From assembly GCA_951812755.1 (NCBI GenBank), contig OX638329.1:186001-250000 (forward strand): a DNA stretch of 64,000 bases. Direction: 5' to 3'. Made by a program: the position numbers and the translations under genes. Position 1 is the stretch's first letter. The number at the start of each line of letters is the position of its first letter. This document shows positions 1 through 64,000 of this stretch, piece by piece. The notes under the pieces were generated by a model, which worked only from the letters and a program-made list of their open reading frames with translations, made no database searches and was not told where the DNA came from. Origin of the DNA: an uncultured Latescibacterota bacterium (GTDB lineage: Bacteria; Latescibacterota; UBA2968).

Positions 1-144
1 ATTGTGGAATACGACCCGGAAGAAAATCGCATCTTTGCCAAACCGCGAAAACCCCTGACGCCCGGGGCGCACAAGTTGGAAGTCATCGTGCGCGACATCT
101 TTGGCAATGAATCGCGGCGCACCACCGCATTCAGGATACAATAG
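1..144 (+). CDS. C-terminal end of a secreted or envelope protein (partial)
   Basis: An open frame enters from the left edge and stops at 142-144, giving 47 residues. It reads as the last strands of an Ig/fibronectin-like beta-sandwich: the stretch LTPGAHKLEVIVRD followed by GNES is the usual final part of such domains at the C-terminus of M23 peptidases or other exported proteins. The rhomboid gene starts 2 bp after the stop, so the two are probably co-transcribed. The parent protein cannot be named from this fragment. Confidence 0.6.
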   Translation: MVEYDPEENRIFAKPRKPLTPGAHKLEVIVRDIFGNESRRTTAFRIQ

Positions 145-146
145 CG

Positions 147-833
147 ATGATGATCCCCCTCAAAGACGAACACCCTTCGGGTCAGGTCCCCGTATTGATG
201 ATCGGCATTTTGCTGAGCAACGTGGGCATATTTGTGTACGCGTGGTTGTTAGGCGACATCGGATCTCATGTATTTAACGCGCGATATGGGGCAATTCCCT
301 TTGAGATCATGCACAGTGTTGACGCAATCTCTCCCACCCCCATCCCGATATATTTCACGCTATTATCCTCGATGTTTATGCACGGCGGCATATTACATCT
401 GGGCGGCAACATGCTGTATCTGTGGATTTTTGGGAACAATATAGAAGCCGTGCTGGGACGTGCGCGGTTCTTGTTCTTCTATTTATTCTGCGGTGTGATT
501 GCAACCCTATCACATGTGATTTCCGAACCGGCATCCACCATCCCAATGGTGGGTGCCAGTGGTGCGATAGCGGGGATCTTGGGAGGATATCTGGCGGCAT
601 TCCCCGGCACGCGAATTTTAGTACTGGTATTTTATTTTGTCCTTCGCGTGCCAGCTCTAATCGTACTCGGCGGATGGTTTGTCATTCAATTGCTCAATGC
701 CTCAAGTGCCAGTAGCACAAGCGACGTCGCGTGGTTCGCCCACATCGCCGGATTTGTCGTGGGCTATGTGCTGATGCGCCAGTGGAAGAACAAAATCCCG
801 GCCAAAAGAGTATATGAGCAGTGGGAGTATTGA
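147..833 (+). CDS. Rhomboid family intramembrane serine protease
   Basis: A 228-residue polytopic membrane protein with about six hydrophobic segments. The rhomboid signatures are present: HLGGNMLYLWIFG near residues 84-96, the catalytic serine in GASGAIAG (Ser138), and the second catalytic residue His199 in AHIAGF. Rhomboids cleave transmembrane helices of substrates inside the inner membrane. Length matches the short bacterial class without extra domains. Two ATG codons occur in tandem (147 and 150); the first is used here. It is probably translated together with the preceding partial gene, whose stop is 2 bp upstream. The substrate cannot be inferred. Confidence 0.95.
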   Translation: MMIPLKDEHPSGQVPVLMIGILLSNVGIFVYAWLLGDIGSHVFNARYGAIPFEIMHSVDAISPTPIPIYFTLLSSMFMHGGILHLGGNMLYLWIFGNNIEAVLGRARFLFFYLFCGVIATLSHVISEPASTIPMVGASGAIAGILGGYLAAFPGTRILVLVFYFVLRVPALIVLGGWFVIQLLNASSASSTSDVAWFAHIAGFVVGYVLMRQWKNKIPAKRVYEQWEY

Positions 834-908
834 AAAAAGGAAAGACGTAAGACGCGAGACGTAAGTACACCGCCCAACTCACCAGCCTCCAAGCAATCAG
901 CAGTCAGC

Positions 909-945
909 AAAAAAGTGGCGTGCCCTGAAACAGAGCACGCCACTT
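909..945 (-). terminator. Rho-independent terminator (minus strand)
   Basis: An 11-bp perfect stem (arms 913-923 and 935-945, AAGTGGCGTGC) with an 11-nt loop is followed on the minus strand by a run of six T (909-914 on plus is all A). It lies downstream of the minus-strand genes at 1098-2789 and 3' of the convergent rhomboid gene, so it may serve both directions, though the T tract favours the minus strand. Confidence 0.75.
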
Positions 946-964
946 GTCGTAATATTTGGATTCA

Positions 965-989
965 ATTGTCGTATCACTGATACGACAAT
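965..989. repeat. 25-bp perfect palindrome, copy 1
   Basis: Arms ATTGTCGTATCA (965-976) and TGATACGACAAT (978-989) are perfectly complementary around one central base C. The same palindrome with central G occurs at 2916-2940, and the flanks CA on the left and CTCG on the right are also shared. It lies just 3' of the minus-strand gene cluster 1098-2789. It has no T tract, so it is not a simple terminator. Confidence 0.85.
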
Positions 990-1097
990 CTCGAAATCTG
1001 GAATACTCCTGCAAACTGCACCAAACGGTTAATAAAAAATAAGAAAGGTGAGTGTAAAACAAAAGACTTGTAGGCACAAAAGTCTGTGCTATATTTT

Positions 1098-1304
1098 TTA
1101 ACTCTTTTTGTCGTCGTCTGACTCTTTTTCCACGCCATTATTCGCATGAATGATTGACAAATCAATGTCCGGATATGCTTTTTTGATGGCATCAAGAATT
1201 TCTTGACGACCTTCTTGGAGACCTTCTTGGAGACCTTCTTGATGACCCTCTTCACGACCCTCTTCACGACGTTTTTCAAAGAAACGTTCCAGTGCCCAAT
1301 TCAT
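1098..1304 (-). CDS. Small charged protein resembling the C-terminal tail of Rpn/PD-(D/E)XK transposase-like proteins
   Basis: A 68-residue frame. It starts MNWALERFFEKRREEGREEG and continues with repeated EGLQEG/EGRQE units, encoded by tandem 12-15-bp repeats at about 1198-1270. Such EG-rich helical tails end many Rpn (recombination-promoting nuclease) or Uma2-like proteins, so this may be a stranded tail of one rather than a full gene. A weak ribosome site (AAAGAGAT) lies about 5 nt upstream of the ATG at 1304. No nuclease motif is present in the piece seen. It lies in the segment between the two 25-bp palindromes. Confidence 0.5.
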   Translation of the reverse strand: MNWALERFFEKRREEGREEGHQEGLQEGLQEGRQEILDAIKKAYPDIDLSIIHANNGVEKESDDDKKS

Positions 1305-1412
1305 GGTATCTCTTTATGTATCTAAAACCGATTTCGAACGATTGTATTCGTCCATAAATCTTAAAAAATGCTGACTATAACAGATTGCAGTGATTTCATT
1401 TGTCGCCAATGG

Positions 1413-1505
1413 GTCGGGAAAAGGATTTCCCTCCTACGCAACCATATGATGCGATATGGGGATCAGAAACGGACGCTGTTGGAGCGGCATCCTTGCCGCG
1501 ATCAG
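1413..1505. repeat. Dispersed intergenic repeat, two modules
   Basis: Contains GGATTTCCCTCCTAC at about 1422-1436 and GGAGCGGCATCC followed by TGCCGCGATCA at 1481-1504. Both modules recur at 8439-8521 and 41893-41942, and the first also at 47767-47856 in the other orientation. The GGCAT...TGCCGC part can pair as a small hairpin. The rest of the 311-bp gap 1305-1615 shows no convincing gene. Confidence 0.7.
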
Positions 1506-1615
1506 ATGAAAAAAGGATTGCGGCCTACGTGACCACTGGAATCTAACCTGTTTATAGCTATCACTGCAAAACGTTACAATCAGAAAAAATGTAATGGTCT
1601 TGATCAAAATACAAA

Positions 1616-1792
1616 TCAACTTGCTTCGCATTCCGCAATAAATCTTTTCTTTTCTTCCTCTGTCGGTTCGGGATTTCGTATTTGTCTGGGAGCATGAGGG
1701 TCAAGAGCACGGACTGAGCCAATATCAGGATACAGTTTTCTAAGCCTTTCTTCTTCTTCGGGATTAGGATAAAGACTCTTTTGCGGTTTCAT
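1616..1792 (-). CDS. Small conserved-looking hypothetical protein downstream of the Ntn hydrolase
   Basis: Fifty-eight residues, very rich in Glu, Pro and Arg (starts MKPQKSLYPNPEEEERLRKL, ends ERFIAECEAS-like). The frame is open further upstream, but the start at 1792 is chosen because a perfect AAGGAGG lies 5 nt before this ATG. The upstream Ntn hydrolase gene stops at 1803, 10 bp away, so the two form an operon and the small protein may be a partner or regulator of the hydrolase. No known domain was recognised. Confidence 0.75.
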   Translation of the reverse strand: MKPQKSLYPNPEEEERLRKLYPDIGSVRALDPHAPRQIRNPEPTEEEKKRFIAECEAS

Positions 1793-1802
1793 AAAAGCCT
1801 CC

Positions 1803-2789
1803 TTAATCTTTTGGGGTAATGTGCCCCTGGAGATTATAAGATTCTTCAGAAATAAACCTGAACCCATCCCTTCGGTCTATGATTGCAATATGTATATCAC
1901 CACCAACCGTAGGCATAGAGTTTCCAAATTCTTGTACTCTGATCATCAGTTCAATAAGCCAATATACACAATTTATAGCATTTTGATCCGAAAAATCGCT
2001 ATAATTAGCATCAAACCCATTAAGTCTCCATAGATCACTACTGGGATTGTCGGGATTTTCTAATCCAAATATACGGTATTCTGCACAAAAATCATCTAAA
2101 TCTGGTAAAACTATATCTTGTTTTGATTCCTGTAGCTTGTTTGCAAATCGCATTAAAAGTGATTTATACCTTCCTTCTATCAAGTCCATATTGTGAACAT
2201 CAGTACCATGAATAAGACGGGCAATTTCTCGATACTGTCCACCAAATGATATGCCATAACCCCCATTTAAGGCAGGTTTAAAATCGCCAGACGGAAAGTT
2301 TACACGGTAAATTTTAGGGCGATTGTCATTCTGATCCCAACCAGCAACAAGAAGCTCAATAGGAGGTTTGACTTTAAGATTTGAGTATTCCTTTTCGTAA
2401 TATTCCTGAATTTTATTGACCAACTCTTTAGTGGCGTCTTCGCATGTATGCATCCCCTCTGTCATTAACTCCTGAATGATACTTTTTAACGTTCTATCAC
2501 CAATAGATATAAGGCCAGCAGTTGCGACGCCGATATTTTTATGCAACTTAAAAATTTTATCTACATGCGTCATGTGGCTATAAGGCAAGTCTTCACGATG
2601 TAAATAAATGTGATCCCAAAAATTAGATAGTAATGGTTCATCATTTTTGTCTTTTCTCAAGCGTCCCGTTTCGGCGTCAAAGTATTGGAAGAGTTTAACA
2701 ATGTCAACCATATTTCGACTGGCGGTACCAAGGCTGTCGCCACCCATTACAATAACATCTTTAGTCGCAAAAGTAACAATTGTTGTCAT
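1803..2789 (-). CDS. Proteasome/HslV-like Ntn hydrolase
   Basis: A 328-residue protein whose N-terminus, MTTIVTFATKDVIVMGGDS, matches proteasome beta and HslV subunits. After removal of Met1 the nucleophile would be Thr1, and the aspartate of GGD falls exactly at position 17. The VDKIFKL segment (about 77-82) carries the lysine equivalent to Lys33, but about 45 residues are inserted between them. The ATG at 2789 is preferred over an in-frame start at 2804 because GAGGG lies 6 nt upstream; the longer form would bury the threonine. At 328 residues it is much longer than HslV (about 175) or beta subunits (about 230), with an extra C-terminal region. No ATPase partner is nearby. Peptidase or amidase activity is inferred. 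Confidence 0.8.
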   Translation of the reverse strand: MTTIVTFATKDVIVMGGDSLGTASRNMVDIVKLFQYFDAETGRLRKDKNDEPLLSNFWDHIYLHREDLPYSHMTHVDKIFKLHKNIGVATAGLISIGDRTLKSIIQELMTEGMHTCEDATKELVNKIQEYYEKEYSNLKVKPPIELLVAGWDQNDNRPKIYRVNFPSGDFKPALNGGYGISFGGQYREIARLIHGTDVHNMDLIEGRYKSLLMRFANKLQESKQDIVLPDLDDFCAEYRIFGLENPDNPSSDLWRLNGFDANYSDFSDQNAINCVYWLIELMIRVQEFGNSMPTVGGDIHIAIIDRRDGFRFISEESYNLQGHITPKD

Positions 2790-2915
2790 AAAATACCCTC
2801 TCAACCAATCTTACTTACCAAAGCCTCCACTAAGATGATCAATCGTCTGTCATTCTGGTCAATATGAGTTTCTAATCTTTCTAAGTTGTGTTCTCGTTCA
2901 TATGGATCCATCTCA

Positions 2916-2940
2916 ATTGTCGTATCAGTGATACGACAAT
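2916..2940. repeat. 25-bp perfect palindrome, copy 2
   Basis: Same 12-bp arms as the copy at 965-989, with central base G instead of C, and identical CTCG on the right flank. It lies upstream of the Ntn hydrolase gene and 3' of the GT117 gene, so the two copies bracket about 1.95 kb holding three minus-strand genes. Confidence 0.85.
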
Positions 2941-2964
2941 CTCGGATTGCCAAACACTTCAACC

Positions 2965-3013
2965 AATTATCTCGACAATGTAGAGATAATTATTGCGACA
3001 GTGTAGCAACAAT
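2965..3013. repeat. Two adjacent hairpins with nearly identical loops
   Basis: First hairpin: AATTATCTC (2965-2973), loop GACAATGTA, GAGATAATT (2983-2991), a perfect 9-bp stem. Second: ATTATTGC (2989-2996), loop GACAGTGTA (2997-3005), GCAACAAT (3006-3013), 8 bp with one mismatch. Loops differ at one base while stems are unrelated in sequence. The second ends 4 bp before the stop codon of the GT117 gene (3018). Confidence 0.7.
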
Positions 3014-3017
3014 CTCC

Positions 3018-5381
3018 TCACCGCTCAACAGATCCCACACTATCTACTTCCCTCGGCGTCGTCCCCAATTTCCATCTATCTATAATCGCGTGTACATCTT
3101 CGGGATTTTCTATTGGTGGACCGAGTCGGAGAAAGTTTTCAAGCGCAGAAACAGCGTGAGTCACATCGCCCGATTCGTAAAAATAGAGAGCCAAATCGCG
3201 ATAATGCTGACCAACGAGTTGCCATGTCTCCGGGAAATCGAGCGCGTAGGGCGGCACGCGCTTTTCGACTTCTACGAGAACATCATAAGCCTCTCTGTGC
3301 ATACCCAATCGAATGTACGCGCGGACAAGCCCATCAAAAAGAATCAGATAATTGCTGAGCAGACGGCGCGCAACCGGATCTTTGTGAACCGTACTATCCG
3401 CAACGCCGGTGTACCGATAGACCTCGAGCAAATTGCGTTTGATCTTCTCCTCCTCAAACTGTTCATAGCCTCGCGACTTGACCAGTTTATACGCCATCCC
3501 CTCCATAGATAAATAGGGCTTCAAACCCGCCATATTGACATCGGGCACGGTCACGGCAAAATAAATGGGCCGTTTTTCCCAGTTGTGTTTTATAATGCGC
3601 CATATCATCAAAGTATGGGGTTCCAGGACAGAGACCGTCATCCTGCCGGTAGGATACTCCATTATGGGAAGATCCCCCGCCTCGAGTTTAAGACCTGCTA
3701 TTTCTACGCCTCTGTCGTAATCCCAGGGAAGAGCCCCGAGCCACTCTTCAATCTCATCATCCTCCAGATCAAATTCAATACCGTACCTCTTCAGTTGTTT
3801 AATGTACCACGACGTCTTGATCAGACTGAGATTGACAATTTGAATATCGTTTCGCACACCCTCAACGCCCTGTAAAAACCACAAAGGATACGTGTCGTTA
3901 TCCCCATTGGTAAACAAAATGGCATTCTGCTCACAGGTTGCCATAATATTATGGGCATAATCATAAGAAACAAAGTCGCCCGTGCGATCGTGTGCGTGAT
4001 AATTTTCGACCAGAATACCCGATGGCACCAGAAGCATGAGAGCCGCCGCGAGAATAGCCAGCGATTTGTTTTGCATCCAGGCAATAAGACCCGCTGCACC
4101 AATGCCCATCCAGATACCGAAAAATGTATAAGCCCCCACAAAGATATATTCGCGCTCGCGGGGTTCGGGATCGGGCATATTGAGATAGAGCACGAGGCCC
4201 ACGCCCATCAGGGCAAACATGGCAAAAAGGGAAGCAAAGCGTTTCCAATCCTTACGCAGGTGATACACAGCGCCGCCGATGCCGAGCGCGAGTGTGACCA
4301 GAGAATAGTTAATAATCTCATACCGGCTCATATAAACATCTACGGCGCGGCGGAAATATGCGGAAATCCCATCGAAAAACGGAAACTGCTGGAGAAAATA
4401 TTTGATAAAAATATTAAACTGAAACGCCCAGGGTTCGGCGCGGCGAGGAAAAACAAAGTGGATTCCGTATTGCTGACGCCCCATAAATGCTTTGAAATTT
4501 TCCCAGGTCTCGGGATCGTTCATATCAATCACGGGATTGAGTCCCGACCGGATAAACAGAGCGAAATATGTGGAAAAACCCAGCGCTCCGATGATAATTC
4601 CCAAAAGCCAGAATTGGGGACTGCGCCACTCAGGTCTCAAAATGAGCAACCCGATGACGACAACCCCGGTCAGGAGTGCGGCGACCCCGATGGGAAAAAC
4701 AATAGACAAAAACGGATAGAGGGTGAGACCCACGACCACGAGCACCTGATGTTTGAGCGGTCGATCTTCCATCAAATCGGTAAAAAGCAGAATGAGAATA
4801 CCGGGAATGGTGAGCAAACACTGGAGATGTACACCCGCGCCAAGCCCAAAAAGATAGGCAATAAAGAGCAAGAGGCGATCGCTATTGTGGTCTTTGTGCG
4901 CGTCATCCCAGCGCAGAGCCACCCATACCGCCAGCATGGTAATACACATCGACAAGCCATAAACTTCGGCTTCTATGGCATTATTCCAAAAAGAAAAAGA
5001 GAAGGCCGTGCTGAGGGAAGCAACCACACCACCGACAAAGATGGCGAGTTGTTGGACGGTATTTTCGCGATCCAACCAGGTGGAGAGCAAACGGACAGTA
5101 CACAAATAGATGAGAACGACCGTGGCAATACCAGCCGCAGCCGACAGGAGATTCACGCGAAAAGCGATTTCCCCAAATGGCAACATGGAAAAGATACGCC
5201 CCAGCAAAGTATAAAACGGCGCGCCGGGGGGATGGGGAATGCCCAGAGTATAAGCAGTGGTAATAAACTCGCCACAGTCCCAAAATGCAACAGTAGGTGC
5301 CAGTGTTGAGAGATAGATAATAGTCGTGACAAAAAATACCAGACCAGCGACGATCTTGTTGCGCTGTCCAAATCCATTCAT
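3018..5381 (-). CDS. GT117 family (DUF2723) protein O-mannosyltransferase-like membrane protein
   Basis: 787 residues. The first ~450 residues hold many membrane segments. FWDCGEF at 33-39 in the first periplasmic loop is the Asp/Glu (D35, E38) signature of the GT-C fold DUF2723/GT117 family, followed by GIPHPPGAP. Family members are predicted to transfer a sugar from a lipid-linked donor to exported proteins. The C-terminal ~300 residues are soluble, with an ILFTNGDNDTYPLWFLQ segment typical of the family and a short TPR-like end. The ribosome site is weak. The following gene in the same direction is at 1803-2789, separated by hairpins, so it is probably a separate transcript. Confidence 0.9.
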   Translation of the reverse strand: MNGFGQRNKIVAGLVFFVTTIIYLSTLAPTVAFWDCGEFITTAYTLGIPHPPGAPFYTLLGRIFSMLPFGEIAFRVNLLSAAAGIATVVLIYLCTVRLLSTWLDRENTVQQLAIFVGGVVASLSTAFSFSFWNNAIEAEVYGLSMCITMLAVWVALRWDDAHKDHNSDRLLLFIAYLFGLGAGVHLQCLLTIPGILILLFTDLMEDRPLKHQVLVVVGLTLYPFLSIVFPIGVAALLTGVVVIGLLILRPEWRSPQFWLLGIIIGALGFSTYFALFIRSGLNPVIDMNDPETWENFKAFMGRQQYGIHFVFPRRAEPWAFQFNIFIKYFLQQFPFFDGISAYFRRAVDVYMSRYEIINYSLVTLALGIGGAVYHLRKDWKRFASLFAMFALMGVGLVLYLNMPDPEPREREYIFVGAYTFFGIWMGIGAAGLIAWMQNKSLAILAAALMLLVPSGILVENYHAHDRTGDFVSYDYAHNIMATCEQNAILFTNGDNDTYPLWFLQGVEGVRNDIQIVNLSLIKTSWYIKQLKRYGIEFDLEDDEIEEWLGALPWDYDRGVEIAGLKLEAGDLPIMEYPTGRMTVSVLEPHTLMIWRIIKHNWEKRPIYFAVTVPDVNMAGLKPYLSMEGMAYKLVKSRGYEQFEEEKIKRNLLEVYRYTGVADSTVHKDPVARRLLSNYLILFDGLVRAYIRLGMHREAYDVLVEVEKRVPPYALDFPETWQLVGQHYRDLALYFYESGDVTHAVSALENFLRLGPPIENPEDVHAIIDRWKLGTTPREVDSVGSVER

Positions 5382-5408
5382 AAGGTTTCTACTCGCAAAT
5401 ATGGGTTC

Positions 5409-6086
5409 TCACTCCGGAAGATCTTCGGGACGCTCAATTTCAATATCGACAAATGTGCCATCGACTCGGGCCGTAACATAAAAAATTTCATCGCCCCGCA
5501 AGACCCATACCGCGCTACCTGTACCGTGCATGAGAACGGGTTCGGAGGGACCATAGGTATTGGGAGGCAGGTCTTCGGGTCCATAAATCTGCACATTCCC
5601 ATACGAGGGATCCCATTTTAAAAAAAAGAGACTATCGCCCTTCAAAACCCAGGCTCTGCTCCCGCCACCAGCCATCATAACCGGTTCGGACCCATCTGAA
5701 TCCGGGAGTTCTTCAGGACGTTCTACTTCCATCCTGACAAATGTGCCTTCGCGTTTTGCAACGACAAAATAGACATCGTCGCCCCGCAGTATCCAGGCGA
5801 AATCGCCTGTACTTTGCAGGAGCAGGGTCTCTCTGATATCCTCGCTACCGATTTCCTGGGGACCGTAAATCTGCGCTTGTTCAAATTCCCTATCCCACTT
5901 CAGATAGTAAATTTTATTCCCCTTCAAAATCCAGGATGTCACCCCGCTACCGCCTATCATAGCGGGTTCTGGCACTTCTTCATCCTGAGCAAAAACAGGC
6001 GCGGGTTTAGACAGCGATAAGCTTGTGCAAGCAGTGGAAAGTAAAAACAGAGCAAGGAGCACGTAGATAAAACGCCGATTAGACAT
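5409..6086 (-). CDS. Predicted lipoprotein with four internal ABAB repeats
   Basis: 225 residues. A hydrophobic N-terminus ends in STAC (Cys20), a slightly atypical lipobox. After it come four units of about 43 residues: units 1 and 3 share WxLKG, YYLKWD and QIYGPE, and units 2 and 4 share WxLRGD, TFVxxExERPE. The A-B pair was therefore duplicated as a block. The alternating aromatic and charged strands suggest a small beta-propeller-like or beta-sandwich fold. A strong GGAGG lies 7 nt before the ATG. The gene ends 28 bp before GT117, so the two are probably one operon, but the function is unknown. Confidence 0.8.
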   Translation of the reverse strand: MSNRRFIYVLLALFLLSTACTSLSLSKPAPVFAQDEEVPEPAMIGGSGVTSWILKGNKIYYLKWDREFEQAQIYGPQEIGSEDIRETLLLQSTGDFAWILRGDDVYFVVAKREGTFVRMEVERPEELPDSDGSEPVMMAGGGSRAWVLKGDSLFFLKWDPSYGNVQIYGPEDLPPNTYGPSEPVLMHGTGSAVWVLRGDEIFYVTARVDGTFVDIEIERPEDLPE

Positions 6087-6215
6087 GTGTGATCCTCCGG
6101 TTGAGTTAAAAAAATTTTAGACAGACAAATGTATGGGTTATGGAAGAATCCGTCAAGGATGGGGTACTTTTAATACTTATCCCTTAACAATACACCCCAG
6201 CAGACCAAACGTTCT

Positions 6216-6261
6216 AAAAAAAAGAATAGGCCACATCGGGCGAACCCGTTTGTGGCCTATT
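6216..6261 (-). terminator. Rho-independent terminator of the sigma factor gene
   Basis: Arms AATAGGCCACA (6225-6235) and TGTGGCCTATT (6251-6261) form a perfect 11-bp stem with a 15-nt loop. On the minus strand the stem is followed by one C and then eight T (6216-6223 is all A on plus). It begins 17 bp past the sigma factor stop. Confidence 0.92.
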
Positions 6262-6277
6262 GGGATAGCGGTCCGTA

Positions 6278-7135
6278 TTAATGCAAATAAGATTTCAGCG
6301 GACGGCTGCGCGAGGTATGGCGCAATCGCCGAAGTGCTTTCTCTTTAATCTGACGCACGCGCTCTCGAGTCAATCCAAAACGTTCACCAATTTCTTCGAG
6401 GGTAAGTGGCTGTTCGCGATTGATGCCAAAATAAAGTGTAATGACTTCGGCTTCACGGGGGGTAAGGGTAGCGAGAGCTTTTTCTATTTCTCGTCTGAGT
6501 GCATCATCGAGAAGTGGATCGTCGGGTGGGGGTTGCATGCCGTCTTCAAGCACATCGAGCAGGTTGTTGTCTTCGCCATCTTTAAATGGCGCATCCAGAG
6601 AAAGATGCCGGCTCGAAATTTTGAGCGTATCGCGCACTTCGAAATCATTCATGCCGAGTTCATCGGCAATTTCACCCGGGCTGGGTTCGCGTCCATACTC
6701 CTGCTCGAGACCACTCGATGCCTTGCCGATTTTGTGCAGCGCGCCAACGCGATTTAGCGGCAAGCGAACAATGCGAGACTGCTCGGCCAGAGCCTGTAAA
6801 ATCGCCTGTCGGATCCACCATACGGCATAAGAAATAAATTTGAAACCCTTAGTTTCATCAAAACGTTTGGCGGCTTTGATGAGTCCAAGATTCCCTTCGT
6901 TGATCAGGTCACCCATCGAAAGGCCCTGATTCTGGTATTGTTTGGCGACACTTACCACAAATCTCAGGTTAGCTGTGGTCAATTCTTCCAGGGCTCCTTG
7001 ATCGCCCTTCTTTATTCGTTTGGCCAGCACGACTTCCTGATCTGCTGTAAGCAACGCGACTTCGCCTATTTCCTGCAAATACTGATCCAGTGATTCGTCT
7101 TCACGAGCATAAGGTCTTTTAGATAGTCTTGGCAC
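6278..7135 (-). CDS. RNA polymerase sigma factor, sigma-70 family (group 1/2, lacking region 1.1)
   Basis: 285 residues from a GTG start at 7135. This start is chosen because GGAGAGG lies 8 nt upstream and the protein then begins [12 protein letters not shown], directly before region 1.2 ([16 protein letters not shown]). Region 2 follows ([22 protein letters not shown]), then region 3, and region 4 with the -35-binding helix ([18 protein letters not shown]). Region 1.1 and the long non-conserved insert of RpoD are missing. It may be the primary sigma of a lineage with short RpoD or an RpoS/group 2 factor. It ends at a clear terminator (6216-6261). A start-stop pair ATG-TAA with strong ribosome site lies just upstream. 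Confidence 0.93.
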
Positions 7136-7232
7136 TTCGTCAACCTCTCCTTCTTTGCACAGGGGATTTGCGCAGGTAGATGCCTGCAAGGATAAAGGAC
7201 AAAGGTCGTAAGAAAACAACAAAGGGAGAATT

Positions 7233-7249
7233 TTACATGAATACCTCCT
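7233..7249 (-). promoter_or_regulatory. Strong ribosome binding site followed by a start-stop codon pair (ATG-TAA)
   Basis: On the minus strand AGGAGG (7244-7249) is followed after 5 nt by ATG (7236-7238) and immediately by TAA (7233-7235). It lies about 100 nt upstream of the sigma factor GTG. It may be the leftover start of a lost gene or a minimal leader that holds ribosomes upstream of the sigma gene. Only the sequence pattern is seen. Confidence 0.4.
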
Positions 7250-7335
7250 ATCTTTACCCGATTCTCAGTGCTAAATCCCTTCCCTTTCTCGACACTGTGA
7301 CGGGTCTTAACTTCTGGGGTGGGGTGCAGAAGTGT

Positions 7336-7659
7336 CTAAGCTTCGGTCGTGCTGTCTGATTCTTGTAATACTTTGAATTGCGCTTCCTGATTTTGCAATT
7401 GCTCTTCGAGCTTGCTAATGGTCGCGATGTGATCTTGAACCGCTTCCGTTTGTGCTTCAATGGCGGCTTCATGATCTTTGAGTTCCTCGTATATTTGTCC
7501 GCCGAGTTCAGTAAATGCATCGTGAATAGCGTGGCGGGTGCGCGCAATGTCAAGACGTGCGCGGCCGAGTTTGCCCAGATACTCGGCTTTTTCCGCTGCT
7601 GTGGTCGCGCCATCGCGAAGACCCTGCTTGATTCTTTCCCAAAGAGTTCCGGTGTTCAT
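7336..7659 (-). CDS. Coiled-coil protein encoded with a BMC shell protein
   Basis: 107 residues from ATG at 7659, chosen because GGAG lies 8 nt upstream; the frame is open further but would then overlap the BMC gene. Sequence is almost entirely helical and charged: WERIKQGLRDGATTAAEKAE, then a long region ending KLEEQLQNQEAQFKVLQE, with heptad-like spacing from about residue 45 to 100. No membrane segment. The BMC gene stops 16 bp before this start, so the two are surely co-transcribed. It may be a scaffold or adaptor for the shell protein. Downstream is the sigma factor gene, about 200 bp further. Confidence 0.8.
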   Translation of the reverse strand: MNTGTLWERIKQGLRDGATTAAEKAEYLGKLGRARLDIARTRHAIHDAFTELGGQIYEELKDHEAAIEAQTEAVQDHIATISKLEEQLQNQEAQFKVLQESDSTTEA

Positions 7660-7675
7660 TGTGTTTGCTCCAGCA

Positions 7676-8122
7676 TTACGCGTCGGTTTGATTGCTTTTT
7701 GCAGCGCGAAGTTCGGATAGCAATTGCGCTCGATTTGCGCGGGAAATTTCCCGCCCCTGAATACTAACGCCCGGCGTTTCACGAGCAATCTGCCGCAGGC
7801 GATATACTGGCAGACTTTCGAGATCCGTCATGTCTGTTTCACCCGTGTTTTTCATCAATCCAAAAACATGGACGAGGTCTTCGTGTGGATTGGGAATCAC
7901 GTGATGTGCCACCAGAGTGCCCACCTGTTGTGCTGCATGCACACCTGCTTCGACCGCGGCCTGTACCGCACCAACATCGCCTAAAATACGAATCGAAATA
8001 ATACCACCTTCTATTTGTTCAACGGCAGACAACTCAACGGCCGCAGCTTTGGTTGCTGCATCGGCCGCTTCGGTAACGCCGACAAAACCCAGCGTTTCAA
8101 TGAGTCCAAGAGCAGGTTTCAT
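7676..8122 (-). CDS. Bacterial microcompartment (BMC) shell protein with C-terminal Rho_N/SAP-like extension
   Basis: 148 residues. Residues 4-90 are a BMC (Pfam PF00936-type) domain: ALGLIETLGFVG, VEQIEGGIISIRILGDVGAV, and VIPNPHEDL are typical of hexameric shell proteins of the PduA/CsoS1/EutM kind. Residues ~95-148 form an extra domain: DLESLPVYRLRQIARETPG, then REISRANRAQLLSELRAA resembles the small helical fold of Rho N-terminal or SAP domains, which bind nucleic acid or proteins. EutK and PduK are known precedents for tails on BMC domains. No enzymes of a metabolosome lie nearby. Its operon partner is the coiled-coil gene at 7336-7659. Confidence 0.9.
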   Translation of the reverse strand: MKPALGLIETLGFVGVTEAADAATKAAAVELSAVEQIEGGIISIRILGDVGAVQAAVEAGVHAAQQVGTLVAHHVIPNPHEDLVHVFGLMKNTGETDMTDLESLPVYRLRQIARETPGVSIQGREISRANRAQLLSELRAAKSNQTDA

Positions 8123-8438
8123 AGATGCTTATTTCCAAACGATGCTTATTTTCAAACAAAGAAAAACGGCTACTCAAAACGCCATGTGCGTATGAACAGC
8201 CGCCGAACAAATCTATTCAACGGTGTGTATTTTTGGCAGAGAAAATGAAAATAGTTGTGTAACCCAACGGAAGGTTCATTAGACTTGCCAATCTACTGAT
8301 GTGTTGATTTATATGGATACCGCGAGAGTCAAAAGTAACAAATTTAAGGTCGTATGTCACGCATTTTTTTATATCTGAAAGTTATTCTAATGTTATTTAT
8401 TGTAATATAGTTATACAACTTATAAAGAAGAGGTTGTG

Positions 8439-8521
8439 GTAGGAGCGGCATCCCTGCCGCGATCAAATCGGGGGGCGATGTACAACTGGTCTTAGACCAG
8501 TTCAAAGGATTTCCCTCCTAC
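8439..8521. repeat. Dispersed modular intergenic repeat (83 bp) with inverted ends
   Basis: Begins GTAGGAG and ends CTCCTAC. Inside are GCGGCATCCCTGCCGCGATC, then CGATGTACAACTGGTC, the hairpin ACTGGTCTTAGACCAGT, and GGATTTCCCTCC. The right half recurs in reverse orientation at 47767-47856, the left half at 1481-1505 and 41893-41942. The rest of the 425-bp gap 8123-8547 shows no gene. Confidence 0.8.
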
Positions 8522-8547
8522 TTTTTATGTTTACCCAATAATATATA

Positions 8548-9984
8548 TCACCATAGAAAACGGCTAAGACCCTCAGCCGTACCAAACCAGACATATCTGC
8601 CATCTCGAAGAACAACCTGTACCCGCGTGTGTGCGAGACCATCGTACATCGTGTAATGTGTCCAGAGGCGGCGCGGCACATCGAGAAGAAAGGCTCCTGC
8701 GCCCGTGGCAACCCACACCCTATTGCTATCGGCTTCAATTGAGACGCGGTCTCTCCCGCCTATCTCAGTGAGGGGATATTCGCGCCAGGTATTATCTTTC
8801 GGACGGTATCGCACGGCTGCTGATGGGGCTTCTGTGGCAAGCCACAGGTCGTCGTTGTACATCGCCAACGCGCGTACCTGGCGTTTGGCAATATTATTGG
8901 CCACAGGCCGCCAGGTGCGATCCCCTCGGGCACATTGAAAAAGACCGCTTTCAGTACCTGCCCATATATAATTGGGACCTGCAACCATAGCGTGAATAAT
9001 CGCGTATTCGCTACCCTGCACATAGTCGAGCGAGTCGGCTTTGATATCCAGCATTGCCAAACCGCGTTCCGAGCCAATCCAGAGGATGTCGTTGTCGCGT
9101 GCCAGTGCCTGCACCTGTCCCCAGCGGCGCGTATCGCGATATGTAAACCATTGACCAGTGCGTCTGTAATACCGCATCAGACCATTGTGGGTGCCAAACC
9201 ACACATTTTCGTCACCAGGTAATATCGTGACAATCTGGGGATCATCCAGACCAATAATGCGATTGGCTTCAAAATACTCCCACGTATTTGTACCAGGGCG
9301 ATATCGGGTAATGCCTCGCGCAGGTACTCGATAAGTATCTGCACCCCCAATCCACAAAACAGCGCCATCGCGTGCAATAGCAGTGACATTTTCTTCCAGC
9401 GGACCATAAGTGAGGAATGAAAGCTGACCATCGAGGAGTTCGGCCTGCCCAACGCCCAGACCCCATGTGGCGATCCAGAGGTGGCGCCACGAATCAATCA
9501 ACACGTCTGTGATAGCATAATTGCGCCGAGGACCTATGACCTGGTGGTCGTCGAGATAATAACCAAAGGGCGGAAAAACCGGTGGAATTTGGGGAACTGA
9601 CCGCGGATTGTGGAGATGTGCAGGAGGCCTACCCCCCGGCATGACGCTTTGTACACCAGTGAGCCAGCGGCCCACCCCCGAGGGCGTTTCAAACCACAGG
9701 TCGCCTGTATCGCTATCATAAGCAATTCGCTGTACCCTGTTATCGGGCAGACCATCGCGGGTTGTCAGCGGAGCCAGCCAGGACTTGGCAAACCGGTCAT
9801 AGCGGCGAATGCCCCCGGTCGTCGCCACAAAAATAACCGTCGGGCTTTCCGCTATGGAGGTGACGTAGTTCATGCTGGTAAAATTTTCCCAGCGGTCGCG
9901 GTCATAGGCGAGGGAAGGCGCGGAGAGCAGGACGGTCAGGAGCGCGATGGAAAATAGCGCTGCACGTCGGTGAATAAGAACCAT
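8548..9984 (-). CDS. Secreted beta-propeller protein (two-component-regulator-propeller type repeats)
   Basis: 478 residues. A signal peptide (hydrophobic 8-24, then SLAYDRDRW) is followed by repeated blades with the pattern 'I...D...LWIGT..GL.RYD': for example LWFETPSGVGRW, LWIATWGLGVGQ, VWFGTHNGLMRYYR, LWIGSERGLAMLD, IWAGTESGLFQC, VWFGTAEGLSRF. This is the Reg_prop propeller found in the sensor part of hybrid two-component proteins, here without any kinase, so it is probably a secreted or periplasmic binding protein. Its ATG overlaps the stop of the upstream 66-residue gene (TAATG), which implies coupled translation. Confidence 0.87.
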   Translation of the reverse strand: MVLIHRRAALFSIALLTVLLSAPSLAYDRDRWENFTSMNYVTSIAESPTVIFVATTGGIRRYDRFAKSWLAPLTTRDGLPDNRVQRIAYDSDTGDLWFETPSGVGRWLTGVQSVMPGGRPPAHLHNPRSVPQIPPVFPPFGYYLDDHQVIGPRRNYAITDVLIDSWRHLWIATWGLGVGQAELLDGQLSFLTYGPLEENVTAIARDGAVLWIGGADTYRVPARGITRYRPGTNTWEYFEANRIIGLDDPQIVTILPGDENVWFGTHNGLMRYYRRTGQWFTYRDTRRWGQVQALARDNDILWIGSERGLAMLDIKADSLDYVQGSEYAIIHAMVAGPNYIWAGTESGLFQCARGDRTWRPVANNIAKRQVRALAMYNDDLWLATEAPSAAVRYRPKDNTWREYPLTEIGGRDRVSIEADSNRVWVATGAGAFLLDVPRRLWTHYTMYDGLAHTRVQVVLRDGRYVWFGTAEGLSRFLW

Positions 9985-10184
9985 TACAACTCATCCAGAT
10001 CAATATAAGCGTCTTTATTACCTTGCTCCCGGTCCTTTTTGGCCTGATGTAAATCTTCAATAGCTTTATCGTCCAGATCAAGACCTAAAATTTCCACAAT
10101 TTCCCGAAACTCGTCCCAGGGAATAATGACCTCATGCGGATTTCCCTGTTTATCAACGACCAATTTTTCGTGAATTTCAATCAT
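9984..10184 (-). CDS. Small antitoxin-like hypothetical protein
   Basis: 66 residues: a beta-rich start (IHEKLVVDKQGNPHEVIIP), then WDEFREIVEILGLDLDD and an acidic helical end. The layout (short strands with a 'VIIPWDEF' core, then an acidic tail) is like Phd/YefM or AbrB-like antitoxins that precede a RelE toxin, but no toxin follows; the next gene is the propeller protein, overlapping by one base. AAGGG lies 9 nt upstream of the ATG. Confidence 0.6.
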   Translation of the reverse strand: MIEIHEKLVVDKQGNPHEVIIPWDEFREIVEILGLDLDDKAIEDLHQAKKDREQGNKDAYIDLDEL

Positions 10185-10199
10185 CGGAATTTCCCTTTC

Positions 10200-11360
10200 T
10201 CAAGTTTTTAACAACTGTGGAACCTCGAACATAGCCCTCACCGCCTCAAATTCGGGTATAGATGTCTTGCCATTGAGGCTGAGATCAGACAAAATGCGCC
10301 CCGTGAGCGGCCCGAACTTAAAACCATGCCCAGAAAAGCCCGCCCCGATGACCACATTGGGATTATCCGGATGGACATCGAGAATAAAGTCCTCAGTACC
10401 CGTATTGGTATAGAGACAGGTCTCCCAATCGAGAAAACGCGCAACAGGCGGAACAAATTGCTCTTTAATAAATATGCGAAGATCCTCAATCGCATCTTCT
10501 GGCATCTGCGTGGGCACATCGTCGGGATCGTCGTCAACCCCACTGACAATGTGTTTGGCCAGCTTGATCCCATCGCGCCCAAATTGCGGCAGACCGTAAT
10601 AACTTATATCGCCTTTTTGCAGAAGATAACCCCAAACTGGAAAAGCCCCGGGTTGAAATTCTTCCTGCGATCCCTCAAGTTGGAAATACCCAACGGTTTG
10701 GCGAGACACTGCAACGCGCGAGTTGAGAACCGGAAGCAACCGAGATACCCAGGGACCAGCCGTCACAATAAGGCGTTCCGTTTCAAAATCCCCCGCAGAG
10801 GTCTCAACGCGAATGGGATCTCGGGTAATATCAACGCGCTGCACAGTCGTATTTTCGCGGATCTCCCCATCCTGCCTGCGAATCAGATGGATAAGAGATT
10901 GAATCGTCTGCGCAGCAGCCACAAGTCCAGCTGTGCGGTCATAGAGAACACCAGCAGCATTGTCAAAGCGAAAAACCGGAAAGCGTTTTCGGCCCTCTTC
11001 CGGGGTGAGAGGTTCCACATCCACACCAACCTCTGTCACAGCCTCGGCATAGCTCGCGTATTTCCCCCCGGGTGGACCAAAAAAACAGCCGGGCGTGGGA
11101 TAGACGAGTTGAACCTCTGCATCGCGCTCGAGCTGGGGCCACGACTCTCTGTGTGCAATTTGCATGAGACGCACATAATCTGCATTCACATAAGCACTGC
11201 GGGTAATGCGCGAATCCCCGTGCGAACTGCCCCGTCCGTGAGCGAGTCCAAATTGTTCAATCAGCCCAATATCGCGTATCCCCTGCCGCAAGAGATGATA
11301 GCATGTACACAGGCCATTGATGCCCGCGCCGATGATGAGTGTATGATATGTAGAAGACAT
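10200..11360 (-). CDS. FAD-dependent amine oxidase, MSOX/SolA type (sarcosine or N-methyltryptophan oxidase family)
   Basis: 386 residues from ATG at 11360 (GGAG 6 nt upstream; the longer frame adds an unlikely leader). The Rossmann motif GAGINGLC is at 11-18. The signature SSHGDSRITR is at 45-54. CLYTNTGTEDF contains Cys315, the position of the cysteine that binds FAD covalently in monomeric sarcosine oxidase, and it is followed by the conserved GAGFSGHGFKF. The family oxidises secondary N-methyl amines with release of formaldehyde and H2O2; the actual substrate is unknown. Divergent from the XRE/ImmA gene at 11512. The 66-residue gene starts 15 bp downstream of its stop. Confidence 0.92.
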   Translation of the reverse strand: MSSTYHTLIIGAGINGLCTCYHLLRQGIRDIGLIEQFGLAHGRGSSHGDSRITRSAYVNADYVRLMQIAHRESWPQLERDAEVQLVYPTPGCFFGPPGGKYASYAEAVTEVGVDVEPLTPEEGRKRFPVFRFDNAAGVLYDRTAGLVAAAQTIQSLIHLIRRQDGEIRENTTVQRVDITRDPIRVETSAGDFETERLIVTAGPWVSRLLPVLNSRVAVSRQTVGYFQLEGSQEEFQPGAFPVWGYLLQKGDISYYGLPQFGRDGIKLAKHIVSGVDDDPDDVPTQMPEDAIEDLRIFIKEQFVPPVARFLDWETCLYTNTGTEDFILDVHPDNPNVVIGAGFSGHGFKFGPLTGRILSDLSLNGKTSIPEFEAVRAMFEVPQLLKT

Positions 11361-11511
11361 AGTTTTCTCCGTAAGAACCAAATGTTTATCCTCTCCAATA
11401 TACCGAAATCCAATTCGATAGCCACCTGATTTTTGGTTGTGCAACACAAAGTTTATATTTACATTTTAAGTATAAAACAGGAAACTGTAAACCACAAAGC
11501 CGAGGAACCAC

Positions 11512-12588
11512 ATGTTTGGAAAGCACCTGCAACTCGCTCGCAAAAAGGCTGGTTATTCACTGCGCGGCCTCTCTTATGCGCTGGACAGCGAAGTGACCGC
11601 ACAGGCCATTGGAAAATATGAACGCGGCGAAATGATGCCACGCTCCAGTGTGCTGATTCATCTCGCCAGCACGCTCGGCGTTTCACTGGAATATCTACTC
11701 AGCGATCGCGTTGAGACCCTCAAATTACCCGAATTTCGCAAGCACTCGGGTATGAGTGCCGGTGATCGAGCACGCGTTGAGGCGGCGGTCATTGACGGTC
11801 TGCAACGCTACTTTGCCATTGAAGAGATACTCTCAGGTGATAGCGGAGTCTCGAAGGCTCCCCGATTGGGCAACCGATGGCTGGAACACGAGGATGACGG
11901 CGAAGTTCTGGCACAGGACTTGCGCCGAAAATGGCAAATAGGGATTGATCCCATTCCCAATATGACCGCTTTGCTGGAAGATCGAGGCATCAAAGTACTC
12001 ATGATGCCCCTGCCCGATCGCGTCTCGGGACTCACCTGTTTTGTGTACAGGCCGCGGCAAAAGACCAAAGTACCGGTTATTGTTGTGAACGCGCAGATCT
12101 CGCAGGAAAGGCGACGGTTTACCCTCGCCTATGAACTCGCGCACCAGCTAATCGATAAGACCTCGCCTGTCAATCGTGAAAAGGCGTCAGATATCTTCGC
12201 AGGAGCCTTCCTGATGCCTAAAGATCATCTCATGCGCACAATAGGCGAACGGAGAAAGGCCCTCTGTTATCGGGAATTGATCCAGATCAAACGCATATAC
12301 CGGGTGAGTGTAGCAACGCTTTTGGTCCGCCTCAAGCAGGTCGGCATCATCAATCAATCGACTTTCGACTATACGTTCCGGACTGTTGCACGTGGCTGGC
12401 GGAAGAGTGAACCGGAATCGCTGAAAGGAAATCACGAAGTGCCGCAGCGGTTTGAGAGGCTTTGTTATTGGGCACTTGCAGAGAAACTCATCGATCCAGG
12501 AAAAGCTTGCGAGTTGTTGCAAAAGCCATTGGCAGACATCGAAAAAGGGCTGAAAGGACCTGCCAGTGGCAATGCGGATAGTAGTTAG
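11512..12588 (+). CDS. XRE-type HTH plus ImmA/IrrE (COG2856) regulator/antitoxin with degenerate HExxH
   Basis: 358 residues. Residues 1-65 are an XRE helix-turn-helix (HLQLARKKAGYSLRGLSYAL, KYERGEMMP). Residues ~130-280 are an ImmA/IrrE-like metallopeptidase domain. The zinc motif reads YELAH (207-211) in place of HELAH, so the first histidine ligand is lost while FAGAFLMP is kept; the domain is probably not proteolytic. GAGGA lies 5 nt upstream. The gene overlaps the PIN-domain gene by 23 bp, the arrangement of a toxin-antitoxin pair in which this protein is the antitoxin. A decayed copy of its 3' end is found at 16915. Confidence 0.88.
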   Translation: MFGKHLQLARKKAGYSLRGLSYALDSEVTAQAIGKYERGEMMPRSSVLIHLASTLGVSLEYLLSDRVETLKLPEFRKHSGMSAGDRARVEAAVIDGLQRYFAIEEILSGDSGVSKAPRLGNRWLEHEDDGEVLAQDLRRKWQIGIDPIPNMTALLEDRGIKVLMMPLPDRVSGLTCFVYRPRQKTKVPVIVVNAQISQERRRFTLAYELAHQLIDKTSPVNREKASDIFAGAFLMPKDHLMRTIGERRKALCYRELIQIKRIYRVSVATLLVRLKQVGIINQSTFDYTFRTVARGWRKSEPESLKGNHEVPQRFERLCYWALAEKLIDPGKACELLQKPLADIEKGLKGPASGNADSS

Positions 12589-13081
12589 CGATACGAGCTG
12601 CATGATCGATCTGAGGAAGGGCGGTCTTCTCGAAGCGATGTTGCAGCTCCCCTATTCGTTTGTGATGCCCGATACCCTTTTCGAGAATGAATGGCTGGGT
12701 TTGAACGCGGACGAAAAAAGGGCTTTGCTCAATCTGGGGCTTGAAGTACACACATTGCCGGGATCGCTCGTGCAACGTGCCGCCCAGTATTTCAATCAAT
12801 ATGCCAGGCTCGCGCTCAATGATTGCTTTGCGCTGGTGCTGGCTGAACAAATTGAGGACTGCGTCTTGCTGACAGGCGACGGTCTTTTGCGGAGAATCGC
12901 GGAGGAGAAAGGAATCGAAGTCCATGGCGTACTCTGGGCCACAGACGAGATGGAAGCCCAGGGGATCGTATCGGTCAAGGCTCTGCATAATGCGTTACAG
13001 CTTTTTCTTGAAGATGAACTGGTGTTCCTTCCTGCTAATGAAACGCGCTGGCGCATAAGGCGACTATCTCGACAGTTATAG
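12566..13081 (+). CDS. PIN-domain ribonuclease toxin partner of the XRE/ImmA protein
   Basis: 171 residues from GTG at 12566 (AAAGGA 7 nt upstream; an in-frame ATG at 12572 is possible). PIN-type acidic residues are Asp9 (VVSDTS), Glu40/42 (LFENEW), Asp86 (LALNDCFAL) and Asp105 (LLTGDGLLRR). PIN proteins in such operons are Mg2+-dependent RNases. It overlaps the XRE/ImmA gene by 23 bp, which supports a toxin-antitoxin pair. Its last ~20 codons have a decayed homologous copy near 16988-17050. Confidence 0.85.
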   Translation: MAMRIVVSDTSCMIDLRKGGLLEAMLQLPYSFVMPDTLFENEWLGLNADEKRALLNLGLEVHTLPGSLVQRAAQYFNQYARLALNDCFALVLAEQIEDCVLLTGDGLLRRIAEEKGIEVHGVLWATDEMEAQGIVSVKALHNALQLFLEDELVFLPANETRWRIRRLSRQL

Positions 13082-13133
13082 GATCCTCGCGCACCTCCCA
13101 ATCGCTGCCTATCACACAGAAAGGACACATTTT

Positions 13134-13298
13134 TTGGAAGCGATCGTTGAGCAGATCAACCATCGATTGAACAGTATTGACAATCGGTTTACTAACATCG
13201 AAAACCGAATCAATAGCAATTTTATGTGGCTTGTTGGCTTACTGATTACTGTTCTTATTGCCAATATCGGACGGCTACCACCATTATTTTTTCGTTGA
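13134..13298 (+). CDS. Small membrane protein, coiled coil plus one transmembrane helix
   Basis: 54 residues from a TTG start, with AAGGA 8 nt upstream. Residues 1-29 are a polar helix with the pattern VEQINHRLNSIDNRFTNIEN; residues 31-47 are one membrane helix (MWLVGLLITVLIANIG). The layout resembles many small hemolysin XhlA- or Bdr-like anchors. It follows the PIN gene by 52 bp and ends 58 bp before a terminator, so it is the third gene of that operon. Its role is unknown. Confidence 0.6.
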   Translation: MEAIVEQINHRLNSIDNRFTNIENRINSNFMWLVGLLITVLIANIGRLPPLFFR

Positions 13299-13356
13299 AT
13301 AAGCCTTAACCTTCTGCCTGTGTCGAAGCAGACAGGTTTGATGCAGTAAATTTTAA

Positions 13357-13386
13357 GGGGATCGGGTCATCCGGTCTCCTTTTTTT
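13357..13386 (+). terminator. Rho-independent terminator of the XRE/ImmA-PIN operon
   Basis: A 9-bp stem with G-T wobbles (GGGGATCGG at 13357-13365 with CCGGTCTCC at 13371-13379) and a 5-nt loop is followed by seven T (13380-13386). Confidence 0.8.
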
Positions 13387-13426
13387 ATTGGAATGCTGGC
13401 GACTCTGATTAAATGATCAGGGTAAA

Positions 13427-13588
13427 TTATTTGAGTGGGCTGATTATCCACAATACCAATGAGCCTAAAACAAATACGATAAAGAATGCACCCACAGTCC
13501 CAACGGAAAAATCTGTAATCATTGAATAGCCGAACATACAGATAAAAGCAATTATCATCAGTCTCACAATCCATAATATCTCTGCCAT
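13427..13588 (-). CDS. Small two-helix membrane protein
   Basis: 53 residues from ATG at 13588, with GGAG 7 nt upstream. Two hydrophobic segments (about 4-22 and 31-50) flank YSMITDF; the ending is IISPLK. It reads convergently with the XRE/ImmA-PIN operon. A different minus-strand frame over the same bases is longer but begins without a ribosome site and lacks such composition. Function unknown. Confidence 0.6.
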   Translation of the reverse strand: MAEILWIVRLMIIAFICMFGYSMITDFSVGTVGAFFIVFVLGSLVLWIISPLK

Positions 13589-13659
13589 TGGTTATCTCCT
13601 GTGCTTTACGGCCCCGCCAAATTTATTTGCGCTGTCTATAATATAAATCAAGTTGTGAC

Positions 13660-13745
13660 CTAAAAGATTGCAAAATAGGGCCGCATCACGTTGTTCATCC
13701 GATAGATGTGCAAAATGCCAGAGGTCATCAAGCAAGCCTTTGCTG
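13660..13745 (-). pseudogene. Remnant of an abiEi antitoxin gene (C-terminal end)
   Basis: On the minus strand the last codons read IYRMNNVMRPYFAIF then stop. The intact AbiEi at 19685-20287 ends ICRMTNVMRSYMEAIV. DNA similarity is high over about 65 bp (both contain GACCGCATCACGTTG/GGCCGCATCACGTTG and AGAGGTCATC). Nothing of the rest of the gene remains, so this is a decayed second AbiE copy. The gap up to 13960 shows no gene. Confidence 0.75.
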
Positions 13746-13960
13746 GTGAGGACAGCACGTTGACAAAACACACTGAATTGGATACAATATTTCTATCACC
13801 AAACACATAAAATATCTTAAAGATTTTTGTGATTATCAAAAGCCCTGACGGACAAATTTTCTTCAAGAGAGTTTGGTGACAACCGCTGGGACTTTTTTTA
13901 TACAGAGATGGTAATTGCCTGGCAGTGCCACCGTCAAAATCAAAAGGAGACGCAACGAAA

Positions 13961-15763
13961 ATGGATAGTGAAATGGTCTGGATCGATGAAGGAGCTGTAT
14001 TGGACGACGCGGGAAATCTGATAATGACGACGTACATTGATCTGCGGGAAGAAGGCAACAGGACTCCCATCCCGGCACTGGTTAAAGGATGTAAGCGGGA
14101 ACATGCGCTCGAGGATGGAAAAACTATACTCATCTCGAAGCCGGCACGGTTTCGAGAGTACGGCGGGGAATTGATTCGGGACGTACAAGAGGGGTTGGCG
14201 AAAGAAGAGACCACCGTGACTGTGACCAAGGAGACAGCAGCCCAAGCGGCGAGGCAACGCGCGGTCGCGGACATTAACGAAGCCCACGAGATCTTGAACA
14301 CGGGGGTGCGAAGAGTATACAGGGAGAGCCACAGCAGTTGGAACACGAAAAGCAAGAACCTCGCATATGGCAACGAGTGGTGGGTTTTTTGTACAGCGAT
14401 AAAACCAGAAGACGAAGAATGGGAGGCCTGGAGAGCCACGCTCGACGAGGAATACGATCATGTATCGGAAATCGGTCAACCGGCGAAGTTCGCGCAAGCG
14501 TTGGGGCGCATGGTGACGGAACAAATCGGCCCGCAGGGAAAAGAAGCGTCGATAAAAAACACGACCAAGGACATGGAAGGTCCGCAAACGAAGCACAAGT
14601 TCCAATGGGTCATACATGGACCAGTTGTATACACGGACCGGGTATATGACACGCTCACGCGTGATTGCGATGTAAGGACGGGACTGGCGGCTTCCATATT
14701 CACGAAAAGTACAAAGTACGCGGAGCAACGCGAGTATCGGTTTGCGGTTCTGACTGAAGGGTCTGATGAAGAAACTGTCATGCTCCGAATTTCGGGCATG
14801 ATGAGAGATGCGTTGAAGCGGACTGAGAAGGGCCTTATACGCACCGCACCACCGCCAGCGGAAACAGCCGGGGACGACCAGAGTAAGCCATTGCCACGGA
14901 TGAATGAAACCAAAGCGCCGATTTCCGAGTGGACCACCGTGACGGAACGGCTGACGGAGTGGGAGGAGAGACGCTCGGAGACAAGAACTTCGGACGGTCA
15001 GGTGGAGTCTTCAGACAGCGAACGCCTGGAACATGTTAGGGAAAGGACCATTACGCAGGACCATGAACTGGTAGATGGAGATTCGCAGAGGAGGCTACGC
15101 ACGGATCGAGATGATGGGACAGCAGAGGAGCCTCCGGTGCCTGCTCAGCAGGTGCCGCGGAAACAGGATCGGGAACATAGCGACGAAGAAGCTGTGCAAG
15201 AGCTTGCCATGGAAGAACGCGACTGGAATGGCGGACGCCAAGAAGATAACGATAGACCCGTTATAATACACGGCGGGACAGGCCGTACCTACAAGTCGTT
15301 TGAAGAAATGTTTAACGATCCAGCCGCCCCTGATAGCCCAGTGAAGGAGACCTGGCAAGAGAAGGCGTGTAGCCCGGAGGAAATTACAAGAACCTATGCC
15401 GCGGTTGAAACCCTGGCGATGAAAATTACTCGAGTGAGAATGGAAAACCGGCAGGATGCGGCAAGCGCGTGCTGGCATGCAATGCAATGTATCCGCAACA
15501 TCTACGCACGGCTGGGTGATATCGTGGAGAGCGTCTGGATAGAGCGAGAAAGATTCGTCGTCATTCGCCTCAAGGACTCGGAAGAATTGAATGCGACAGG
15601 GCGAATCGTTATTGCGCCAAGCGGAGCATACGCCTACTTCCTTCTACTCCCGTACAGGGGAACCTCAAGTGATGGGGGGGTGGAGTGGGGTACGAAGTTC
15701 TTCCCAATGGGCGATGAAGTCGAAACCTTCGAGACGTTCGGATGGCCTGGCAAGACAAGCTGA
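13961..15763 (+). CDS. Uncharacterised 600-residue protein, paralogue A (possible DUF2971-like core)
   Basis: Starts at ATG 13961 (AAAGGAGA 10 nt upstream). Residues ~110-285 hold a core shared with the gene at 15944: YGNEWWVFCTAI (136-147), DEEYDHV (162-168), HGPVVYTD (219-226) and FTKSTKYAEQREYRFA (247-262). The last motif, an F-T-K followed by Y..Q/E.EYRF, is like the C-terminal signature of DUF2971-type proteins; that is an impression, not a search result. Residues ~290-460 are acidic, low-complexity linker; the last ~130 form a second domain (ENRQDAASACWHAMQCIRNI, then strands and YAYFLLLPYRG). No membrane or catalytic motif was recognised. It lies between decayed toxin-antitoxin genes. 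Confidence 0.8.
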   Translation: MDSEMVWIDEGAVLDDAGNLIMTTYIDLREEGNRTPIPALVKGCKREHALEDGKTILISKPARFREYGGELIRDVQEGLAKEETTVTVTKETAAQAARQRAVADINEAHEILNTGVRRVYRESHSSWNTKSKNLAYGNEWWVFCTAIKPEDEEWEAWRATLDEEYDHVSEIGQPAKFAQALGRMVTEQIGPQGKEASIKNTTKDMEGPQTKHKFQWVIHGPVVYTDRVYDTLTRDCDVRTGLAASIFTKSTKYAEQREYRFAVLTEGSDEETVMLRISGMMRDALKRTEKGLIRTAPPPAETAGDDQSKPLPRMNETKAPISEWTTVTERLTEWEERRSETRTSDGQVESSDSERLEHVRERTITQDHELVDGDSQRRLRTDRDDGTAEEPPVPAQQVPRKQDREHSDEEAVQELAMEERDWNGGRQEDNDRPVIIHGGTGRTYKSFEEMFNDPAAPDSPVKETWQEKACSPEEITRTYAAVETLAMKITRVRMENRQDAASACWHAMQCIRNIYARLGDIVESVWIERERFVVIRLKDSEELNATGRIVIAPSGAYAYFLLLPYRGTSSDGGVEWGTKFFPMGDEVETFETFGWPGKTS

Positions 15764-15943
15764 CACAGTGTTTCCCATCGGTGCCAACCAATGCGCGACT
15801 CGCTTAGCGACATCCAAAGCCGATCAGACCCTGACCGAGTAATGATTGGTTAGAGGCAGGGACTCGCGGCATGGCTAACGGTTTCGAGACTTGCCGCTTT
15901 GGGTGATTCCACAAGCGAAATATAGACTATCTGATAATCCTCA

Positions 15944-16927
15944 ATGGAGTACCAAACGGTGGATTCAAAAAGGCAGACATTTTGGTGTCGATCAAATCGG
16001 TTATTGATCTATCGGCTACCGGCGGCCGACGTAAAGCGCATAAACGAAGTGGTCGAGCAGGCGACGCGTAGCTTAAAACTTTCCCAAAACTACGCCACAC
16101 CAGCTCCGAAGATCACCGACTGTTTCTGCGTGTCCGATATCGAACGAGAGCAATGTCATATAATCTACGTCCACCGCGTGGACTATCGACCCAGACTATC
16201 GTCAAGCATTGGAAGGGTAGTGAAATTTTCAAAGCGGCGTTATGCGCCGGGCCAGGCGAAGAAGCTCAGGCTTGCCACACCCTCTTACTATCGGGATCAA
16301 GAGACCCTACCGCCGGGAATTGCGGATCCCGATGAAAACACGCTGAGAAGGAATGCCACAGCTTGGGCGCGCAATCGTTTTTCAAGTGACGGTGTCAAAA
16401 TGGAAGCTGTCTTCTCGTCCTTTGGCGAACCCTGGGTGTACTGCGCTTCTCATCTCTCATCTTACCGTGCATCTCGGGGTCTCAAAGCCGCATTCTCGGA
16501 TGAATACGACTACGATGCGGCGACGGAGATCAAAGATGTCGATGCTTTCGCTATGTGGCTGGGGATCGACTTCGCATTGCAGATCGACAAGGGCAAGCAG
16601 CTAAAGATGGGGGGGCTCAATACGTGGGCCTACAGGGCAAGCAGCTATTCCACAAACTTGTGGCCGCAGGAAGGCACGCAAAACATCGACACATTCGTGC
16701 ATGTCTGTCACGGCCCCGTTCACTATGAGGATGAATCGGGCGTTATATCCACAAATGACGATTGGGTGGATATTCATGGTGCCGTGAGAGCTTGTTTTAC
16801 TAAGCGGACGGAGTTTGCTGATCAAAGCGAATACCGCTTCGCGCTATCGACGCTCGGAATGCCGAACGACAAGGTTCTTTGGATAGATGTGTCCGAGGAA
16901 CTTCGGGAACTCACGGCGGAAGCGTGA
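15944..16927 (+). CDS. Uncharacterised 327-residue protein, paralogue B of the preceding gene
   Basis: Shares with the upstream protein FGEPWVYCASH (160-170), DEYDYD (186-191), HGPVHYED (256-263) and FTKRTEFADQSEYRFA (285-300), in the same order and spacing. The N-terminal ~140 residues differ. The ATG at 15944 has no good ribosome site; a GTG at 15959 has GGAG 9 nt upstream and may be the real start. It lacks the acidic linker and the last domain of paralogue A. Its final codons (GCGGAAGCGTGA) coincide with sequence copied from the XRE/ImmA gene, so the stop may have been acquired by the rearrangement that left the remnant at 16915. Confidence 0.75.
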   Translation: MEYQTVDSKRQTFWCRSNRLLIYRLPAADVKRINEVVEQATRSLKLSQNYATPAPKITDCFCVSDIEREQCHIIYVHRVDYRPRLSSSIGRVVKFSKRRYAPGQAKKLRLATPSYYRDQETLPPGIADPDENTLRRNATAWARNRFSSDGVKMEAVFSSFGEPWVYCASHLSSYRASRGLKAAFSDEYDYDAATEIKDVDAFAMWLGIDFALQIDKGKQLKMGGLNTWAYRASSYSTNLWPQEGTQNIDTFVHVCHGPVHYEDESGVISTNDDWVDIHGAVRACFTKRTEFADQSEYRFALSTLGMPNDKVLWIDVSEELRELTAEA

Positions 16928-17050
16928 ACCGCTGAAAGGAGATCACGAAGTGCCTCAACGGTTTGATCTGAAGTGAGTTGCGAGAGAGATGAACTGGTGT
17001 TCCTGCCGGCACATAAAACGCACCAGAGTATAAGACGACTGGCACAATAA
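16915..17050 (+). pseudogene. Fused remnant of a second XRE/ImmA-PIN module
   Basis: Two pieces. 16915-16966 matches 12397-12453 of the XRE/ImmA gene (shared CTGAAAGGA, ATCACGAAGTGCC, CGGTTTGA; a few mismatches and one 5-bp gap). 16988-17050 matches the end of the PIN gene (shared GATGAACTGGTGTTCCT and ATAAG.CGACT). About 500 bp that separate these pieces in the intact operon are gone. This is the scar of a deleted duplicate toxin-antitoxin operon. Confidence 0.8.
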
Positions 17051-17057
17051 TGACAGC

Positions 17058-17744
17058 TCAATCAGATAGCTGGAAAAGGCTGTTAAGTATTTGCAGCCTC
17101 TTCGCCGCGATTGGCATTCTCAGGCAAATTTTCGATTTCCTAATGCTGCGCAAGTAACTGGATATTGAAAAAACCCATAATTCGTTAAAGCCGCAAGAGG
17201 GGTTGGTAGAGACCTTAAATAGGCAGCTGTCTGGCTCGCTTTCAGGAGCTATCGGCGTCCACAAAATAAGTAACGGCAAAATACGTGAAGCCGCGAGATC
17301 ATCCGGTGGATTCATCCTCGTTAATACTTTGCCATGATCATAGTCGTTTATAGACTGGTCGTCTGAATCCCAGAGTCCCTCCCACATCTTCTTCTTGTAG
17401 TCCCGCAACTCTGCCGCGGAAATATTAAGCGGGAGTATCTCGCCTCCAATTGCATGGGCTGACCAGTTTTTGATCTCTGTCTGAAATGTCACCTGACTTC
17501 CGTCAGGCCAATCCACTACGATCCACCTATCTAACCGAGGGCCTTTCCGCTTACCTGTGGTGACAGACTCAGATCGGATGCAAACAGTGGCACCTTCCTT
17601 CTTCTCCAGGTACCGCTGGAAACACCCAGCAGCCAAGTCTTCGCCGGTGACAGATACCACGCTGGTTGCCTGCTTCTCTGAATAACTGGGAATTTCGTCA
17701 AAAAATTTAATGGTCTCGCGCACATCTACAATTAGCTCCTCCAT
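17058..17744 (-). CDS. Predicted PD-(D/E)XK-like protein, uncharacterised
   Basis: 228 residues; GAGGAGAG lies just upstream of the ATG. The segment RLDRWIVVDWPDG followed by TFQTEIKNWSAH has the Asp...Glu-X-Lys arrangement (LDRWI, then EIK) of restriction-endonuclease-fold proteins, with QTEIKNW reading like the core strand of housekeeping or defence nucleases. The C-terminal part (ILPLLILWTPIAPE, then FSISSYLRSI) looks folded but unfamiliar. It is convergent with paralogue B and lies in the accessory zone. Nuclease activity is an inference from one motif. Confidence 0.6.
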   Translation of the reverse strand: MEELIVDVRETIKFFDEIPSYSEKQATSVVSVTGEDLAAGCFQRYLEKKEGATVCIRSESVTTGKRKGPRLDRWIVVDWPDGSQVTFQTEIKNWSAHAIGGEILPLNISAAELRDYKKKMWEGLWDSDDQSINDYDHGKVLTRMNPPDDLAASRILPLLILWTPIAPESEPDSCLFKVSTNPSCGFNELWVFSISSYLRSIRKSKICLRMPIAAKRLQILNSLFQLSD

Positions 17745-17853
17745 TGGCTCTCCTCTCTGTTTATTTGCTTGGATATGAACAAAAAATGAACGCCTCTATG
17801 TAATCACCACGAGCGAGGTAGTCGATACCGTATCTCCTACGCCATCCAGGACC

Positions 17854-18066
17854 TCACTGCTTTTTTAGCACCTTTAATTCTTCGTCGAGATCGTAGAGCC
17901 GATTCTCATGTTCCGTCAATTTGGTCAACGTGTCGTAGTCTATGGTGGAAACGTGATCAATCCTGAATTCCACCAAGTCATCACTTAGTTTTGCGATCTG
18001 TTTTCGCAGATTGTCGAATGCGTCCTGATTTACCCCGAATACTATGTTGTATTCCCTCCATTTCAA
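17854..18066 (-). CDS. Small helical hypothetical protein (weak)
   Basis: 70 residues if the TTG at 18066 is the start. Predicted helical, with a coiled-coil-like run (DNLRKQIAKLSDDL and RLYDLDEELKVLKKQ). No ribosome site was found; an ATG in another frame overlaps. It could be a real small protein or the 3' remnant of a longer one. Confidence 0.35.
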   Translation of the reverse strand: MKWREYNIVFGVNQDAFDNLRKQIAKLSDDLVEFRIDHVSTIDYDTLTKLTEHENRLYDLDEELKVLKKQ

Positions 18067-18128
18067 CAGAATTACGTCTGAGCGGTATCGCTCTATCTGT
18101 CCCGAATAACACGCGATGTGTCAGCGCA

Positions 18129-18569
18129 TCAAACTTTCCTTTCAAAGAAAAGCCTGACAGTATCATTTGGTCCGAGAAGCTGGTCGAGTATCCTGTTATC
18201 TTCTTCAGTGAAATCTCCGCTTTGCCTTAAGTAGCTTACAAACTGCGCTTTTGTGAATATCAATGTTAGGTCGTTTCCGTCGAGAAAGTACGTCCACCTT
18301 TCGGTTTCTCCAGTGTCGTCGCTTATTGTGAGCTGGTTGTTTTCGATCTGCCAGGTTCCCTTGCCACCATGGTCGTCTTGCCAGGTGCCGTCCGAGTTAA
18401 AACGCATTTCAACCCTTGGTGCATCGTAAAATTCAAGATCGCCGATAGCAGCACCAACAAAACTCCAGGTCCCTACAAACTCTTTTTCTGGGCCAGTTAG
18501 GTTGTTGCCGCACGCGAATATGGCTCCCGTTATGACAATGGATGCAATAAACAGCACCTTTGCAAACAT
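18129..18569 (-). CDS. Lipoprotein with lipocalin-like beta fold
   Basis: 146 residues. The signal peptide ends IFAC (Cys20), a lipobox. The mature part starts with FVGTWSFVGA and goes on with strands such as VEMRFNSDGTWQDD, KGTWQIENNQLTI and LTLIFTK, the pattern of lipocalin-like DUF4488/DUF5640-type lipoproteins. A strong GAGGAG lies upstream of the ATG. No operon partner is evident. The ligand is unknown. Confidence 0.8.
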   Translation of the reverse strand: MFAKVLFIASIVITGAIFACGNNLTGPEKEFVGTWSFVGAAIGDLEFYDAPRVEMRFNSDGTWQDDHGGKGTWQIENNQLTISDDTGETERWTYFLDGNDLTLIFTKAQFVSYLRQSGDFTEEDNRILDQLLGPNDTVRLFFERKV

Positions 18570-18761
18570 GCGTTTCTCCTCATTTTAGGTTATTGAGGTT
18601 GAAAGATCAGCTATATCTAAATTATCATATACCCCTTAACAAGCAAACTTTTTGTCGGTAATTTCGTAGATAATCCCCAATAAATGATTCAAAGGCATAG
18701 CGCGAGAAAGGTCACAATCCGCACCTTTTCATTCTATTCCTCAAAACCATCCTCGAGATAC

Positions 18762-19688
18762 TCAGGAACGCGGCAGCCACGGGCCGCCGTCTCGCCAGAC
18801 CTGATTGTATTCCCCGCCTTCTTCAGCTACACGCAGCAAAGGTGTAAGAAAGGTATTCAAGGTTTCAACCACTGTCGAAAGCTTCATAGGAGCATCAGAC
18901 AGACCGCTTCGGTTCAGAAATCCTTCCCACTGTGTCTGTTTCAAGGGATCTTCAGAGAATTGCGCCCGCAACGCGACTGGTCGATCCTTCGGCAGATTTG
19001 TCTCTCGTCGCGCAAACGTCGCCCGAATGGCTTCAATGAGCACCGGCCCCTCAAATGAAAAAGTCCTGGCAATCAGATAGAGGTCGTAGAAGTCCTTCAT
19101 CCGACTGTTTCGCATGCCCAGATAGACCAGAGCCTGGAGTTTCTCGGCCACAACTGTTTCAGGCGGGTATGCAAGCACCTGGGGCTCCGGGAAATCCAGC
19201 AGGCTCGGAAAGGCCACGAATTTCACATCTGGTGTGACAACATCTCCGAATCCAATATCTACTGTAATTGGAAATACTGCCGTATCAAGCCGAGCCATCA
19301 GGCGTACCCGCTGGCTTTCGTACACCTGATCCTCACGAATCGCCTGAACCGTGATACCTTCCGGATCGAATACCATCCCATCTGGTTCAACAGATGTTGT
19401 AGAAATTTGCCGAAAAACCTGTGCAATATGTTCTGCCGATGCATCCCCATAACCCAGCAAGTCCAGATCCCGAGTGACCCGATGTGATTTACCTGTAAGG
19501 GCAACGAAAAGCATTGCGCCTTTGAGCACAAACCGATCTGCATATTCCGACTGAGAAAGCCGGTAGAGCAGCCGCTCCAGGGCATAGGTGGTAAGCAAAA
19601 GCTGGTAATCCTCCCCGGTTTTGTCCCTGAGATTTTGCAGGCGCTGGCGTATCGAGATCGGCAGGTGTTTTATCCTCCCAGTGCTCAT
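18762..19688 (-). CDS. abiEii: AbiEii/AbiGii-type nucleotidyltransferase toxin
   Basis: 308 residues. Motifs of the AbiEii/DUF1814 nucleotidyltransferase fold: LKGAMLFVALTG (55-66), TRDLDLLG with Asp74 and Asp76 (73-79), the later DIGFGD, and RMKDFYDLYLIA. AbiEii toxins transfer nucleotides to tRNA ends or other targets and cause abortive infection when the antitoxin fails. Its ATG overlaps the abiEi stop (ATGA, 4 bp), the usual type IV operon order antitoxin then toxin. Confidence 0.93.
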   Translation of the reverse strand: MSTGRIKHLPISIRQRLQNLRDKTGEDYQLLLTTYALERLLYRLSQSEYADRFVLKGAMLFVALTGKSHRVTRDLDLLGYGDASAEHIAQVFRQISTTSVEPDGMVFDPEGITVQAIREDQVYESQRVRLMARLDTAVFPITVDIGFGDVVTPDVKFVAFPSLLDFPEPQVLAYPPETVVAEKLQALVYLGMRNSRMKDFYDLYLIARTFSFEGPVLIEAIRATFARRETNLPKDRPVALRAQFSEDPLKQTQWEGFLNRSGLSDAPMKLSTVVETLNTFLTPLLRVAEEGGEYNQVWRDGGPWLPRS

Positions 19689-20287
19689 ACTATTGCCTCC
19701 ATATAGGACCGCATCACGTTGGTCATTCGACAGATTTGTGCGAAGTGATAGAGGTCATCCAGTGTGGCTTTCCGTTCTCGCATACAATCTCGCAGTGCTT
19801 CAATAGCCACATCCAGGCCGATTTTGTTCCGGTATTTAAAGCAGTCCGCCACGGTTTTAGCCGGATTGTAGATCCGTACCTGGATATGTTCAATGGTGTG
19901 TATTTCAATGCCCTCATCAAAGGCGAGTCCTGAAAAACGAGCAAACCGAATCTGTAGCCCATCCACTTTGGGCTTACGTGCTTTGTTTGGAATCGCCATC
20001 CACACCTGAAATGGGAGCTGCGTGGTCAGTTCGTGGAACTGCAGCGCAGAAAGCAAACAGATGACGCCCTGGGGTACCCTTTTGCAGGCTTCCGCCAGGC
20101 TGTGATGCGCTGTCCACTCGGCATCGGGGAGGGTGTAAAGTCCCCGTCCCACCTGACGCAGCATGCCCCGATTTCTGAGCCTGCTGAGGTATTCACGTGG
20201 AATCCCATACTGGTCCAGATCCCGCGGCCTGAGCATACCCGCCTGTCTTACAAGCTCGAGAACACTGGGTTTCTGTGATTTGCCCAT
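19685..20287 (-). CDS. abiEi: AbiEi antitoxin / transcriptional regulator
   Basis: 200 residues. An N-terminal winged helix (LELVRQAGMLRPRDLDQYGI, YLSRLRNRGMLRQVGRGLY) is followed by the AbiEi C-terminal region (LLSALQFHELTTQLP, IEHIQVRIYNPAKTVADCFKY). It represses its own promoter and counters AbiEii in known systems. A second, decayed copy of its 3' end lies at 13660-13745. An AT-rich gap 20288-20362 upstream is the likely promoter region. Confidence 0.93.
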   Translation of the reverse strand: MGKSQKPSVLELVRQAGMLRPRDLDQYGIPREYLSRLRNRGMLRQVGRGLYTLPDAEWTAHHSLAEACKRVPQGVICLLSALQFHELTTQLPFQVWMAIPNKARKPKVDGLQIRFARFSGLAFDEGIEIHTIEHIQVRIYNPAKTVADCFKYRNKIGLDVAIEALRDCMRERKATLDDLYHFAQICRMTNVMRSYMEAIV

Positions 20288-20362
20288 AAATTTCCTGTCA
20301 TTACAAATTGTCGGTATTTATATTTAAATATATACATTTTCAGACAAAACTTCCATTCAATA

Positions 20363-20790
20363 TCAATCGCGCATAGAAAGACAGACCAGAATCATGATCA
20401 TATTCTGATCCTGTATAGTTGCTGTATGACTGAAAGAGAAATACCCTGCGGGCGCAAAATGTGGTTGCGTCTGCATAGGTTGTGATGAACTGCTTCTCCT
20501 GCGCCACGAACTGATCCAGCCTCGCCTGCTTACCCTACTCGTCTCTTTGCGAAGCGTCTGATAGCGCACCGTACGCTGAATAGCCGCATTCAGATCCTCC
20601 ACCTTGAAGGGCTTGTTGAAGAAATCAAACGCCCCTTCTCGCAGCGCGCGAAACGCATTCTCAGGCTCTTTGACCCCGGTAATCACAATCACCTCGGTCT
20701 CAGGAGAGATAGACCGCACCCGCCGAAGCACCTCAAGTCCATCCATCTTAGGCATCTTCACATCCGTAATCACAATGAGTCGGAACGCTC
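20363..20790 (-). pseudogene. Decayed response regulator fragment
   Basis: The minus strand encodes the second half of a receiver domain: LIVITDVKMPKMDGLEVLRR with the phospho-acceptor Asp, then VIVITGVKEPENAFRALREG and FDFFNKPFKVEDL. The first ~50 residues of the receiver (including the acidic pair) are missing; the fragment is joined to unrelated sequence at about 20790. After about 20530 the reading continues in another frame (KQARLDQFVAQEKQFIT), so there is also a frameshift. The gene at 20814 begins just beyond the breakpoint in the opposite direction. Confidence 0.75.
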
Positions 20791-20813
20791 TTATCAAAGG
20801 AAAAGGACTAACC

Positions 20814-21305
20814 ATGAACACCATGCACGACACGTACCGCAAAGAAGTGGATGAGGCACTGCTGAATATAGAGACACGGAAAAGTCCCCCGCATATAAAC
20901 ATTCGATATCTCGCTGCCATTTTTTCTGCTATGGCACATGCCGATGATTTTGGCTTGTCATCGTATGAGATCGGTTCTATGTTGGAGTGGACGGGCCCTA
21001 TGGGTTCTCGGCCCCTGTCGCCCCCTTTGGAAATGTTCACCATCCGAGACACTCAGCATATTCTCTTGTCTTTACGCGATCCGTACTGTGATGAGGTGTA
21101 TATGCCCCCGCGGCACACACATATAGCAGGCCGATTGAAAAAGACTATAGAATATTTGCTCAGAACTTATACCTTTTCCGAGAGCACGATAAAAATTCTC
21201 AAAAAGAAAAAGGACAGGTGCAAGCAGATTCTCGCCGAAGAGCCGGGGATGACAGACGAAGAGGTATGTGCAGAAGTCGAACAATATAGCAAGATGAAGT
21301 TTTAG
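20814..21305 (+). CDS. Hypothetical protein, 163 residues
   Basis: Starts at ATG 20814 with AAAGGA 6 nt upstream; the frame is open further upstream only because it runs antisense through the response regulator fragment. The sequence is mainly helical: YRKEVDEALLNIETR, YLAAIFSAMAHADDFGLSSY, then a basic coiled segment (STIKILKKKKDRCKQILA) and an acidic end. No known domain was recognised. It is the gene just before the Gabija pair in the same direction, but 356 bp away. Confidence 0.65.
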   Translation: MNTMHDTYRKEVDEALLNIETRKSPPHINIRYLAAIFSAMAHADDFGLSSYEIGSMLEWTGPMGSRPLSPPLEMFTIRDTQHILLSLRDPYCDEVYMPPRHTHIAGRLKKTIEYLLRTYTFSESTIKILKKKKDRCKQILAEEPGMTDEEVCAEVEQYSKMKF

Positions 21306-21661
21306 CCCTTTTTATGGGGATTATATTCAATAGTACCGGTATCTGAACAATACCCTATAAGGGGGTCCAGTTATAAGACATTTATTTCCGGCCCTTTTGT
21401 ATATAATTCCCTTTCAAAACGCTCCGCACTGCGGAGCGAATCCCTCCAAACAACGCAACTATTCGTCTCAAAATACATGCTCCATTTGCCCACTCCTGCA
21501 TGGTTTTGAGCCGTGGTCCAGGTTCTTTTGCCTTTCTCTGTATTTTCTGTGTCCTTTGTTTTCCTTGCCTGAGCCTGCCCCTATCTGCCTTACCTATTGG
21601 TGCAATTGACTTTTTTCTTTTAATGCGGTACTTTTGAAATATCAACCAATGGAGTGAATAT
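21306..21661. other. Intergenic gap before the Gabija genes
   Basis: 356 bp without a supported gene. It holds an 8-bp perfect hairpin CGCTCCGC/GCGGAGCG at 21420-21438 without a T tract, and a pyrimidine-rich stretch 21500-21590. A long minus-strand open frame here runs into gajA antisense and is judged a shadow. The promoter of gajAB is probably in its last part. Confidence 0.5.
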
Positions 21662-23359
21662 TTGGAGAATAAATTGAGATTGACCAACGTCACTGTGCGC
21701 CACTTCCGCTGCATTAGGGAACTTAGCGTGGACCTTGATGACACGACTGTTCTAATCGGCGAGAACAACACTGGCAAGACCGCGTTTCTCGAGGCTATAC
21801 GCATCTGTCTGGACCGACTGCGAGGGCGAAGTAGCAACGTGTTTCACGAGTATGATTACCATTTGCAGGGAGAAAAATCGACTCCCGCAGACGCGGATCC
21901 CATCGAGATAGAACTGTCTTTCGTAGAGCCAGAGCTTGACGCATGGGCGGTAGAAATAGTCCAGGAACTCAACAGTATCGCTGTATTTGGAGACGATGAT
22001 CGCTACCAGGTACGTTTTCGCTTAACGTCGTCTTTTAATCAAGAGACGGATACTTTTGAGACGGATTGGCATTTTTTGGATGCTGAAGGAAATCCTACGA
22101 GAAACGCAAGCCAACTTATTACACTCCAGCGATTGGTGCCAGTGTTCTACCTTTCCGCACTGAGAGATGCATCAACGCACTTTGGATCACGCGGACGCTT
22201 CTGGCGTACCTTCTTATCGGAATCCAGCATCCCGGAAGAAGACCGTAAACAGCTTGAGGAAGAGTTTGCAAACCTGAATAACCAACTTATCAATGCACAT
22301 CAGCCTTTAGCAAATGTGCGTTCAAGACTCGAAGATGCCAAAAAAGTGATCAATTTCGGATCAGGAGACGCAGTTGCTATCGATGCGCTACCGTCCAAAC
22401 TGTTCTCGCTGTTATCCCGAACGCAGGTAAGTCTGGCTTCCAGTGCTGGCGCAAAAATTCCGGTGGAACACCAGGGCGAAGGAACGCAAAGCCTCGCTGT
22501 TCTGCTGTTATTTGGGGCGTTTTTGCGTAGCCAACTGTCGGACCTCGACCCGATTGCAGAACCGATCACCGCGCTCGAAGAACCTGAAGCACATCTGCAC
22601 CCTTCCGCCATTCGGTCGTTGATGACCATTGTGAACGACCTGCCAGGTCAGAAGCTGTTATCGAGCCATAGTGGTGACTTGCTGGCAAGTGTGGATCCTT
22701 ATGAGGTGAGGCGGTTTGTTCGTCGGGATGGTGACATCCATGTGTATCGCATCCAACCCGGGAGCCTGACCAACGACGAGACGAGAAAATTTGACTTCCA
22801 TGTTCGTCGGAGCCGCGGCGAGCTGCTTTTCGCCAGATGCTGGTTGCTCGTCGAGGGTGAGACAGAAACGACCTTGCTGACGGGGGCGGCGGAAGCTATG
22901 GATATGGAACTGGAACGTGCGGGCGTCCGGTGCGTCGAGTTCAGCCAGACAGACCTTGGTATGCTTGCAAAAATCGCCAATCAATTGGGTATCGAATGGT
23001 ACTGTGTACTTGACAACGACAGTGGACGAGACAAATACGAGAAGCCTGTGCGGGCACAATTCGATGCTGCGTCAGAGGCCGACCGACTGATATTTCCATA
23101 TCATAACGTCGAACGCTTCCTCTGTGAGAGTGGCTTTGGCGATCTGTACGAAGCCCTTATGTCACGGCAAAAGCAACAACCTACTTCTCCGCACGGGATC
23201 CCAGCCTATTGGGACGAAGTGTTAGATGCTTTGCCGAAGGGATACAGTAAGCCCGCTGTGGCATTGGAGGTGGTTTTGAAGATGAAGGTAGGGGATGTAT
23301 CGGTCCCGCCAACACTGAAGTCAATCCTCGAAAAAGCAATTGCATTGGCCGGGGGGTGA
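21662..23359 (+). CDS. gajA: GajA-like OLD family nuclease (ABC-type ATPase plus TOPRIM)
   Basis: 565 residues from a TTG at 21662 (GGAGTG 5 nt upstream; a stop lies shortly before). Walker A GENNTGKT is at 33-40, the ABC signature QGEGTQS at 272-278, Walker B with following Glu and His in ALEEPEAHLHP at 305-315, and the TOPRIM acidic residues in LLVEGETET (396-404) and LDNDSG (451-456). An OLD class 2 protein followed directly by a UvrD-like helicase is the Gabija anti-phage system, where GajA nicks DNA when nucleotides are depleted. Lengths fit (GajA about 580). The stop overlaps the helicase start region. Confidence 0.9.
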   Translation: MENKLRLTNVTVRHFRCIRELSVDLDDTTVLIGENNTGKTAFLEAIRICLDRLRGRSSNVFHEYDYHLQGEKSTPADADPIEIELSFVEPELDAWAVEIVQELNSIAVFGDDDRYQVRFRLTSSFNQETDTFETDWHFLDAEGNPTRNASQLITLQRLVPVFYLSALRDASTHFGSRGRFWRTFLSESSIPEEDRKQLEEEFANLNNQLINAHQPLANVRSRLEDAKKVINFGSGDAVAIDALPSKLFSLLSRTQVSLASSAGAKIPVEHQGEGTQSLAVLLLFGAFLRSQLSDLDPIAEPITALEEPEAHLHPSAIRSLMTIVNDLPGQKLLSSHSGDLLASVDPYEVRRFVRRDGDIHVYRIQPGSLTNDETRKFDFHVRRSRGELLFARCWLLVEGETETTLLTGAAEAMDMELERAGVRCVEFSQTDLGMLAKIANQLGIEWYCVLDNDSGRDKYEKPVRAQFDAASEADRLIFPYHNVERFLCESGFGDLYEALMSRQKQQPTSPHGIPAYWDEVLDALPKGYSKPAVALEVVLKMKVGDVSVPPTLKSILEKAIALAGG

Positions 23360-23361
23360 CC

Positions 23362-25251
23362 ATGTTAGACACGAAAGAACTGAACGAAAATCAGCAGATG
23401 GCAGTACAGTGGGACAAAGGACCTTTGCTCGTCCTTGCCGGACCTGGATCCGGAAAGACGTTTGTGCTGACGAGGCGTATTGCTCATTTGATCGACCGAG
23501 ACACTGCGGCCCGTTTTCGGGTTCTCGGACTCACCTTTACCACCAAAGCGGCGGACGAGATGCACACACGAGTGAAGCATTTTCTCGGAGCAAACACATC
23601 CCGTGCTCGTCTCACTACGTTTCATTCATTTTGCACGGAAGTATTGCGCCAACACGGGAGCCACCTGGGGCTAAAACCAGATTTTGAAATCCTCTCCCAA
23701 GATATGGATCGGCTTCCCGTGCTCAATGACGCTATTCGGGAGGCCGATGTACCCAATATGCCTTTGGTGAATGACCAGGGTATAATAAAGATGATTGATC
23801 ACCTCTTGCGAGAGGGTCACGATCCCGTTGCAGATACGCCGTTGCTCGGCAAGACGTGGGTTCGTCCAATTTATCACGCGTACTTAAACCTTCAGCTTCG
23901 ACACAATCACCTTGACTTCGGTTCTCTGCTCGTTTGCTGTTTGCGACTTTTTCGGGACCATCCCCGAATCGCAAAACACTACCAGATCGTTTACCCGTAT
24001 ATCTGCGTTGACGAATATCAAGACACGAACAAATGCCAGGATATGCTCCTGCGCGCACTCTGTCCAGGGACTAACGCCAACCTCTTCGTCGTTGCCGATG
24101 ACGACCAGATCATCTATCAGTGGAATGGTGCGAGTCCCGAACGTCTCGAGAAACTGCGGAGTGAATACAATATGCAGGTTATCCAATTGCCGGAGAGCTT
24201 CCGTTGCCCTCCAGAGGTCATTCGGTTGGCGAACGCTTTAATCCATTTCAATCAGAAACGGTCGCCAGACAAAAAGCCACTTACCTCAGTAGTAATGGAA
24301 CAGAGTTCTTCTGTAGTTTGCGCCCAGCACTTCCACAATGAATCCGCCGAGATGGACTGGGTTGCTCGTAACATTCGCGAGCGGAATCTTCCCCTCGGCG
24401 AATGCGTCGTTCTCGCACGCAACACCAAGCTCTTGCAAGTAGCCGCTACGTCATTGCAAAAAATGGGTCTTGCCCCGTATCGCAGCGAACGAAAGAGCGA
24501 GTTCGAATACCCGCTTTTGTGCTTCGTGCATTCGGCGTTGCGTCTGGCGAATGCGCCTCAGAACCACGAGCAGATCGGGCCGCTGTGTAAGGCATTCTAC
24601 GACTTGACGGACGTAAACGTGCGTGTGGATGATGCTGAGGCGGAGAGTGGTGTCAATGGCGGGTCCTTGCTACGGGGCTTTCTCGACGCCGCGCAAAGCA
24701 ACCCTATGATTTCGCCAGATTCGCAGCCCTTGCTGACCGCACTTGGAGATCAGCTCATTGAGCGACTTAAGTACCAGGAATTTGTCAGAGCGGTTTTCGC
24801 CTGGTCCAAAGGGCGTAATCAACCAGAGGGAATAGACAAGAACCACGACGAAGAAGCGCAAGAAATGAATGTCTGGCATCAACTGAGCCATGAGATCCGA
24901 CAACATTTTTCGGATCCCACACTGAGCCAGTTTCTTCAGGAGCTGGATTTGCATCCGAAGGTCCGTCCACCAAAACCGAACGAAGTCCAGTGTCTGACCA
25001 TTCATCAAGCCAAAGGTAAGGAGTTCCGGCATGTTTATCTTGTTGGTCTCGCTGAGGATCAGCTACCTTCCTATTATGCACGACAGAAGGGCAACGCAAG
25101 CCGAGAGATTGAGGAGGAACGCCGAAACTGCTTTGTGGCTATAACCCGCGCGCAATCCAGTCTTACCCTGACCTTTGCTGATCGCTACTTTGGTTGGCAA
25201 AAACAGCCATCGCGATTTCTATGCGAGATGGGCCTGCCAGTTTCGGCTTAA
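23362..25251 (+). CDS. gajB: GajB-like UvrD/Rep superfamily 1 helicase
   Basis: 629 residues from ATG at 23362; a GTG at 23356 would overlap the gajA stop. SF1A motifs: Q motif LNENQQMAV, Walker A GPGSGKT (27-33), Ia TFTTKAADEM, Walker B VDEYQDTN, III ADDDQIIYQWNGA, IV ESFRCP, V TIHQAKGKEF and VI FVAITRAQ. GajB of the type system is about 490 residues; this one is longer, closer to full-size PcrA-like helicases. It is co-transcribed with gajA with almost no gap. In Gabija the helicase senses or feeds DNA ends to GajA. Confidence 0.9.
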   Translation: MLDTKELNENQQMAVQWDKGPLLVLAGPGSGKTFVLTRRIAHLIDRDTAARFRVLGLTFTTKAADEMHTRVKHFLGANTSRARLTTFHSFCTEVLRQHGSHLGLKPDFEILSQDMDRLPVLNDAIREADVPNMPLVNDQGIIKMIDHLLREGHDPVADTPLLGKTWVRPIYHAYLNLQLRHNHLDFGSLLVCCLRLFRDHPRIAKHYQIVYPYICVDEYQDTNKCQDMLLRALCPGTNANLFVVADDDQIIYQWNGASPERLEKLRSEYNMQVIQLPESFRCPPEVIRLANALIHFNQKRSPDKKPLTSVVMEQSSSVVCAQHFHNESAEMDWVARNIRERNLPLGECVVLARNTKLLQVAATSLQKMGLAPYRSERKSEFEYPLLCFVHSALRLANAPQNHEQIGPLCKAFYDLTDVNVRVDDAEAESGVNGGSLLRGFLDAAQSNPMISPDSQPLLTALGDQLIERLKYQEFVRAVFAWSKGRNQPEGIDKNHDEEAQEMNVWHQLSHEIRQHFSDPTLSQFLQELDLHPKVRPPKPNEVQCLTIHQAKGKEFRHVYLVGLAEDQLPSYYARQKGNASREIEEERRNCFVAITRAQSSLTLTFADRYFGWQKQPSRFLCEMGLPVSA

Positions 25252-25412
25252 GAGATAATAAGTTTCTGTAATGAGAGAGAAGATCTGCAAGAATAGGGAA
25301 CTCCGAATTATGCTTGCGAGATTCACTGGACAGGATGGACGACGCGTCGTGATTGATGCGCTCAGGAACCAGCCCGTCATTGGCGAGAGCACCAAACTAG
25401 AAAGGAATTGCC

Positions 25413-25898
25413 ATGCTATACGACGATGACGATGACGATGATCATGACGATGATGACGATGATGATAACATAGAAACCATTGAGGGTGCTAAACCATGTC
25501 TAATTGACGAGCAACAGGCGAACGAATTGATCGAGGCAAATACCCAAGAGATGGAAGATATGGAGGACCTGCTAACTTCCACGCAAATTGCCGCCCTCGC
25601 TGGCCTCAATCACCACCAGGTTGTTCACGACTGGCTGAAGAAAGGGCATATAGTCGGATGGAAAAATGCCAAGCACGATTATGTCTTTCCTGCTGGACAA
25701 TTCGACAAACACGGACAGCCTATCAAAAGACTTGATCGTATTACCCAGCTATTCGATGACGCCTATGAAATGTGGTATTGGCTTACAGCACCAAACGACG
25801 CGCTTGATGGAGCGGAACCGCTTGCCCTTCTTCACAAAGGAGAAGTCGCCCGTGTTAAGGCTGCCGCTAAAGGATACCTCCAGGGTGACTTTGGATGA
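25413..25898 (+). CDS. Xre/MbcA/ParS-like (DUF2384) antitoxin with a poly-Asp N-terminus
   Basis: 161 residues, AGAAAGGA 6 nt before the ATG. Residues 4-18 are almost all Asp, encoded by GAT/GAC repeats (about 25422-25467). Residues ~52-95 read as a helix-turn-helix (TSTQIAALAGLNHHQVVHDW). The last ~60 residues (LFDDAYEMWYWLTAPNDALD, then GAEPLALLHKG) match the toxin-binding domain of MbcA/ParS/Xre antitoxins that pair with RES toxins. A short gene overlaps its stop by 4 bp (ATGA), as a toxin would. The acidic tail is unusual. Confidence 0.75.
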   Translation: MLYDDDDDDDHDDDDDDDNIETIEGAKPCLIDEQQANELIEANTQEMEDMEDLLTSTQIAALAGLNHHQVVHDWLKKGHIVGWKNAKHDYVFPAGQFDKHGQPIKRLDRITQLFDDAYEMWYWLTAPNDALDGAEPLALLHKGEVARVKAAAKGYLQGDFG

Positions 25899-26068
25899 TG
25901 GTCAGCTATGTCGATCTTATAGGGCGTATTGAAGCACAGATTCGCACGTTCCGGATTGCGTCGATGTTCCGTGTCATTAACCAACGCCACGCCGCCACAC
26001 CGATGACTCAACACGCCGATTTTTGGGACGCTCTAAACGACTATGGCATTACGTTGACAATACCATAA
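25895..26068 (+). CDS. Short partner gene of the ParS-like antitoxin (possible truncated RES toxin)
   Basis: 57 residues, overlapping the antitoxin by ATGA. The middle, ASMFRVINQRHAATPM, resembles the start of RES-domain toxins (LFRV....A.TP), but the rest (TQHADFWDALNDYGITLTIP) does not continue as a RES domain, and full RES proteins are about 150-230 residues. It may be a truncated toxin or a different small protein. It is followed by a terminator hairpin at 26111. Confidence 0.5.
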   Translation: MMVSYVDLIGRIEAQIRTFRIASMFRVINQRHAATPMTQHADFWDALNDYGITLTIP

Positions 26069-26110
26069 GCCTGGCGTGCCTGATGGAGCCAGATATTTTC
26101 AAACAATACA

Positions 26111-26144
26111 AAAGCCCGTTGATCATTACCGATCGACGGGCTTT
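26111..26144 (+). terminator. Terminator-like hairpin after the ParS-like module
   Basis: Arms AAAGCCCGTTGATC (26111-26124) and GATCGACGGGCTTT (26131-26144), 14 bp with one wobble, loop ATTACC. The T tract is short in both directions, so strength is uncertain. Confidence 0.65.
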
Positions 26145-26255
26145 CTCTCATCGCACTGCCACTGCGTGGGTGATATGCAAAATCGGGCTTGATAAATTCG
26201 ATTCTCAATGTACCTTCATTGTCTCTACTATCCCACGAATACTGAGGACACTTTA

Positions 26256-26843
26256 ATGGCTGGCAAACAGAATTATGGAGAACGCTGGGACGCGGATTCA
26301 ATGATCAAAAACGCGAAGGCGTTGCAGCGTGTAGTGAAGGAATTGGAAAAGAACAAGCCCAAACCCTCCCCATCGGACGGGTGGGGCAAATGGGATAGAG
26401 GAACAGAGGACCAATTACTCTTCATGGGCAGGCTTTTGGCGGTTCCCAATCTATTGTCGCTTGCGACAGAGATCGCGCTGAAGGCCTGGCAGTGCCGGGA
26501 ACAACTAAAGGCTCCTGAACGTACTCATGACTTGCTGAGATTATTCCACAGCTTGGAACAGGATACGCAAGAGATGCTGGAAGCAAGGATGCGGAAAGTG
26601 AGCCCAGACTCGGTGTGGGCAGACGCACTGAGGATGCAAAACTTGAGCCCGCTCGAACAAGAAATATTGGGAGGAAAGATGCATCCCCTTCGTGACGTTC
26701 TGCGTTCACACAGTGACGCGTACGAGCACTGGAGGTACCTCTACGAGAGACCTTCGGCTCACTTTGAGACAGCTGAAATCGACCGGGCACTAACGGTGAT
26801 AATCGACGCCTACGAGAAAAGGTGGCCCATGTCACGATTTTAA
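26256..26843 (+). CDS. HEPN-like helical protein
   Basis: 195 residues from ATG at 26256 (GAGGA 8 nt upstream). The central part, LSLATEIALKAWQCREQLK, then RTHDLLRLFHSLEQDTQ, follows the HEPN pattern in which a helix ending in a lysine-rich loop leads to 'HDL..L' and a second helix. An R-x4-6-H catalytic motif was not clearly seen (REQLKAPERTH could provide one). HEPN proteins in such islands are often RNase toxins or tRNA-binding scaffolds; here no antitoxin is adjacent. It ends as the two-component remnant begins on the other strand. Confidence 0.5.
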   Translation: MAGKQNYGERWDADSMIKNAKALQRVVKELEKNKPKPSPSDGWGKWDRGTEDQLLFMGRLLAVPNLLSLATEIALKAWQCREQLKAPERTHDLLRLFHSLEQDTQEMLEARMRKVSPDSVWADALRMQNLSPLEQEILGGKMHPLRDVLRSHSDAYEHWRYLYERPSAHFETAEIDRALTVIIDAYEKRWPMSRF

Positions 26844-27028
26844 TGGGGACAACGGCTTCGCTTGAAGGGAAGTTGCCGGATCGTTTCATCCACCCCTACC
26901 CCATTATCCTCCACCTCGATAACAACCGCATCGTTCTCAGCCTGATCTAAAACTCCCTTCCTTTACCGCCGCAACCACGCGCACATCCACAAAAGAGACA
27001 TTCTGCCTCAATGGTCGTAACACCTGCC
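26841..27028 (-). pseudogene. Remnants of a sigma-54 activator and a histidine kinase
   Basis: On the minus strand 27028-26943 reads QVLRPLRQNVSFVDVRVVAA, then KEGSFRSG and stop, which matches the end of a sigma-54 AAA+ domain (VLRPL...VDVRVVAAT...EGSFR). The next stretch, in another frame, reads VVIEVEDNGVGVDETIRQ, the N-box/G1 region of a histidine kinase ATPase. Both are too short and shifted to be functional. The rest of the gap to lon (27029-27294) holds repeats only. Confidence 0.45.
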
Positions 27029-27175
27029 ATTATGACTGGAATCGGGTAGCAAAATCGGCATTCCTCGGATTAAATATTGGAACCAAAATTGGTATCTGTT
27101 TGTAAATAAAGTAATTAGCTGAATTCGTGTTTTCAGGCACGGATATTGCTTGAAAAATGGTATAACAAAAACCTT

Positions 27176-27270
27176 CTGGATCGCGGCTTACACCCTGCCG
27201 CGATGACGGCTTTCAAGTACAGCACCTGATTTGCTGACGGCTGATAGCTGACGGCTGATAGCTGATAGCT
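27176..27270. repeat. Intergenic repeat module and short tandem repeats upstream of lon
   Basis: 27176-27207 reads CTGGATCGCGGCTTACA, then CCCTGCCGCGATGAC; near-copies lie at 29734-29765 and, reversed, at 47825-47856. The GCGGC...GCCGC parts pair as a hairpin. 27233-27270 is a tandem mix of GCTGACGGCTGATAGCTG units. Both are outside genes. Confidence 0.7.
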
Positions 27271-27294
27271 AATTATTCCAAGGAGCATATAATC

Positions 27295-29697
27295 ATGGCA
27301 GATGACAAACCCCTCACAAGCGTAAACGCAATCGAAGCGTATAGCATCCCATCTGAATTACCCATGCTGGTGACATCAGACGTGGTGATCTATCCCCTGA
27401 TGGCTGCCCCCTTGCTGTTGGAAGACGAACGCGCAGTAAAAGCCGCGCAAGCGGCAATAGACGCCGGGCACAAGGTACTCGCCATCTTTGGAGAACTGGA
27501 AGAAAGCGATACCGAAGAAGACATCCGCCGAGAGTCCCTATATCCCGTAGGCACTGCAATCTACATTGCGCGATCAGCGGAAATGCCCGATGGCCGCATG
27601 CAAGTACTCGTACAGGGCATGGCGCGGCTCGCACTCGTAGATGTGTTGCAATCGCAACCTTTTCCCATAGCGCAAATTGAGAAGGTAGCGTCAGACATAG
27701 AACACAATACAGAACTGGAAGCCCTCGCGCGAAATATATTCGGCCAGTTCAAAAAAGCCGTGGCACTCGCCCCCAATGTACCCAGAGAAGTCGGGGAAGC
27801 CTTAGACGCCCTCTCAGAAATATCCCACAAAGCAGACTTCATCGCCTCACAACTCAACGTGGATTTTGAAGAGCAACAAAAAATACTAACCGAGCACAAT
27901 CTGTACCGACGATTGGAAGCCATCAATCAATGCTTAAATCGCGAAGTCGAAATTTTGGAACTGCGGGAAAAAATCAGTTCGGAAGCCGCGGGAACCATGG
28001 AAGATGCACAAAAAGAATATTTTTTGCGCCAGCAACTGCGGGCAATTCAAGATGAACTGGGCGAAGGAGAGGACATCGGCGCCGAAATCGAAGAACTGCG
28101 CGAAAAGATCGAAGCCGCTGGCATGTCCAAAGAGGCAAAAACAGAAGCCGAGCGCGAACTAAAACGCATGGCGCGCATGCCCGAAGCCTCTGCCGAATAC
28201 ACCGTATCGCGCACCTATCTGGACTGGCTCGTCGAACTCCCGTGGAACAAAAAGACAAGCGATCAACTGGACATCAAAGAAGCCGAGCGCGTATTGAACG
28301 CAGACCACTATGGATTGGAAAAGCCCAAAGAGCGCATCCTGGAGTACCTGTCCGTGCGCCACTTAAAAGACGACATGCGCGGGCCTATTTTGTTGCTCGT
28401 CGGACCCCCGGGCACGGGCAAAACATCACTGGGCAAATCCATAGCACGAGCACTCGGCCGCGAATTTGTCAGAATGTCATTGGGCGGCATCCGCGACGAA
28501 TCGGAAATTCGAGGACACCGCCGCACCTACATCGGCGCATTGCCCGGACGCATCATACAGGGATTGCGACGCGCAGGCACTAAAAACCCCGTATTTATGC
28601 TGGATGAAATCGACAAACTCGGCGCAGACTTTCGCGGCGACCCCTCCGCAGCACTGCTGGAAGTCCTGGACCCGGCGCAAAACAACACCTTTGTGGATCA
28701 CTACCTCGACGTCGCCTTTGACCTCTCAGAGGTCTTATTCCTCGCCACCGCCAACTCGCTCCATACAATACCACCGGCACTGATGGACCGAATGGAAGTA
28801 TTGGAAGTCTCGGGATATACCGAAGCCGAAAAGCTGGAGATCGCGCGTCGGTACCTGGTGAAACGGCAAATTCCAGAACACGGATTGTCCCCCAAAAAAG
28901 CATCCTTCGACAAAGACGCCCTGCAAGAAGTAATTCAGCACTACACCCGCGAGGCTGGGGTGCGAAATCTGGAGCGCGAAATCGCAACCGTAGCGCGCAA
29001 GGTCGCGCGCAAATTTGCCCAGGGTCGCAAGCGGCGCGTACACATCCATCAAAAAAACATCGCCGAATATCTGGGACCGCAAAAATTCCGCCACGAAGTA
29101 GCCGAAGAAGACCACGAAGTGGGAGTCGCCGCCGGACTGGCCGTAACATCTACTGGTGGTGATGTATTATTTGTCGAAGCAACAGTCGTACCCGGTAAAG
29201 GCGAGTTAAATCTAACCGGGCAGGTTGGCGACGTAATGAAGGAATCTGCTCATGCGGCCATGACCTATGTCCGCTCGCGCTGGCATGAACTGGGGCTAAA
29301 CGCGCAGTTTAATGAAAAGAGAGATGTACACGTTCACGTACCCGCAGGTGCCGTACCCAAGGATGGTCCCTCAGCAGGCATTACCATGGCGACCGTACTC
29401 GCATCGGTATTTACCAATCGGCCTATCCGAAAAGACGTGGCAATGACAGGCGAAATTACACTGCGCGGCAAAGTACTGCCCATCGGCGGCGTGCGCGATA
29501 AAGTCCTATCAGCACACCGCGCAGGTGTAAAAACCGTGATCTTACCCGAAGACAACCGCAAAGACGCACACGAAATCCCCGACACAGCGCGCAAAGACAT
29601 AAGGCTGGTATTTGCATCGCACATGGATCAAGTCCTGGAAACCGCCCTCATGAAACGCCCCCGCAAGCCAATGGTCGATGTGTTTAGTGTGAATTGA
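27295..29697 (+). CDS. lon: ATP-dependent protease Lon
   Basis: 800 residues, AAGGAG 9 nt before the ATG. The N-terminal LON substrate domain (ELPMLVTSDVVIYPLMAAP) is followed by a coiled linker, the AAA+ module with Walker A GPPGTGKT (370-377) and Walker B FMLDEIDK, and the C-terminal serine protease domain. Ser693 in KDGPSAG and Lys736 in GGVRDK form the catalytic dyad with the same 43-residue spacing as E. coli Lon. Cytoplasmic quality-control protease that also degrades many antitoxins, which is of interest next to so many toxin-antitoxin modules. No heat-shock operator was recognised upstream. Confidence 0.97.
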   Translation: MADDKPLTSVNAIEAYSIPSELPMLVTSDVVIYPLMAAPLLLEDERAVKAAQAAIDAGHKVLAIFGELEESDTEEDIRRESLYPVGTAIYIARSAEMPDGRMQVLVQGMARLALVDVLQSQPFPIAQIEKVASDIEHNTELEALARNIFGQFKKAVALAPNVPREVGEALDALSEISHKADFIASQLNVDFEEQQKILTEHNLYRRLEAINQCLNREVEILELREKISSEAAGTMEDAQKEYFLRQQLRAIQDELGEGEDIGAEIEELREKIEAAGMSKEAKTEAERELKRMARMPEASAEYTVSRTYLDWLVELPWNKKTSDQLDIKEAERVLNADHYGLEKPKERILEYLSVRHLKDDMRGPILLLVGPPGTGKTSLGKSIARALGREFVRMSLGGIRDESEIRGHRRTYIGALPGRIIQGLRRAGTKNPVFMLDEIDKLGADFRGDPSAALLEVLDPAQNNTFVDHYLDVAFDLSEVLFLATANSLHTIPPALMDRMEVLEVSGYTEAEKLEIARRYLVKRQIPEHGLSPKKASFDKDALQEVIQHYTREAGVRNLEREIATVARKVARKFAQGRKRRVHIHQKNIAEYLGPQKFRHEVAEEDHEVGVAAGLAVTSTGGDVLFVEATVVPGKGELNLTGQVGDVMKESAHAAMTYVRSRWHELGLNAQFNEKRDVHVHVPAGAVPKDGPSAGITMATVLASVFTNRPIRKDVAMTGEITLRGKVLPIGGVRDKVLSAHRAGVKTVILPEDNRKDAHEIPDTARKDIRLVFASHMDQVLETALMKRPRKPMVDVFSVN

Positions 29698-29733
29698 GAC
29701 GTATCCCGACCACGGGCGACCACCCAACACCCT

Positions 29734-29765
29734 CTGGATTGCGGCTTTAAGCATGCCGCAATGAC
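29734..29765. repeat. Copy of the CTGGAT-GCGGC intergenic module
   Basis: Near-copy of 27176-27207, with GCGGC/GCCGC compensating changes (TTGCGGC with GCCGCAA), so the hairpin is kept. It lies between convergent lon and coaD. Confidence 0.7.
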
Positions 29766-29828
29766 AATCGTCACTCCTGCGCAGGCAGGACTCCAGAAGG
29801 GGTACCTCTCATTTCTCACTTGCTTCTC

Positions 29829-30320
29829 TCACGTCTCAAAATACTCGACAAATTTCTCAAAAACAGGTTCCGGAACATAGCGCTTCACAACATCTTGCCA
29901 GCCATCGGGACCCACCAGACCTTTGATAAAACTGGAACTAATTTCAGCAATCTCTCGCGGGGGCATCAAAAAGATCGTAGTAATCGTATCGTCCAGATCG
30001 CTATTGATATAGCGCATCCTGCGTTCAAATTCATAGTCGCTCTGCGTGCGAATACCCCGCACAATATAACCTGCTCCAATGCCGCGCGCGTAATTGACCA
30101 GGAACTGATTTTCGTAACTGGAAACAATCACATTATCGAACTGCGACGTGGTTTCACAGAGCAAATCCAGCCTTTCCTCAAGTAAAAACGTATAGTCTTT
30201 GTCCGGATTGATCCCAATAGCCACAACGAGCTGATCGAAAAGCTCCGCAGCCTCCTGAATAACCCACAGGTGGCCGTGAGTAACGGGATCAAAGCTGGCG
30301 GCATAAACGGCTTTTTTCAT
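29829..30320 (-). CDS. coaD: Pantetheine-phosphate adenylyltransferase
   Basis: 163 residues, AGGAGG 6 nt before the ATG. The nucleotidylyltransferase motif is [13 protein letters not shown] with T/HxGH; further CoaD motifs are [12 protein letters not shown] and SSSFIKGL. It makes dephospho-CoA from 4'-phosphopantetheine and ATP, the fourth step of CoA synthesis. Length matches the family (about 160). It is alone, convergent with lon; the sulfatase operon ends 44 bp upstream of its start. Confidence 0.93.
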
Positions 30321-30364
30321 CGTTTTCCTCCTGAAATACTCGAATCAGGTCAATTGCCATGGGG

Positions 30365-31660
30365 TCATGCCTCGTTGAGAACGGAAAGATACCAGTCGAT
30401 ATACTCGCGATAGACATTGCTCAGGCTGTCGAGATCGATTTCTGGTTCGGGATACATTTCAATTTGGGATATGTACTCGCGAAAATGTGTCCGGTGGCGC
30501 GCGACAATATCTTTACAGTGCGCTTCATCGGCGAGGTCTTGCGTTTCCAGCGGATCGTTTTGAAGGTCGTAGAGGCGCGTGTTATCCCGTTCAATAATGC
30601 TTTTGTAACGCGCATCGCGCACGGCAACCGATAGCCGACCAATAGAAGTTTCGCCGATGACGTAGGTGCGCCACGAGGCATCGCGCCGTTCAAAAATGGG
30701 ACGCCATGAACGCGCAACAGTGGTCTTGGGCAAGGGCGGTGCGCCAGCATAGTCGCATATCGTAGCGGGAATATCGACACCAGAGATGAGGTGCTCGGCA
30801 TCCCGCACACCTTCGGGAATACGCCCGGGCCACCACGCAATGGTGGGAACGCGAAAAGCTTCTTCTTCGAGAAAGCCCTTGCTGGTATTGCTGTGAAAGC
30901 CGAGGCCATCGCCGTGGTCAGAGGCAAAGATGACGAGGGTGTTGTCAGCGTAAGGCGATGCGCGAAGAGCGTGCATAACGCGCCCGACTTCGGCATCGAC
31001 CATTTCGACCATGCGGTAATACTGATAAATGTAATACCGCCAATCGCGGCGCGACCACTGGCGAGTACTGGGCCGACCGCGCTGAGCGTATTCGTCGTCG
31101 AAATTGCCCGGAAGAGGCGGGAGATCGCCCTCAATTTTCGATGCAAAAGCGTATTTGCCCGGACCGCCGTGGGACATGGCGGGAAAGCAACAGTCGTGCG
31201 GGTTGAGAAATCCAACGCTTAAAAAGAAGGGTTTATCAGACGTGCGATTTTTCAGATAGGCGACGGCTGATCGAGCGACATTGCCATCGTTGAGTTCGCC
31301 CATGCCGTGCTGGGGTTGCAACACGTCAAAGCTCGCGTGCAAATCGCGGCCTGTGACGTGCCATTTGCCCGTGTACACACACTCATAGTCTTCGCGGCGC
31401 AGCCACTGGCCGAGGTCCGGGATACTGGGGTCAATGGGATAGGAATTGACGACGACACCGTGTTCTTTGGACATGCGCCCCGTGTACCAACACGCGCGCG
31501 ATGGACAACACTGGGGCATGGCGCAGTAGGCATTGGTGAAGGTATAGCCTTCGCGCACGAGTTCGTCAATAGCAGGTGTGTGTACGTATTCGCAGCCGAG
31601 CGCAGAGATCGCATCGGCGTGCATCTGATCGACGTGTATAAAAAGAATATTGGGTTTCAT
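30365..31660 (-). CDS. Sulfatase (formylglycine-dependent, arylsulfatase family)
   Basis: 431 residues from ATG at 31660 (an in-frame GTG at 31666 has poor spacing to AGGA). PNILFIHVDQMHADAI opens the fold with a metal-binding Asp. The motif CCPSR contains the cysteine converted to formylglycine (Cys51 in this numbering), followed by ACWYTGR. Further metal ligands lie in IFASDHGDGLGFH. No signal peptide was seen, so it may act in the cytoplasm or be exported another way. It is the last gene of the heparinase-PhoD-sulfatase operon, 5 bp after the PhoD stop. Confidence 0.93.
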   Translation of the reverse strand: MKPNILFIHVDQMHADAISALGCEYVHTPAIDELVREGYTFTNAYCAMPQCCPSRACWYTGRMSKEHGVVVNSYPIDPSIPDLGQWLRREDYECVYTGKWHVTGRDLHASFDVLQPQHGMGELNDGNVARSAVAYLKNRTSDKPFFLSVGFLNPHDCCFPAMSHGGPGKYAFASKIEGDLPPLPGNFDDEYAQRGRPSTRQWSRRDWRYYIYQYYRMVEMVDAEVGRVMHALRASPYADNTLVIFASDHGDGLGFHSNTSKGFLEEEAFRVPTIAWWPGRIPEGVRDAEHLISGVDIPATICDYAGAPPLPKTTVARSWRPIFERRDASWRTYVIGETSIGRLSVAVRDARYKSIIERDNTRLYDLQNDPLETQDLADEAHCKDIVARHRTHFREYISQIEMYPEPEIDLDSLSNVYREYIDWYLSVLNEA

Positions 31661-31665
31661 AAGCA

Positions 31666-33117
31666 CTATTCCTGAGCCACGAGGCGGTCTTCGTTGAGCA
31701 AATTACCATCCACCCCAAAATGGCGAAAAATGAGAACGGGAATATCGTTTTCCCGATCCACTACACCCTCCAGAAAACCACCAATAACATTGAGATAGCG
31801 GTGCTCAGGCAGCCGCTTATCATTAGACCATCCACCGGCGTGATCATCGCTGGCAGGGCCACAGGAATATTCTCGCACACCTGTTTCCCCATCAACAGAG
31901 ACGTATTGCCAGTGCCGGTCGCCGCAAACAACGACCATATTTTTTTGTCCCGCGATAAACTGACGCAGTTCATCCCCTTCGAAAGTGAACCCCTCGTTGG
32001 CGTGGTTGTCATTTTTCCTCTCGCGGTCGGGACCAACCACTGGCGTAGGACTGATGAGAATGCGGAACGTGGCATCGGAAGCCCGCACAGTATCTTTAAA
32101 CCACGCCTTTTGCTCTTTTCCCCAGATGGTCTTTTCAGGCCCATCTGGCATCGGGTTGGGACTGCGAAAATCGCGGCCCTCAACCATCCAGACCTGCAAA
32201 TCTTTTCCCCAACGGACCGTTCGATACGTGCGGTCACCCATCCCAACTTGCTCCCGGAAAACAGCCAGACCCTGTTCAAAGGTAAATTCGCCCATAAATA
32301 GCGTCTGTTGACCCGGCCAACAATCGTTCATCCATGTATCGTGATCGTCCTTAATAAAATAACTGGCAACCTCCCGGTGAAATGCGACATTGGTAGGCAG
32401 ACTGTACATCCGCGCCCAGTGCCAACGCGCCAGAGACAGATTCTTGGCCCGGCTATCGTAATAGACGATATCGCCCGTATGCACAAAAAAATCGGGATCG
32501 CGCTTTAATATACTCGCGTAAATGCGATAGCCCCCCTCAGATGCATCTTGATCGCCATACGCTTGACCCGTGGAAACGTGAAAAACAACACGGGCGGATC
32601 GATCTACAGAAGGCGCCGTGCGAAAACGCCCCGAGACCGTTTGTCCATCTGTCTCAGCCCGAGACTGCACCTCGATTTGATAGCTCGTGCCCGGCTTTAG
32701 ATCCGTCAGCTTGATCTGCCGCGTAAAATCGCGATCGGAATCCACAGCGTACCAGGACGTACTCTTCCACTCATCGGACATTTCAACAGCATACCGAACG
32801 CGCACATCCCCCAAAGCACCGGGCACCGCGCCCTCAATCGTGTGGATATCGGAACTATCGGGAAATAGAACAACGGGTGCCATAGTGCGTCGGCCCTGGC
32901 GCCGTTCCAACTCGCCCGTCTCGGGATTGCGATAGCGCACAGTGGGCCTGGGATGGCTTTTATCCATCCGCTGGGGAATTTTGGTCAAACGCGCCCAGAC
33001 AATCGCACTGGTCTGATCCACCTCGCAAATTTTAATCCCCGTAGCCTGATAAGGACCGCTACCATAACTATTCGCAAATAATGCCAATATGCAAAAACCA
33101 GTAAATAGCGTCTTCAT
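31666..33117 (-). CDS. PhoD-like metallophosphoesterase (alkaline phosphatase D family), secreted
   Basis: 483 residues from ATG at 33117 (AGGAG 7 nt upstream). The signal peptide is MKTLFTGFCILALFANSYG. A fibronectin-like N-terminal domain (ICEVDQTSAIVWARL... LTDLKPGTSYQIEV) is followed by the calcineurin-like core with FFVHTGDIVYYD, DDHDTWMND and CGDRHWQY as metal ligands. The family hydrolyses phosphodiesters or phosphomonoesters in the periplasm. It sits between a heparinase-like gene and a sulfatase, so the likely substrate is an acidic polysaccharide or its breakdown product (inference). Confidence 0.9.
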   Translation of the reverse strand: MKTLFTGFCILALFANSYGSGPYQATGIKICEVDQTSAIVWARLTKIPQRMDKSHPRPTVRYRNPETGELERRQGRRTMAPVVLFPDSSDIHTIEGAVPGALGDVRVRYAVEMSDEWKSTSWYAVDSDRDFTRQIKLTDLKPGTSYQIEVQSRAETDGQTVSGRFRTAPSVDRSARVVFHVSTGQAYGDQDASEGGYRIYASILKRDPDFFVHTGDIVYYDSRAKNLSLARWHWARMYSLPTNVAFHREVASYFIKDDHDTWMNDCWPGQQTLFMGEFTFEQGLAVFREQVGMGDRTYRTVRWGKDLQVWMVEGRDFRSPNPMPDGPEKTIWGKEQKAWFKDTVRASDATFRILISPTPVVGPDRERKNDNHANEGFTFEGDELRQFIAGQKNMVVVCGDRHWQYVSVDGETGVREYSCGPASDDHAGGWSNDKRLPEHRYLNVIGGFLEGVVDRENDIPVLIFRHFGVDGNLLNEDRLVAQE

Positions 33118-33134
33118 GCTTTTTCTCCTGTAAA

Positions 33135-35519
33135 TCATCTCGCTGCCTCGGGCAACGTATCCTCTACTCTCTGAACACCTGATGGTTCAACAAGCACCGT
33201 AACATCGGATCCGCGATACCGTCTTCCGCCTACCGCAAGCAAAGGGACATCCACACCAAGGGCAACGCCCTTGTTCTCATGCTGAATCTCGAGCGCGGGA
33301 CCACGATCGGAACTTAACTCCCCCCGAATAATCCAATCATCAATATAAACACACCCATCTCTCTGAACAGGATCTTGAAACCGCACTTCATCTTCCCGAT
33401 CGCGCACCTGAAAAACAGCGAGAAAACGCATAATATTACACGCTCTCTCAGGCGAGACCACAACATGCCATTGATCGGGAAAAACCGCCATATTTTCCCC
33501 CAGAAAAGTCTTATTACCCCCCCAGTTGACCGCAGGCGGATCAAAAACCGTATCGATATCAATACGCGATTTTTGTGAACCAAAAATATTCACCTGACTG
33601 CGCGCAGTACGAGTCTGCGTGAACAACCGCTGCTGGCGAACATCAGCAGTAATTTTGCGATCCCCGTGCACAAGCCATTGCCAGCGGGCATCGTGATCGG
33701 CTTCCAGATCGTCGTAAATCACCAGAATATCTGGCCTCAAAAGCACCAGATGACGGCGGAAACGCCTGAGACCCGCATACCCATACGCATTGGACGCATC
33801 GCCGAGCGCGTAAGCCATGTGTTCACCATCGAGAAAACGAGAAATTATGCCATAACTCTCAGCACCCCGGGGCTGACCCTTCCCATCTATGAGAACCGAA
33901 TTATGTCCGCGCGTGGCTCTGTACCATTGTTTTGAATGATCGTCACCCGCAGAAGTGTAATAACCCGAATTTCTAAAAAGAGGTTCCCCACCGTAAAAAA
34001 TATTGAACCCATTCTGACATTCGTGAGAATGGAGAAGCGAGCCATAGGGACTGGACCGCATGCCCACCATGAGATCTCGTTGGGTATTTGCGAGATCCGT
34101 GTGTAGCGACACAATACCAACATCGGCAAAACACCTGCCCTGCGGCAATGCTCTGGGCAAACGCGGACGCGGTTTTGCCTTTTCATCTTTGAACTTATGC
34201 CAGATGAGCAATGGATTGCCCTCCTCCTCTGCCTCATCCCGCCACTGCTGCACATACCACGCAGCATAAGGATCGTCAAACCGAACAGCCATATCCTCTA
34301 CAAAATCGAGATGATTACTCGTCGGACGCGCCTTCAGTTCCGTACCATCGCCAAAGCCATCCGAACGCGAATGGGGCGGCCATGTATAAAGCAAAAAACT
34401 GGCACTATTTTTATACCATACATCCTGGAAAAGATCCACACCGCCGAGTTCTCCAATGCGCGAAGGGAGAACGACCAGCGTTTCGACATTCGTACCAAAA
34501 TACGAATTGCCATTTGCCCAGCCCCCATCTGCACCTCCCATAAGGGGAAAGCGGGCAATCCAAAGCTCGTACACAAAGCGCACCCACTTTGCCGCATCGG
34601 GATACTCGTGCAAAAGTGCAAAAGCGACTTCGGAAAATTGTATGAGCAAATGTTGCCAGAAATGGCTGCGAAAGACCAGCGTCTCAATTTTATTGGTCTC
34701 CTCCCTGAAAAATCGCTCTGCCCGCACAACCATTGCCGCACGAAGACATTCCCGCTGAGATTCCGTAAGCAAGTCAAAGCAAGAATCGTAAACACCCGCC
34801 ATAACGCGCATACAAGACCCATCGGCAAAATCGCTGATAACGGGATTGGTGTACCCATCCGCATCCCAATTCGCAACATGAAGCCCGCGGCGTATCGCTT
34901 CCCGAGCATAACACGCCTCACCCGAAAGCAAATAAGCCGGAATAAGCCACTGCACCGCCGAAGCCATGCTACCCGCGAGAGCTTTGCTACCCCACCTGTG
35001 AAACTTGAAAACCTGATACTCGTCTTCCCCCTTATCCGGCGGCATCGCGTCATCTTTCAGCGGCGCATCGAGAAACTGATCCGCATGCGACGTAAACCGC
35101 TTGCTATGGCCTTTGAGATCCGCGCCCCCATCTGGCAACACCCAGAGCCGGGGATGCGTCTTCGGACAAGCCGCAATCACATCCGATGCTGACGGTGTTT
35201 CCATACACCGCACCGAACCAGTAATCTCAAAATCATATCTATCAGACCAGCGATAGGGACCACCCTCTATCGACGTACCGTATTGCCAATACCATTTCCC
35301 GGGCGCGAGTTTTTGATGCGGATTGAACATCGCCCAGGGAAAACCCTCTTCTGCAATAGTACTGCATTCTGGAAAACCGGAATCTCGAGACAGACGAACC
35401 GCGTATCGCACATCCTCACCTCTCTCAGCGGGCCAGAGCAAAGGCGGGGGATTGCGGTCAACGCGCTTGTTATCAATCGGAGACGGCGCGACACGGGGTT
35501 GAGCGTGAATAACTTTCAT
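33135..35519 (-). CDS. Heparinase II/III family polysaccharide lyase-like protein
   Basis: 794 residues from ATG at 35519; a GTG at 35534 is in frame and neither has a ribosome site. The N-terminal part (DNKRVDRNPPPLLWPA, GKWYWQYGTS) is a fibronectin-like domain of the DUF4962 kind. An alpha/alpha toroid follows (FRSHFWQHLLIQFSEVAFAL), then the heparinase II/III C-terminal beta domain (SHECQNGFNIFYGGEPLF, RGHNSVLIDGKGQ). The conserved H-x10-N region and WQWLVHG fit lyases acting on uronic acid-containing chains. First gene of a three-gene operon with PhoD and sulfatase. The protein start and export are unclear. Confidence 0.88.
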   Translation of the reverse strand: MKVIHAQPRVAPSPIDNKRVDRNPPPLLWPAERGEDVRYAVRLSRDSGFPECSTIAEEGFPWAMFNPHQKLAPGKWYWQYGTSIEGGPYRWSDRYDFEITGSVRCMETPSASDVIAACPKTHPRLWVLPDGGADLKGHSKRFTSHADQFLDAPLKDDAMPPDKGEDEYQVFKFHRWGSKALAGSMASAVQWLIPAYLLSGEACYAREAIRRGLHVANWDADGYTNPVISDFADGSCMRVMAGVYDSCFDLLTESQRECLRAAMVVRAERFFREETNKIETLVFRSHFWQHLLIQFSEVAFALLHEYPDAAKWVRFVYELWIARFPLMGGADGGWANGNSYFGTNVETLVVLPSRIGELGGVDLFQDVWYKNSASFLLYTWPPHSRSDGFGDGTELKARPTSNHLDFVEDMAVRFDDPYAAWYVQQWRDEAEEEGNPLLIWHKFKDEKAKPRPRLPRALPQGRCFADVGIVSLHTDLANTQRDLMVGMRSSPYGSLLHSHECQNGFNIFYGGEPLFRNSGYYTSAGDDHSKQWYRATRGHNSVLIDGKGQPRGAESYGIISRFLDGEHMAYALGDASNAYGYAGLRRFRRHLVLLRPDILVIYDDLEADHDARWQWLVHGDRKITADVRQQRLFTQTRTARSQVNIFGSQKSRIDIDTVFDPPAVNWGGNKTFLGENMAVFPDQWHVVVSPERACNIMRFLAVFQVRDREDEVRFQDPVQRDGCVYIDDWIIRGELSSDRGPALEIQHENKGVALGVDVPLLAVGGRRYRGSDVTVLVEPSGVQRVEDTLPEAAR

Positions 35520-35678
35520 AAAAAATAAACTCACAGATTTTTGTGATCACTCAGGTAGCATTGACATAATAATCGGCACAGATAATCAATACAAGAACGA
35601 AATAAAGTCCCACATTGACCAGCCATATCGATTGTGGTATATTTTTTTGATTACACACAAAAAATAAAGGGATAAGAT

Positions 35679-35972
35679 ATGGCTCAGATGATACAGTTGC
35701 AGAACAGCGATAAAACATTACGCCGGATGGTCGAAACGTGCCGGAACCAAAATGAAGAATGCGTCATTCAGGATAATCAGAATCGGCCTGTGGCGGTTAT
35801 GATGCCCATTGAACGTTATGAATCCTATCAGGCTTATCTGAAACAGAAGAAGAAAAACTTTGCGATTCTCGATACAGTGGCTGAAGACCTTAAAAATTAT
35901 GAACCTGATTTTATAGAGCGCCAGATCGAAAAAGCCGTACAAGAAGTGAAAGCCGACGCTAAAAAACAATAA
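35679..35972 (+). CDS. Phd/YefM-like antitoxin
   Basis: 97 residues, AAGGG 7 nt upstream of the ATG. NDENQNRPVAVMMPIERYESY-like core (PVAVMMPIERYESYQAYL) is the DNA-binding and dimer region of Phd/YefM antitoxins; the C-terminal half is a charged helix that would wrap the toxin. It precedes the PIN toxin by 15 bp in an operon. Confidence 0.85.
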   Translation: MAQMIQLQNSDKTLRRMVETCRNQNEECVIQDNQNRPVAVMMPIERYESYQAYLKQKKKNFAILDTVAEDLKNYEPDFIERQIEKAVQEVKADAKKQ

Positions 35973-35987
35973 CAGGTAAGCTGATTT

Positions 35988-36419
35988 ATGCCTCGCGTTG
36001 TACTTGATGTAAATGTTCTGGTGAGCAGTTTGATTAATCCCCGCGGTTCTACCGGTCAAATACAGGGCGCGTGGCGGCGAGATGAAATCAGTGTGATTAC
36101 TTCAAAGGCTATTATAACCAAAACTGAGGAAGTTTTACGTCGTCCCCACATTTTTGCCTTGTTTCCTCCCGCTCGGGCAGAGGCGCGTATTCAGGGACTG
36201 CTTGCATTGCTTCAAAACCAGACAATTCTAACGCCTCACGCGCTCAACCTGATGGTCATAGAAGATGATCCCGAGGATGATACTATTATCATTGCAGCAG
36301 TTGAAGGCAATGCGGATTGTATTGTTTCCGGTGATCGTCACCTTGCGAATTTGAAATCATATCAAGGTATTCCAATTCTATCGCCTGCTGACTTTTTGGC
36401 TCATTACAAGATCAGTTGA
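35988..36419 (+). CDS. PIN-domain toxin (COG1569 family)
   Basis: 143 residues. VVLDVNVLVSSL provides the first Asp (Asp7), KTEEVLRRP the Glu, DPEDDTIIIAA the second acidic pair, and CIVSGDRHL the last Asp. Typical of the 'putative toxin-antitoxin component, PIN family' RNases. Partner of the Phd-like gene upstream. The gene split by the MITE starts 2 bp after its stop. Confidence 0.9.
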   Translation: MPRVVLDVNVLVSSLINPRGSTGQIQGAWRRDEISVITSKAIITKTEEVLRRPHIFALFPPARAEARIQGLLALLQNQTILTPHALNLMVIEDDPEDDTIIIAAVEGNADCIVSGDRHLANLKSYQGIPILSPADFLAHYKIS

Positions 36420-36421
36420 AT

Positions 36422-36852
36422 ATGAAAGTTCAAAAATTCACTCTAATTATCGCGCCTGATCCGACAGAAGAAGAAGCTGATAAACTCTACGGCATTATTG
36501 ACGACGGGACACTTGCCACTATCGCCGATATTCCTCAGAAGCTGTTTTAAAATTAATACCTGATGTTACTCATGTCAGGCGTTTTGTCATGCTGAGCGTA
36601 GCCGAAGCATCTTTTCCACCTGAGTTGGTAAGAGATTCTTCGACTCCGCTGCGCTCCGCTCAGAATGACAGGGCAATAGCGCATAGCTGAGAAGGGGCAA
36701 AATGAGTTTTAAAACAGTCTCTCAGATTCATTTCCATCGAGAAGCGATAACAATGGATAGTGCAATTCGATCAGCAATAGCCGATGTGACGTCTCTGGGT
36801 CTGGATGTTCTGCGCGTTGAGTGAGCCAGAAGCCATCGCGTCATTGGCATAA
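36422..36852 (+). pseudogene. Small gene split by a MITE and frameshifted
   Basis: The first 37 codons (MKVQKFTLIIAPDPTEEEAD, then KLYGIIDDGTLATIADIP) run into the insertion at 36539 and stop at 36550, a 42-residue product. After the element the frame goes on IHFHREAITMDSAIRSAIAD, then VTSLGLDVLRVE. With one copy of the 5-bp duplication removed the two parts join in frame (ADIPQIHFHREA). A stop at 36822 precedes EPEAIASLA in the next frame, a likely 1-bp deletion near the end. An outward start inside the element could still express the second half. Small proteins of this kind often pair with DUF4926 genes, as here. Confidence 0.8.
36539..36720. mobile_element. MITE copy 1 (182 bp) with CTCAG target duplication
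   Basis: Ends AAGCTGTTTTAAAA (left) and, inverted, AGACTGTTTTAAAA (right). Flanked by CTCAG at 36534-36538 and 36721-36725. Inside is an inverted pair: TGTCATGCTGAGCG near 36585 and CGCTCAGAATGACAG near 36657-36671. No coding capacity. Near the right end GAAGGGGCAAAATGAG offers an outward ribosome site and ATG. A second copy is at 59565-59815. Confidence 0.9.
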
Positions 36853-36874
36853 AAATTCGGAAGATGAGTGAAAA

Positions 36875-37117
36875 ATGACAAATGATACTCGCCTATTAGA
36901 TGTGGTGGCATTAACAATTGATAAGCTGGAACACAAGTTGGTACGTGGCGAAGTAGGCACGGTCGTAGAATGTCATCCTGACGATGGCTATGAAGTCGAA
37001 TTTGTAGCTCAAGATGGCTATACCTATGCCCTTATAACATGTGAGGGTAAAGATCTCCTTCCATTGCGTGAAAAAAGGAAAGTGTACGACACCACAGCTA
37101 TTTCTACTGGATCGTAA
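36875..37117 (+). CDS. DUF4926 domain protein
   Basis: 80 residues. LLDVVALTIDKLEHKLVRGE, then VGTVVECHPDDGYEVEFVAQ follows the DUF4926 pattern, a small SH3-like beta barrel. Such proteins usually occur with a small partner protein of the kind split by the MITE upstream. A purine-rich stretch (GAAGATGAG) precedes the ATG. It ends 23 bp before a strong terminator. Confidence 0.85.
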   Translation: MTNDTRLLDVVALTIDKLEHKLVRGEVGTVVECHPDDGYEVEFVAQDGYTYALITCEGKDLLPLREKRKVYDTTAISTGS

Positions 37118-37139
37118 TTTTTCAACAAGAGAGAATAGC

Positions 37140-37172
37140 AAAAGCCGATGTCTAAATGACATCGGCTTTTTT
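37140..37172 (+). terminator. Rho-independent terminator, probably bidirectional
   Basis: Arms AAAAGCCGATGTC (37140-37152) and GACATCGGCTTTT (37158-37170), loop TAAAT, then TT. On the minus strand the stem is also followed by TTTT. It separates DUF4926 (plus) from hicB (minus). Confidence 0.9.
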
Positions 37173-37194
37173 GTTAATGGGCATCGCTCAAATC

Positions 37195-37608
37195 TTACTG
37201 CGTCTGGTACATCACAAAATCGCTATCGGGAGAGACAGCCTTTAGAAGTTGGTCAAATTTTTCGAGAGTAGGCACTGACGTACCCTGTTCGTAACGCGCA
37301 TAAGCATTGCGGGATTGGACACCAAGTCGTTGGGCAACTTCGGATAATGACAGACCGCTTTTTTCACGCTGACGGCGGAGCATAAGGCTAATCATTACAC
37401 GTGTATCCGAAGAACTGACTTCGAAAGCACCGCGTTTTATAGGGTGAACTTCGACTGAAAATTCTGGACGATTCACCAGCGTCTCTATCAGATCTTTGAC
37501 CATAACACATGCTTCTTTTTTTGTATATCCCTGAGTCATAGCATCGAGCATTGGGATTTCTGCAAGCCAAAATTTTCCATCCTTATAAACTTTCCCTTGA
37601 AATCGCAT
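37195..37608 (-). CDS. hicB: HicB antitoxin with XRE helix-turn-helix
   Basis: 137 residues. The N-terminal HicB fold (MRFQGKVYKDGKFWLAEIP, then GYTKKEACVMVKDLIETLV) is a partial RNase H-like domain. Residues 75-125 are an XRE helix-turn-helix (LRRQREKSGLSLSEVAQRLG, then ARYEQG) that would bind the operon promoter. The ATG lies 1 bp past the hicA stop (TGATATG) with GGAGAGG upstream, so the pair is coupled. Confidence 0.9.
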   Translation of the reverse strand: MRFQGKVYKDGKFWLAEIPMLDAMTQGYTKKEACVMVKDLIETLVNRPEFSVEVHPIKRGAFEVSSSDTRVMISLMLRRQREKSGLSLSEVAQRLGVQSRNAYARYEQGTSVPTLEKFDQLLKAVSPDSDFVMYQTQ

Positions 37609-37609
37609 A

Positions 37610-37783
37610 TCAACCTCTCCCTGCTCGGCGAAGAATGACCCTTGCTAATATCTCGTTGATTTCTCTGTGACGAGGGACAGCCTCCTCACGTTCTCCATCT
37701 GTCCACACATCGTGTTTCTTACCGTGACGAAGAAAACGCCAACCCAACTGGCGTAAAGCTTTTTCCAAATCGCGTTTTTTCAT
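37610..37783 (-). CDS. hicA: HicA mRNA interferase toxin
   Basis: 57 residues: MKKRDLEKALRQLGWRFLRH, then GKKHDVWTDGEREEAVPRHR and EINEILARVILRRAGRG. This is the double-stranded-RNA-binding-like HicA fold with the catalytic histidine (His24 in KKHDVW) and the conserved PRH..EI ending. It precedes hicB, the usual order. It is short enough to be missed by length-limited gene calling. Confidence 0.9.
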   Translation of the reverse strand: MKKRDLEKALRQLGWRFLRHGKKHDVWTDGEREEAVPRHREINEILARVILRRAGRG

Positions 37784-37813
37784 AAATTACACATATACGT
37801 GTGCAGTGTCAAC

Positions 37814-39157
37814 TCAAAACCTCAACGTAAACACAGTCTCTTCTTCCGGCCTGGACTGAACACTTATCGTACCGCGATGAACGCGCATGATCTGCCGAGA
37901 AAGCGCGAGACCAATACCCGAACCATCGCGTTTGGTCGTAAAAAACGGAATAAAAATCCTCTCTTGCACATCTTCCAGAATACCTGGCCCATTATCTTGC
38001 ACGCGGATCACAACCCGGCCTCGCCCATCGAGTTGTGCCGAGAGATCCATGCGGGTATTGGAACGACCTGCAAGAGCTTCCACAGCATTTCGCATCAAAT
38101 TGATCAACACCTGTTCGATGAGATCGGGATCGGCGGTAAGCTCGAGCGTCCTGGGATCAATCGCCGTATGAAGAGCAATATTATTCTTATCGCATTCACC
38201 CTGCATGAGAAACACAACCCGGGCAAAAAGTTCTGAGATCTGAAAAATTTGAAAATCCGGACGCGATATATGCGTGAGTTGTCGATAAGCCTCGACAAAA
38301 TGGAGCAGACCTTCGCTGCGCGACTGAATCGTTTCCAGAGCAGTGTGTACATCGGGCAGTGTTTCGGGATCGAGCGATGAGGCACCCGCAGAATCGGGCA
38401 AAAGACCGCGCACCGTGGAAGCCAGAGAAGAAATAGGCGTGATCGAATTCATAATCTCATGAGTCAACACCCGAATCAGCTTTTGCCATGCCTCCATTTC
38501 CTGCTCTTCGAGTTCCGTCTGGATATTCTGAACAGACGCCAAAATAAAAGACTCGCCCCGCATCCGCAGTTCGGTAGCATAGACGATAATCTGGAGCAAT
38601 TCGTCCTCGTCCTGAATTTTAACCAGCGCCTTGTCGCCCGAGCGGAGTTTGAGCAGCGTCTCTGAAAACGCCTTGCTAACCGTCTCCAATTCGCGCACAT
38701 CGCGCATATGGGGTTTGCGAAGCAACCGCTGCGCCGCCGTATTCATCAGTTCGATATGGCCTTCGGGCGTATAGCAAATCAGACCAATGCCCACATGCTG
38801 GACAATGGTCTGTAAATACTGAAAATTCTCTTCTCTTTCTGCGCGCGTCTTGCGAAAAGCCTCGAGCACCTCGTTAAACGCATCCTTGAGATTGTTGTAC
38901 GCCGACCCCAACCCGGCACCGGTAAAAGATTGGGAAAAATCCTCATAGCGAATCGCCTGCAAAAATCGCGTGAGATCGCGCTGCGTGCGCTCCACATAGT
39001 GTATGAGCGCCCAGGTCTGATAGACCACACACGCACCAATAATAGCAAGCGTGGCGTAGTATTCGCTAAAAAAAAGACAATAAAAGAAAAGACAGGTAGT
39101 GATGCACAGAAGGGCCACGCGCAAAACACATATCAAACGGAAGTGTTTATAAGCCAT
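37814..39157 (-). CDS. Sensor histidine kinase, NtrY-like
   Basis: 447 residues from ATG at 39157, which lies within the last codons of the upstream response regulator gene (11-bp overlap), so translation is coupled. Two membrane helices (about 9-30 and 33-54), a HAMP-like linker, a PAS domain (NFQYLQTIVQHVGIGLICYT), the H-box LTHEIMNSITP with His233, and a HATPase with NLMRNAVEAL, DNGPGI and GSGIGLALS. Similar in build to NtrY. It should phosphorylate the sigma-54-dependent regulator encoded before it. Confidence 0.93.
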   Translation of the reverse strand: MAYKHFRLICVLRVALLCITTCLFFYCLFFSEYYATLAIIGACVVYQTWALIHYVERTQRDLTRFLQAIRYEDFSQSFTGAGLGSAYNNLKDAFNEVLEAFRKTRAEREENFQYLQTIVQHVGIGLICYTPEGHIELMNTAAQRLLRKPHMRDVRELETVSKAFSETLLKLRSGDKALVKIQDEDELLQIIVYATELRMRGESFILASVQNIQTELEEQEMEAWQKLIRVLTHEIMNSITPISSLASTVRGLLPDSAGASSLDPETLPDVHTALETIQSRSEGLLHFVEAYRQLTHISRPDFQIFQISELFARVVFLMQGECDKNNIALHTAIDPRTLELTADPDLIEQVLINLMRNAVEALAGRSNTRMDLSAQLDGRGRVVIRVQDNGPGILEDVQERIFIPFFTTKRDGSGIGLALSRQIMRVHRGTISVQSRPEEETVFTLRF

Positions 39158-40529
39158 GCTTTTCGAGCCTGCGATAAAGCGCGCTACGCGTGAGACCGAG
39201 TTCACGCGCAGCGTGACTGATATTGCCGCGGTGTTTCTCAATCGCTTTGCGAATAACGATTTTTTCCACGTATTCGAGATTGTAGTCGTCAAAATGAATA
39301 TCGTCACCCGCGGCGGGTTCCGAAACGCTGAGCGGAAAGTCCAGCGGTTGAAGGATACCATTTTCATTCATAATCACAGCCCGTTCAATCGCGTGCTGCA
39401 ACTCGCGGATATTGCCAGGCCATGTGTAATTCACAAGGTGATCCAATGCTGCGGACTGAATGGCAATACCCGGTTTATTGTACTTCTGACTGTACGTATC
39501 GAGAAACACCTCAACCAGCAGGGGAATATCGTCAAGGCGGTCGCGCAGAGGCGGCAGATGGAGTTCGACCGTATTGATGCGATACAGAAGATCCTGTCGA
39601 AAATCATTGCTAACCACCATATCGTGAATGGGCATGTTGGTCGCGCAGATCAAACGCACATCAATGTCAATAGGTCGGTTAGTACCCAGGCGAATAACCG
39701 TGCGATTTTCAAGTGCCGTGAGCAATTTGGCCTGAAGCGGCAGTGAGAGATTGCCAATTTCATCTAAAAAAAGCGTACCACCCGACGCGATTTCAAAACG
39801 CCCCGCGCGGTCTTCTCGGGCATCTGTAAAAGCACCTTTTTTGTGTCCAAAAAGCTCGCTTTCAAAAAGGCTCTCTGAAACAGCGCCGAGATCAACGCGG
39901 ATAAACGCCTCTGACGCACGCCGAGATCGACGGTGCAGGGCGCGAGCAACGGCATCTTTCCCGGTTCCATTCTCGCCGAGGATGAGCACATTAGCATCTG
40001 TAGCACCCACTTTTTGAATCGTATCAAAGACCTCGCACATAGCGCGCGATGTACCCACCATATCGGGAAATTGACCGTCGAGATCCGCCCGAAGCTGTTC
40101 TTGTTCGGCGCGCAACTGATCGACTTCGAGCCGAGACCGGCGCAACCGCGAAGCAGAAGAAAGAGTCGCCAGCAACTTTTCATTTTGCCATGGCTTGAGC
40201 ACAAAATCCGTCGCGCCTTCTTTAATCGCTTGCACCGCAGTTTCAACACCGCCATAAGCCGTAATGAGAATGACCACAGCCGAAGAATCAATTTCGAGAA
40301 TGCGGCTCAACCAGTGAAACCCCTCTTTGCCCGACGTGGCGTCCTGTTCAAAATTCATATCGAGCAAAATCACATCATAAGTATCATTTTGCAGCAAGCT
40401 GGGAATGCGATTGGGATCGGCTTCGGTATCAACGCGTTCGGCATACTGTTTGAGAAAGAGTTGCGCCGCCAACAAAACATCGCGGTCATCGTCAACAAAG
40501 AGAATTTTGTTGAAAGATTTCGATTCCAT
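39147..40529 (-). CDS. NtrC-family sigma-54-dependent response regulator
   Basis: 460 residues; GAGG 5 nt before the ATG. Receiver domain with the acidic pair DDD at 13-15 and phospho-acceptor Asp57 (VILLDMNF). The AAA+ domain has GENGTGKD as Walker A and FLDEIGNL as Walker B. The sigma-54 contact loop reads GAFTDA rather than GAFTGA, a variant also found in many Bacteroidetes-type regulators. The C-terminal Fis-type helix-turn-helix is NISHAARELGLTRSALYRRL. Operon with the downstream sensor kinase. Confidence 0.95.
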   Translation of the reverse strand: MESKSFNKILFVDDDRDVLLAAQLFLKQYAERVDTEADPNRIPSLLQNDTYDVILLDMNFEQDATSGKEGFHWLSRILEIDSSAVVILITAYGGVETAVQAIKEGATDFVLKPWQNEKLLATLSSASRLRRSRLEVDQLRAEQEQLRADLDGQFPDMVGTSRAMCEVFDTIQKVGATDANVLILGENGTGKDAVARALHRRSRRASEAFIRVDLGAVSESLFESELFGHKKGAFTDAREDRAGRFEIASGGTLFLDEIGNLSLPLQAKLLTALENRTVIRLGTNRPIDIDVRLICATNMPIHDMVVSNDFRQDLLYRINTVELHLPPLRDRLDDIPLLVEVFLDTYSQKYNKPGIAIQSAALDHLVNYTWPGNIRELQHAIERAVIMNENGILQPLDFPLSVSEPAAGDDIHFDDYNLEYVEKIVIRKAIEKHRGNISHAARELGLTRSALYRRLEKHGL

Positions 40530-40560
40530 AACAGCCTCGAACTTTGTAGATCTGTCCCTA

Positions 40561-41655
40561 TTATTTCCCGAGCTTGAGAATCATAATCCACATCGGTTGA
40601 TCGCCCACATCATAAACTTTGAGAGGCGTGAGATCACCCGTCTCCGCATCGATCCGATACCCCGCCATTTTGTCTGATTTTTGACCCGCTGCAAAGAGGA
40701 AATTGCCTTCGGGATCGAGATTGAATGGACGGGGAATGGGTTCCGTAGGCGTTTGCCCCAGTGATTTGAGAGAACCGTCGTCCTGCACAGCGTAGCGCGC
40801 GATGCTATTGTGCCCGCGATTGGATATATAGAGAAATTTGCCCGAAGGATGAATGTGGATTTGGGCACAGGTATTGCGCTCTGTAAATCCCTCTGGCAGC
40901 GTTGAAAGATTTTGGCGACGCGCAAGCGTTCCACTGTCGGCATCCAAATCATACACCGTAACACTGGACCCATTTTCATTCGCAACATAAACCACATCTA
41001 AAGTGGGATGAAACTCGTAGTGCCGCGGACCTTCGCCACGGCGCGCATCGACTTTCACCACCTCATTCGCCGCCAACTCACCTGTGGTTTCATCAAAGGT
41101 AAATTGATAAATGGCATTGGGCGGCATGGTGTGCGGTACAAATAAGTATCGATTAGAAGGGTCGGAAAAAAAGCAATGCGCGTGTTCATCCGTGGGAATC
41201 CACTGGCGATGCGGCGCGAGCACGGCCCCATCTTTGTCAATCGCATTGATAGCGACCGCACCCTCGCCGTAATACGCAGAAAAAAGATACCGCCCGGTTT
41301 TGTCCGTGCTAATATAACAAGAGCCACCATCAAAAGGCGCAGTGGCAATATGCTCAAGTGCGCCCGTTTCGGAATCAATTTTGTAAGTGACGAGTTCTTT
41401 GGACCGGCGCAAGGCCGCGTACAGATATTTTTGCTGCGGATCAGTGCAAAGCGGACCAATGCCGCCTTTAGCGGGAACTTCTTCAACAAGCGTAAGGTCG
41501 CCGGTATCGGGATCCATATCATAACGCAAAAGTTTCTGATCTCCAGAGACAGCGACGTACATGTGATACTTCATACTCGGTTCCTTTCTATTGAATTGTT
41601 GGGCAAACAAACTGCCCGTTAATGTGACCAGGAGAAGAAAAAAAAGTGTTTTCAT
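40561..41655 (-). CDS. Secreted lactonase-type seven-bladed beta-propeller (Pgl/YbhE family)
   Basis: 364 residues. The ATG at 41655 is preferred to the one at 41661, because GGAG is 7 nt from the former and 1 nt from the latter. The signal peptide ends around SLFAQQ. Blades with 'LLRYDMDPDTGDLTLVEE'-like and 'VTVYDLDADSGTL' repeats, plus HPSGKFLYISNRGHNSI, are typical of 6-phosphogluconolactonase YbhE-like proteins; an exported form is more likely to act on other lactones or be non-enzymatic. It is 31 bp downstream of nothing in its direction and follows the two-component genes only on the other side. Confidence 0.88.
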   Translation of the reverse strand: MKTLFFLLLVTLTGSLFAQQFNRKEPSMKYHMYVAVSGDQKLLRYDMDPDTGDLTLVEEVPAKGGIGPLCTDPQQKYLYAALRRSKELVTYKIDSETGALEHIATAPFDGGSCYISTDKTGRYLFSAYYGEGAVAINAIDKDGAVLAPHRQWIPTDEHAHCFFSDPSNRYLFVPHTMPPNAIYQFTFDETTGELAANEVVKVDARRGEGPRHYEFHPTLDVVYVANENGSSVTVYDLDADSGTLARRQNLSTLPEGFTERNTCAQIHIHPSGKFLYISNRGHNSIARYAVQDDGSLKSLGQTPTEPIPRPFNLDPEGNFLFAAGQKSDKMAGYRIDAETGDLTPLKVYDVGDQPMWIMILKLGK

Positions 41656-42026
41656 GGACATACTCCAAAGAAGGTGAGACGTAAGATGTAAGAGAGCCTG
41701 CCCCGTAGTGCTTTTATACGGGGACCACCCGACCAGTCCCCAGCCCCTGGCCCCTAAAATTGGTAGTTATTGTCACAATATAGCATTGGATGAAACGGAT
41801 AGAAAGAAGAAAGGAACACCTGCTATAGAGAGGTTCTTTACTGGCTTGACATTGCGGTGAGAGCAAAGTTTATTGATCGCGGAAGAGACGTAAGAGCGGC
41901 ATCCCTGCCGCGGTCAGGGTCGGGAAAGGATTTCCCTCCTACCTCTTACGCCCACTTTACGTTTTGTATCTTTGTGTCTCTGTGTCTTTGTGTGAGGCCC
42001 TCTCACACCTTCTTAAGGAGAAAAAT
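41656..42026. other. Intergenic gap with repeat modules between divergent genes
   Basis: 371 bp without a gene. 41893-41942 is a copy of the GAGCGGCATCCCTGCCGCG module joined to GGATTTCCCTCCTAC. 41962-42000 is a pyrimidine-biased CTTTGTGTCTCTGTGTCTTT stretch that has an inverted counterpart at about 47727-47752. The ribosome site of the sulfatase gene (AAGGAG) is at its right end. Confidence 0.65.
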
Positions 42027-43418
42027 ATGAGCAAAAAACCCAATATCCTCTTCTTTTTTACCGATGACCAGCGATTTGACACCATTCGCGCACTGGGCAA
42101 TAGTGATGTGCAAACACCCGTGATGGACCGCCTTGTGGCAGAAGGCACGACATTTACACACGCGCACATACCCGGCGGAACATCGGGCGCAATATGCATG
42201 CCCAGTCGCGCCATGTTGCACACCGGACGCACGCTCTTTCACCTCGACGGCGCAGGCCAGGGCATTCCCAATGACCACGTGATGCTGGGCGAACATCTGC
42301 AAGCCAACGGCTATCGCACATGGGGCACGGGCAAATGGCACAATGGACCCGCGTCTTTTGCGCGCAGCTTTTCAGACGGCGCAGAGATCTTTCTCGGGGG
42401 CATGGACGACCACTGGAACGTGCCCGCATTTAATCATGACCCCACCGGCAAATACGACTCCTTACTCCTGCAGTGTCCGAATCCCAACCAATCAAACACC
42501 TTGAAAATACGAAGAGGCGACCACGTAACCGCGGGCAAACACTCCAGCGAATTATTTGCCGAAGGTGCGATTGATTGGCTGGAAAAATACGACACCGACA
42601 ATCCATTCTTTATGTACATCTCATTTATGGCTCCCCACGACCCGCGCACAATGCCGCAAAAATATCTGGACCTGTACGACCCCGAAGATATTCCGCTACC
42701 CCAAAATTTTATGGGCGGACATCCATTTGACAATGGCGACCTGAAAGTCCGCGATGAAGTCCTCGAAGATTTTCCCCGCGACCCCTACAAAGTGCGGCAA
42801 CATATTGCCGAATACTATGCCATGATCACCCATTTAGACGCTCAGATGGGGCGCGTGCTCGACACAATAAGCGCACTCGGAATGGCGGATAATACCATCG
42901 TCGTCTTTGCCGGGGACAATGGTCTCGCCGTGGGGCAGCACGGGCTTTTCGGCAAACAGAACATGTACGAACACAGCGTGCGCGTACCCCTGATATTTTC
43001 CGGACCGGGCGTGCCCGCGGGTGAACAACGATCCGCCTATGTGTATTTGCACGATATTTTCCCAACCCTGTGCGACTTAATCGGCACCAACACGCCGGAC
43101 TCCGTGGAGGGAACAAGTCTGGTATCAGCACTCAACAACGGCGATGAACAAGTGCGCGATACCCTGTTCTCTGCGTATCGCGAGTGGCAGCGCATGGTAA
43201 AAGACAATCGGTTTAAACTAATCGAATACGCAGTAAATGGACGCCGCACAACGCAGCTATTCGATCTAAAAACCGACCCACTGGAACTGCACAATCTCGC
43301 AGACGACAAAGCGCACGCCAGTAAAGTAGCAGACCTGCGAGAAACCCTGTTCCAATGGCGCGACGACTGGGACGATGCAAAAAGCGAATGGGGAAAAACA
43401 TTTTGGGAGGCGTTTTAA
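42027..43418 (+). CDS. Sulfatase, choline-sulfatase/arylsulfatase-like
   Basis: 463 residues from ATG at 42027 (AAGGAG upstream); the frame runs further upstream through repeat sequence. PNILFFFTDDQRFDTIRALG gives the first metal ligands (the DD pair). ICMPSR contains Cys57, the residue converted to formylglycine, followed by LHTGR. Later motifs are WGTGKWHNG, FMYISFMAPHDPR and VVFAGDNGLAVGQHG. No signal peptide. The PhyH gene follows after 19 bp, so the two form an operon. Confidence 0.94.
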   Translation: MSKKPNILFFFTDDQRFDTIRALGNSDVQTPVMDRLVAEGTTFTHAHIPGGTSGAICMPSRAMLHTGRTLFHLDGAGQGIPNDHVMLGEHLQANGYRTWGTGKWHNGPASFARSFSDGAEIFLGGMDDHWNVPAFNHDPTGKYDSLLLQCPNPNQSNTLKIRRGDHVTAGKHSSELFAEGAIDWLEKYDTDNPFFMYISFMAPHDPRTMPQKYLDLYDPEDIPLPQNFMGGHPFDNGDLKVRDEVLEDFPRDPYKVRQHIAEYYAMITHLDAQMGRVLDTISALGMADNTIVVFAGDNGLAVGQHGLFGKQNMYEHSVRVPLIFSGPGVPAGEQRSAYVYLHDIFPTLCDLIGTNTPDSVEGTSLVSALNNGDEQVRDTLFSAYREWQRMVKDNRFKLIEYAVNGRRTTQLFDLKTDPLELHNLADDKAHASKVADLRETLFQWRDDWDDAKSEWGKTFWEAF

Positions 43419-43437
43419 AATTAACGAGGATCGGGTT

Positions 43438-44196
43438 ATGGAATGGGAACCCATTTTTCACGATTTTACATTCGGCGAATCCGAACGCCGAGAAATGGAC
43501 CGCGAAGGGCATATTGCCTTTCCGGGACTGCTAAAAGACGATGCACAGGAAAAGCTGACAGAATCGCTATCCTATATCGAATCACTCAGACCACGAGCAA
43601 AAGAAGGCCATGAACCCAACCGGTTCGCAGCCGAATTTGACTGGTATCTCGAAAGCTTGATCGGCCATCCCCAAATGCTCAGATTGGCGCGAGATATTCT
43701 GGGCGAGAATATTCGGTATGATCACTGCGTCAGCCTGAACCGCCCCGGAGGCAACCGCGGAACACACTGGCACACACATGGGTATGGGGAAGAAGACCCC
43801 AGCCTGGGATTTGTTCGCATCTTCTTTTACGTCAACGGATTTGAATCTGACGACGGTGGGTTAAAAGTCGTGCCCGGCAGCCATCTGTTCCGCGACCGCA
43901 TCGCGCGTATGGACTCAGACGAAGCATTACAAGAGCAATGGATCAGCGGAAAAAACCACCCGATAACAGGGGAACCCCTCCAAATACACGCGCTCTCTAT
44001 GCCACCTAAAACCGTAATCGCCATGTGGACATTTGCCGCTCACGGCGTAAACCCGCGACAGCCGGACAGCGATACCCGGTGGTGCGTGGTATATGCCTAT
44101 CGCAATCCCGGCCTGCCATCAAATGCGCGATGGATATCCGAGGAATACGAAAAACGCCGCGTCCCCGGCGCCGAGGGATTGTTGAGTCTTTATTAA
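43438..44196 (+). CDS. Phytanoyl-CoA dioxygenase (PhyH) family protein
   Basis: 252 residues from ATG at 43438 (GAGGA 7 nt upstream). Fe(II)/2-oxoglutarate dioxygenase fold: THWHTHGYGEED holds the first metal ligands, DDGGLKVVPGSHLF the typical strand, and AAHGVNPRQP the distal His, with a later Arg (TRWCVVYAYR) for 2-oxoglutarate. Such enzymes hydroxylate small molecules and are greatly expanded in some uncultured sponge-associated lineages. In operon with the sulfatase. Its stop overlaps the convergent higA by 4 bp. Confidence 0.9.
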   Translation: MEWEPIFHDFTFGESERREMDREGHIAFPGLLKDDAQEKLTESLSYIESLRPRAKEGHEPNRFAAEFDWYLESLIGHPQMLRLARDILGENIRYDHCVSLNRPGGNRGTHWHTHGYGEEDPSLGFVRIFFYVNGFESDDGGLKVVPGSHLFRDRIARMDSDEALQEQWISGKNHPITGEPLQIHALSMPPKTVIAMWTFAAHGVNPRQPDSDTRWCVVYAYRNPGLPSNARWISEEYEKRRVPGAEGLLSLY

Positions 44197-44495
44197 CCAG
44201 AACGAATCGGCTTTTGCATTGATCTCTGCCGTGTACGCGCCAAAGTCATGCGATAGTCGGCTTCAAGATTGGTCCAGAACTGCGCGTCAATTCCGAGTAC
44301 CTTCTCCAGCGCGATTGCAGTATCCTGGGTAAGGGCCTTTTTCGCCTTGATAATCTCGTTTATCGCCTGTACAGTCCAGCCGAGCCTTGCCGCGAATTCT
44401 TTCTGGGTCATTCCACGAGCTTCGAGCTCCTCCGCCAATACTTCCCCGGGCGGGATCGCCATGTCCGAAAATGCACGCGGGGTCTTAGTCGTCAT
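44193..44495 (-). CDS. higA: HigA-type antitoxin
   Basis: 100 residues. An XRE helix-turn-helix (PPGEVLAEELEARGMTQKEF, then AARLGWTVQAINEII) is followed by the HigA ending FWTNLEADYRM. It overlaps the end of higB by 11 bp (toxin first, as usual for HigBA) and has GAGGTG upstream. Confidence 0.93.
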   Translation of the reverse strand: MTTKTPRAFSDMAIPPGEVLAEELEARGMTQKEFAARLGWTVQAINEIIKAKKALTQDTAIALEKVLGIDAQFWTNLEADYRMTLARTRQRSMQKPIRSG

Positions 44496-44784
44496 AATGG
44501 TTGCTCACCTCTTCTATGGTTACGTTTTCCTCGGTGTCGCCCTGCGTCACGATAAGACGCCACCTGCCTGTTAGATAGATGGACAGTTCCCCTCTCTTTG
44601 ATCCTTTTAGAGGATGCAGGCGCATAGCCCGGATATTGTACACGTCCTGAAAGTTCCTGATCGCATAGAGCGCGTTTATACGGGTGATATACTTTCGCCC
44701 GACATCCGGGCCCCATTGCCGGATAGCCCTCGCTGACTCTTCGTAGTTTCGCTGAAGTCGGTTTGTCCTGAAGGAAACTTCCAT
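44485..44784 (-). CDS. higB: HigB/RelE-like toxin
   Basis: 99 residues. RelE-type fold: ARAIRQWGPDVGRKYITRIN, IRAMRLHPLKGSKRGELSIY, then TGRWRLIVTQ, with the basic residues expected of ribosome-dependent mRNA interferases. Toxin-first order with HigA. AGAGGA lies 6 nt before the ATG. No gene lies in the 211-bp gap upstream (44785-44995). Confidence 0.92.
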   Translation of the reverse strand: MEVSFRTNRLQRNYEESARAIRQWGPDVGRKYITRINALYAIRNFQDVYNIRAMRLHPLKGSKRGELSIYLTGRWRLIVTQGDTEENVTIEEVSNHYDD

Positions 44785-44995
44785 TATTCATCCTCTCGGT
44801 GAATATATTCAAACGAGCAAGCACTTGTCAAGCTACCTGCACTTGGGAATTTCTTCCTATGGCGCAAACGATGCTGTATAGTCCACCGAAATATGATATA
44901 TTAGCAGTATCAAAAAATTACCAGATAGCACCGCGGTTTCATCTCGTAAAAACGGCGAGTATATTGCATACTCATTGAGCAGAAAGGAGAAAAAC

Positions 44996-45661
44996 ATGAA
45001 CATCTTATTCCTGCGGCATTCAGCGGGGTTTGAACACAGCTATTTGCCCGATGCAGAAGTGGCCTTAAAAGCAATTGGAAAAGAGAATGGCTGGCGGGTT
45101 TTAACCACGCATCGGCTGGACCGCATTTCCGCTGAGAACCTGGAAAAATTTGACATCCTCGCATTTGCGACAACCGGGAACCTGCCCTTTACTGACGAAC
45201 AAAAATCCGCGATTTTGGACTTTGTCCGCAACGGCAAATCATTTCTCGGCATACACAACGCAACCGACACATGCTATGACTGGCCTGAATACGGCGAAAT
45301 GCTCGGCGGATGGTTTAACGGCCATCCCTGGCATCAGGAAGTGGGGATTATTGTCGAAGACACCAATCACCCCGCGACAAAAATGCTGGGCGACTATTTT
45401 CGGGTAACAGATGAAATCTACACCTTTAAAAATTACGACCGCAACAAGACCCATATCTTGATGCGAATCGACAACGATACCGTAGATCTAAAAAAAGGCA
45501 ACCGCGAAGATAACGACTACGCCATGGGCTGGTGCCACGAATACGGCAAAGGCCGCGTCATGTACACCGCTCTGGGACATCCCGATGCCCTGTGGCACGA
45601 AGACTGGTTCCACGCGCACATCACGGGATGTATCAAATGGGCTGCGAGATTGGAGGATTAG
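44996..45661 (+). CDS. ThuA-like domain protein
   Basis: 221 residues from ATG at 44996 (AGGAG upstream). Glutamine amidotransferase-like ThuA fold: ILFLRHSAGFEHSY, FDILAFATTGNLP, FVRNGKSFLGIHNATDTCYD, HPWHQEV, then GWCHEYGKGRVMYTALGHP. ThuA proteins occur in sugar utilisation loci; the activity is not settled. The dehydrogenase gene starts 1 bp after its stop, so the two are an operon. Confidence 0.9.
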   Translation: MNILFLRHSAGFEHSYLPDAEVALKAIGKENGWRVLTTHRLDRISAENLEKFDILAFATTGNLPFTDEQKSAILDFVRNGKSFLGIHNATDTCYDWPEYGEMLGGWFNGHPWHQEVGIIVEDTNHPATKMLGDYFRVTDEIYTFKNYDRNKTHILMRIDNDTVDLKKGNREDNDYAMGWCHEYGKGRVMYTALGHPDALWHEDWFHAHITGCIKWAARLED

Positions 45662-45662
45662 A

Positions 45663-46628
45663 ATGCCAAAATTTGTATTCATGCCCCCGCAGGACGACCT
45701 CAGGCGCGCATTCGCCATTCGCCTGTCAGACGACCTCCCCGAATACGATGTCCTATCGCCCGAGACCGACGAGGACGCCATAGAGGCAATACGCGACGCC
45801 GACGCCGCATTCGGCTGGATACCGCCCGATGCACTCGCCGTCGCCAAAAAACTCGCCTGGCTACACAATCCAGACGCCGGCCCCTTCTTCGGATACTACT
45901 ACAGGGAACTGACCGAGCACCCGCTGGCCATCACAAATCCCCGCGGCATATACTTCGACCACATATCCCACCACATCCTGATGTTCCTGCTCGCATTGGC
46001 GCGTGGGCTACCCTGGTACATGGACGCACAGCGGCGCAGAGTATGGGACAAGAATGCACGCAAATCGCCGTACATAGATCTTGCCGGCGCAACAGCACTC
46101 ATCAACGGCGTAGGCGGCATCGGACACGAAACAGCGCGCCTGTGCAATGAACTGGGAATGACCGTCATCGGCATCGAACCTCGCCCCGAATACAAACTGT
46201 CCTATGTCGAATTCCACACCCCGGACGAAATTGACGCACTCCTGCCACTCGCGGACTTTGTCATCACAACCGTCCCGCACACCCCCGAAACCGAAGGCAT
46301 GTTCGACGCGCGACGCTTCGCCCTGATGAAACCCTCGGCGTACTTCATCAACATCGGACGCGGCAAAGTGTGCAAAATAGACGACCTCGCCAACGCCATC
46401 GAATCCGGCACAATAGCGGGCGCTGGTCTCGACGTATTCGAACAAGAACCACTGCCCTCCGACCACAAGCTATGGAGCCTGCCCAACGTGCTGATGACCC
46501 CTCACATAGCAGTCAGAGACGCCGGCAACATAAACGAGCGACGCTTCGAAATACTCATTGACAACGCCCGCCGCTTCCTCGCAGGCGAAGAACTAACCAA
46601 TGTCGTGGATAAGTCAAAGTGGTACTGA
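45663..46628 (+). CDS. D-isomer-specific 2-hydroxyacid dehydrogenase
   Basis: 321 residues from ATG at 45663 (GGAGG 6 nt upstream, within the end of the ThuA gene). NAD-binding motif GVGGIG at 149-154; catalytic Arg in FINIGRGKVCKIDDL, Glu in DVFEQEPLP, and His in MTPHIAVRD. It reduces a 2-keto acid or oxidises a D-2-hydroxy acid; the substrate is unknown. It is convergent with the SMP-30 gene, with 4 bp between the stops. Confidence 0.93.
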   Translation: MPKFVFMPPQDDLRRAFAIRLSDDLPEYDVLSPETDEDAIEAIRDADAAFGWIPPDALAVAKKLAWLHNPDAGPFFGYYYRELTEHPLAITNPRGIYFDHISHHILMFLLALARGLPWYMDAQRRRVWDKNARKSPYIDLAGATALINGVGGIGHETARLCNELGMTVIGIEPRPEYKLSYVEFHTPDEIDALLPLADFVITTVPHTPETEGMFDARRFALMKPSAYFINIGRGKVCKIDDLANAIESGTIAGAGLDVFEQEPLPSDHKLWSLPNVLMTPHIAVRDAGNINERRFEILIDNARRFLAGEELTNVVDKSKWY

Positions 46629-46632
46629 GAAG

Positions 46633-47529
46633 CTATCCCAATCCCTTCAGATGTGTGCGCGCGCGGTACAAATACCCATCTATAGCCGTGACATAGAGCG
46701 ACTGCAAATCTTCATCGCCGAACTCACAATTGGTCGGATTAATGGGAAAAGGATGTGTTTCGAGTACCCGTCCGTCGGGCGCAAAAACGTAGATCATCGG
46801 ACCGGGACCACTATCCGGCCAACCCGCACTCGCGACAATATTGAGATCCGCATCCAGCCTCATACCGTCTATACCCCGATGGGCACCAAAATCGTGAAGC
46901 ACTTCACAAGCACCCAGAGACCCATCCTCCTCAATCGGATAAGCGCGCAATTCCCGAGGAGTCTCAGGAAGATAATCGCTTTGCGCCACATACAGGGTCT
47001 TCATATCGGGCGTAACAATCAGACCATTGGGCTTTGTCGTATCAAAAGTCACCCGCACCGTCGTGTACGTCCCATCGTCCTGGGGATCAGCCCGATACAC
47101 CGACTCGTGACCGATATCCATACATGATTTATCATCGCCATATCTCGGATCTGTGAACCAGACCCGACCTTTTGCATCCACGACGAGATCATTGGGACTG
47201 TTAAAACGATTCCCCTCAAAATTGTCGGATATCACAGTCGTCGAGCCATCGCTTTCATACCGCGCAATGCGACGCCCGGGACCATCCACGTATTTATCAC
47301 CCACAGGATTGAATGTCCCCTCCGCACCATAGACCCGGCCCTGTGCATCAGTGGTCAGACCATTTGCCCGATTAGTACCCGTGCGCCACTCGTCGCAAAC
47401 ACCCGTCTCGGGATCGTAGCGCATCGCGCGGTCTCCCGGCATATCTGTAAATAACAGCACGTCATCCACCCACACCGGACCCTCGGTAAAACCAAACGGA
47501 CCAGCCACCTGTTCAAATTTCCATTCCAT
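46633..47529 (-). CDS. SMP-30/gluconolactonase family protein
   Basis: 298 residues, AAAGGAG before the ATG. Six-bladed propeller: FTEGPVWVDDVLLFTDMPGD carries the metal-binding Glu, RANGLTTDAQGRVYGAEG and RFNSPNDLVVDAKGRVWFTD the Asn and Asp ligands, and DGMRLDADLNI the last Asp. These are Ca/Zn lactonases for aldonolactones. No signal peptide was seen. With the nearby dehydrogenase it could serve sugar-acid catabolism (inference). Confidence 0.92.
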   Translation of the reverse strand: MEWKFEQVAGPFGFTEGPVWVDDVLLFTDMPGDRAMRYDPETGVCDEWRTGTNRANGLTTDAQGRVYGAEGTFNPVGDKYVDGPGRRIARYESDGSTTVISDNFEGNRFNSPNDLVVDAKGRVWFTDPRYGDDKSCMDIGHESVYRADPQDDGTYTTVRVTFDTTKPNGLIVTPDMKTLYVAQSDYLPETPRELRAYPIEEDGSLGACEVLHDFGAHRGIDGMRLDADLNIVASAGWPDSGPGPMIYVFAPDGRVLETHPFPINPTNCEFGDEDLQSLYVTAIDGYLYRARTHLKGLG

Positions 47530-47599
47530 AAAACGCTCCTTTGATTCTCATAAAATTGTGCGATTTTGCCCTCAACATACGCGATTGCCAGCACGATGG

Positions 47600-47716
47600 G
47601 AAGTGAGAAGTGTGAGGTGTGAAGTGTGAAGTGTGAAGTGTGAAGTGTGAAGTGTGAAGTGTGAAGTGTGAAGTGTGAAGTGTGAAGTGTGAAGTGTGAA
47701 GTGTGAAGTGTGAAGT
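47600..47716. repeat. 9-bp tandem repeat, about 13 copies
   Basis: The unit GAAGTGTGA is repeated without interruption from about 47618 to 47716; the first copies (47600-47617) are slightly degenerate. A two-copy version lies at about 59328-59343 after hsdM. No spacers, so it is not a CRISPR array. The unit is out of frame with any gene. Confidence 0.92.
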
Positions 47717-47766
47717 AGGGGGTCTCACACAAAGACACAAAGACACAAAGATGCAAGAAGGGTGAT

Positions 47767-47856
47767 GTAGGAGGAAAATCCTTTGAACTGGTCTAACGAC
47801 CAGTTGTACATCGCCCCCGACCTCGTCATCGCGGCATGGTTTTAGCCGCGATCCAG
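47767..47856. repeat. Modular intergenic repeat, reverse orientation
   Basis: GTAGGAGGAAAATCC, then the hairpin ACTGGTCTAACGACCAGT, TGTACATCGCCCCCGA, then GTCATCGCGGCATGG and TTTTAGCCGCGATCCAG. It is the reverse complement of the right half of 8439-8521 fused to the module seen at 27176 and 29734. The rest of 47530-48010 shows no gene. Confidence 0.8.
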
Positions 47857-47926
47857 TTGTGGGGATGTGTGGGGTCGTCTCACGTTTTACATCTCACCGC
47901 TTTTAACCGCTAATTGCAATATGAAG

Positions 47927-47957
47927 GGTGGCGCGATTTCGCATGATTAAGTACATT
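47927..47957. repeat. 31-bp direct repeat at the left of the defence island, copy 1
   Basis: GGTGGCGCGATTTCGCATG followed by ATTAAGTACATT. A copy with 4 mismatches is at 60498-60528 in the same orientation. It starts 84 bp upstream of the Fic gene. Confidence 0.75.
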
Positions 47958-48010
47958 CCAGAAACCCTTGAACATGCCTGCTGTGCAATATCGACCACCC
48001 TATATAAACA

Positions 48011-48994
48011 ATGAAAATCGAAAAACCACCATACATAATCACACCGGACATTCTCTTTCGCATTGAAGAAATCGGTGAAGCGATTGGTCGCGCGACAGGC
48101 ATCTCGCAGGACTTGCGCCTGCGGCGAATCAATCGCATCCTCACGATTCGCGGATCCCTCGCCATTGAAGGCAATATCCTCAGCGAAGAACAGGTCTCCA
48201 CAATACTCGACGGCAAGCCCGTTATCGCGCCACTCAGAGACATACAGGAAGCCCGCAACGCCATCAAAGCCTACGACCAATACCAGCAGTGGAATCCCGC
48301 CAGCGAAGCCGGCCTGTTGCGTGCTCACGAAATCCTGATGATCGGCCTATTGGATGCGCCCGGACAATATCGCCGCAGAGACATTGGCGTTATGGGCGGC
48401 GGCGAAGTCCATCACATCGGCCCACCTCCCATGCGCGTGCCACAACTCATGGCAAACTTGCTGGCCTGGCTGGGCAGCACCGATGAACACCCGCTAATCG
48501 CCAGTTCAGTTTTCCACTACGAATTTGAGTTCATTCACCCCTTTGAAGATGGCAACGGACGGATGGGACGGCTCTGGCAAACCCTGATACTGACCCGCTG
48601 GAAATCCCTGTTCGCCCACATCCCCGTAGAAAGTCTGGTCCATGCCCGACAAAGCGACTACTACAAAGCCATCAGACAGAGTTCATCAGAAGGCGAGAGC
48701 ACGCCATTCATTGCGTTCATGCTGGAGATTATTCTGGATGCCCTCCAGGTAACCGACCAAGTAACCGACCAAGTAACCGACCAGGTAGCGCGGCTACTCG
48801 CCGCCTTGCGGACAGGACCAAAAACCACCGCTGAACTCATGGCGGAACTGGGCCTATCACATCGTCCCACATTCCGCAACAACTACATTCGCCCGGCAAT
48901 CTCCGCAGGACTCGTGGAAATGACACGCCCCGAATCACCCACCGCGAGAAACCAAAAATATCGCCTCACCACACGCGGAAGAGAGATACAATAA
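48011..48994 (+). CDS. Fic-domain protein (AMPylase-like) with C-terminal winged helix
   Basis: 327 residues. Class II Fic layout: the inhibitory motif SLAIEGN (about 49-55, [S/T]xxxE[G/N]) and the active-site motif HPFEDGNGRMGR (about 177-188). After the Fic core comes VTDQ repeated three times (VTDQVTDQVTDQVARLL), then a winged helix (TTAELMAELGLSHRPTFRNN, KYRLTTRGREI). Fic enzymes transfer AMP from ATP to Ser/Thr/Tyr. The inhibitory motif and the catalytic His are intact. No ribosome site was seen before the ATG. It precedes the Avs-like gene by 41 bp. Confidence 0.93.
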   Translation: MKIEKPPYIITPDILFRIEEIGEAIGRATGISQDLRLRRINRILTIRGSLAIEGNILSEEQVSTILDGKPVIAPLRDIQEARNAIKAYDQYQQWNPASEAGLLRAHEILMIGLLDAPGQYRRRDIGVMGGGEVHHIGPPPMRVPQLMANLLAWLGSTDEHPLIASSVFHYEFEFIHPFEDGNGRMGRLWQTLILTRWKSLFAHIPVESLVHARQSDYYKAIRQSSSEGESTPFIAFMLEIILDALQVTDQVTDQVTDQVARLLAALRTGPKTTAELMAELGLSHRPTFRNNYIRPAISAGLVEMTRPESPTARNQKYRLTTRGREIQ

Positions 48995-49035
48995 TTTGAA
49001 TAAATCAGCCACAAATCGAAAGCACTGTCAGCATT

Positions 49036-52000
49036 ATGACCTTAAGTGAACAGCAACATCATAAAAAACTAAAGGAAGAGCTTCAGCAAGGCGGAAAAGC
49101 ATCGAATCTCGAACGTCTCGCGCCTACACTGCTGGAACGCCTACTTGATGTGCCATTTCCTGTCGCCAAATCCGGCGGCTATCAACATGGCGGAGATGCC
49201 GGAACAGCAGGGCATCAAGGACGAAGGCTTCGCGCTGAATGCAAGAAGTATAGTGACACCAGCCATCTGCGCGAACGGGAATTGCTTGGAGAGATAGACC
49301 AAGCTCTTGCACGAGATCAAGCACTTGAAGCCTGGATATTGGTTGCAACACGCCCCGTTCCAGAGACCCTACAGCATTCGCTTGTGCAGAAAGGCGAAAG
49401 TGTTGGGGTTCCCATTGTAATTATCGATTGGGCAAATCACGGGATAGCACCACTCGCAGCATTATGCGCTTTTGCCCCTGATTTGGTTGAGGAGGAGTTT
49501 TCAAAAGAGGCTGGTGAGGCAGCTCGTGCCCTTCAACCCATATCAAAGCAAGCTATCGAAAGGTTGCAACGCGATCTGCAATCCTGGTGTCTAGGGTATG
49601 ATGCTTTACGCACACTATCTCACAAGTGTCTCGACGAGATTTGGAACTCTCCCGAAGAGTCGAACGCTAAACTTGGACAAAACGCCGCTGGAGGTGCTCA
49701 GGAGAAGAAGGTCAAACGTAGTACCGTACATGAAGCACTGAATACATGGTGGGAGGGTCCAGCTCATAATGACGCACCAGTTGCCGTCGTAGGCCTGGAA
49801 GGCATCGGTAAAACGTGGGCAACGCTCGATTGGTTGATAGACAAAAGGGATGAACAACCAATGGTTCTGGTAATACCATCCTCTGCGGTAGTCGCTGGGC
49901 ACGTCTCTGAAACCAGTGTGAAGCAAATTCTGGCAGATCGCCTTCACGAAATGAGCAAAGGGATACGGGACAGGGACCATTGGCTTCGCCGTCTCGAAAA
50001 TTTACTGAAGCGTCCGACCAATGAGGGGCCTGTCCTGACAGTCTTCTTTGATGGCCTGATTCAAGAGTCATCCACTCCTTGGCTACACATTCTGAAGATT
50101 CTTCAAAGTAAAACATTTAAGGGACGAGTAAGGGTAATCGTCAGTACTCGAACTCATCATTTTGAAGAAACGTTGTCGGAGCTTCGCGGTCTTGTCAATT
50201 TAGCTGAGCGGGTTGATGTAGATCTCTATGATACAGCACCAGGAAGTGAACTTGACCAGATGCTTGCATTTGAGAATCTCACGCAGACCGACCTGCATGA
50301 CGATGTAATTGAATTGGCTCGTAAACCCCGTCTCTTTAAGCTCGTAGTACATTTCCGAGAAGAGTTGGTTGAGGCGGATCAAATAACAGTCCATCGTCTG
50401 CTGTGGGAGTACGGACGCGACTATTTCGGAGTTCGTGCTGGCAGATCATTCAGCCAAAACGAGTGGAGGTACTGGCTTACAGAAATTGCTCAAAAACATC
50501 GAACCGATATCGAATATAAATATTCACTGAGGTCGCTCGGTGAAACCGTAGCCCGTCCCGACCTTAGCAAAAATGAGGTCTATGCAAGGCTCAGCGACAT
50601 TATTGATGGACGGTTCGCTACCCGTGATTCATCAGGCAATTTCAAAATTATTCCCGCAGTCGTTGCACATGCCCTCGGTGCTGCACTTCTGAATGACCTA
50701 TATCAAGAAGCCTCGCCAAATTTAGAAAATCTAAATGCCAAGTTAGCGGAATGGTTTGATCCCATTTCTGGTCTTGATGAAAGAACTGAAATCCTGCGTG
50801 CGGCAGTATCAATCTTAGTGGAGCAGGGACGTGCAGCAGAGTCACTCATTCCTGGAGTGCTCGTCACGGCGTGGTTACAAAGTCAGAATGTTCCCGATGA
50901 ACACCGTCAAGAACTCGCCGATCTCGCTCCGAATTTTCCCGATGCACTGCTTGATACGATTGAGCATTCAGACAGTTACGTTTATGATTCTGCCAGATTT
51001 TGGGCTGTGAACGCGCTGCGAAATATTCCCAGGGAAGATACTGCTGCTTTTACCAAAATTATCCAGCGATCTCTGAGCTGGATGAGTATTGTATCCCGTG
51101 ATGTCGATACGCAACCAAATGCCAACGAAGAGCGCGACAAGCGACGCTCAGATCGACTGAAAAACTTGATTGGTATCGACTCCTCGCAACGTATTAAAGT
51201 CTGCGGTGTTGAACTTGATTTGGTTAATCATGACACCGGCTTTAGCGCACGGCAATCTGCTGTGCCTTCAATCATTGAAGTTTTTCCGCTGTCTAAAGCC
51301 CTGCCAATTTTTGAGGTAGCTGCAGTTGCCGTAGCAGTCAGAGGCCCAAACGCGAGTTGGGATGGATTAAAGTGGATTTGCCTGCTTAACGAAGATGATC
51401 CAGACGAAATGGTGAAGGCTTTGAGAGCCTTGTCCGAAGAAATCCGTCTCCGAACTCCAGAACCGGGCATACATCCGGATCTCCCGAAGAGCGTCGCTTC
51501 ACTTCTGCTCAGACTCACCGGACACAAGGCTGACGAAGATAAAGCAGTGGATATTGATCCTGATCTGAACCGCCTGTTCTCTTACGAGAAAGACTATCTA
51601 CAAAAGCCTAGCCAAAGCTGGTTTCCGCTGGAACGGCGCCATGCGGAAATTACTCTTGCTGATCGAGAATTGCCTTTGGTTAGTCGCGCACAACGGACCG
51701 AAGATCTATGGCTTGACCCCAGCTTTGAGCCTCCAGACACCTTTGTAGCCGAACTGCATAAGGCAGCAAAGAGCATAGATGTCGAAAAGCTGGACAGGTA
51801 TATGGAGGTCACCAGCGAGGATTACGACTTTGAGAGACTCGAACCAGCACTTGCTCGTTGTGCGCCAGATCTGCTGGCGGATTTGATTCGTAGGAAAATG
51901 CAGAATCTATCTACCTCTCCCCCAGAATTTCGACAGTCGAGGGTCATTCAGGCGACCAATCATCTTATTCTGGCAGACGAAACCGAAATAGAAGCGATGC

Positions 52001-53478
52001 GGAAGTTGCGTTTGATCAGCGAAAATGATAATGAGAATACTGATGCCCACGTCACTGAGAGACTTTTGTTGATGGAGTTTCAAAACCTGGAGGCACAGGC
52101 TCAATTCGATCTATTACTTCAATCAGACTTGGAAAATTTTTCGTGGGACTTCTGTAAAGTTTTGAGTCCCCCAACACGGGACGATATTGACACATTAATC
52201 ACCCGTTACGCCAACAGTTCGTCCTCTAAACAACGTGTTTTGCTTATCTTATTATCGCATTTACCAGTTGAACTCACGGACAACGCCTGGTCATGGGTTG
52301 AGCGTTTCCGGAAACACCAAGACGATGAACTTCGGGGATTTGCATTCCAGATTCTGACTTGTGCCAATCCAATGCGATTTGGTCGGACGCTTGAAGCTGA
52401 GGGTTGGTCTTGGAGTCCGAGTGAAAACATTTATGTAAATCATTGTGGCACGAGTGCTCTTATCAAAGCCACGTTAAATATTCCTTTCGAAGATCTTGTA
52501 CCACGATTGGCACCTTGGCAACTGCTAAAAGCTACTCGCCTGCGCGAAGCTATTCCCACGGAAGTTCAGTTGGCAGCTAAAAAACTCAATCCGCGATCCT
52601 TTAATAAAAACATCAGAATTTACTCAGAAGATTTCGAGCCAGTTCTGACGCATGCAATGGATACAGTGGAACAATGGCTTGCGGACTATTGCGAGATGAC
52701 GGAGGTTTCTCGTTACAATTCCTCAGCCGATAAATTCTTCTTGGCTCTTTGTCAGGCTCTGCTTACTCATGCACCTGAGAAAGGGACGCAGTTGTGGCAT
52801 AAGTTACGTTCGAACAGTATAACCATTGGTAAGGCAGGTGTGGAAGACCTCATCTACATGGTATTCAGAGTGCCACACTCACCAGAGGTAATGAAACTCC
52901 GAGAGGAGTTAGTTGAATTAGAATACTGTCATAACGATCAAAAACTTTTCGAACTCGCAATCGCTACGTCGTATCATGGGAAATCCGATTGGCTTGACAC
53001 TCTTATTTATAATGACCGAGTATCAACATCTGTCTGGCGACAGAGCCGCGCGGAAGTACTTGCGGGTTTTACCGTGAATAATTCACTACCTGTTGCTGGA
53101 GCCTGGCCGGATGGCGAGACCCGCACAACCCATGCGAAATTTACTCTGGTATCAGCACGCCATAGATGGATTGAAGCGTGCGCTCGCCACTGGTGGCGAA
53201 CTTTTCTCAATGCTTGCGATCCGGCTGAGGCTTACGCAGCCTGGGTACTGTTTTTGCACTCGGCTGATCGTCGCGCCTCGGTGTGGATCGGTCAAGACAT
53301 TGAAACCGCTGATCATTCGACAGATCTTTTTCAACGGAAGATAAACCATTTTCGACTTAACCGGTCGAACCTGGAGAGAGCCATGAAGAAACGTGAAGGA
53401 AATTTTGGTGACAAACTGGACCAGCATTTTTTGTGCCGCGAGACTGTGCGGAGTACAGGTCCCTGGTTCGGACGATGA
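49036..53478 (+). CDS. Avs-like STAND NTPase with N-terminal PD-(D/E)XK nuclease motif
   Basis: 1480 residues. Residues ~25-140 read as a restriction-like nuclease: GGYQHGGDAGTAG with Asp54, RRLRAECKKY with Glu68 and Lys70, then EAWILVATRP. The P-loop is GLEGIGKT (253-260), Walker B is VLTVFFDG (333-340, Asp339), a sensor is VIVSTRTHHF (about 369-378), and RKPRLFKLVV (about 430) is like the STAND GxP region. About 950 residues of helical repeats follow with no recognised domain. Nuclease + STAND + long C-terminal sensor is the architecture of Avs antiviral proteins, in which the C-terminus binds a phage protein and the nuclease then cuts DNA. Assignment to a numbered Avs type is not possible from sequence reading. 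No good ribosome site. Confidence 0.75.
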   Translation: MTLSEQQHHKKLKEELQQGGKASNLERLAPTLLERLLDVPFPVAKSGGYQHGGDAGTAGHQGRRLRAECKKYSDTSHLRERELLGEIDQALARDQALEAWILVATRPVPETLQHSLVQKGESVGVPIVIIDWANHGIAPLAALCAFAPDLVEEEFSKEAGEAARALQPISKQAIERLQRDLQSWCLGYDALRTLSHKCLDEIWNSPEESNAKLGQNAAGGAQEKKVKRSTVHEALNTWWEGPAHNDAPVAVVGLEGIGKTWATLDWLIDKRDEQPMVLVIPSSAVVAGHVSETSVKQILADRLHEMSKGIRDRDHWLRRLENLLKRPTNEGPVLTVFFDGLIQESSTPWLHILKILQSKTFKGRVRVIVSTRTHHFEETLSELRGLVNLAERVDVDLYDTAPGSELDQMLAFENLTQTDLHDDVIELARKPRLFKLVVHFREELVEADQITVHRLLWEYGRDYFGVRAGRSFSQNEWRYWLTEIAQKHRTDIEYKYSLRSLGETVARPDLSKNEVYARLSDIIDGRFATRDSSGNFKIIPAVVAHALGAALLNDLYQEASPNLENLNAKLAEWFDPISGLDERTEILRAAVSILVEQGRAAESLIPGVLVTAWLQSQNVPDEHRQELADLAPNFPDALLDTIEHSDSYVYDSARFWAVNALRNIPREDTAAFTKIIQRSLSWMSIVSRDVDTQPNANEERDKRRSDRLKNLIGIDSSQRIKVCGVELDLVNHDTGFSARQSAVPSIIEVFPLSKALPIFEVAAVAVAVRGPNASWDGLKWICLLNEDDPDEMVKALRALSEEIRLRTPEPGIHPDLPKSVASLLLRLTGHKADEDKAVDIDPDLNRLFSYEKDYLQKPSQSWFPLERRHAEITLADRELPLVSRAQRTEDLWLDPSFEPPDTFVAELHKAAKSIDVEKLDRYMEVTSEDYDFERLEPALARCAPDLLADLIRRKMQNLSTSPPEFRQSRVIQATNHLILADETEIEAMRKLRLISENDNENTDAHVTERLLLMEFQNLEAQAQFDLLLQSDLENFSWDFCKVLSPPTRDDIDTLITRYANSSSSKQRVLLILLSHLPVELTDNAWSWVERFRKHQDDELRGFAFQILTCANPMRFGRTLEAEGWSWSPSENIYVNHCGTSALIKATLNIPFEDLVPRLAPWQLLKATRLREAIPTEVQLAAKKLNPRSFNKNIRIYSEDFEPVLTHAMDTVEQWLADYCEMTEVSRYNSSADKFFLALCQALLTHAPEKGTQLWHKLRSNSITIGKAGVEDLIYMVFRVPHSPEVMKLREELVELEYCHNDQKLFELAIATSYHGKSDWLDTLIYNDRVSTSVWRQSRAEVLAGFTVNNSLPVAGAWPDGETRTTHAKFTLVSARHRWIEACARHWWRTFLNACDPAEAYAAWVLFLHSADRRASVWIGQDIETADHSTDLFQRKINHFRLNRSNLERAMKKREGNFGDKLDQHFLCRETVRSTGPWFGR

Positions 53479-53576
53479 GATGATCCACCAGCCTGCTTGG
53501 TGCGAGAAGGGATACGGAATACGGGCATTACAAACGTAAAAGTACCCAATGATAAGCGAGGATTTCTAACTTCTGG

Positions 53577-55145
53577 TTGATTGACCATTCATTCGAAGAG
53601 ATTTCCACGAAAGAGCAAACAGCAGTGACTTCAAACTTTTCACTCCATGACCTGACCGCCCTCGGCGAAGGCTTTACCACAGAGTTCAAACGCTCTATGC
53701 CTTCCAACCTGGGCCGTGAAATCTGTGCCTTTGCGAACGCGACTGGTGGCGTCATTCTGATCGGCGTAACAGACGACGGCGAAATCGTTGGTATTGCGAA
53801 CCACAACAAGTTGAAGTCGCAGGTCCAGTCCATTGCGCGATCAGCGGATCCGCCGATAGCAGTGGAAATGGACTCCGTCGAAGGCGTACTCTGCATCACA
53901 ATACCAGAACAACATGGCAAGCCCTACTCCTTTGGCGGCAAGTATTACATCCGTGAAGGCGCGAGTTCTCAGCAGATGTCACGCGACGAAATCCGCGAAT
54001 TCTTTTTTAAGGAAGGACTCATTCGATTCGACAAGACGCCTTGCCAGGATTTCAAGATAGATAGGGACCTGACGCCAGAGGTATGGGCGCGGTTTGCAGC
54101 GCGGGCGCGTATTCCCGAAGGCATGGACCCAATCGTGGCATTGGAAAACCTGCACCTGCTCGAAGGTGGGATCATGACCCATGCCGGCGCGTGGCTATTA
54201 GCGAAAGACATCACACGCTACACATTGACAGCGGGTGTGACCTGCGCAGTTCTTCGCGGCACAACCAATACGCATATCATCGACCTCAAGAACTTCACGG
54301 GCGATATATGTTCCATCTACGACGACTGTATAGCCTACATGCAGGCGAAGCTGAACACAGCCCTGATTCCTCATGCTCACGGACGCGACGAACGGCTTGA
54401 GTTGCCGGAAGACGCACTTCGCGAAGCAATGGTCAACGCCATCGCGCATCGAGACTATCGATCCACCGCTAAAGTGCAGGTACACATATTCTATGATCGG
54501 CTGGAAATCGTCACACCGGGCGGGTTACCAGCGGGAATGCGGGAAGAAGATTTGGGAATCAGAAGCGTACCGAGGAATCCACTTTTGTTCGGAATGTTTC
54601 ACCGCATGGGAATGGTAGAGCAAATCGGCAGCGGCATCCGGCGCATTCGACAGGAATGCCGTGACTACGGAGTGGAAGAACCCGTAATTGAGGTCTCGGA
54701 TAACTGGGTAGTCACGACATTCAAGCGACAAGTTGAACATGGTGGGCAGATAACCCCACATGTCACCGAGCAAGTACCCTACAGATACCCGACAATTCCA
54801 GAGCAAGTCACCGCACAAGTCAAAATAGATAAATCTTTTAACGAAAAATCAAATGATAACAATGATTTACAAATAATAACAAAAAAACTAAAAGACCTGA
54901 CCGCACAAGTCACCGCACAAGTCACCGCACAAGTTGTCCTATATTGTAGAGAGCCACGAGCAACGAAAGAAATCATGGGTATTTTGGAGCTGAAACACTG
55001 GAAAACTTTCCGTTCCAACTACCTACAACCCCTCCTTGACGATGGCTGGCTGGAAATGACCGTTCCCGACAAGCCGACCAGCAGCAAACAGAAGTACCGA
55101 TTGACAGCCAAAGGGCGAAAACTCCTAACTGAACTGGCAGATTGA
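53577..55145 (+). CDS. AlbA_2 (Schlafen-like) plus HATPase_c_4 protein with winged helix
   Basis: 522 residues from a TTG at 53577; a GTG at 53625 is another possible start. Residues ~25-140 are the AlbA_2 domain: TTEFKRS and GGVILIGVTDDGEIVGIAN. Residues ~270-370 are the ATP-binding part (ALREAMVNAIAHRDYRSTAK, FYDRLEIVTPGG, QIGSGIRRI). The C-terminal part has VTEQ/VTAQ repeats (LTAQVTAQVTAQVV), then a winged helix (EIMGILELKHWKTFRSNYL, KYRLTAKGRKL). Such proteins are often called transcriptional regulators, but the Schlafen-like domain can cut RNA. It overlaps the start of the PLD gene (TGATG), so the two are translationally coupled. Confidence 0.88.
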   Translation: MIDHSFEEISTKEQTAVTSNFSLHDLTALGEGFTTEFKRSMPSNLGREICAFANATGGVILIGVTDDGEIVGIANHNKLKSQVQSIARSADPPIAVEMDSVEGVLCITIPEQHGKPYSFGGKYYIREGASSQQMSRDEIREFFFKEGLIRFDKTPCQDFKIDRDLTPEVWARFAARARIPEGMDPIVALENLHLLEGGIMTHAGAWLLAKDITRYTLTAGVTCAVLRGTTNTHIIDLKNFTGDICSIYDDCIAYMQAKLNTALIPHAHGRDERLELPEDALREAMVNAIAHRDYRSTAKVQVHIFYDRLEIVTPGGLPAGMREEDLGIRSVPRNPLLFGMFHRMGMVEQIGSGIRRIRQECRDYGVEEPVIEVSDNWVVTTFKRQVEHGGQITPHVTEQVPYRYPTIPEQVTAQVKIDKSFNEKSNDNNDLQIITKKLKDLTAQVTAQVTAQVVLYCREPRATKEIMGILELKHWKTFRSNYLQPLLDDGWLEMTVPDKPTSSKQKYRLTAKGRKLLTELAD

Positions 55146-57211
55146 TGCGTGTATCAACGGAGACACGAAACATGGATACCGAGCAAGGCATGATATTCGG
55201 CGACGCCAGCGAGAGCCAGATGTCATTTGGGATAGATGACAGAAGTGGCCTTCGTGTGGTCAGCGCGAAATTCAACTCAGAAAAGAAATTTGACTGGGAC
55301 GTATTCGATGGCTTCGACACCCTGCGGGTATTGACCTATTCAGTGAGCGTGGATGCCATCGTTAGAATGCTCGATAAATACGCTTTCACGACCTTCGAAT
55401 GCGTATTTGGCTATGAAGGCATTATCCGCGACATGAAAGACATTCTCGCATTTCAGAAAACAGTGACCGGCGATACTCGCGCCGCAATCATGGGGCTCAA
55501 AGACGAACGGCACATACAAATTCTCGAAAAAGTACATGCGGGACAAGCCCACTTCAGAGTCTTGAGAAAGTCCATAGCCCACGCAAAGCTCTACCTGCTA
55601 TCCAATTCGGATGGCCGAAAACGAGTAATCATCGGATCCGCCAACCTCTCGGAACGGGCATTTTCCGGCGACCAACCAGAGACACTGGTCATGTTCGACA
55701 ATGATGAGAACGCTTGGGAACACTACAACAATATGTTCAACACCATCCGAGACGCCGCATCAGACGAAATCGAGCTACCCGATGAGAAAATAACGCGAGC
55801 GGAAATAGAAATTCAGGAAACCCCGTCTATGAATAACGGACCGACCACACTCATAATTGAGCCACCTGCACCGGATGAAGTCGAAACCTCCATTCCGGTT
55901 CAGGTAGAACGCGTAGAAAAGGTCCGTGCCGCTCTTGGCCCTGCGCTATCATCAGTCCTGCCTCCCATACGCAATGGCAAACAACGCATCACCCAGAACA
56001 TCAAACGCCAGATCAATCGCGTGATCCTCGTCAAGTCTGCCGAGGAAGTCGATACGCGCAACTTCCATATCGACAGAACCACGCGCCAAGCCACCCTATC
56101 GGGCGAGATATTCCCGCTGGAATGGGATAGCGATTCGGTAAAAACAGATGCGCGTCTGCTCCTGGAATACTTCGAGAACTACGCCGCCTTTGAAGGAGAT
56201 GTAAAACGGCTACAACGGGATTACTTCACCTTGATGGCGTGGCTGTATTTCTCTCCCTTCATGTGCGACATGCGGTCACTTGCCATGGTGCAAGACAGCG
56301 ATGTGGTCCGCTTTCCATCCTTTGGCATCGTCTTTGGAAAATCCAACTGCGGCAAAACCAGCCTGATTGACACGCTCATGACATCCATGTTCAGTTATGT
56401 CAACACAGTGGATAAACGGAGTTTCACCACATCCCGACTTCGCGGATTGCAAGCGTCGTACAAACGCTTTCCAGTTGTGTTTGACGATATCGGGCAACGC
56501 GCCTTCAATCAGTATGGCAAGGACATGATCAAAGAGGAATTACAACCCCCAGTTTCTGAATATCCGTGCTTCATACTCGCAATGAATGCCGAACCCCAAT
56601 CATTTCCCGACGAAATCGTCAAGCGCAGCCTGATGATATACACCACAACTGCACTACCCTCTCACGAAGAGGAAACCCGACAGCGTTTGCAAGGCGATGT
56701 ACAGAAGATACGCAGCAGTCTGACGGGACATCTCTATAAACGATACTTATCTGAAATTATGGAACACATTGCCCCCGGACACCTCCCGGAAGATTGGCTG
56801 GCGATTTCATCTCAGGCTATAAGCGACATTATATCTGAAGGAACAGGCAAAACACCGCCAGAATGGTGTCGCAAAATAACCTGGCAAAACTATGCGGAAA
56901 AGCGATACGACAGAGTCAAAGCAGCCCTCGAAAGTCTATTGCGCCCGGCGTCCTATGTAAAAAAAGAAGGCGATGCATCCAAAGGATGGACAATTGACGG
57001 AGAAAAAGTCATCGTCTGGGAACCACGCGATGCCTTTGGCAGGCGTGCATTCAACTGGGAAGATGTTCCCTCTACACTAATTGACCAGGACGCCAGCCAC
57101 GGCGACACGACGATTTTAAATAAGACCAGCTTGCAGAAATTCATAGGCCATAATCTCTACCCGCCTGGCAAATTGAATAAAATAAAGAGTTTGTTCAATT
57201 ATCGTCCCTGA
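55145..57211 (+). CDS. PLD-like nuclease fused to a P-loop NTPase (uncharacterised defence candidate)
   Basis: 688 residues from ATG at 55145 (TGATG overlap with the upstream gene); an ATG at 55172 with GGAGA 8 nt upstream is an alternative. Residues ~50-200 are a PLD-like domain: HAKLYLLSNSDG (His146, Lys148) and IIGSANLSERAF, one HKD half-site, as in dimeric nucleases. Residues ~385-500 are an SF3/AAA-like ATPase: GKSNCGKT (398-405), VVFDDIGQR (444-452), AMNAEP (479-484) and Arg494. The C-terminal part (residues 500-688) ends WEPRDAFGRRAFNWEDVP and further. This combination was not recognised as a named system. hsdM starts 44 bp downstream. Confidence 0.78.
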   Translation: MRVSTETRNMDTEQGMIFGDASESQMSFGIDDRSGLRVVSAKFNSEKKFDWDVFDGFDTLRVLTYSVSVDAIVRMLDKYAFTTFECVFGYEGIIRDMKDILAFQKTVTGDTRAAIMGLKDERHIQILEKVHAGQAHFRVLRKSIAHAKLYLLSNSDGRKRVIIGSANLSERAFSGDQPETLVMFDNDENAWEHYNNMFNTIRDAASDEIELPDEKITRAEIEIQETPSMNNGPTTLIIEPPAPDEVETSIPVQVERVEKVRAALGPALSSVLPPIRNGKQRITQNIKRQINRVILVKSAEEVDTRNFHIDRTTRQATLSGEIFPLEWDSDSVKTDARLLLEYFENYAAFEGDVKRLQRDYFTLMAWLYFSPFMCDMRSLAMVQDSDVVRFPSFGIVFGKSNCGKTSLIDTLMTSMFSYVNTVDKRSFTTSRLRGLQASYKRFPVVFDDIGQRAFNQYGKDMIKEELQPPVSEYPCFILAMNAEPQSFPDEIVKRSLMIYTTTALPSHEEETRQRLQGDVQKIRSSLTGHLYKRYLSEIMEHIAPGHLPEDWLAISSQAISDIISEGTGKTPPEWCRKITWQNYAEKRYDRVKAALESLLRPASYVKKEGDASKGWTIDGEKVIVWEPRDAFGRRAFNWEDVPSTLIDQDASHGDTTILNKTSLQKFIGHNLYPPGKLNKIKSLFNYRP

Positions 57212-57255
57212 CATCACGGTGTGCGTTACAGACTAAAAACAAAAGGAAATGACCC

Positions 57256-59322
57256 TTGCCACAACTCGAACACATTGAAGCCATTGAAAGGCGCCTGTGG
57301 GGAGCAGCCGATAACCTGCGGGCCAACTCCACTTATGCCAGCAACGAATACTTTCTCCCGGTCATGGGCCTGGTATTCCTGCGCTATGCGTATAGCCGCT
57401 ATCTATCCGTAAAGGACGATATTGAAGCCAACCTGCCCACCCGCGGCGGTAAAAAAAGAGCTCTTACCAAAGAAGACTTCTCCCAGAAAAACGCCATCTA
57501 CCTCCGACCCAACGCGCAGTTCGACCACCTCGTCGCCCTGCCCGACAGCGAAGACCGCATCAAAGCCGTCATCGAAGCAATGGACGACATTGAAGCCGAC
57601 TACGAAAGCCTGCGGGGTGCATTGCCCAAAAGCGAATACCAGGAACTGGACAACGACGTACTCGGCCAACTCCTCCGCACGCTCAACCCCGACGAACTAA
57701 AACAAGTCTCTGGCGATGTCTTCGGACGCATCTACGAATACTTTCTCACCCAATTCGCCGACGATAAAGCCCATGACGACGGCGAGTTCTTCACCCCCGT
57801 CTCACTCGTCTCCCTGATCGCCCATGTACTCGAACCCGACTGCGGCACAGTACTCGATCCCGCCTGCGGGTCTGGCGGCATGTTCGTGCAAAGTGCGCGT
57901 ACCGTCGAAGAACACGGACAGCATCCCACCGAACAACTCACCTTTCGCGGTATAGAAAAAAACGCCACCACCATCCGCCTCGCCAGAATGAACCTCGCGG
58001 TACATGGCCTTGAAGGCGACATCCGCCAGGCCATCACCTACTATGAGGACCCACACGAACTACTCGGCAAAGCCGACTACGTAATGGCCAATCCCCCCTT
58101 CAATGTCGATGAGATCGACGCGGACAAAATCAAAACCGATCCACGCCTCCCCTTCGGCCTGCCCGGCGTAAATAAAGAGAACAAAGTCAGCAGCGGCAAC
58201 TACGTCTGGATCAGCTACTTCTATAGCTACCTCAACGAAACGGGCCGCGCAGGCTTTGTCATGTCCTCCCAAGCATCAAGTGCTGGCAGCAGCGAGGCCG
58301 CAGTACGCCGAAAACTGGTAGAAACCGGCGACATAGAAGCCATGATCGCCATTCGCTCCAACTTTTTCTACACCCGCACCGTCCCCTGCGAGTTGTGGTT
58401 TCTCAACCGCGCCAAACCCGAAACACACCGCGACAAAGTACTCATGATCGACGCCCGCAACATCTATCGCCAGGTCACGCGCAAAATATACGACTTCAGC
58501 CCCGAGCAGCAGCAAAACATCCTCGCCATTGTCCATCTCTATCGCGGCGAAACCGAGCGATTCATCGACCTTATATCCAACTATCTCCAACGCATTTTGG
58601 AAGAAAGCCTTGCGTGCTTTGAGATCAAAAATGGCGAAACCATCCATCCCCTACCCGACTTCGTCAACGCGCTCACCCGGTTGCACGACCTGTTCGCACC
58701 ATCCCTGAAAACCCTGCCGAAAAACGGACAGCATGCCGAAACCCTCGCCGAGTACGACAAGACGCGAACAGCATTCCCCGAGGCCATTGAGCAATTCCGC
58801 ACCGCAATTACAGAAACCGCACAAAATACCAGTTCCGACCTGAACAAACAGGTAGCAGAATTCGCTCCCCTGATCGAAATTAGCCGCGACCTATCCGAAC
58901 GCACAGATAGCCTCTACAAACTCGCCATCCGCATAACAGATATCTGCGAGACCTCGATCAATAACAGAACCGACATCACCCGCGCCCGCAGAACCGCAGA
59001 CGAGGCACGAAAGATCGCAGTTGAGCAACTCAAACAGGTACACTACTTCTACCAGCAGGCGCGCTGGCTCACCGAGCGTTTCCCCGAAGCGAAACTATGC
59101 GACGTAGAAGGACTGGTCAAACTGGTAGATCGCGCCGAAATCGAAGCCAACGACTGGAGCCTGACCCCTGGCCGCTACGTTGGCGTCGCACCCGAAGAAG
59201 AAGACGAGAATTTCGACTTTGCCGAGACCCTGCGCGAGATCCACGAGGAACTGGACGAACTCAACATCGAGGCCGTATCATTGGCAGCGACAATCAAGCG
59301 GAATTTTGAAGCACTAATTTGA
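57256..59322 (+). CDS. hsdM: Type I restriction-modification DNA methyltransferase subunit HsdM
   Basis: 688 residues from a TTG at 57256 (AAGGA 8 nt upstream). N-terminal HsdM_N helices (EAIERRLWGAADNLRANSTY, FLRYAYSRY), then the N6-adenine methyltransferase: FFTPVSLVSLI, motif I DPACGSGGMF (201-210), and motif IV NPPF (279-282). Longer than most HsdM (about 500-530) because of a ~200-residue helical tail (from about 440). Codon use is C-ending and GC-rich compared with genes further right. The partner HsdS is 2.5 kb downstream; HsdR is not in the window. Confidence 0.95.
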   Translation: MPQLEHIEAIERRLWGAADNLRANSTYASNEYFLPVMGLVFLRYAYSRYLSVKDDIEANLPTRGGKKRALTKEDFSQKNAIYLRPNAQFDHLVALPDSEDRIKAVIEAMDDIEADYESLRGALPKSEYQELDNDVLGQLLRTLNPDELKQVSGDVFGRIYEYFLTQFADDKAHDDGEFFTPVSLVSLIAHVLEPDCGTVLDPACGSGGMFVQSARTVEEHGQHPTEQLTFRGIEKNATTIRLARMNLAVHGLEGDIRQAITYYEDPHELLGKADYVMANPPFNVDEIDADKIKTDPRLPFGLPGVNKENKVSSGNYVWISYFYSYLNETGRAGFVMSSQASSAGSSEAAVRRKLVETGDIEAMIAIRSNFFYTRTVPCELWFLNRAKPETHRDKVLMIDARNIYRQVTRKIYDFSPEQQQNILAIVHLYRGETERFIDLISNYLQRILEESLACFEIKNGETIHPLPDFVNALTRLHDLFAPSLKTLPKNGQHAETLAEYDKTRTAFPEAIEQFRTAITETAQNTSSDLNKQVAEFAPLIEISRDLSERTDSLYKLAIRITDICETSINNRTDITRARRTADEARKIAVEQLKQVHYFYQQARWLTERFPEAKLCDVEGLVKLVDRAEIEANDWSLTPGRYVGVAPEEEDENFDFAETLREIHEELDELNIEAVSLAATIKRNFEALI

Positions 59323-59391
59323 AGTAGGAAGTGTGAAGTGTGAAAGGTGCTGCCGTATGGGATGACCGCCAATTTGTGCAACGCACCGTAG

Positions 59392-59556
59392 CACAAATCC
59401 CTTTGTCTCAGCCCCATTCCGACGAGGCTTTGCAGTGCAGCCGTTTTTCAGACCAGTTCAACTGTGCAGCAAGTTGCTGCACAATTTCCATTGGTCGAAC
59501 CGCTGCCAAACATTGAAGAGATTGAGCAGGAGCTAAACGCTACTGGAGATACATGA
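59392..59556 (+). pseudogene. Probable remnant of the antitoxin gene preceding the zeta-like toxin
   Basis: A plus-strand frame with a stop at 59389-59391 and no ATG ends in PLPNIEEIEQELNATGDT and stops at 59554-59556. Its stop overlaps the ancestral toxin ATG (59553) as ATGA, the classical antitoxin-toxin joint. The first part is poor in coding character and lies in the repeat-rich 3' region of hsdM. It may still be expressed from a GTG near 59464. Confidence 0.35.
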
Positions 59557-59564
59557 AGGCTAAG

Positions 59565-59815
59565 AAGCTGTTTTAAAATTAATACCTGATGTTACGCATG
59601 TCAGGCGTTTTGTCATGCTGAGCGGAGCCGAAGCATCTTTTCCACCTGCGTCAGTAGCAGATGAACTGGCCTGAGGATGGTGTACAACGAGCCGCTTTTC
59701 AGGCTCGTTCACCGGCCAGTTGTACCCCGCTCCTTCGACTCCGCTGCGCTCCGCTCAGAATGACAGGGCAATAGCGCATAGACGGGGAGGGGCAAAATGA
59801 GTTTTAAAACAGTCT
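59565..59815. mobile_element. MITE copy 2 (251 bp) at the start of the zeta toxin gene
   Basis: Same ends as copy 1 (AAGCTGTTTTAAAA and inverted AGACTGTTTTAAAA), flanked by CTAAG at 59560-59564 and 59816-59820. It is about 70 bp longer because of an internal insertion (about 59660-59732) that includes GAGCC...GGCTC and ACTGG...CCAGT hairpins. The right end carries GGGGAGGGGCAAAATGAG, the present ribosome site and start of the toxin gene. Confidence 0.93.
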
Positions 59816-60465
59816 CTAAGAAAATCATTATCATCGCAGGACCAAACGGAGCCGGCAAAACAACTTTTGGGCAGGAGTATTTGCCCAATGAGGCGGATTG
59901 CCCTATTTTCGTTAATGCCGACCTGATAGCAGCGGGGCTATCTCCCTTTCGTCCTGCTGACGCGGCCATCCGCGCTGGGCGGCTGATGCTGGAGGAAATT
60001 GACAACCACGCCCGCGCAGGCAGAACTTTCGCCATTGAAACGACGCTATCTGGACGGGGTTATGTGAGAAGAATCCGTCAATGGCGCGCTGATGGTTACA
60101 CCGTAAAGCTCATATTTCTGTCTCTTGCAACGCCCGAAGAAGCGATCACGCGCGTAAAATCGCGTGTAAACCAGGGCGGGCATGATGTTCCAGAAGCCGT
60201 TATACGTCGTCGTTTTAATGCGGGCTTGCGGAACTTTCAGGACATTTACCGACATTGCGTTGACAATTGGTTTTGGTATAATAACAGTGGCAAGATGCCC
60301 ACCCAAAAAGAGCTAACAAATGAAGAAGGCATGACAGCCGCACTTATACGAGCCGCCAAACGCGCCCACCTGATCGCGCATCAGACCGGCACCAAAGTTG
60401 TGGTCATGCGCGATGGTAAAGTCGTGGAAATTGACCCGGACCCGGAGATGTACAACGATATTTAA
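59797..60465 (+). CDS. Zeta-like toxin / P-loop kinase
   Basis: 222 residues. Walker A GPNGAGKTTF, then FVNADLIAAGLSPF, ETTLSGRGYVRRI and FLSLATPEEAITRV, of the zeta toxin / COG4185 family, which phosphorylate UDP-N-acetylglucosamine or related substrates. The present start (MSFKTVSKKIII) lies inside the inserted MITE; before insertion the gene would have begun MKAKKIII at 59553. The active-site residues seen (Lys of P-loop, Asp in NAD, Arg in RIR) are kept. A weak antitoxin remnant lies upstream. Confidence 0.9.
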   Translation: MSFKTVSKKIIIIAGPNGAGKTTFGQEYLPNEADCPIFVNADLIAAGLSPFRPADAAIRAGRLMLEEIDNHARAGRTFAIETTLSGRGYVRRIRQWRADGYTVKLIFLSLATPEEAITRVKSRVNQGGHDVPEAVIRRRFNAGLRNFQDIYRHCVDNWFWYNNSGKMPTQKELTNEEGMTAALIRAAKRAHLIAHQTGTKVVVMRDGKVVEIDPDPEMYNDI

Positions 60466-60497
60466 GGTAGAGTTATCTACCCATATAGATGTGCAAA

Positions 60498-60528
60498 GGT
60501 GGCACGATTTCGCATGATTCGCTACATT
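60498..60528. repeat. 31-bp direct repeat, copy 2
   Basis: GGTGGCACGATTTCGCATG followed by ATTCGCTACATT, 27 of 31 bases as at 47927-47957, same orientation. The two copies bracket about 12.6 kb (Fic to zeta). The remaining gap 60466-60678 shows no gene. Confidence 0.75.
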
Positions 60529-60678
60529 TATTGCATGAGGAAAGAGCAACAAACATGAAATTGATTGAGAAGGGAGTCTTAACTCACACAATATGCACTG
60601 GTCGCGCCCCGCGCTGTGAGAGTGTCTTTTGTCAGATTCTTCTATTTGTATTCAATAACTTCTTCAAAGGAATCATCA

Positions 60679-61746
60679 ATGTCAGGCAATGAATTTTTAA
60701 ATCCTGCTTTATTGGCTGCCTACGAAAACGCAGAAAGAATGAATCAAATGGTAAATCCTGCTTTATTGGCTGCCTACGAAAACGCAGAAAGAATGAATCA
60801 AATGGTAAATCCTGCTTTATTGGCTGCCTACGAAAATGCAGAAAGAATAAATCAAATGGTAAATCCCGCTTTATTGGCTGCCTACGAAAATGCAGAAAGA
60901 ATAAATCAAATGGTAAATTCTACTTTATTGGCTGCCTACCAAGATGTAGAAAGAACGAATCAAATGGTAAATTCTACTTTATTGGCTGCCTACCAAGATG
61001 TAGAAAGAACGAATCAAATGGTAAATTCTACTTTATTGGCTGCCTACGAAAATGCAGAAAGGGTAGAGAAAGCGTTAAAGCCCTTTTTATCTGCTATCCA
61101 CGAAACAGCAAGGATGAATGAAGTCGTAAATTCCGCTTTATTGGCTATCCAAGATTCCCCGGTGATACAGGCTATGCGGGAATTTTCAAACTTACCATTC
61201 AGTTCAGTCGTGAGAGATAGAGTATTTACTGAATTAGACTCGCTTAGAATAGACCAGTTTAATCTTTTAGAAATTCAAGCTATTGATCAAAGTATTCAGG
61301 TAGAAATACAGAAAGAACTTGCAGGAAATCGCGATTACAACAGGCTTTCAAAGAGAGCACAGTTATCACTTTCATCTACCTACCATAAGTATTTTCTTCC
61401 AATTATCCTTGGTTTGTTAACTAACATTATAGTGGAAATGGCTCAAGAAGTGCAAATAAGCTTGGAAAAAAAGGAAACTCCAGCAGAAATCAAATCTTAC
61501 GTAAGACAACCAATCCCTGGAATAAATAAGAATCTATTGAAAGGTTACCGTGTCGTAACTGGCTCAGATGTTCATCTCAGAAAAGGTCCAAGTATGAAAT
61601 CTGACATTATCACTACGCTGCCACAAGGAAAGCTTTTAGAGGTCGAGAATAAATCGAACCGCTCCTGGATATTTGTAAAAGTTAAAATTGAAGGAGAGAC
61701 ATTTGTTGGATGGGTATCGAGACGCTATACGACCTATTTTAAATAG
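60679..61746 (+). CDS. Tandem 18-residue-repeat protein with C-terminal SH3b domain
   Basis: 355 residues from ATG at 60679 (AAAGGA 7 nt upstream). Residues 8-133 are seven copies of an 18-residue helix (NPALLAAYENAERMNQMV and variants such as NSTLLAAYQDVERTNQMV); two weaker copies follow (134-166). The middle is helical with one hydrophobic segment (YFLPIILGLLTNIIVEMA), possibly a membrane helix. Residues ~290-355 are an SH3b domain (YRVVTGSDVHLRKGPSMKSD, then FVGWVSRRY). No enzyme motif. AT-rich compared with hsdM. It lies between the toxin and hsdS in the split type I locus; the function is unknown. Confidence 0.82.
   Translation: MSGNEFLNPALLAAYENAERMNQMVNPALLAAYENAERMNQMVNPALLAAYENAERINQMVNPALLAAYENAERINQMVNSTLLAAYQDVERTNQMVNSTLLAAYQDVERTNQMVNSTLLAAYENAERVEKALKPFLSAIHETARMNEVVNSALLAIQDSPVIQAMREFSNLPFSSVVRDRVFTELDSLRIDQFNLLEIQAIDQSIQVEIQKELAGNRDYNRLSKRAQLSLSSTYHKYFLPIILGLLTNIIVEMAQEVQISLEKKETPAEIKSYVRQPIPGINKNLLKGYRVVTGSDVHLRKGPSMKSDIITTLPQGKLLEVENKSNRSWIFVKVKIEGETFVGWVSRRYTTYFK
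60700..61077 (+). repeat. In-frame 54-bp tandem repeat, seven copies
   Basis: Seven 54-bp units, each one 18-residue repeat. Copies 1 and 2 are identical in their codons except at the borders, copies 3 and 4 nearly so, and copies 5 and 6 identical, so the array expanded in pairs and recently. Units differ mainly in CCT/TCT and GAAAAT/CAAGAT at fixed places. Confidence 0.92.
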
Positions 61747-61878
61747 AACGCAGCGAAAAATGAATATAGAAGAACCTTTCAGTTCAGTGAATCTGTGAAA
61801 TCGAAGCTGCCGGTTAGTTATCCGTGCAATAAAACCTAATCGGTGACGATTACGAGCGATTTTCAGGAGTTGGGAATA

Positions 61879-63009
61879 ATGAGTAAAGGAATAAAAAAAC
61901 CATTGAGTGAGTTTATCGACTTTGCATACGGTAAAAGTCTCCCTGCGCGGCAACGCAAAAAAGGCCGGTTTCCTGTGTATGGATCAGCAGGTGTTGTAGA
62001 TTTTCATGAAACGCCACTAATTAAAGGGCCGGGTGTTATCATTGGTAGAAAAGGCACTATTGGTGCTGTTCATTGGAGCCAAGAGGATTTCTTTCCAATT
62101 GATACCACCTTTTATGTTGTCCTTAAAGGGAGAATCAGGCTTCAATACGCCTATTACCTGTTGAAGACATTGCCGCTTCAAAAAATGAACACAGATGCTG
62201 CTGTTCCGGGGCTGAACCGCAACAATGCTTTGCGACTTATGGTATCTATCCCATCTTTCAGCCAACAAGACCACATTGCCTCTATCGTCTCCACCTACGA
62301 CGACCTGATCGAAAACAACCAGCGGCGGATTCAATTGCTGGAACAATCGGCCCAGCTACTCTACAAAGAGTGGTTCGTCCACCTTCGCTTCCCCGGACAT
62401 GAACACGTCACCATTACAGACGGCGTGCCGGAGGGGTGGAAAAAGAAAAATGTCCTTGATGTAATGGATGTCCTGAGCGGGGGAACACCTAAGACGAGTG
62501 TGCCCGATTATTGGAATGGTGAGATTCCGTTCTTCACGTCAAAGGACACTACGGATTACGCATACATTTTTAGTACAGAACGAACGCTTACAGAAGAAGG
62601 ACTGCGTAATTGTAGCAGTAGGCTATATCCAAAAGATACCGTTTTCATCACCGCACGAGGAACAGTCGGCAAAATTAACCTTGCTCAAACTGATATGGCG
62701 ATGAATCAGTCCTGTTATGCTCTGGTAGCCAAGCCACCTCTGAATCAGCAATTTCTCTACTTCGCCATGGTAGAAAACGTTGAACAATTTCGCAGTCGAG
62801 CAGTTGGCGCGATCTTCGATGCGATTATTCGCAATACCTTCAAGCTCATTCCTTTTGTGGTTCCCGAAACCAAATTGATCGACATGTTTACAGATATTAT
62901 ATCGCCGACCCTTCGACAAATTGACGTTCTTTCTACCGAAATCCGCAAACTCACCCAAGCTCGTGATCTGCTCCTTCCGCGATTGATGAATGGGGAGATT
63001 TCAGTATGA
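61879..63009 (+). CDS. hsdS: Type I restriction-modification specificity subunit HsdS
   Basis: 376 residues from ATG at 61879 (AGGAG 9 nt upstream). Two target recognition domains (YGSAGVVDFHETPLIKGPGV, IIGRKGTIG; then LSGGTPKTSVPDYWNGEIPF, FITARGTVGKI), each followed by a conserved helix (IASIVSTYDDLIENNQRRI; IDVLSTEIRKLTQARDLLL). Standard two-TRD layout. It directs HsdM to the target DNA. The stop overlaps the next gene's ATG (ATGA). It is separated from hsdM by the toxin and repeat-protein genes. Confidence 0.94.
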   Translation: MSKGIKKPLSEFIDFAYGKSLPARQRKKGRFPVYGSAGVVDFHETPLIKGPGVIIGRKGTIGAVHWSQEDFFPIDTTFYVVLKGRIRLQYAYYLLKTLPLQKMNTDAAVPGLNRNNALRLMVSIPSFSQQDHIASIVSTYDDLIENNQRRIQLLEQSAQLLYKEWFVHLRFPGHEHVTITDGVPEGWKKKNVLDVMDVLSGGTPKTSVPDYWNGEIPFFTSKDTTDYAYIFSTERTLTEEGLRNCSSRLYPKDTVFITARGTVGKINLAQTDMAMNQSCYALVAKPPLNQQFLYFAMVENVEQFRSRAVGAIFDAIIRNTFKLIPFVVPETKLIDMFTDIISPTLRQIDVLSTEIRKLTQARDLLLPRLMNGEISV

Positions 63010-64000
63010 ACCAATCTGAACTTCGTCAGGAACTCGACCGTCTGTGTGAACTTCCGCATGAGACTGAATGGCTCGAGTTCAAAGAAGCTCAAAACCAGTA
63101 TGACTTCGATAAGTTAGGCAAGTATTTCTCTGCCCTATCCAACGAAGCCAACTTGAAAAAGCAAGCGTGTGGCTGGTTGATATTGGGCGTAAAAGATGAT
63201 CGTTCGGTTTGCGGCAGTCAGTGGTTCCACGAAAATCCAGCCAAACTTGACAAGTTGAAAGAGGGAATTTCCAATCATACAACCGGCAACCTCACATTTG
63301 ATGAGATTTATGTGCTCAATCACCCAGGTGGCCGCGTTGTCATGTTCAAAATTCCGCCCGCCTTACAAGGCATTCCAACTGCCTGGAAAGGACATTGGTA
63401 TGGACGCAATGGCGAATCCCTCGGCGCACTCAGTTTGCGAGAAATAGAGACGATTCGATTGCAGTCTTCTGACAAGCCTCAAACCAATTCAGACTGGAAT
63501 CAGCACGAATACGCTTCTGGACTGGCGATTGCCAACCTTCTTGGCGCGTGGAATGATCTAAACGAAGCCGATCTACAAATTGTGTGTCAATTTACCAATG
63601 GTGAGGATTACACAAAGTGGATTTCCAAACTGAGAGAGACGTTACAACAAGCCATAAGCCCTGTAACATTTATGAATGGAAGATGGCAGGTCATTGATCG
63701 AAAAGAAATGTGGCAAGCATTAGGCGGACGTATTTTTGATGACACGCTGGACGCCCTGAGACAGTGCACGGTCACTGTATTATCCGAGAAAGGACTAATA
63801 AAACACTCAAACGGTCTTCAAAAAGGTCTGGCTGAAACGCTGGCACTTCTCAGCACTAATCCTGGTGCTCTGACGAATTTTTCACCACAACATCAGGGTT
63901 GGAAACCAAAAGATACTGCTGTTCTTGCTGTTCGCGAAATTCTCAAGAATTCGGATTGGGTATTGAGGATTGGCCTCTATGATCTTCTCCCTACACTGGC
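63006..64000 (+). CDS. AlbA_2 domain protein of the type I locus (partial, runs off the window)
   Basis: At least 331 residues; ATG overlaps the hsdS stop by 4 bp. HETEWLEFKEAQNQYDFDKL and ACGWLILGVKDDRSVCG are the AlbA_2 signature (EFK and G..ILGV.D). After it comes WYGRNGESLGALSLREIETI and a long uncharacterised part. The translation is open to the right edge (LYDLLPTLA). AlbA_2 proteins are common between hsdS and hsdR and may regulate or accompany restriction. The ATPase part of the other AlbA_2 protein in this window has not appeared by the window end. Confidence 0.85.
   Translation, partial: MNQSELRQELDRLCELPHETEWLEFKEAQNQYDFDKLGKYFSALSNEANLKKQACGWLILGVKDDRSVCGSQWFHENPAKLDKLKEGISNHTTGNLTFDEIYVLNHPGGRVVMFKIPPALQGIPTAWKGHWYGRNGESLGALSLREIETIRLQSSDKPQTNSDWNQHEYASGLAIANLLGAWNDLNEADLQIVCQFTNGEDYTKWISKLRETLQQAISPVTFMNGRWQVIDRKEMWQALGGRIFDDTLDALRQCTVTVLSEKGLIKHSNGLQKGLAETLALLSTNPGALTNFSPQHQGWKPKDTAVLAVREILKNSDWVLRIGLYDLLPTL

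What the first reader, a model, noticed from the sequence alone, without database searches (positions are those of the whole stretch)
53577..57211. AlbA_2/ATPase + PLD/P-loop pair as a possible undescribed defence module
A Schlafen-like AlbA_2 protein with an ATP-binding domain is translationally coupled (TGATG) to a protein that joins a PLD nuclease half-site to an SF3/AAA-like NTPase. The pair lies between an Avs-like gene and hsdM. AlbA_2 proteins and PLD nucleases are known separately in defence loci; this two-gene unit is not one I can name. Nucleotide sensing by two ATPase domains with a DNA or RNA nuclease effector is a reasonable guess.
Basis: partly seen in the sequence, partly recalled or inferred. 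Interest (0 to 1): 0.75.

Follow-up and report, generated by a model that had tools for sequence, protein, structure and literature searches.

The report
Lone roaming PLD-nuclease/ring-ATPase gene
The two genes are really there, but they are not a matched pair: one is a known kind of defence accessory protein, and the other belongs to an unnamed family that joins a DNA-cutting domain to a ring-type ATP motor and travels between bacterial phyla as a single gene, probably to attack invading DNA.

Summary
Both genes are present and overlap by TGATG. P0001 is Schlafen AlbA_2 + HATPase_c_4 + Fic-like winged helix. P0002 is an NgoFVII/NgoAVII-type PLD half-site plus an AAA+/SF3-like ATPase.

The two-gene-module reading fails. 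At this site in the host genus (Ca. Latescibacterota), AlbA_2 abuts P0002 in 5 of 8 genomes, is absent in 2 and is separated by a transporter gene in 1. In G034 its AlbA_2 domain is lost while P0002 stays intact. The nearest P0001 relatives in seven genomes outside the genus have no P0002 nearby. Among 73 P0002 loci outside the genus, one (a Ruminococcaceae MAG) has an adjacent P0001-type gene.

P0002 is a stand-alone two-domain family of Chloroflexota, Latescibacterota, Pseudomonadota, Clostridia and plasmids. Catalytic PLD and Walker residues are invariant in 49 members; dN/dS is 0.06-0.16 in twelve close pairs. Some copies 87-94% identical in DNA share the gene and short flanks but not their neighbourhoods, so it spreads as a single gene.

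Best reading: an ATP-driven PLD nuclease working alone against foreign DNA, like SauUSI or NgoAVII but with a ring AAA+/SF3-like motor. No Pfam, NCBIfam or PADLOC model names it. Function is inferred. A selfish single-gene element is not excluded (about 0.1).

The parts
55145..57211 (+). PLD-NTPase (P0002, 688 aa): N-terminal PLD half-site nuclease (about aa 36-210), linker, helical region (about aa 329-382), AAA+/SF3-like P-loop domain (about aa 388-505), C-terminal helices and beta-hairpin with winged-helix-like order (inferred)
53577..55145 (+). AlbA_2 (Schlafen) + HATPase_c_4 + Fic-like_C winged helix protein (P0001); GTG at 53625 is a plausible start; separate cargo gene, coupled to P0002 in some genomes only
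55143..55147 (+). TGATG stop/start overlap of the two genes
55580..55645 (+). HxK ... GSxN active-site motif of the PLD half-site (H146, K148, G164-N167), invariant in 49 homologues
56336..56356 (+). Walker A region of the NTPase (G398..G403-K404), invariant in 49 homologues
54900..54934 (+). 12-bp tandem repeat (TAQV) in the linker before the C-terminal winged helix of P0001; a similar 12-bp repeat (VTDQ) lies in the Fic gene at 48745-48787
48011..48994 (+). Fic protein with the same Fic-like_C domain; cargo gene of the same island
49036..53478 (+).
57256..59322 (+). hsdM (N6_Mtase + HsdM_N) of a type I R-M system
61843..63009 (+). hsdS (Methylase_S); hsdR lies beyond the window in L037

Best explanation
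P0002 is a complete one-gene system: two protomers join their PLD half-sites into one metal-independent active site, as in NgoAVII and SauUSI, while the C-terminal AAA+/SF3-like domains form a ring that binds and moves along DNA using ATP. Recognition of invading DNA by the winged-helix-like end or the ring triggers cutting or shredding. P0001 is a Schlafen-type RNase/regulator, an auxiliary effector of a known kind, whose translational coupling to P0002 is recent and local. Shown: domain content, invariant catalytic residues, purifying selection in the pairs tested, stand-alone occurrence, and near-identical copies without shared neighbours. Inferred: DNA as substrate, dimer/ring assembly, translocation, anti-invader role.
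For: Two-domain homologues in 80 loci and relatives on plasmids of five genera. H146/K148/GSxN/E179 and Walker A/B/N481/R494 invariant in 49 sequences; all 49 hit RE_NgoFVII and PLDc_2, 34 hit PF00910 at E<=0.01. Top PDB folds of the whole model include SCCmec Cch helicase, NgoAVII R-protein, SauUSI and JCV/SV40 helicases. NTPase model pLDDT 94, pTM 0.89, best hit Cch. dN/dS 0.06-0.16 in twelve pairs. No recurrent partner in 138 immediate neighbours. A minority of neighbourhoods hold restriction genes: GmrSD, MmeI, ResIII, type I Hsd. Window copy nested among Chloroflexota, Latescibacterota copies scattered on the tree. SauUSI shows the PLD + motor logic biochemically (PMC7913695).
Against: No phage or restriction assay exists. 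Most neighbourhoods are not defence islands (only 1 of 73 non-genus loci has type I Hsd homologues nearby), so the anti-invader role rests on domain logic. PDB TM-scores are low (about 0.33 for the NTPase domain), so SF3 versus another AAA+ class is not settled. No target-recognition domain was identified. No random-gene control was run for defence enrichment.
Confidence: 0.55

Rival explanations
1. One reading: P0001 and P0002 form a dedicated two-gene defence module, with the AlbA_2 protein as sensor/regulator and the PLD-NTPase as effector.
For: TGATG overlap; direct abutment in 5 of 8 genus genomes; one independent adjacency, 64 bp apart, in a Ruminococcaceae MAG with the same domain set (L118).
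Against: AlbA_2 absent in G031 and G035, separated in G029, its AlbA_2 domain lost in G034 with P0002 intact. The nearest P0001 relatives in seven genomes outside the genus lack P0002 nearby. 1 of 73 non-genus PLD-NTPase loci has a P0001-type neighbour.
Confidence: 0.12
2. P0002 is the mobility enzyme of a selfish single-gene element: the PLD nuclease nicks and rejoins DNA through a covalent phosphohistidine and the ring ATPase unwinds, as HUH-SF3 Rep proteins do for small replicons.
For: Copies 92-94% identical in DNA share only the gene with about 20-200 bp upstream and 0-115 bp downstream; two bins hold several copies (G064 five full, G185 three). 87-93% identical genes without shared flanks occur between bins. 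Best fold hit of the NTPase is the Cch helicase of SCCmec.
Against: No terminal repeats seen, ends vary by tens of bases, no shared upstream motif. The one insertion with a comparable site (G033 v G000) carries a RelE-like ORF too, and its 20-bp junction repeat is imperfect. SAR202 bin90 contig titles give coverages of 5-16, so its copies may come from a mixed bin. dN/dS 0.06-0.16 fits retained host function, though it does not exclude this.
Confidence: 0.1
3. P0002 is a modification-dependent (type IV-like) or methylation-checking restriction enzyme that cooperates with the neighbouring type I methylase.
For: hsdM directly follows in G000, G031 and G032; SauUSI is modification-dependent (PMC7913695).
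Against: hsdM is not next to P0002 in G029, G030, G033, G034 and G035; HsdM homologues occur near only 1 of 73 non-genus loci.
Confidence: 0.15

Closest known systems
SauUSI (type IV, PLD + SF2 helicase-like ATPase)
   Same: N-terminal PLD half-site fused to an ATP motor in one gene, acting alone as a barrier to foreign DNA; appears in the fold search of P0002 (7clg)
   Different: Motor is SF2 with a C-terminal target-recognition domain; P0002 has an AAA+/SF3-like domain and no recognised TRD; no full-length homology detected
NgoAVII / CglI R-protein
   Same: PLD nuclease domain of the RE_NgoFVII kind, dimer, cleavage dependent on ATP hydrolysis by a partner (4rct)
   Different: ATPase is a separate DEAD-family protein and a methylase completes the system; P0002 carries its own different ATPase and has no fixed methylase
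Type-1 BREX BrxL with C-terminal HKD nuclease; Type-2 BR HKD-Swi2/Snf2 helicase
   Same: HKD/PLD nuclease fused to an ATPase (PMC12839542)
   Different: Parts of multigene systems; P0002 has PLD N-terminal to an AAA+/SF3-like domain and stands alone
SCCmec Cch and virus/phage SF3 helicases (D5/E5, large T antigen)
   Same: Best fold matches of the NTPase domain and among the best of the whole model
   Different: No PLD nuclease in these matches; low TM-score (about 0.33)
Schlafen RNase + minimal histidine kinase + wHTH auxiliary effectors (for P0001)
   Same: Same domain order as P0001; reported in at least 1017 taxa linked to BREX/BR loci (PMC12839542)
   Different: Here it lies in a type I R-M island; RNase activity of P0001 not tested

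Membership tests
PLD (RE_NgoFVII / PLDc_2) nuclease superfamily | HxK...GSxN half-site motif | tested here: met
   H146, K148, G164-N167 invariant in 49; Pfam hits in all 49
PLD (RE_NgoFVII / PLDc_2) nuclease superfamily | Dimer of half-sites, metal-independent cleavage | not testable with these tools
   needs purified protein
SF3 helicase / AAA+ ATPase | Walker A, Walker B with acidic pair, sensor-1/motif C Asn, arginine finger | tested here: met
   G398/G403/K404, D447/D448, N481, R494 invariant; assignment of R494 as finger is inferred
SF3 helicase / AAA+ ATPase | Confident sequence or fold match specifically to SF3 | tested here: inconclusive
   PF00910 in 34 of 49 at E<=0.01, below cut-off in P0002; top fold Cch, TM about 0.33
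SauUSI-type restriction enzyme | SF2 helicase motor and C-terminal TRD | tested here: not met
   motor domain matches AAA+/SF3 folds; no SF2 Pfam hit in P0002
NgoAVII/CglI R-M system | Fixed methylase and separate DEAD ATPase partners | tested here: not met
   no recurrent partner among 138 neighbours
Any PADLOC / NCBIfam system model (P0002) | Model match over most of the protein above cut-off | tested here: not met
   only short PLD- or P-loop-region hits
Two-gene AlbA_2 + PLD module | Genes conserved as a pair without the flanking genes | tested here: not met
   5 of 8 in genus, 1 of 73 outside
Schlafen + HATPase + wHTH auxiliary effector (P0001) | AlbA_2, HATPase_c, winged helix in that order | tested here: met
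   Pfam hits above cut-offs
Schlafen + HATPase + wHTH auxiliary effector (P0001) | tRNA/RNA cleavage on phage signal | not testable with these tools
   needs an assay
Transposable element | Defined ends, target-site duplication, clean empty site | tested here: inconclusive
   variable ends, no terminal repeat; one imperfect 20-bp junction repeat

The most novel reading that the evidence does not exclude
The PLD-AAA+/SF3 protein mobilises its own gene: a one-gene mobile element of a new type in which a covalent PLD nuclease fused to a ring helicase does the job that HUH-SF3 Rep proteins do elsewhere.
Probability: 0.1. Interest if true: 0.88.

Novelty: new variant of a known kind. Interest (0 to 1): 0.45.

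Why it matters
A conserved nuclease-motor fusion with no named model in Pfam, NCBIfam or PADLOC, present in at least seven phyla by record titles and frequent in sponge and marine bacteria, is easy to miss because it usually sits alone outside defence islands. If it restricts DNA, it adds a ring-type AAA+/SF3-like motor to the PLD restriction enzymes so far known with SF2 or partner ATPases. If it moves itself, it would be a new kind of mobile element. The genus comparison also shows that a four-base gene overlap in a defence island need not mean a functional pair.

Tried and rejected
Viral contigs: no hit with P0002, one motif-level hit with A1; phage records: no hit. A1 was too diverse for the genome scan, so A3 was used. 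An upstream shared-motif search found none; the TGTCAG...CTGACA palindrome occurs only in two G185 copies. A transposon with terminal repeats or a clean target duplication was considered: G033 v G000 gave a 2.45-kb insertion that also holds a RelE-like ORF and an imperfect 20-bp junction repeat. Recurrent partner: the 252-aa gene upstream in L095/L110/L113 is at a shared locus and, in L095, a Cu-oxidase_4 protein, so not an independent partner. PADLOC ZacB and PLD_Helicase hits to P0002 cover only the PLD motif region. Nine literature searches found no paper naming a PLD-SF3 fusion; the library lacks most subscription journals.

Full report
WHAT IS THERE. P0001 has SLFN_AlbA_2, HATPase_c_4 and a Fic-like_C winged helix; P0002 has an RE_NgoFVII/PLDc_2 half-site followed by a P-loop domain that hits PF00910 just below its cut-off. 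The window belongs to a 6.53-Mb single-contig genome of Candidatus Latescibacterota (named by the titles of its closest loci).

THE ISLAND. Downstream come hsdM, a zeta-like kinase, an SH3 repeat protein, hsdS, a second AlbA_2 protein, HipA_C, HIRAN and hsdR. Upstream are Fic and a 1480-aa P-loop protein. Across the genus the same chromosomal site, next to the same metabolic genes, holds different combinations. Fic is present or absent; the 1480-aa gene is replaced by a SIR2-TPR gene in G033 and G036; hsdM follows P0002 directly in G000, G031 and G032; and a sodium:alanine symporter gene lies before P0002 in G029 and G035 and after it in G033 and G034.

THE PAIR IS NOT A UNIT. Of eight genus genomes with P0002 at the site, AlbA_2 abuts it in five (G000, G030, G032, G033, G034), is absent in two (G031, G035) and is separated by the symporter in one (G029). 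In G034 the protein has lost its first 139 residues, including the AlbA_2 domain, and has a different C-terminus, while P0002 is intact. The nearest P0001 relatives outside the genus (in G013, G021, G022, G023, G046, G049, G050) have no P0002 nearby; two of these loci carry HipA/HIRAN homologues, one with HsdR. With the AlbA2 profile, only L118 among 73 non-genus P0002 loci has a P0001-type neighbour; flanks reach 8 kb but are shorter on small contigs. A second SLFN_AlbA_2 hit among the neighbours is a different, weakly similar protein.

P0001 IS A KNOWN KIND. [quoted passage not shown] P0001 has that architecture. Its RNase activity is not shown here.

P0002 IS A STAND-ALONE FAMILY. A genome scan with A3 returned 80 loci encoding the two-domain protein, mostly Chloroflexota, with Latescibacterota, Gemmatimonadota, Pseudomonadota, Acidobacteriota, Myxococcota, Actinomycetota and Bacillota by record title; a few copies are split or cut by contig ends. 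Plasmids of five genera carry relatives, the two Thermus ones interrupted or partial. In 49 aligned members the PLD residues H146, K148, G164-N167, E179 and the NTPase residues G398, G403, K404, D447, D448, N481, R494 are invariant, and all 49 hit RE_NgoFVII and PLDc_2. Immediate neighbours (138 proteins) show no recurrent partner. PADLOC and NCBIfam give only short motif-level hits to P0002. In the order of the SAR202 genome G064, 38 of 197 genomes have a match, mostly one copy.

STRUCTURE. The full model has mean pLDDT 84 and pTM 0.62; its best PDB folds include the SCCmec Cch helicase, the NgoAVII R-protein, SauUSI and polyomavirus helicases. The NTPase domain alone reaches pLDDT 94 and pTM 0.89, with Cch first, but TM-scores are about 0.33. 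I call it AAA+/SF3-like and leave the exact class open. The order of C-terminal helices and a beta-hairpin resembles a winged helix; this is inference.

MOVEMENT. The window copy nests among Chloroflexota (98/99 support) and Latescibacterota copies fall in separate places. Gene pairs 87-93% identical in DNA without shared flanks occur, for example L045/L046, L061/L067 and the L085/L091/L097 trio from bins titled Bryobacterales and Deltaproteobacteria; other close pairs do share flanks. In SAR202 bin90, four copies share the gene, roughly 50-100 bp upstream and 0-115 bp downstream; in G185 three copies share the gene up to the stop codon. Bin90 contig titles give coverages from 5 to 16, so these may be strains mixed in one bin. 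dN/dS between such copies is 0.06-0.16, with both halves constrained, so the copies tested were kept functional.

SELF-MOBILE? No terminal repeats or shared upstream motif were seen and the ends vary. Against G000, the second G033 copy lies in a 2.45-kb insertion that also holds a RelE-like ORF, with an imperfect 20-bp repeat at its ends. I therefore favour gene-level transfer over a true transposon, without excluding the latter.

FUNCTION. The best-supported mechanism is an ATP-driven PLD nuclease acting on foreign DNA. SauUSI shows that a PLD half-site joined to a motor can translocate and shred DNA (PMC7913695), and NgoAVII/CglI that PLD cleavage can depend on ATP hydrolysis (PMC4267653). 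For P0002 the substrate, assembly and anti-invader role are inferred. Defence-island association is modest and was not measured against a control.

VERDICT. Observation confirmed. Two-gene interpretation not upheld. A new variant of a known kind, with a less likely but more interesting mobile-element reading left open.

Noticed in passing
48745-48787 and 54900-54934: Similar 12-bp tandem repeats (VTDQ and TAQV) lie in the linkers of the Fic and AlbA_2 genes, both before a Fic-like_C winged helix. In G030 a TDQV-repeat stretch precedes the AlbA_2 start although Fic is gone, and in G034 the AlbA_2 protein has an SRPE repeat and another C-terminus; the repeats may be sites of domain exchange.
   Followed up: partly
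L029 (G029), L031 (G035), L035 (G036), L039 (G033): Short relics of a PLD-NTPase gene: about 40-codon fragments (codons 60-100) near the start of the sodium:alanine symporter gene in G029, G035 and G036, and a 31-bp match just downstream of P0002 in G033.
   Followed up: partly
60698-61061: 54-bp tandem repeat, 6.7 copies, coding the repeated segment of the SH3_3 protein inside the type I R-M region.
   Followed up: no
47600-47716: 7-bp tandem repeat, 16.7 copies (GAAGTGT), just upstream of the Fic gene at the island's edge.
   Followed up: no
L030 (G038), about 12288-12384: A high-copy dispersed repeat of about 60-80 bp in G038, hit many times by the flank query; related 25-45 bp matches occur in other genus members.
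   Followed up: no
63007-64000 into L036:16007-19213: Second AlbA_2 protein (1068 aa) directly after hsdS, with SLFN_AlbA_2 at its N-terminus only.
   Followed up: partly
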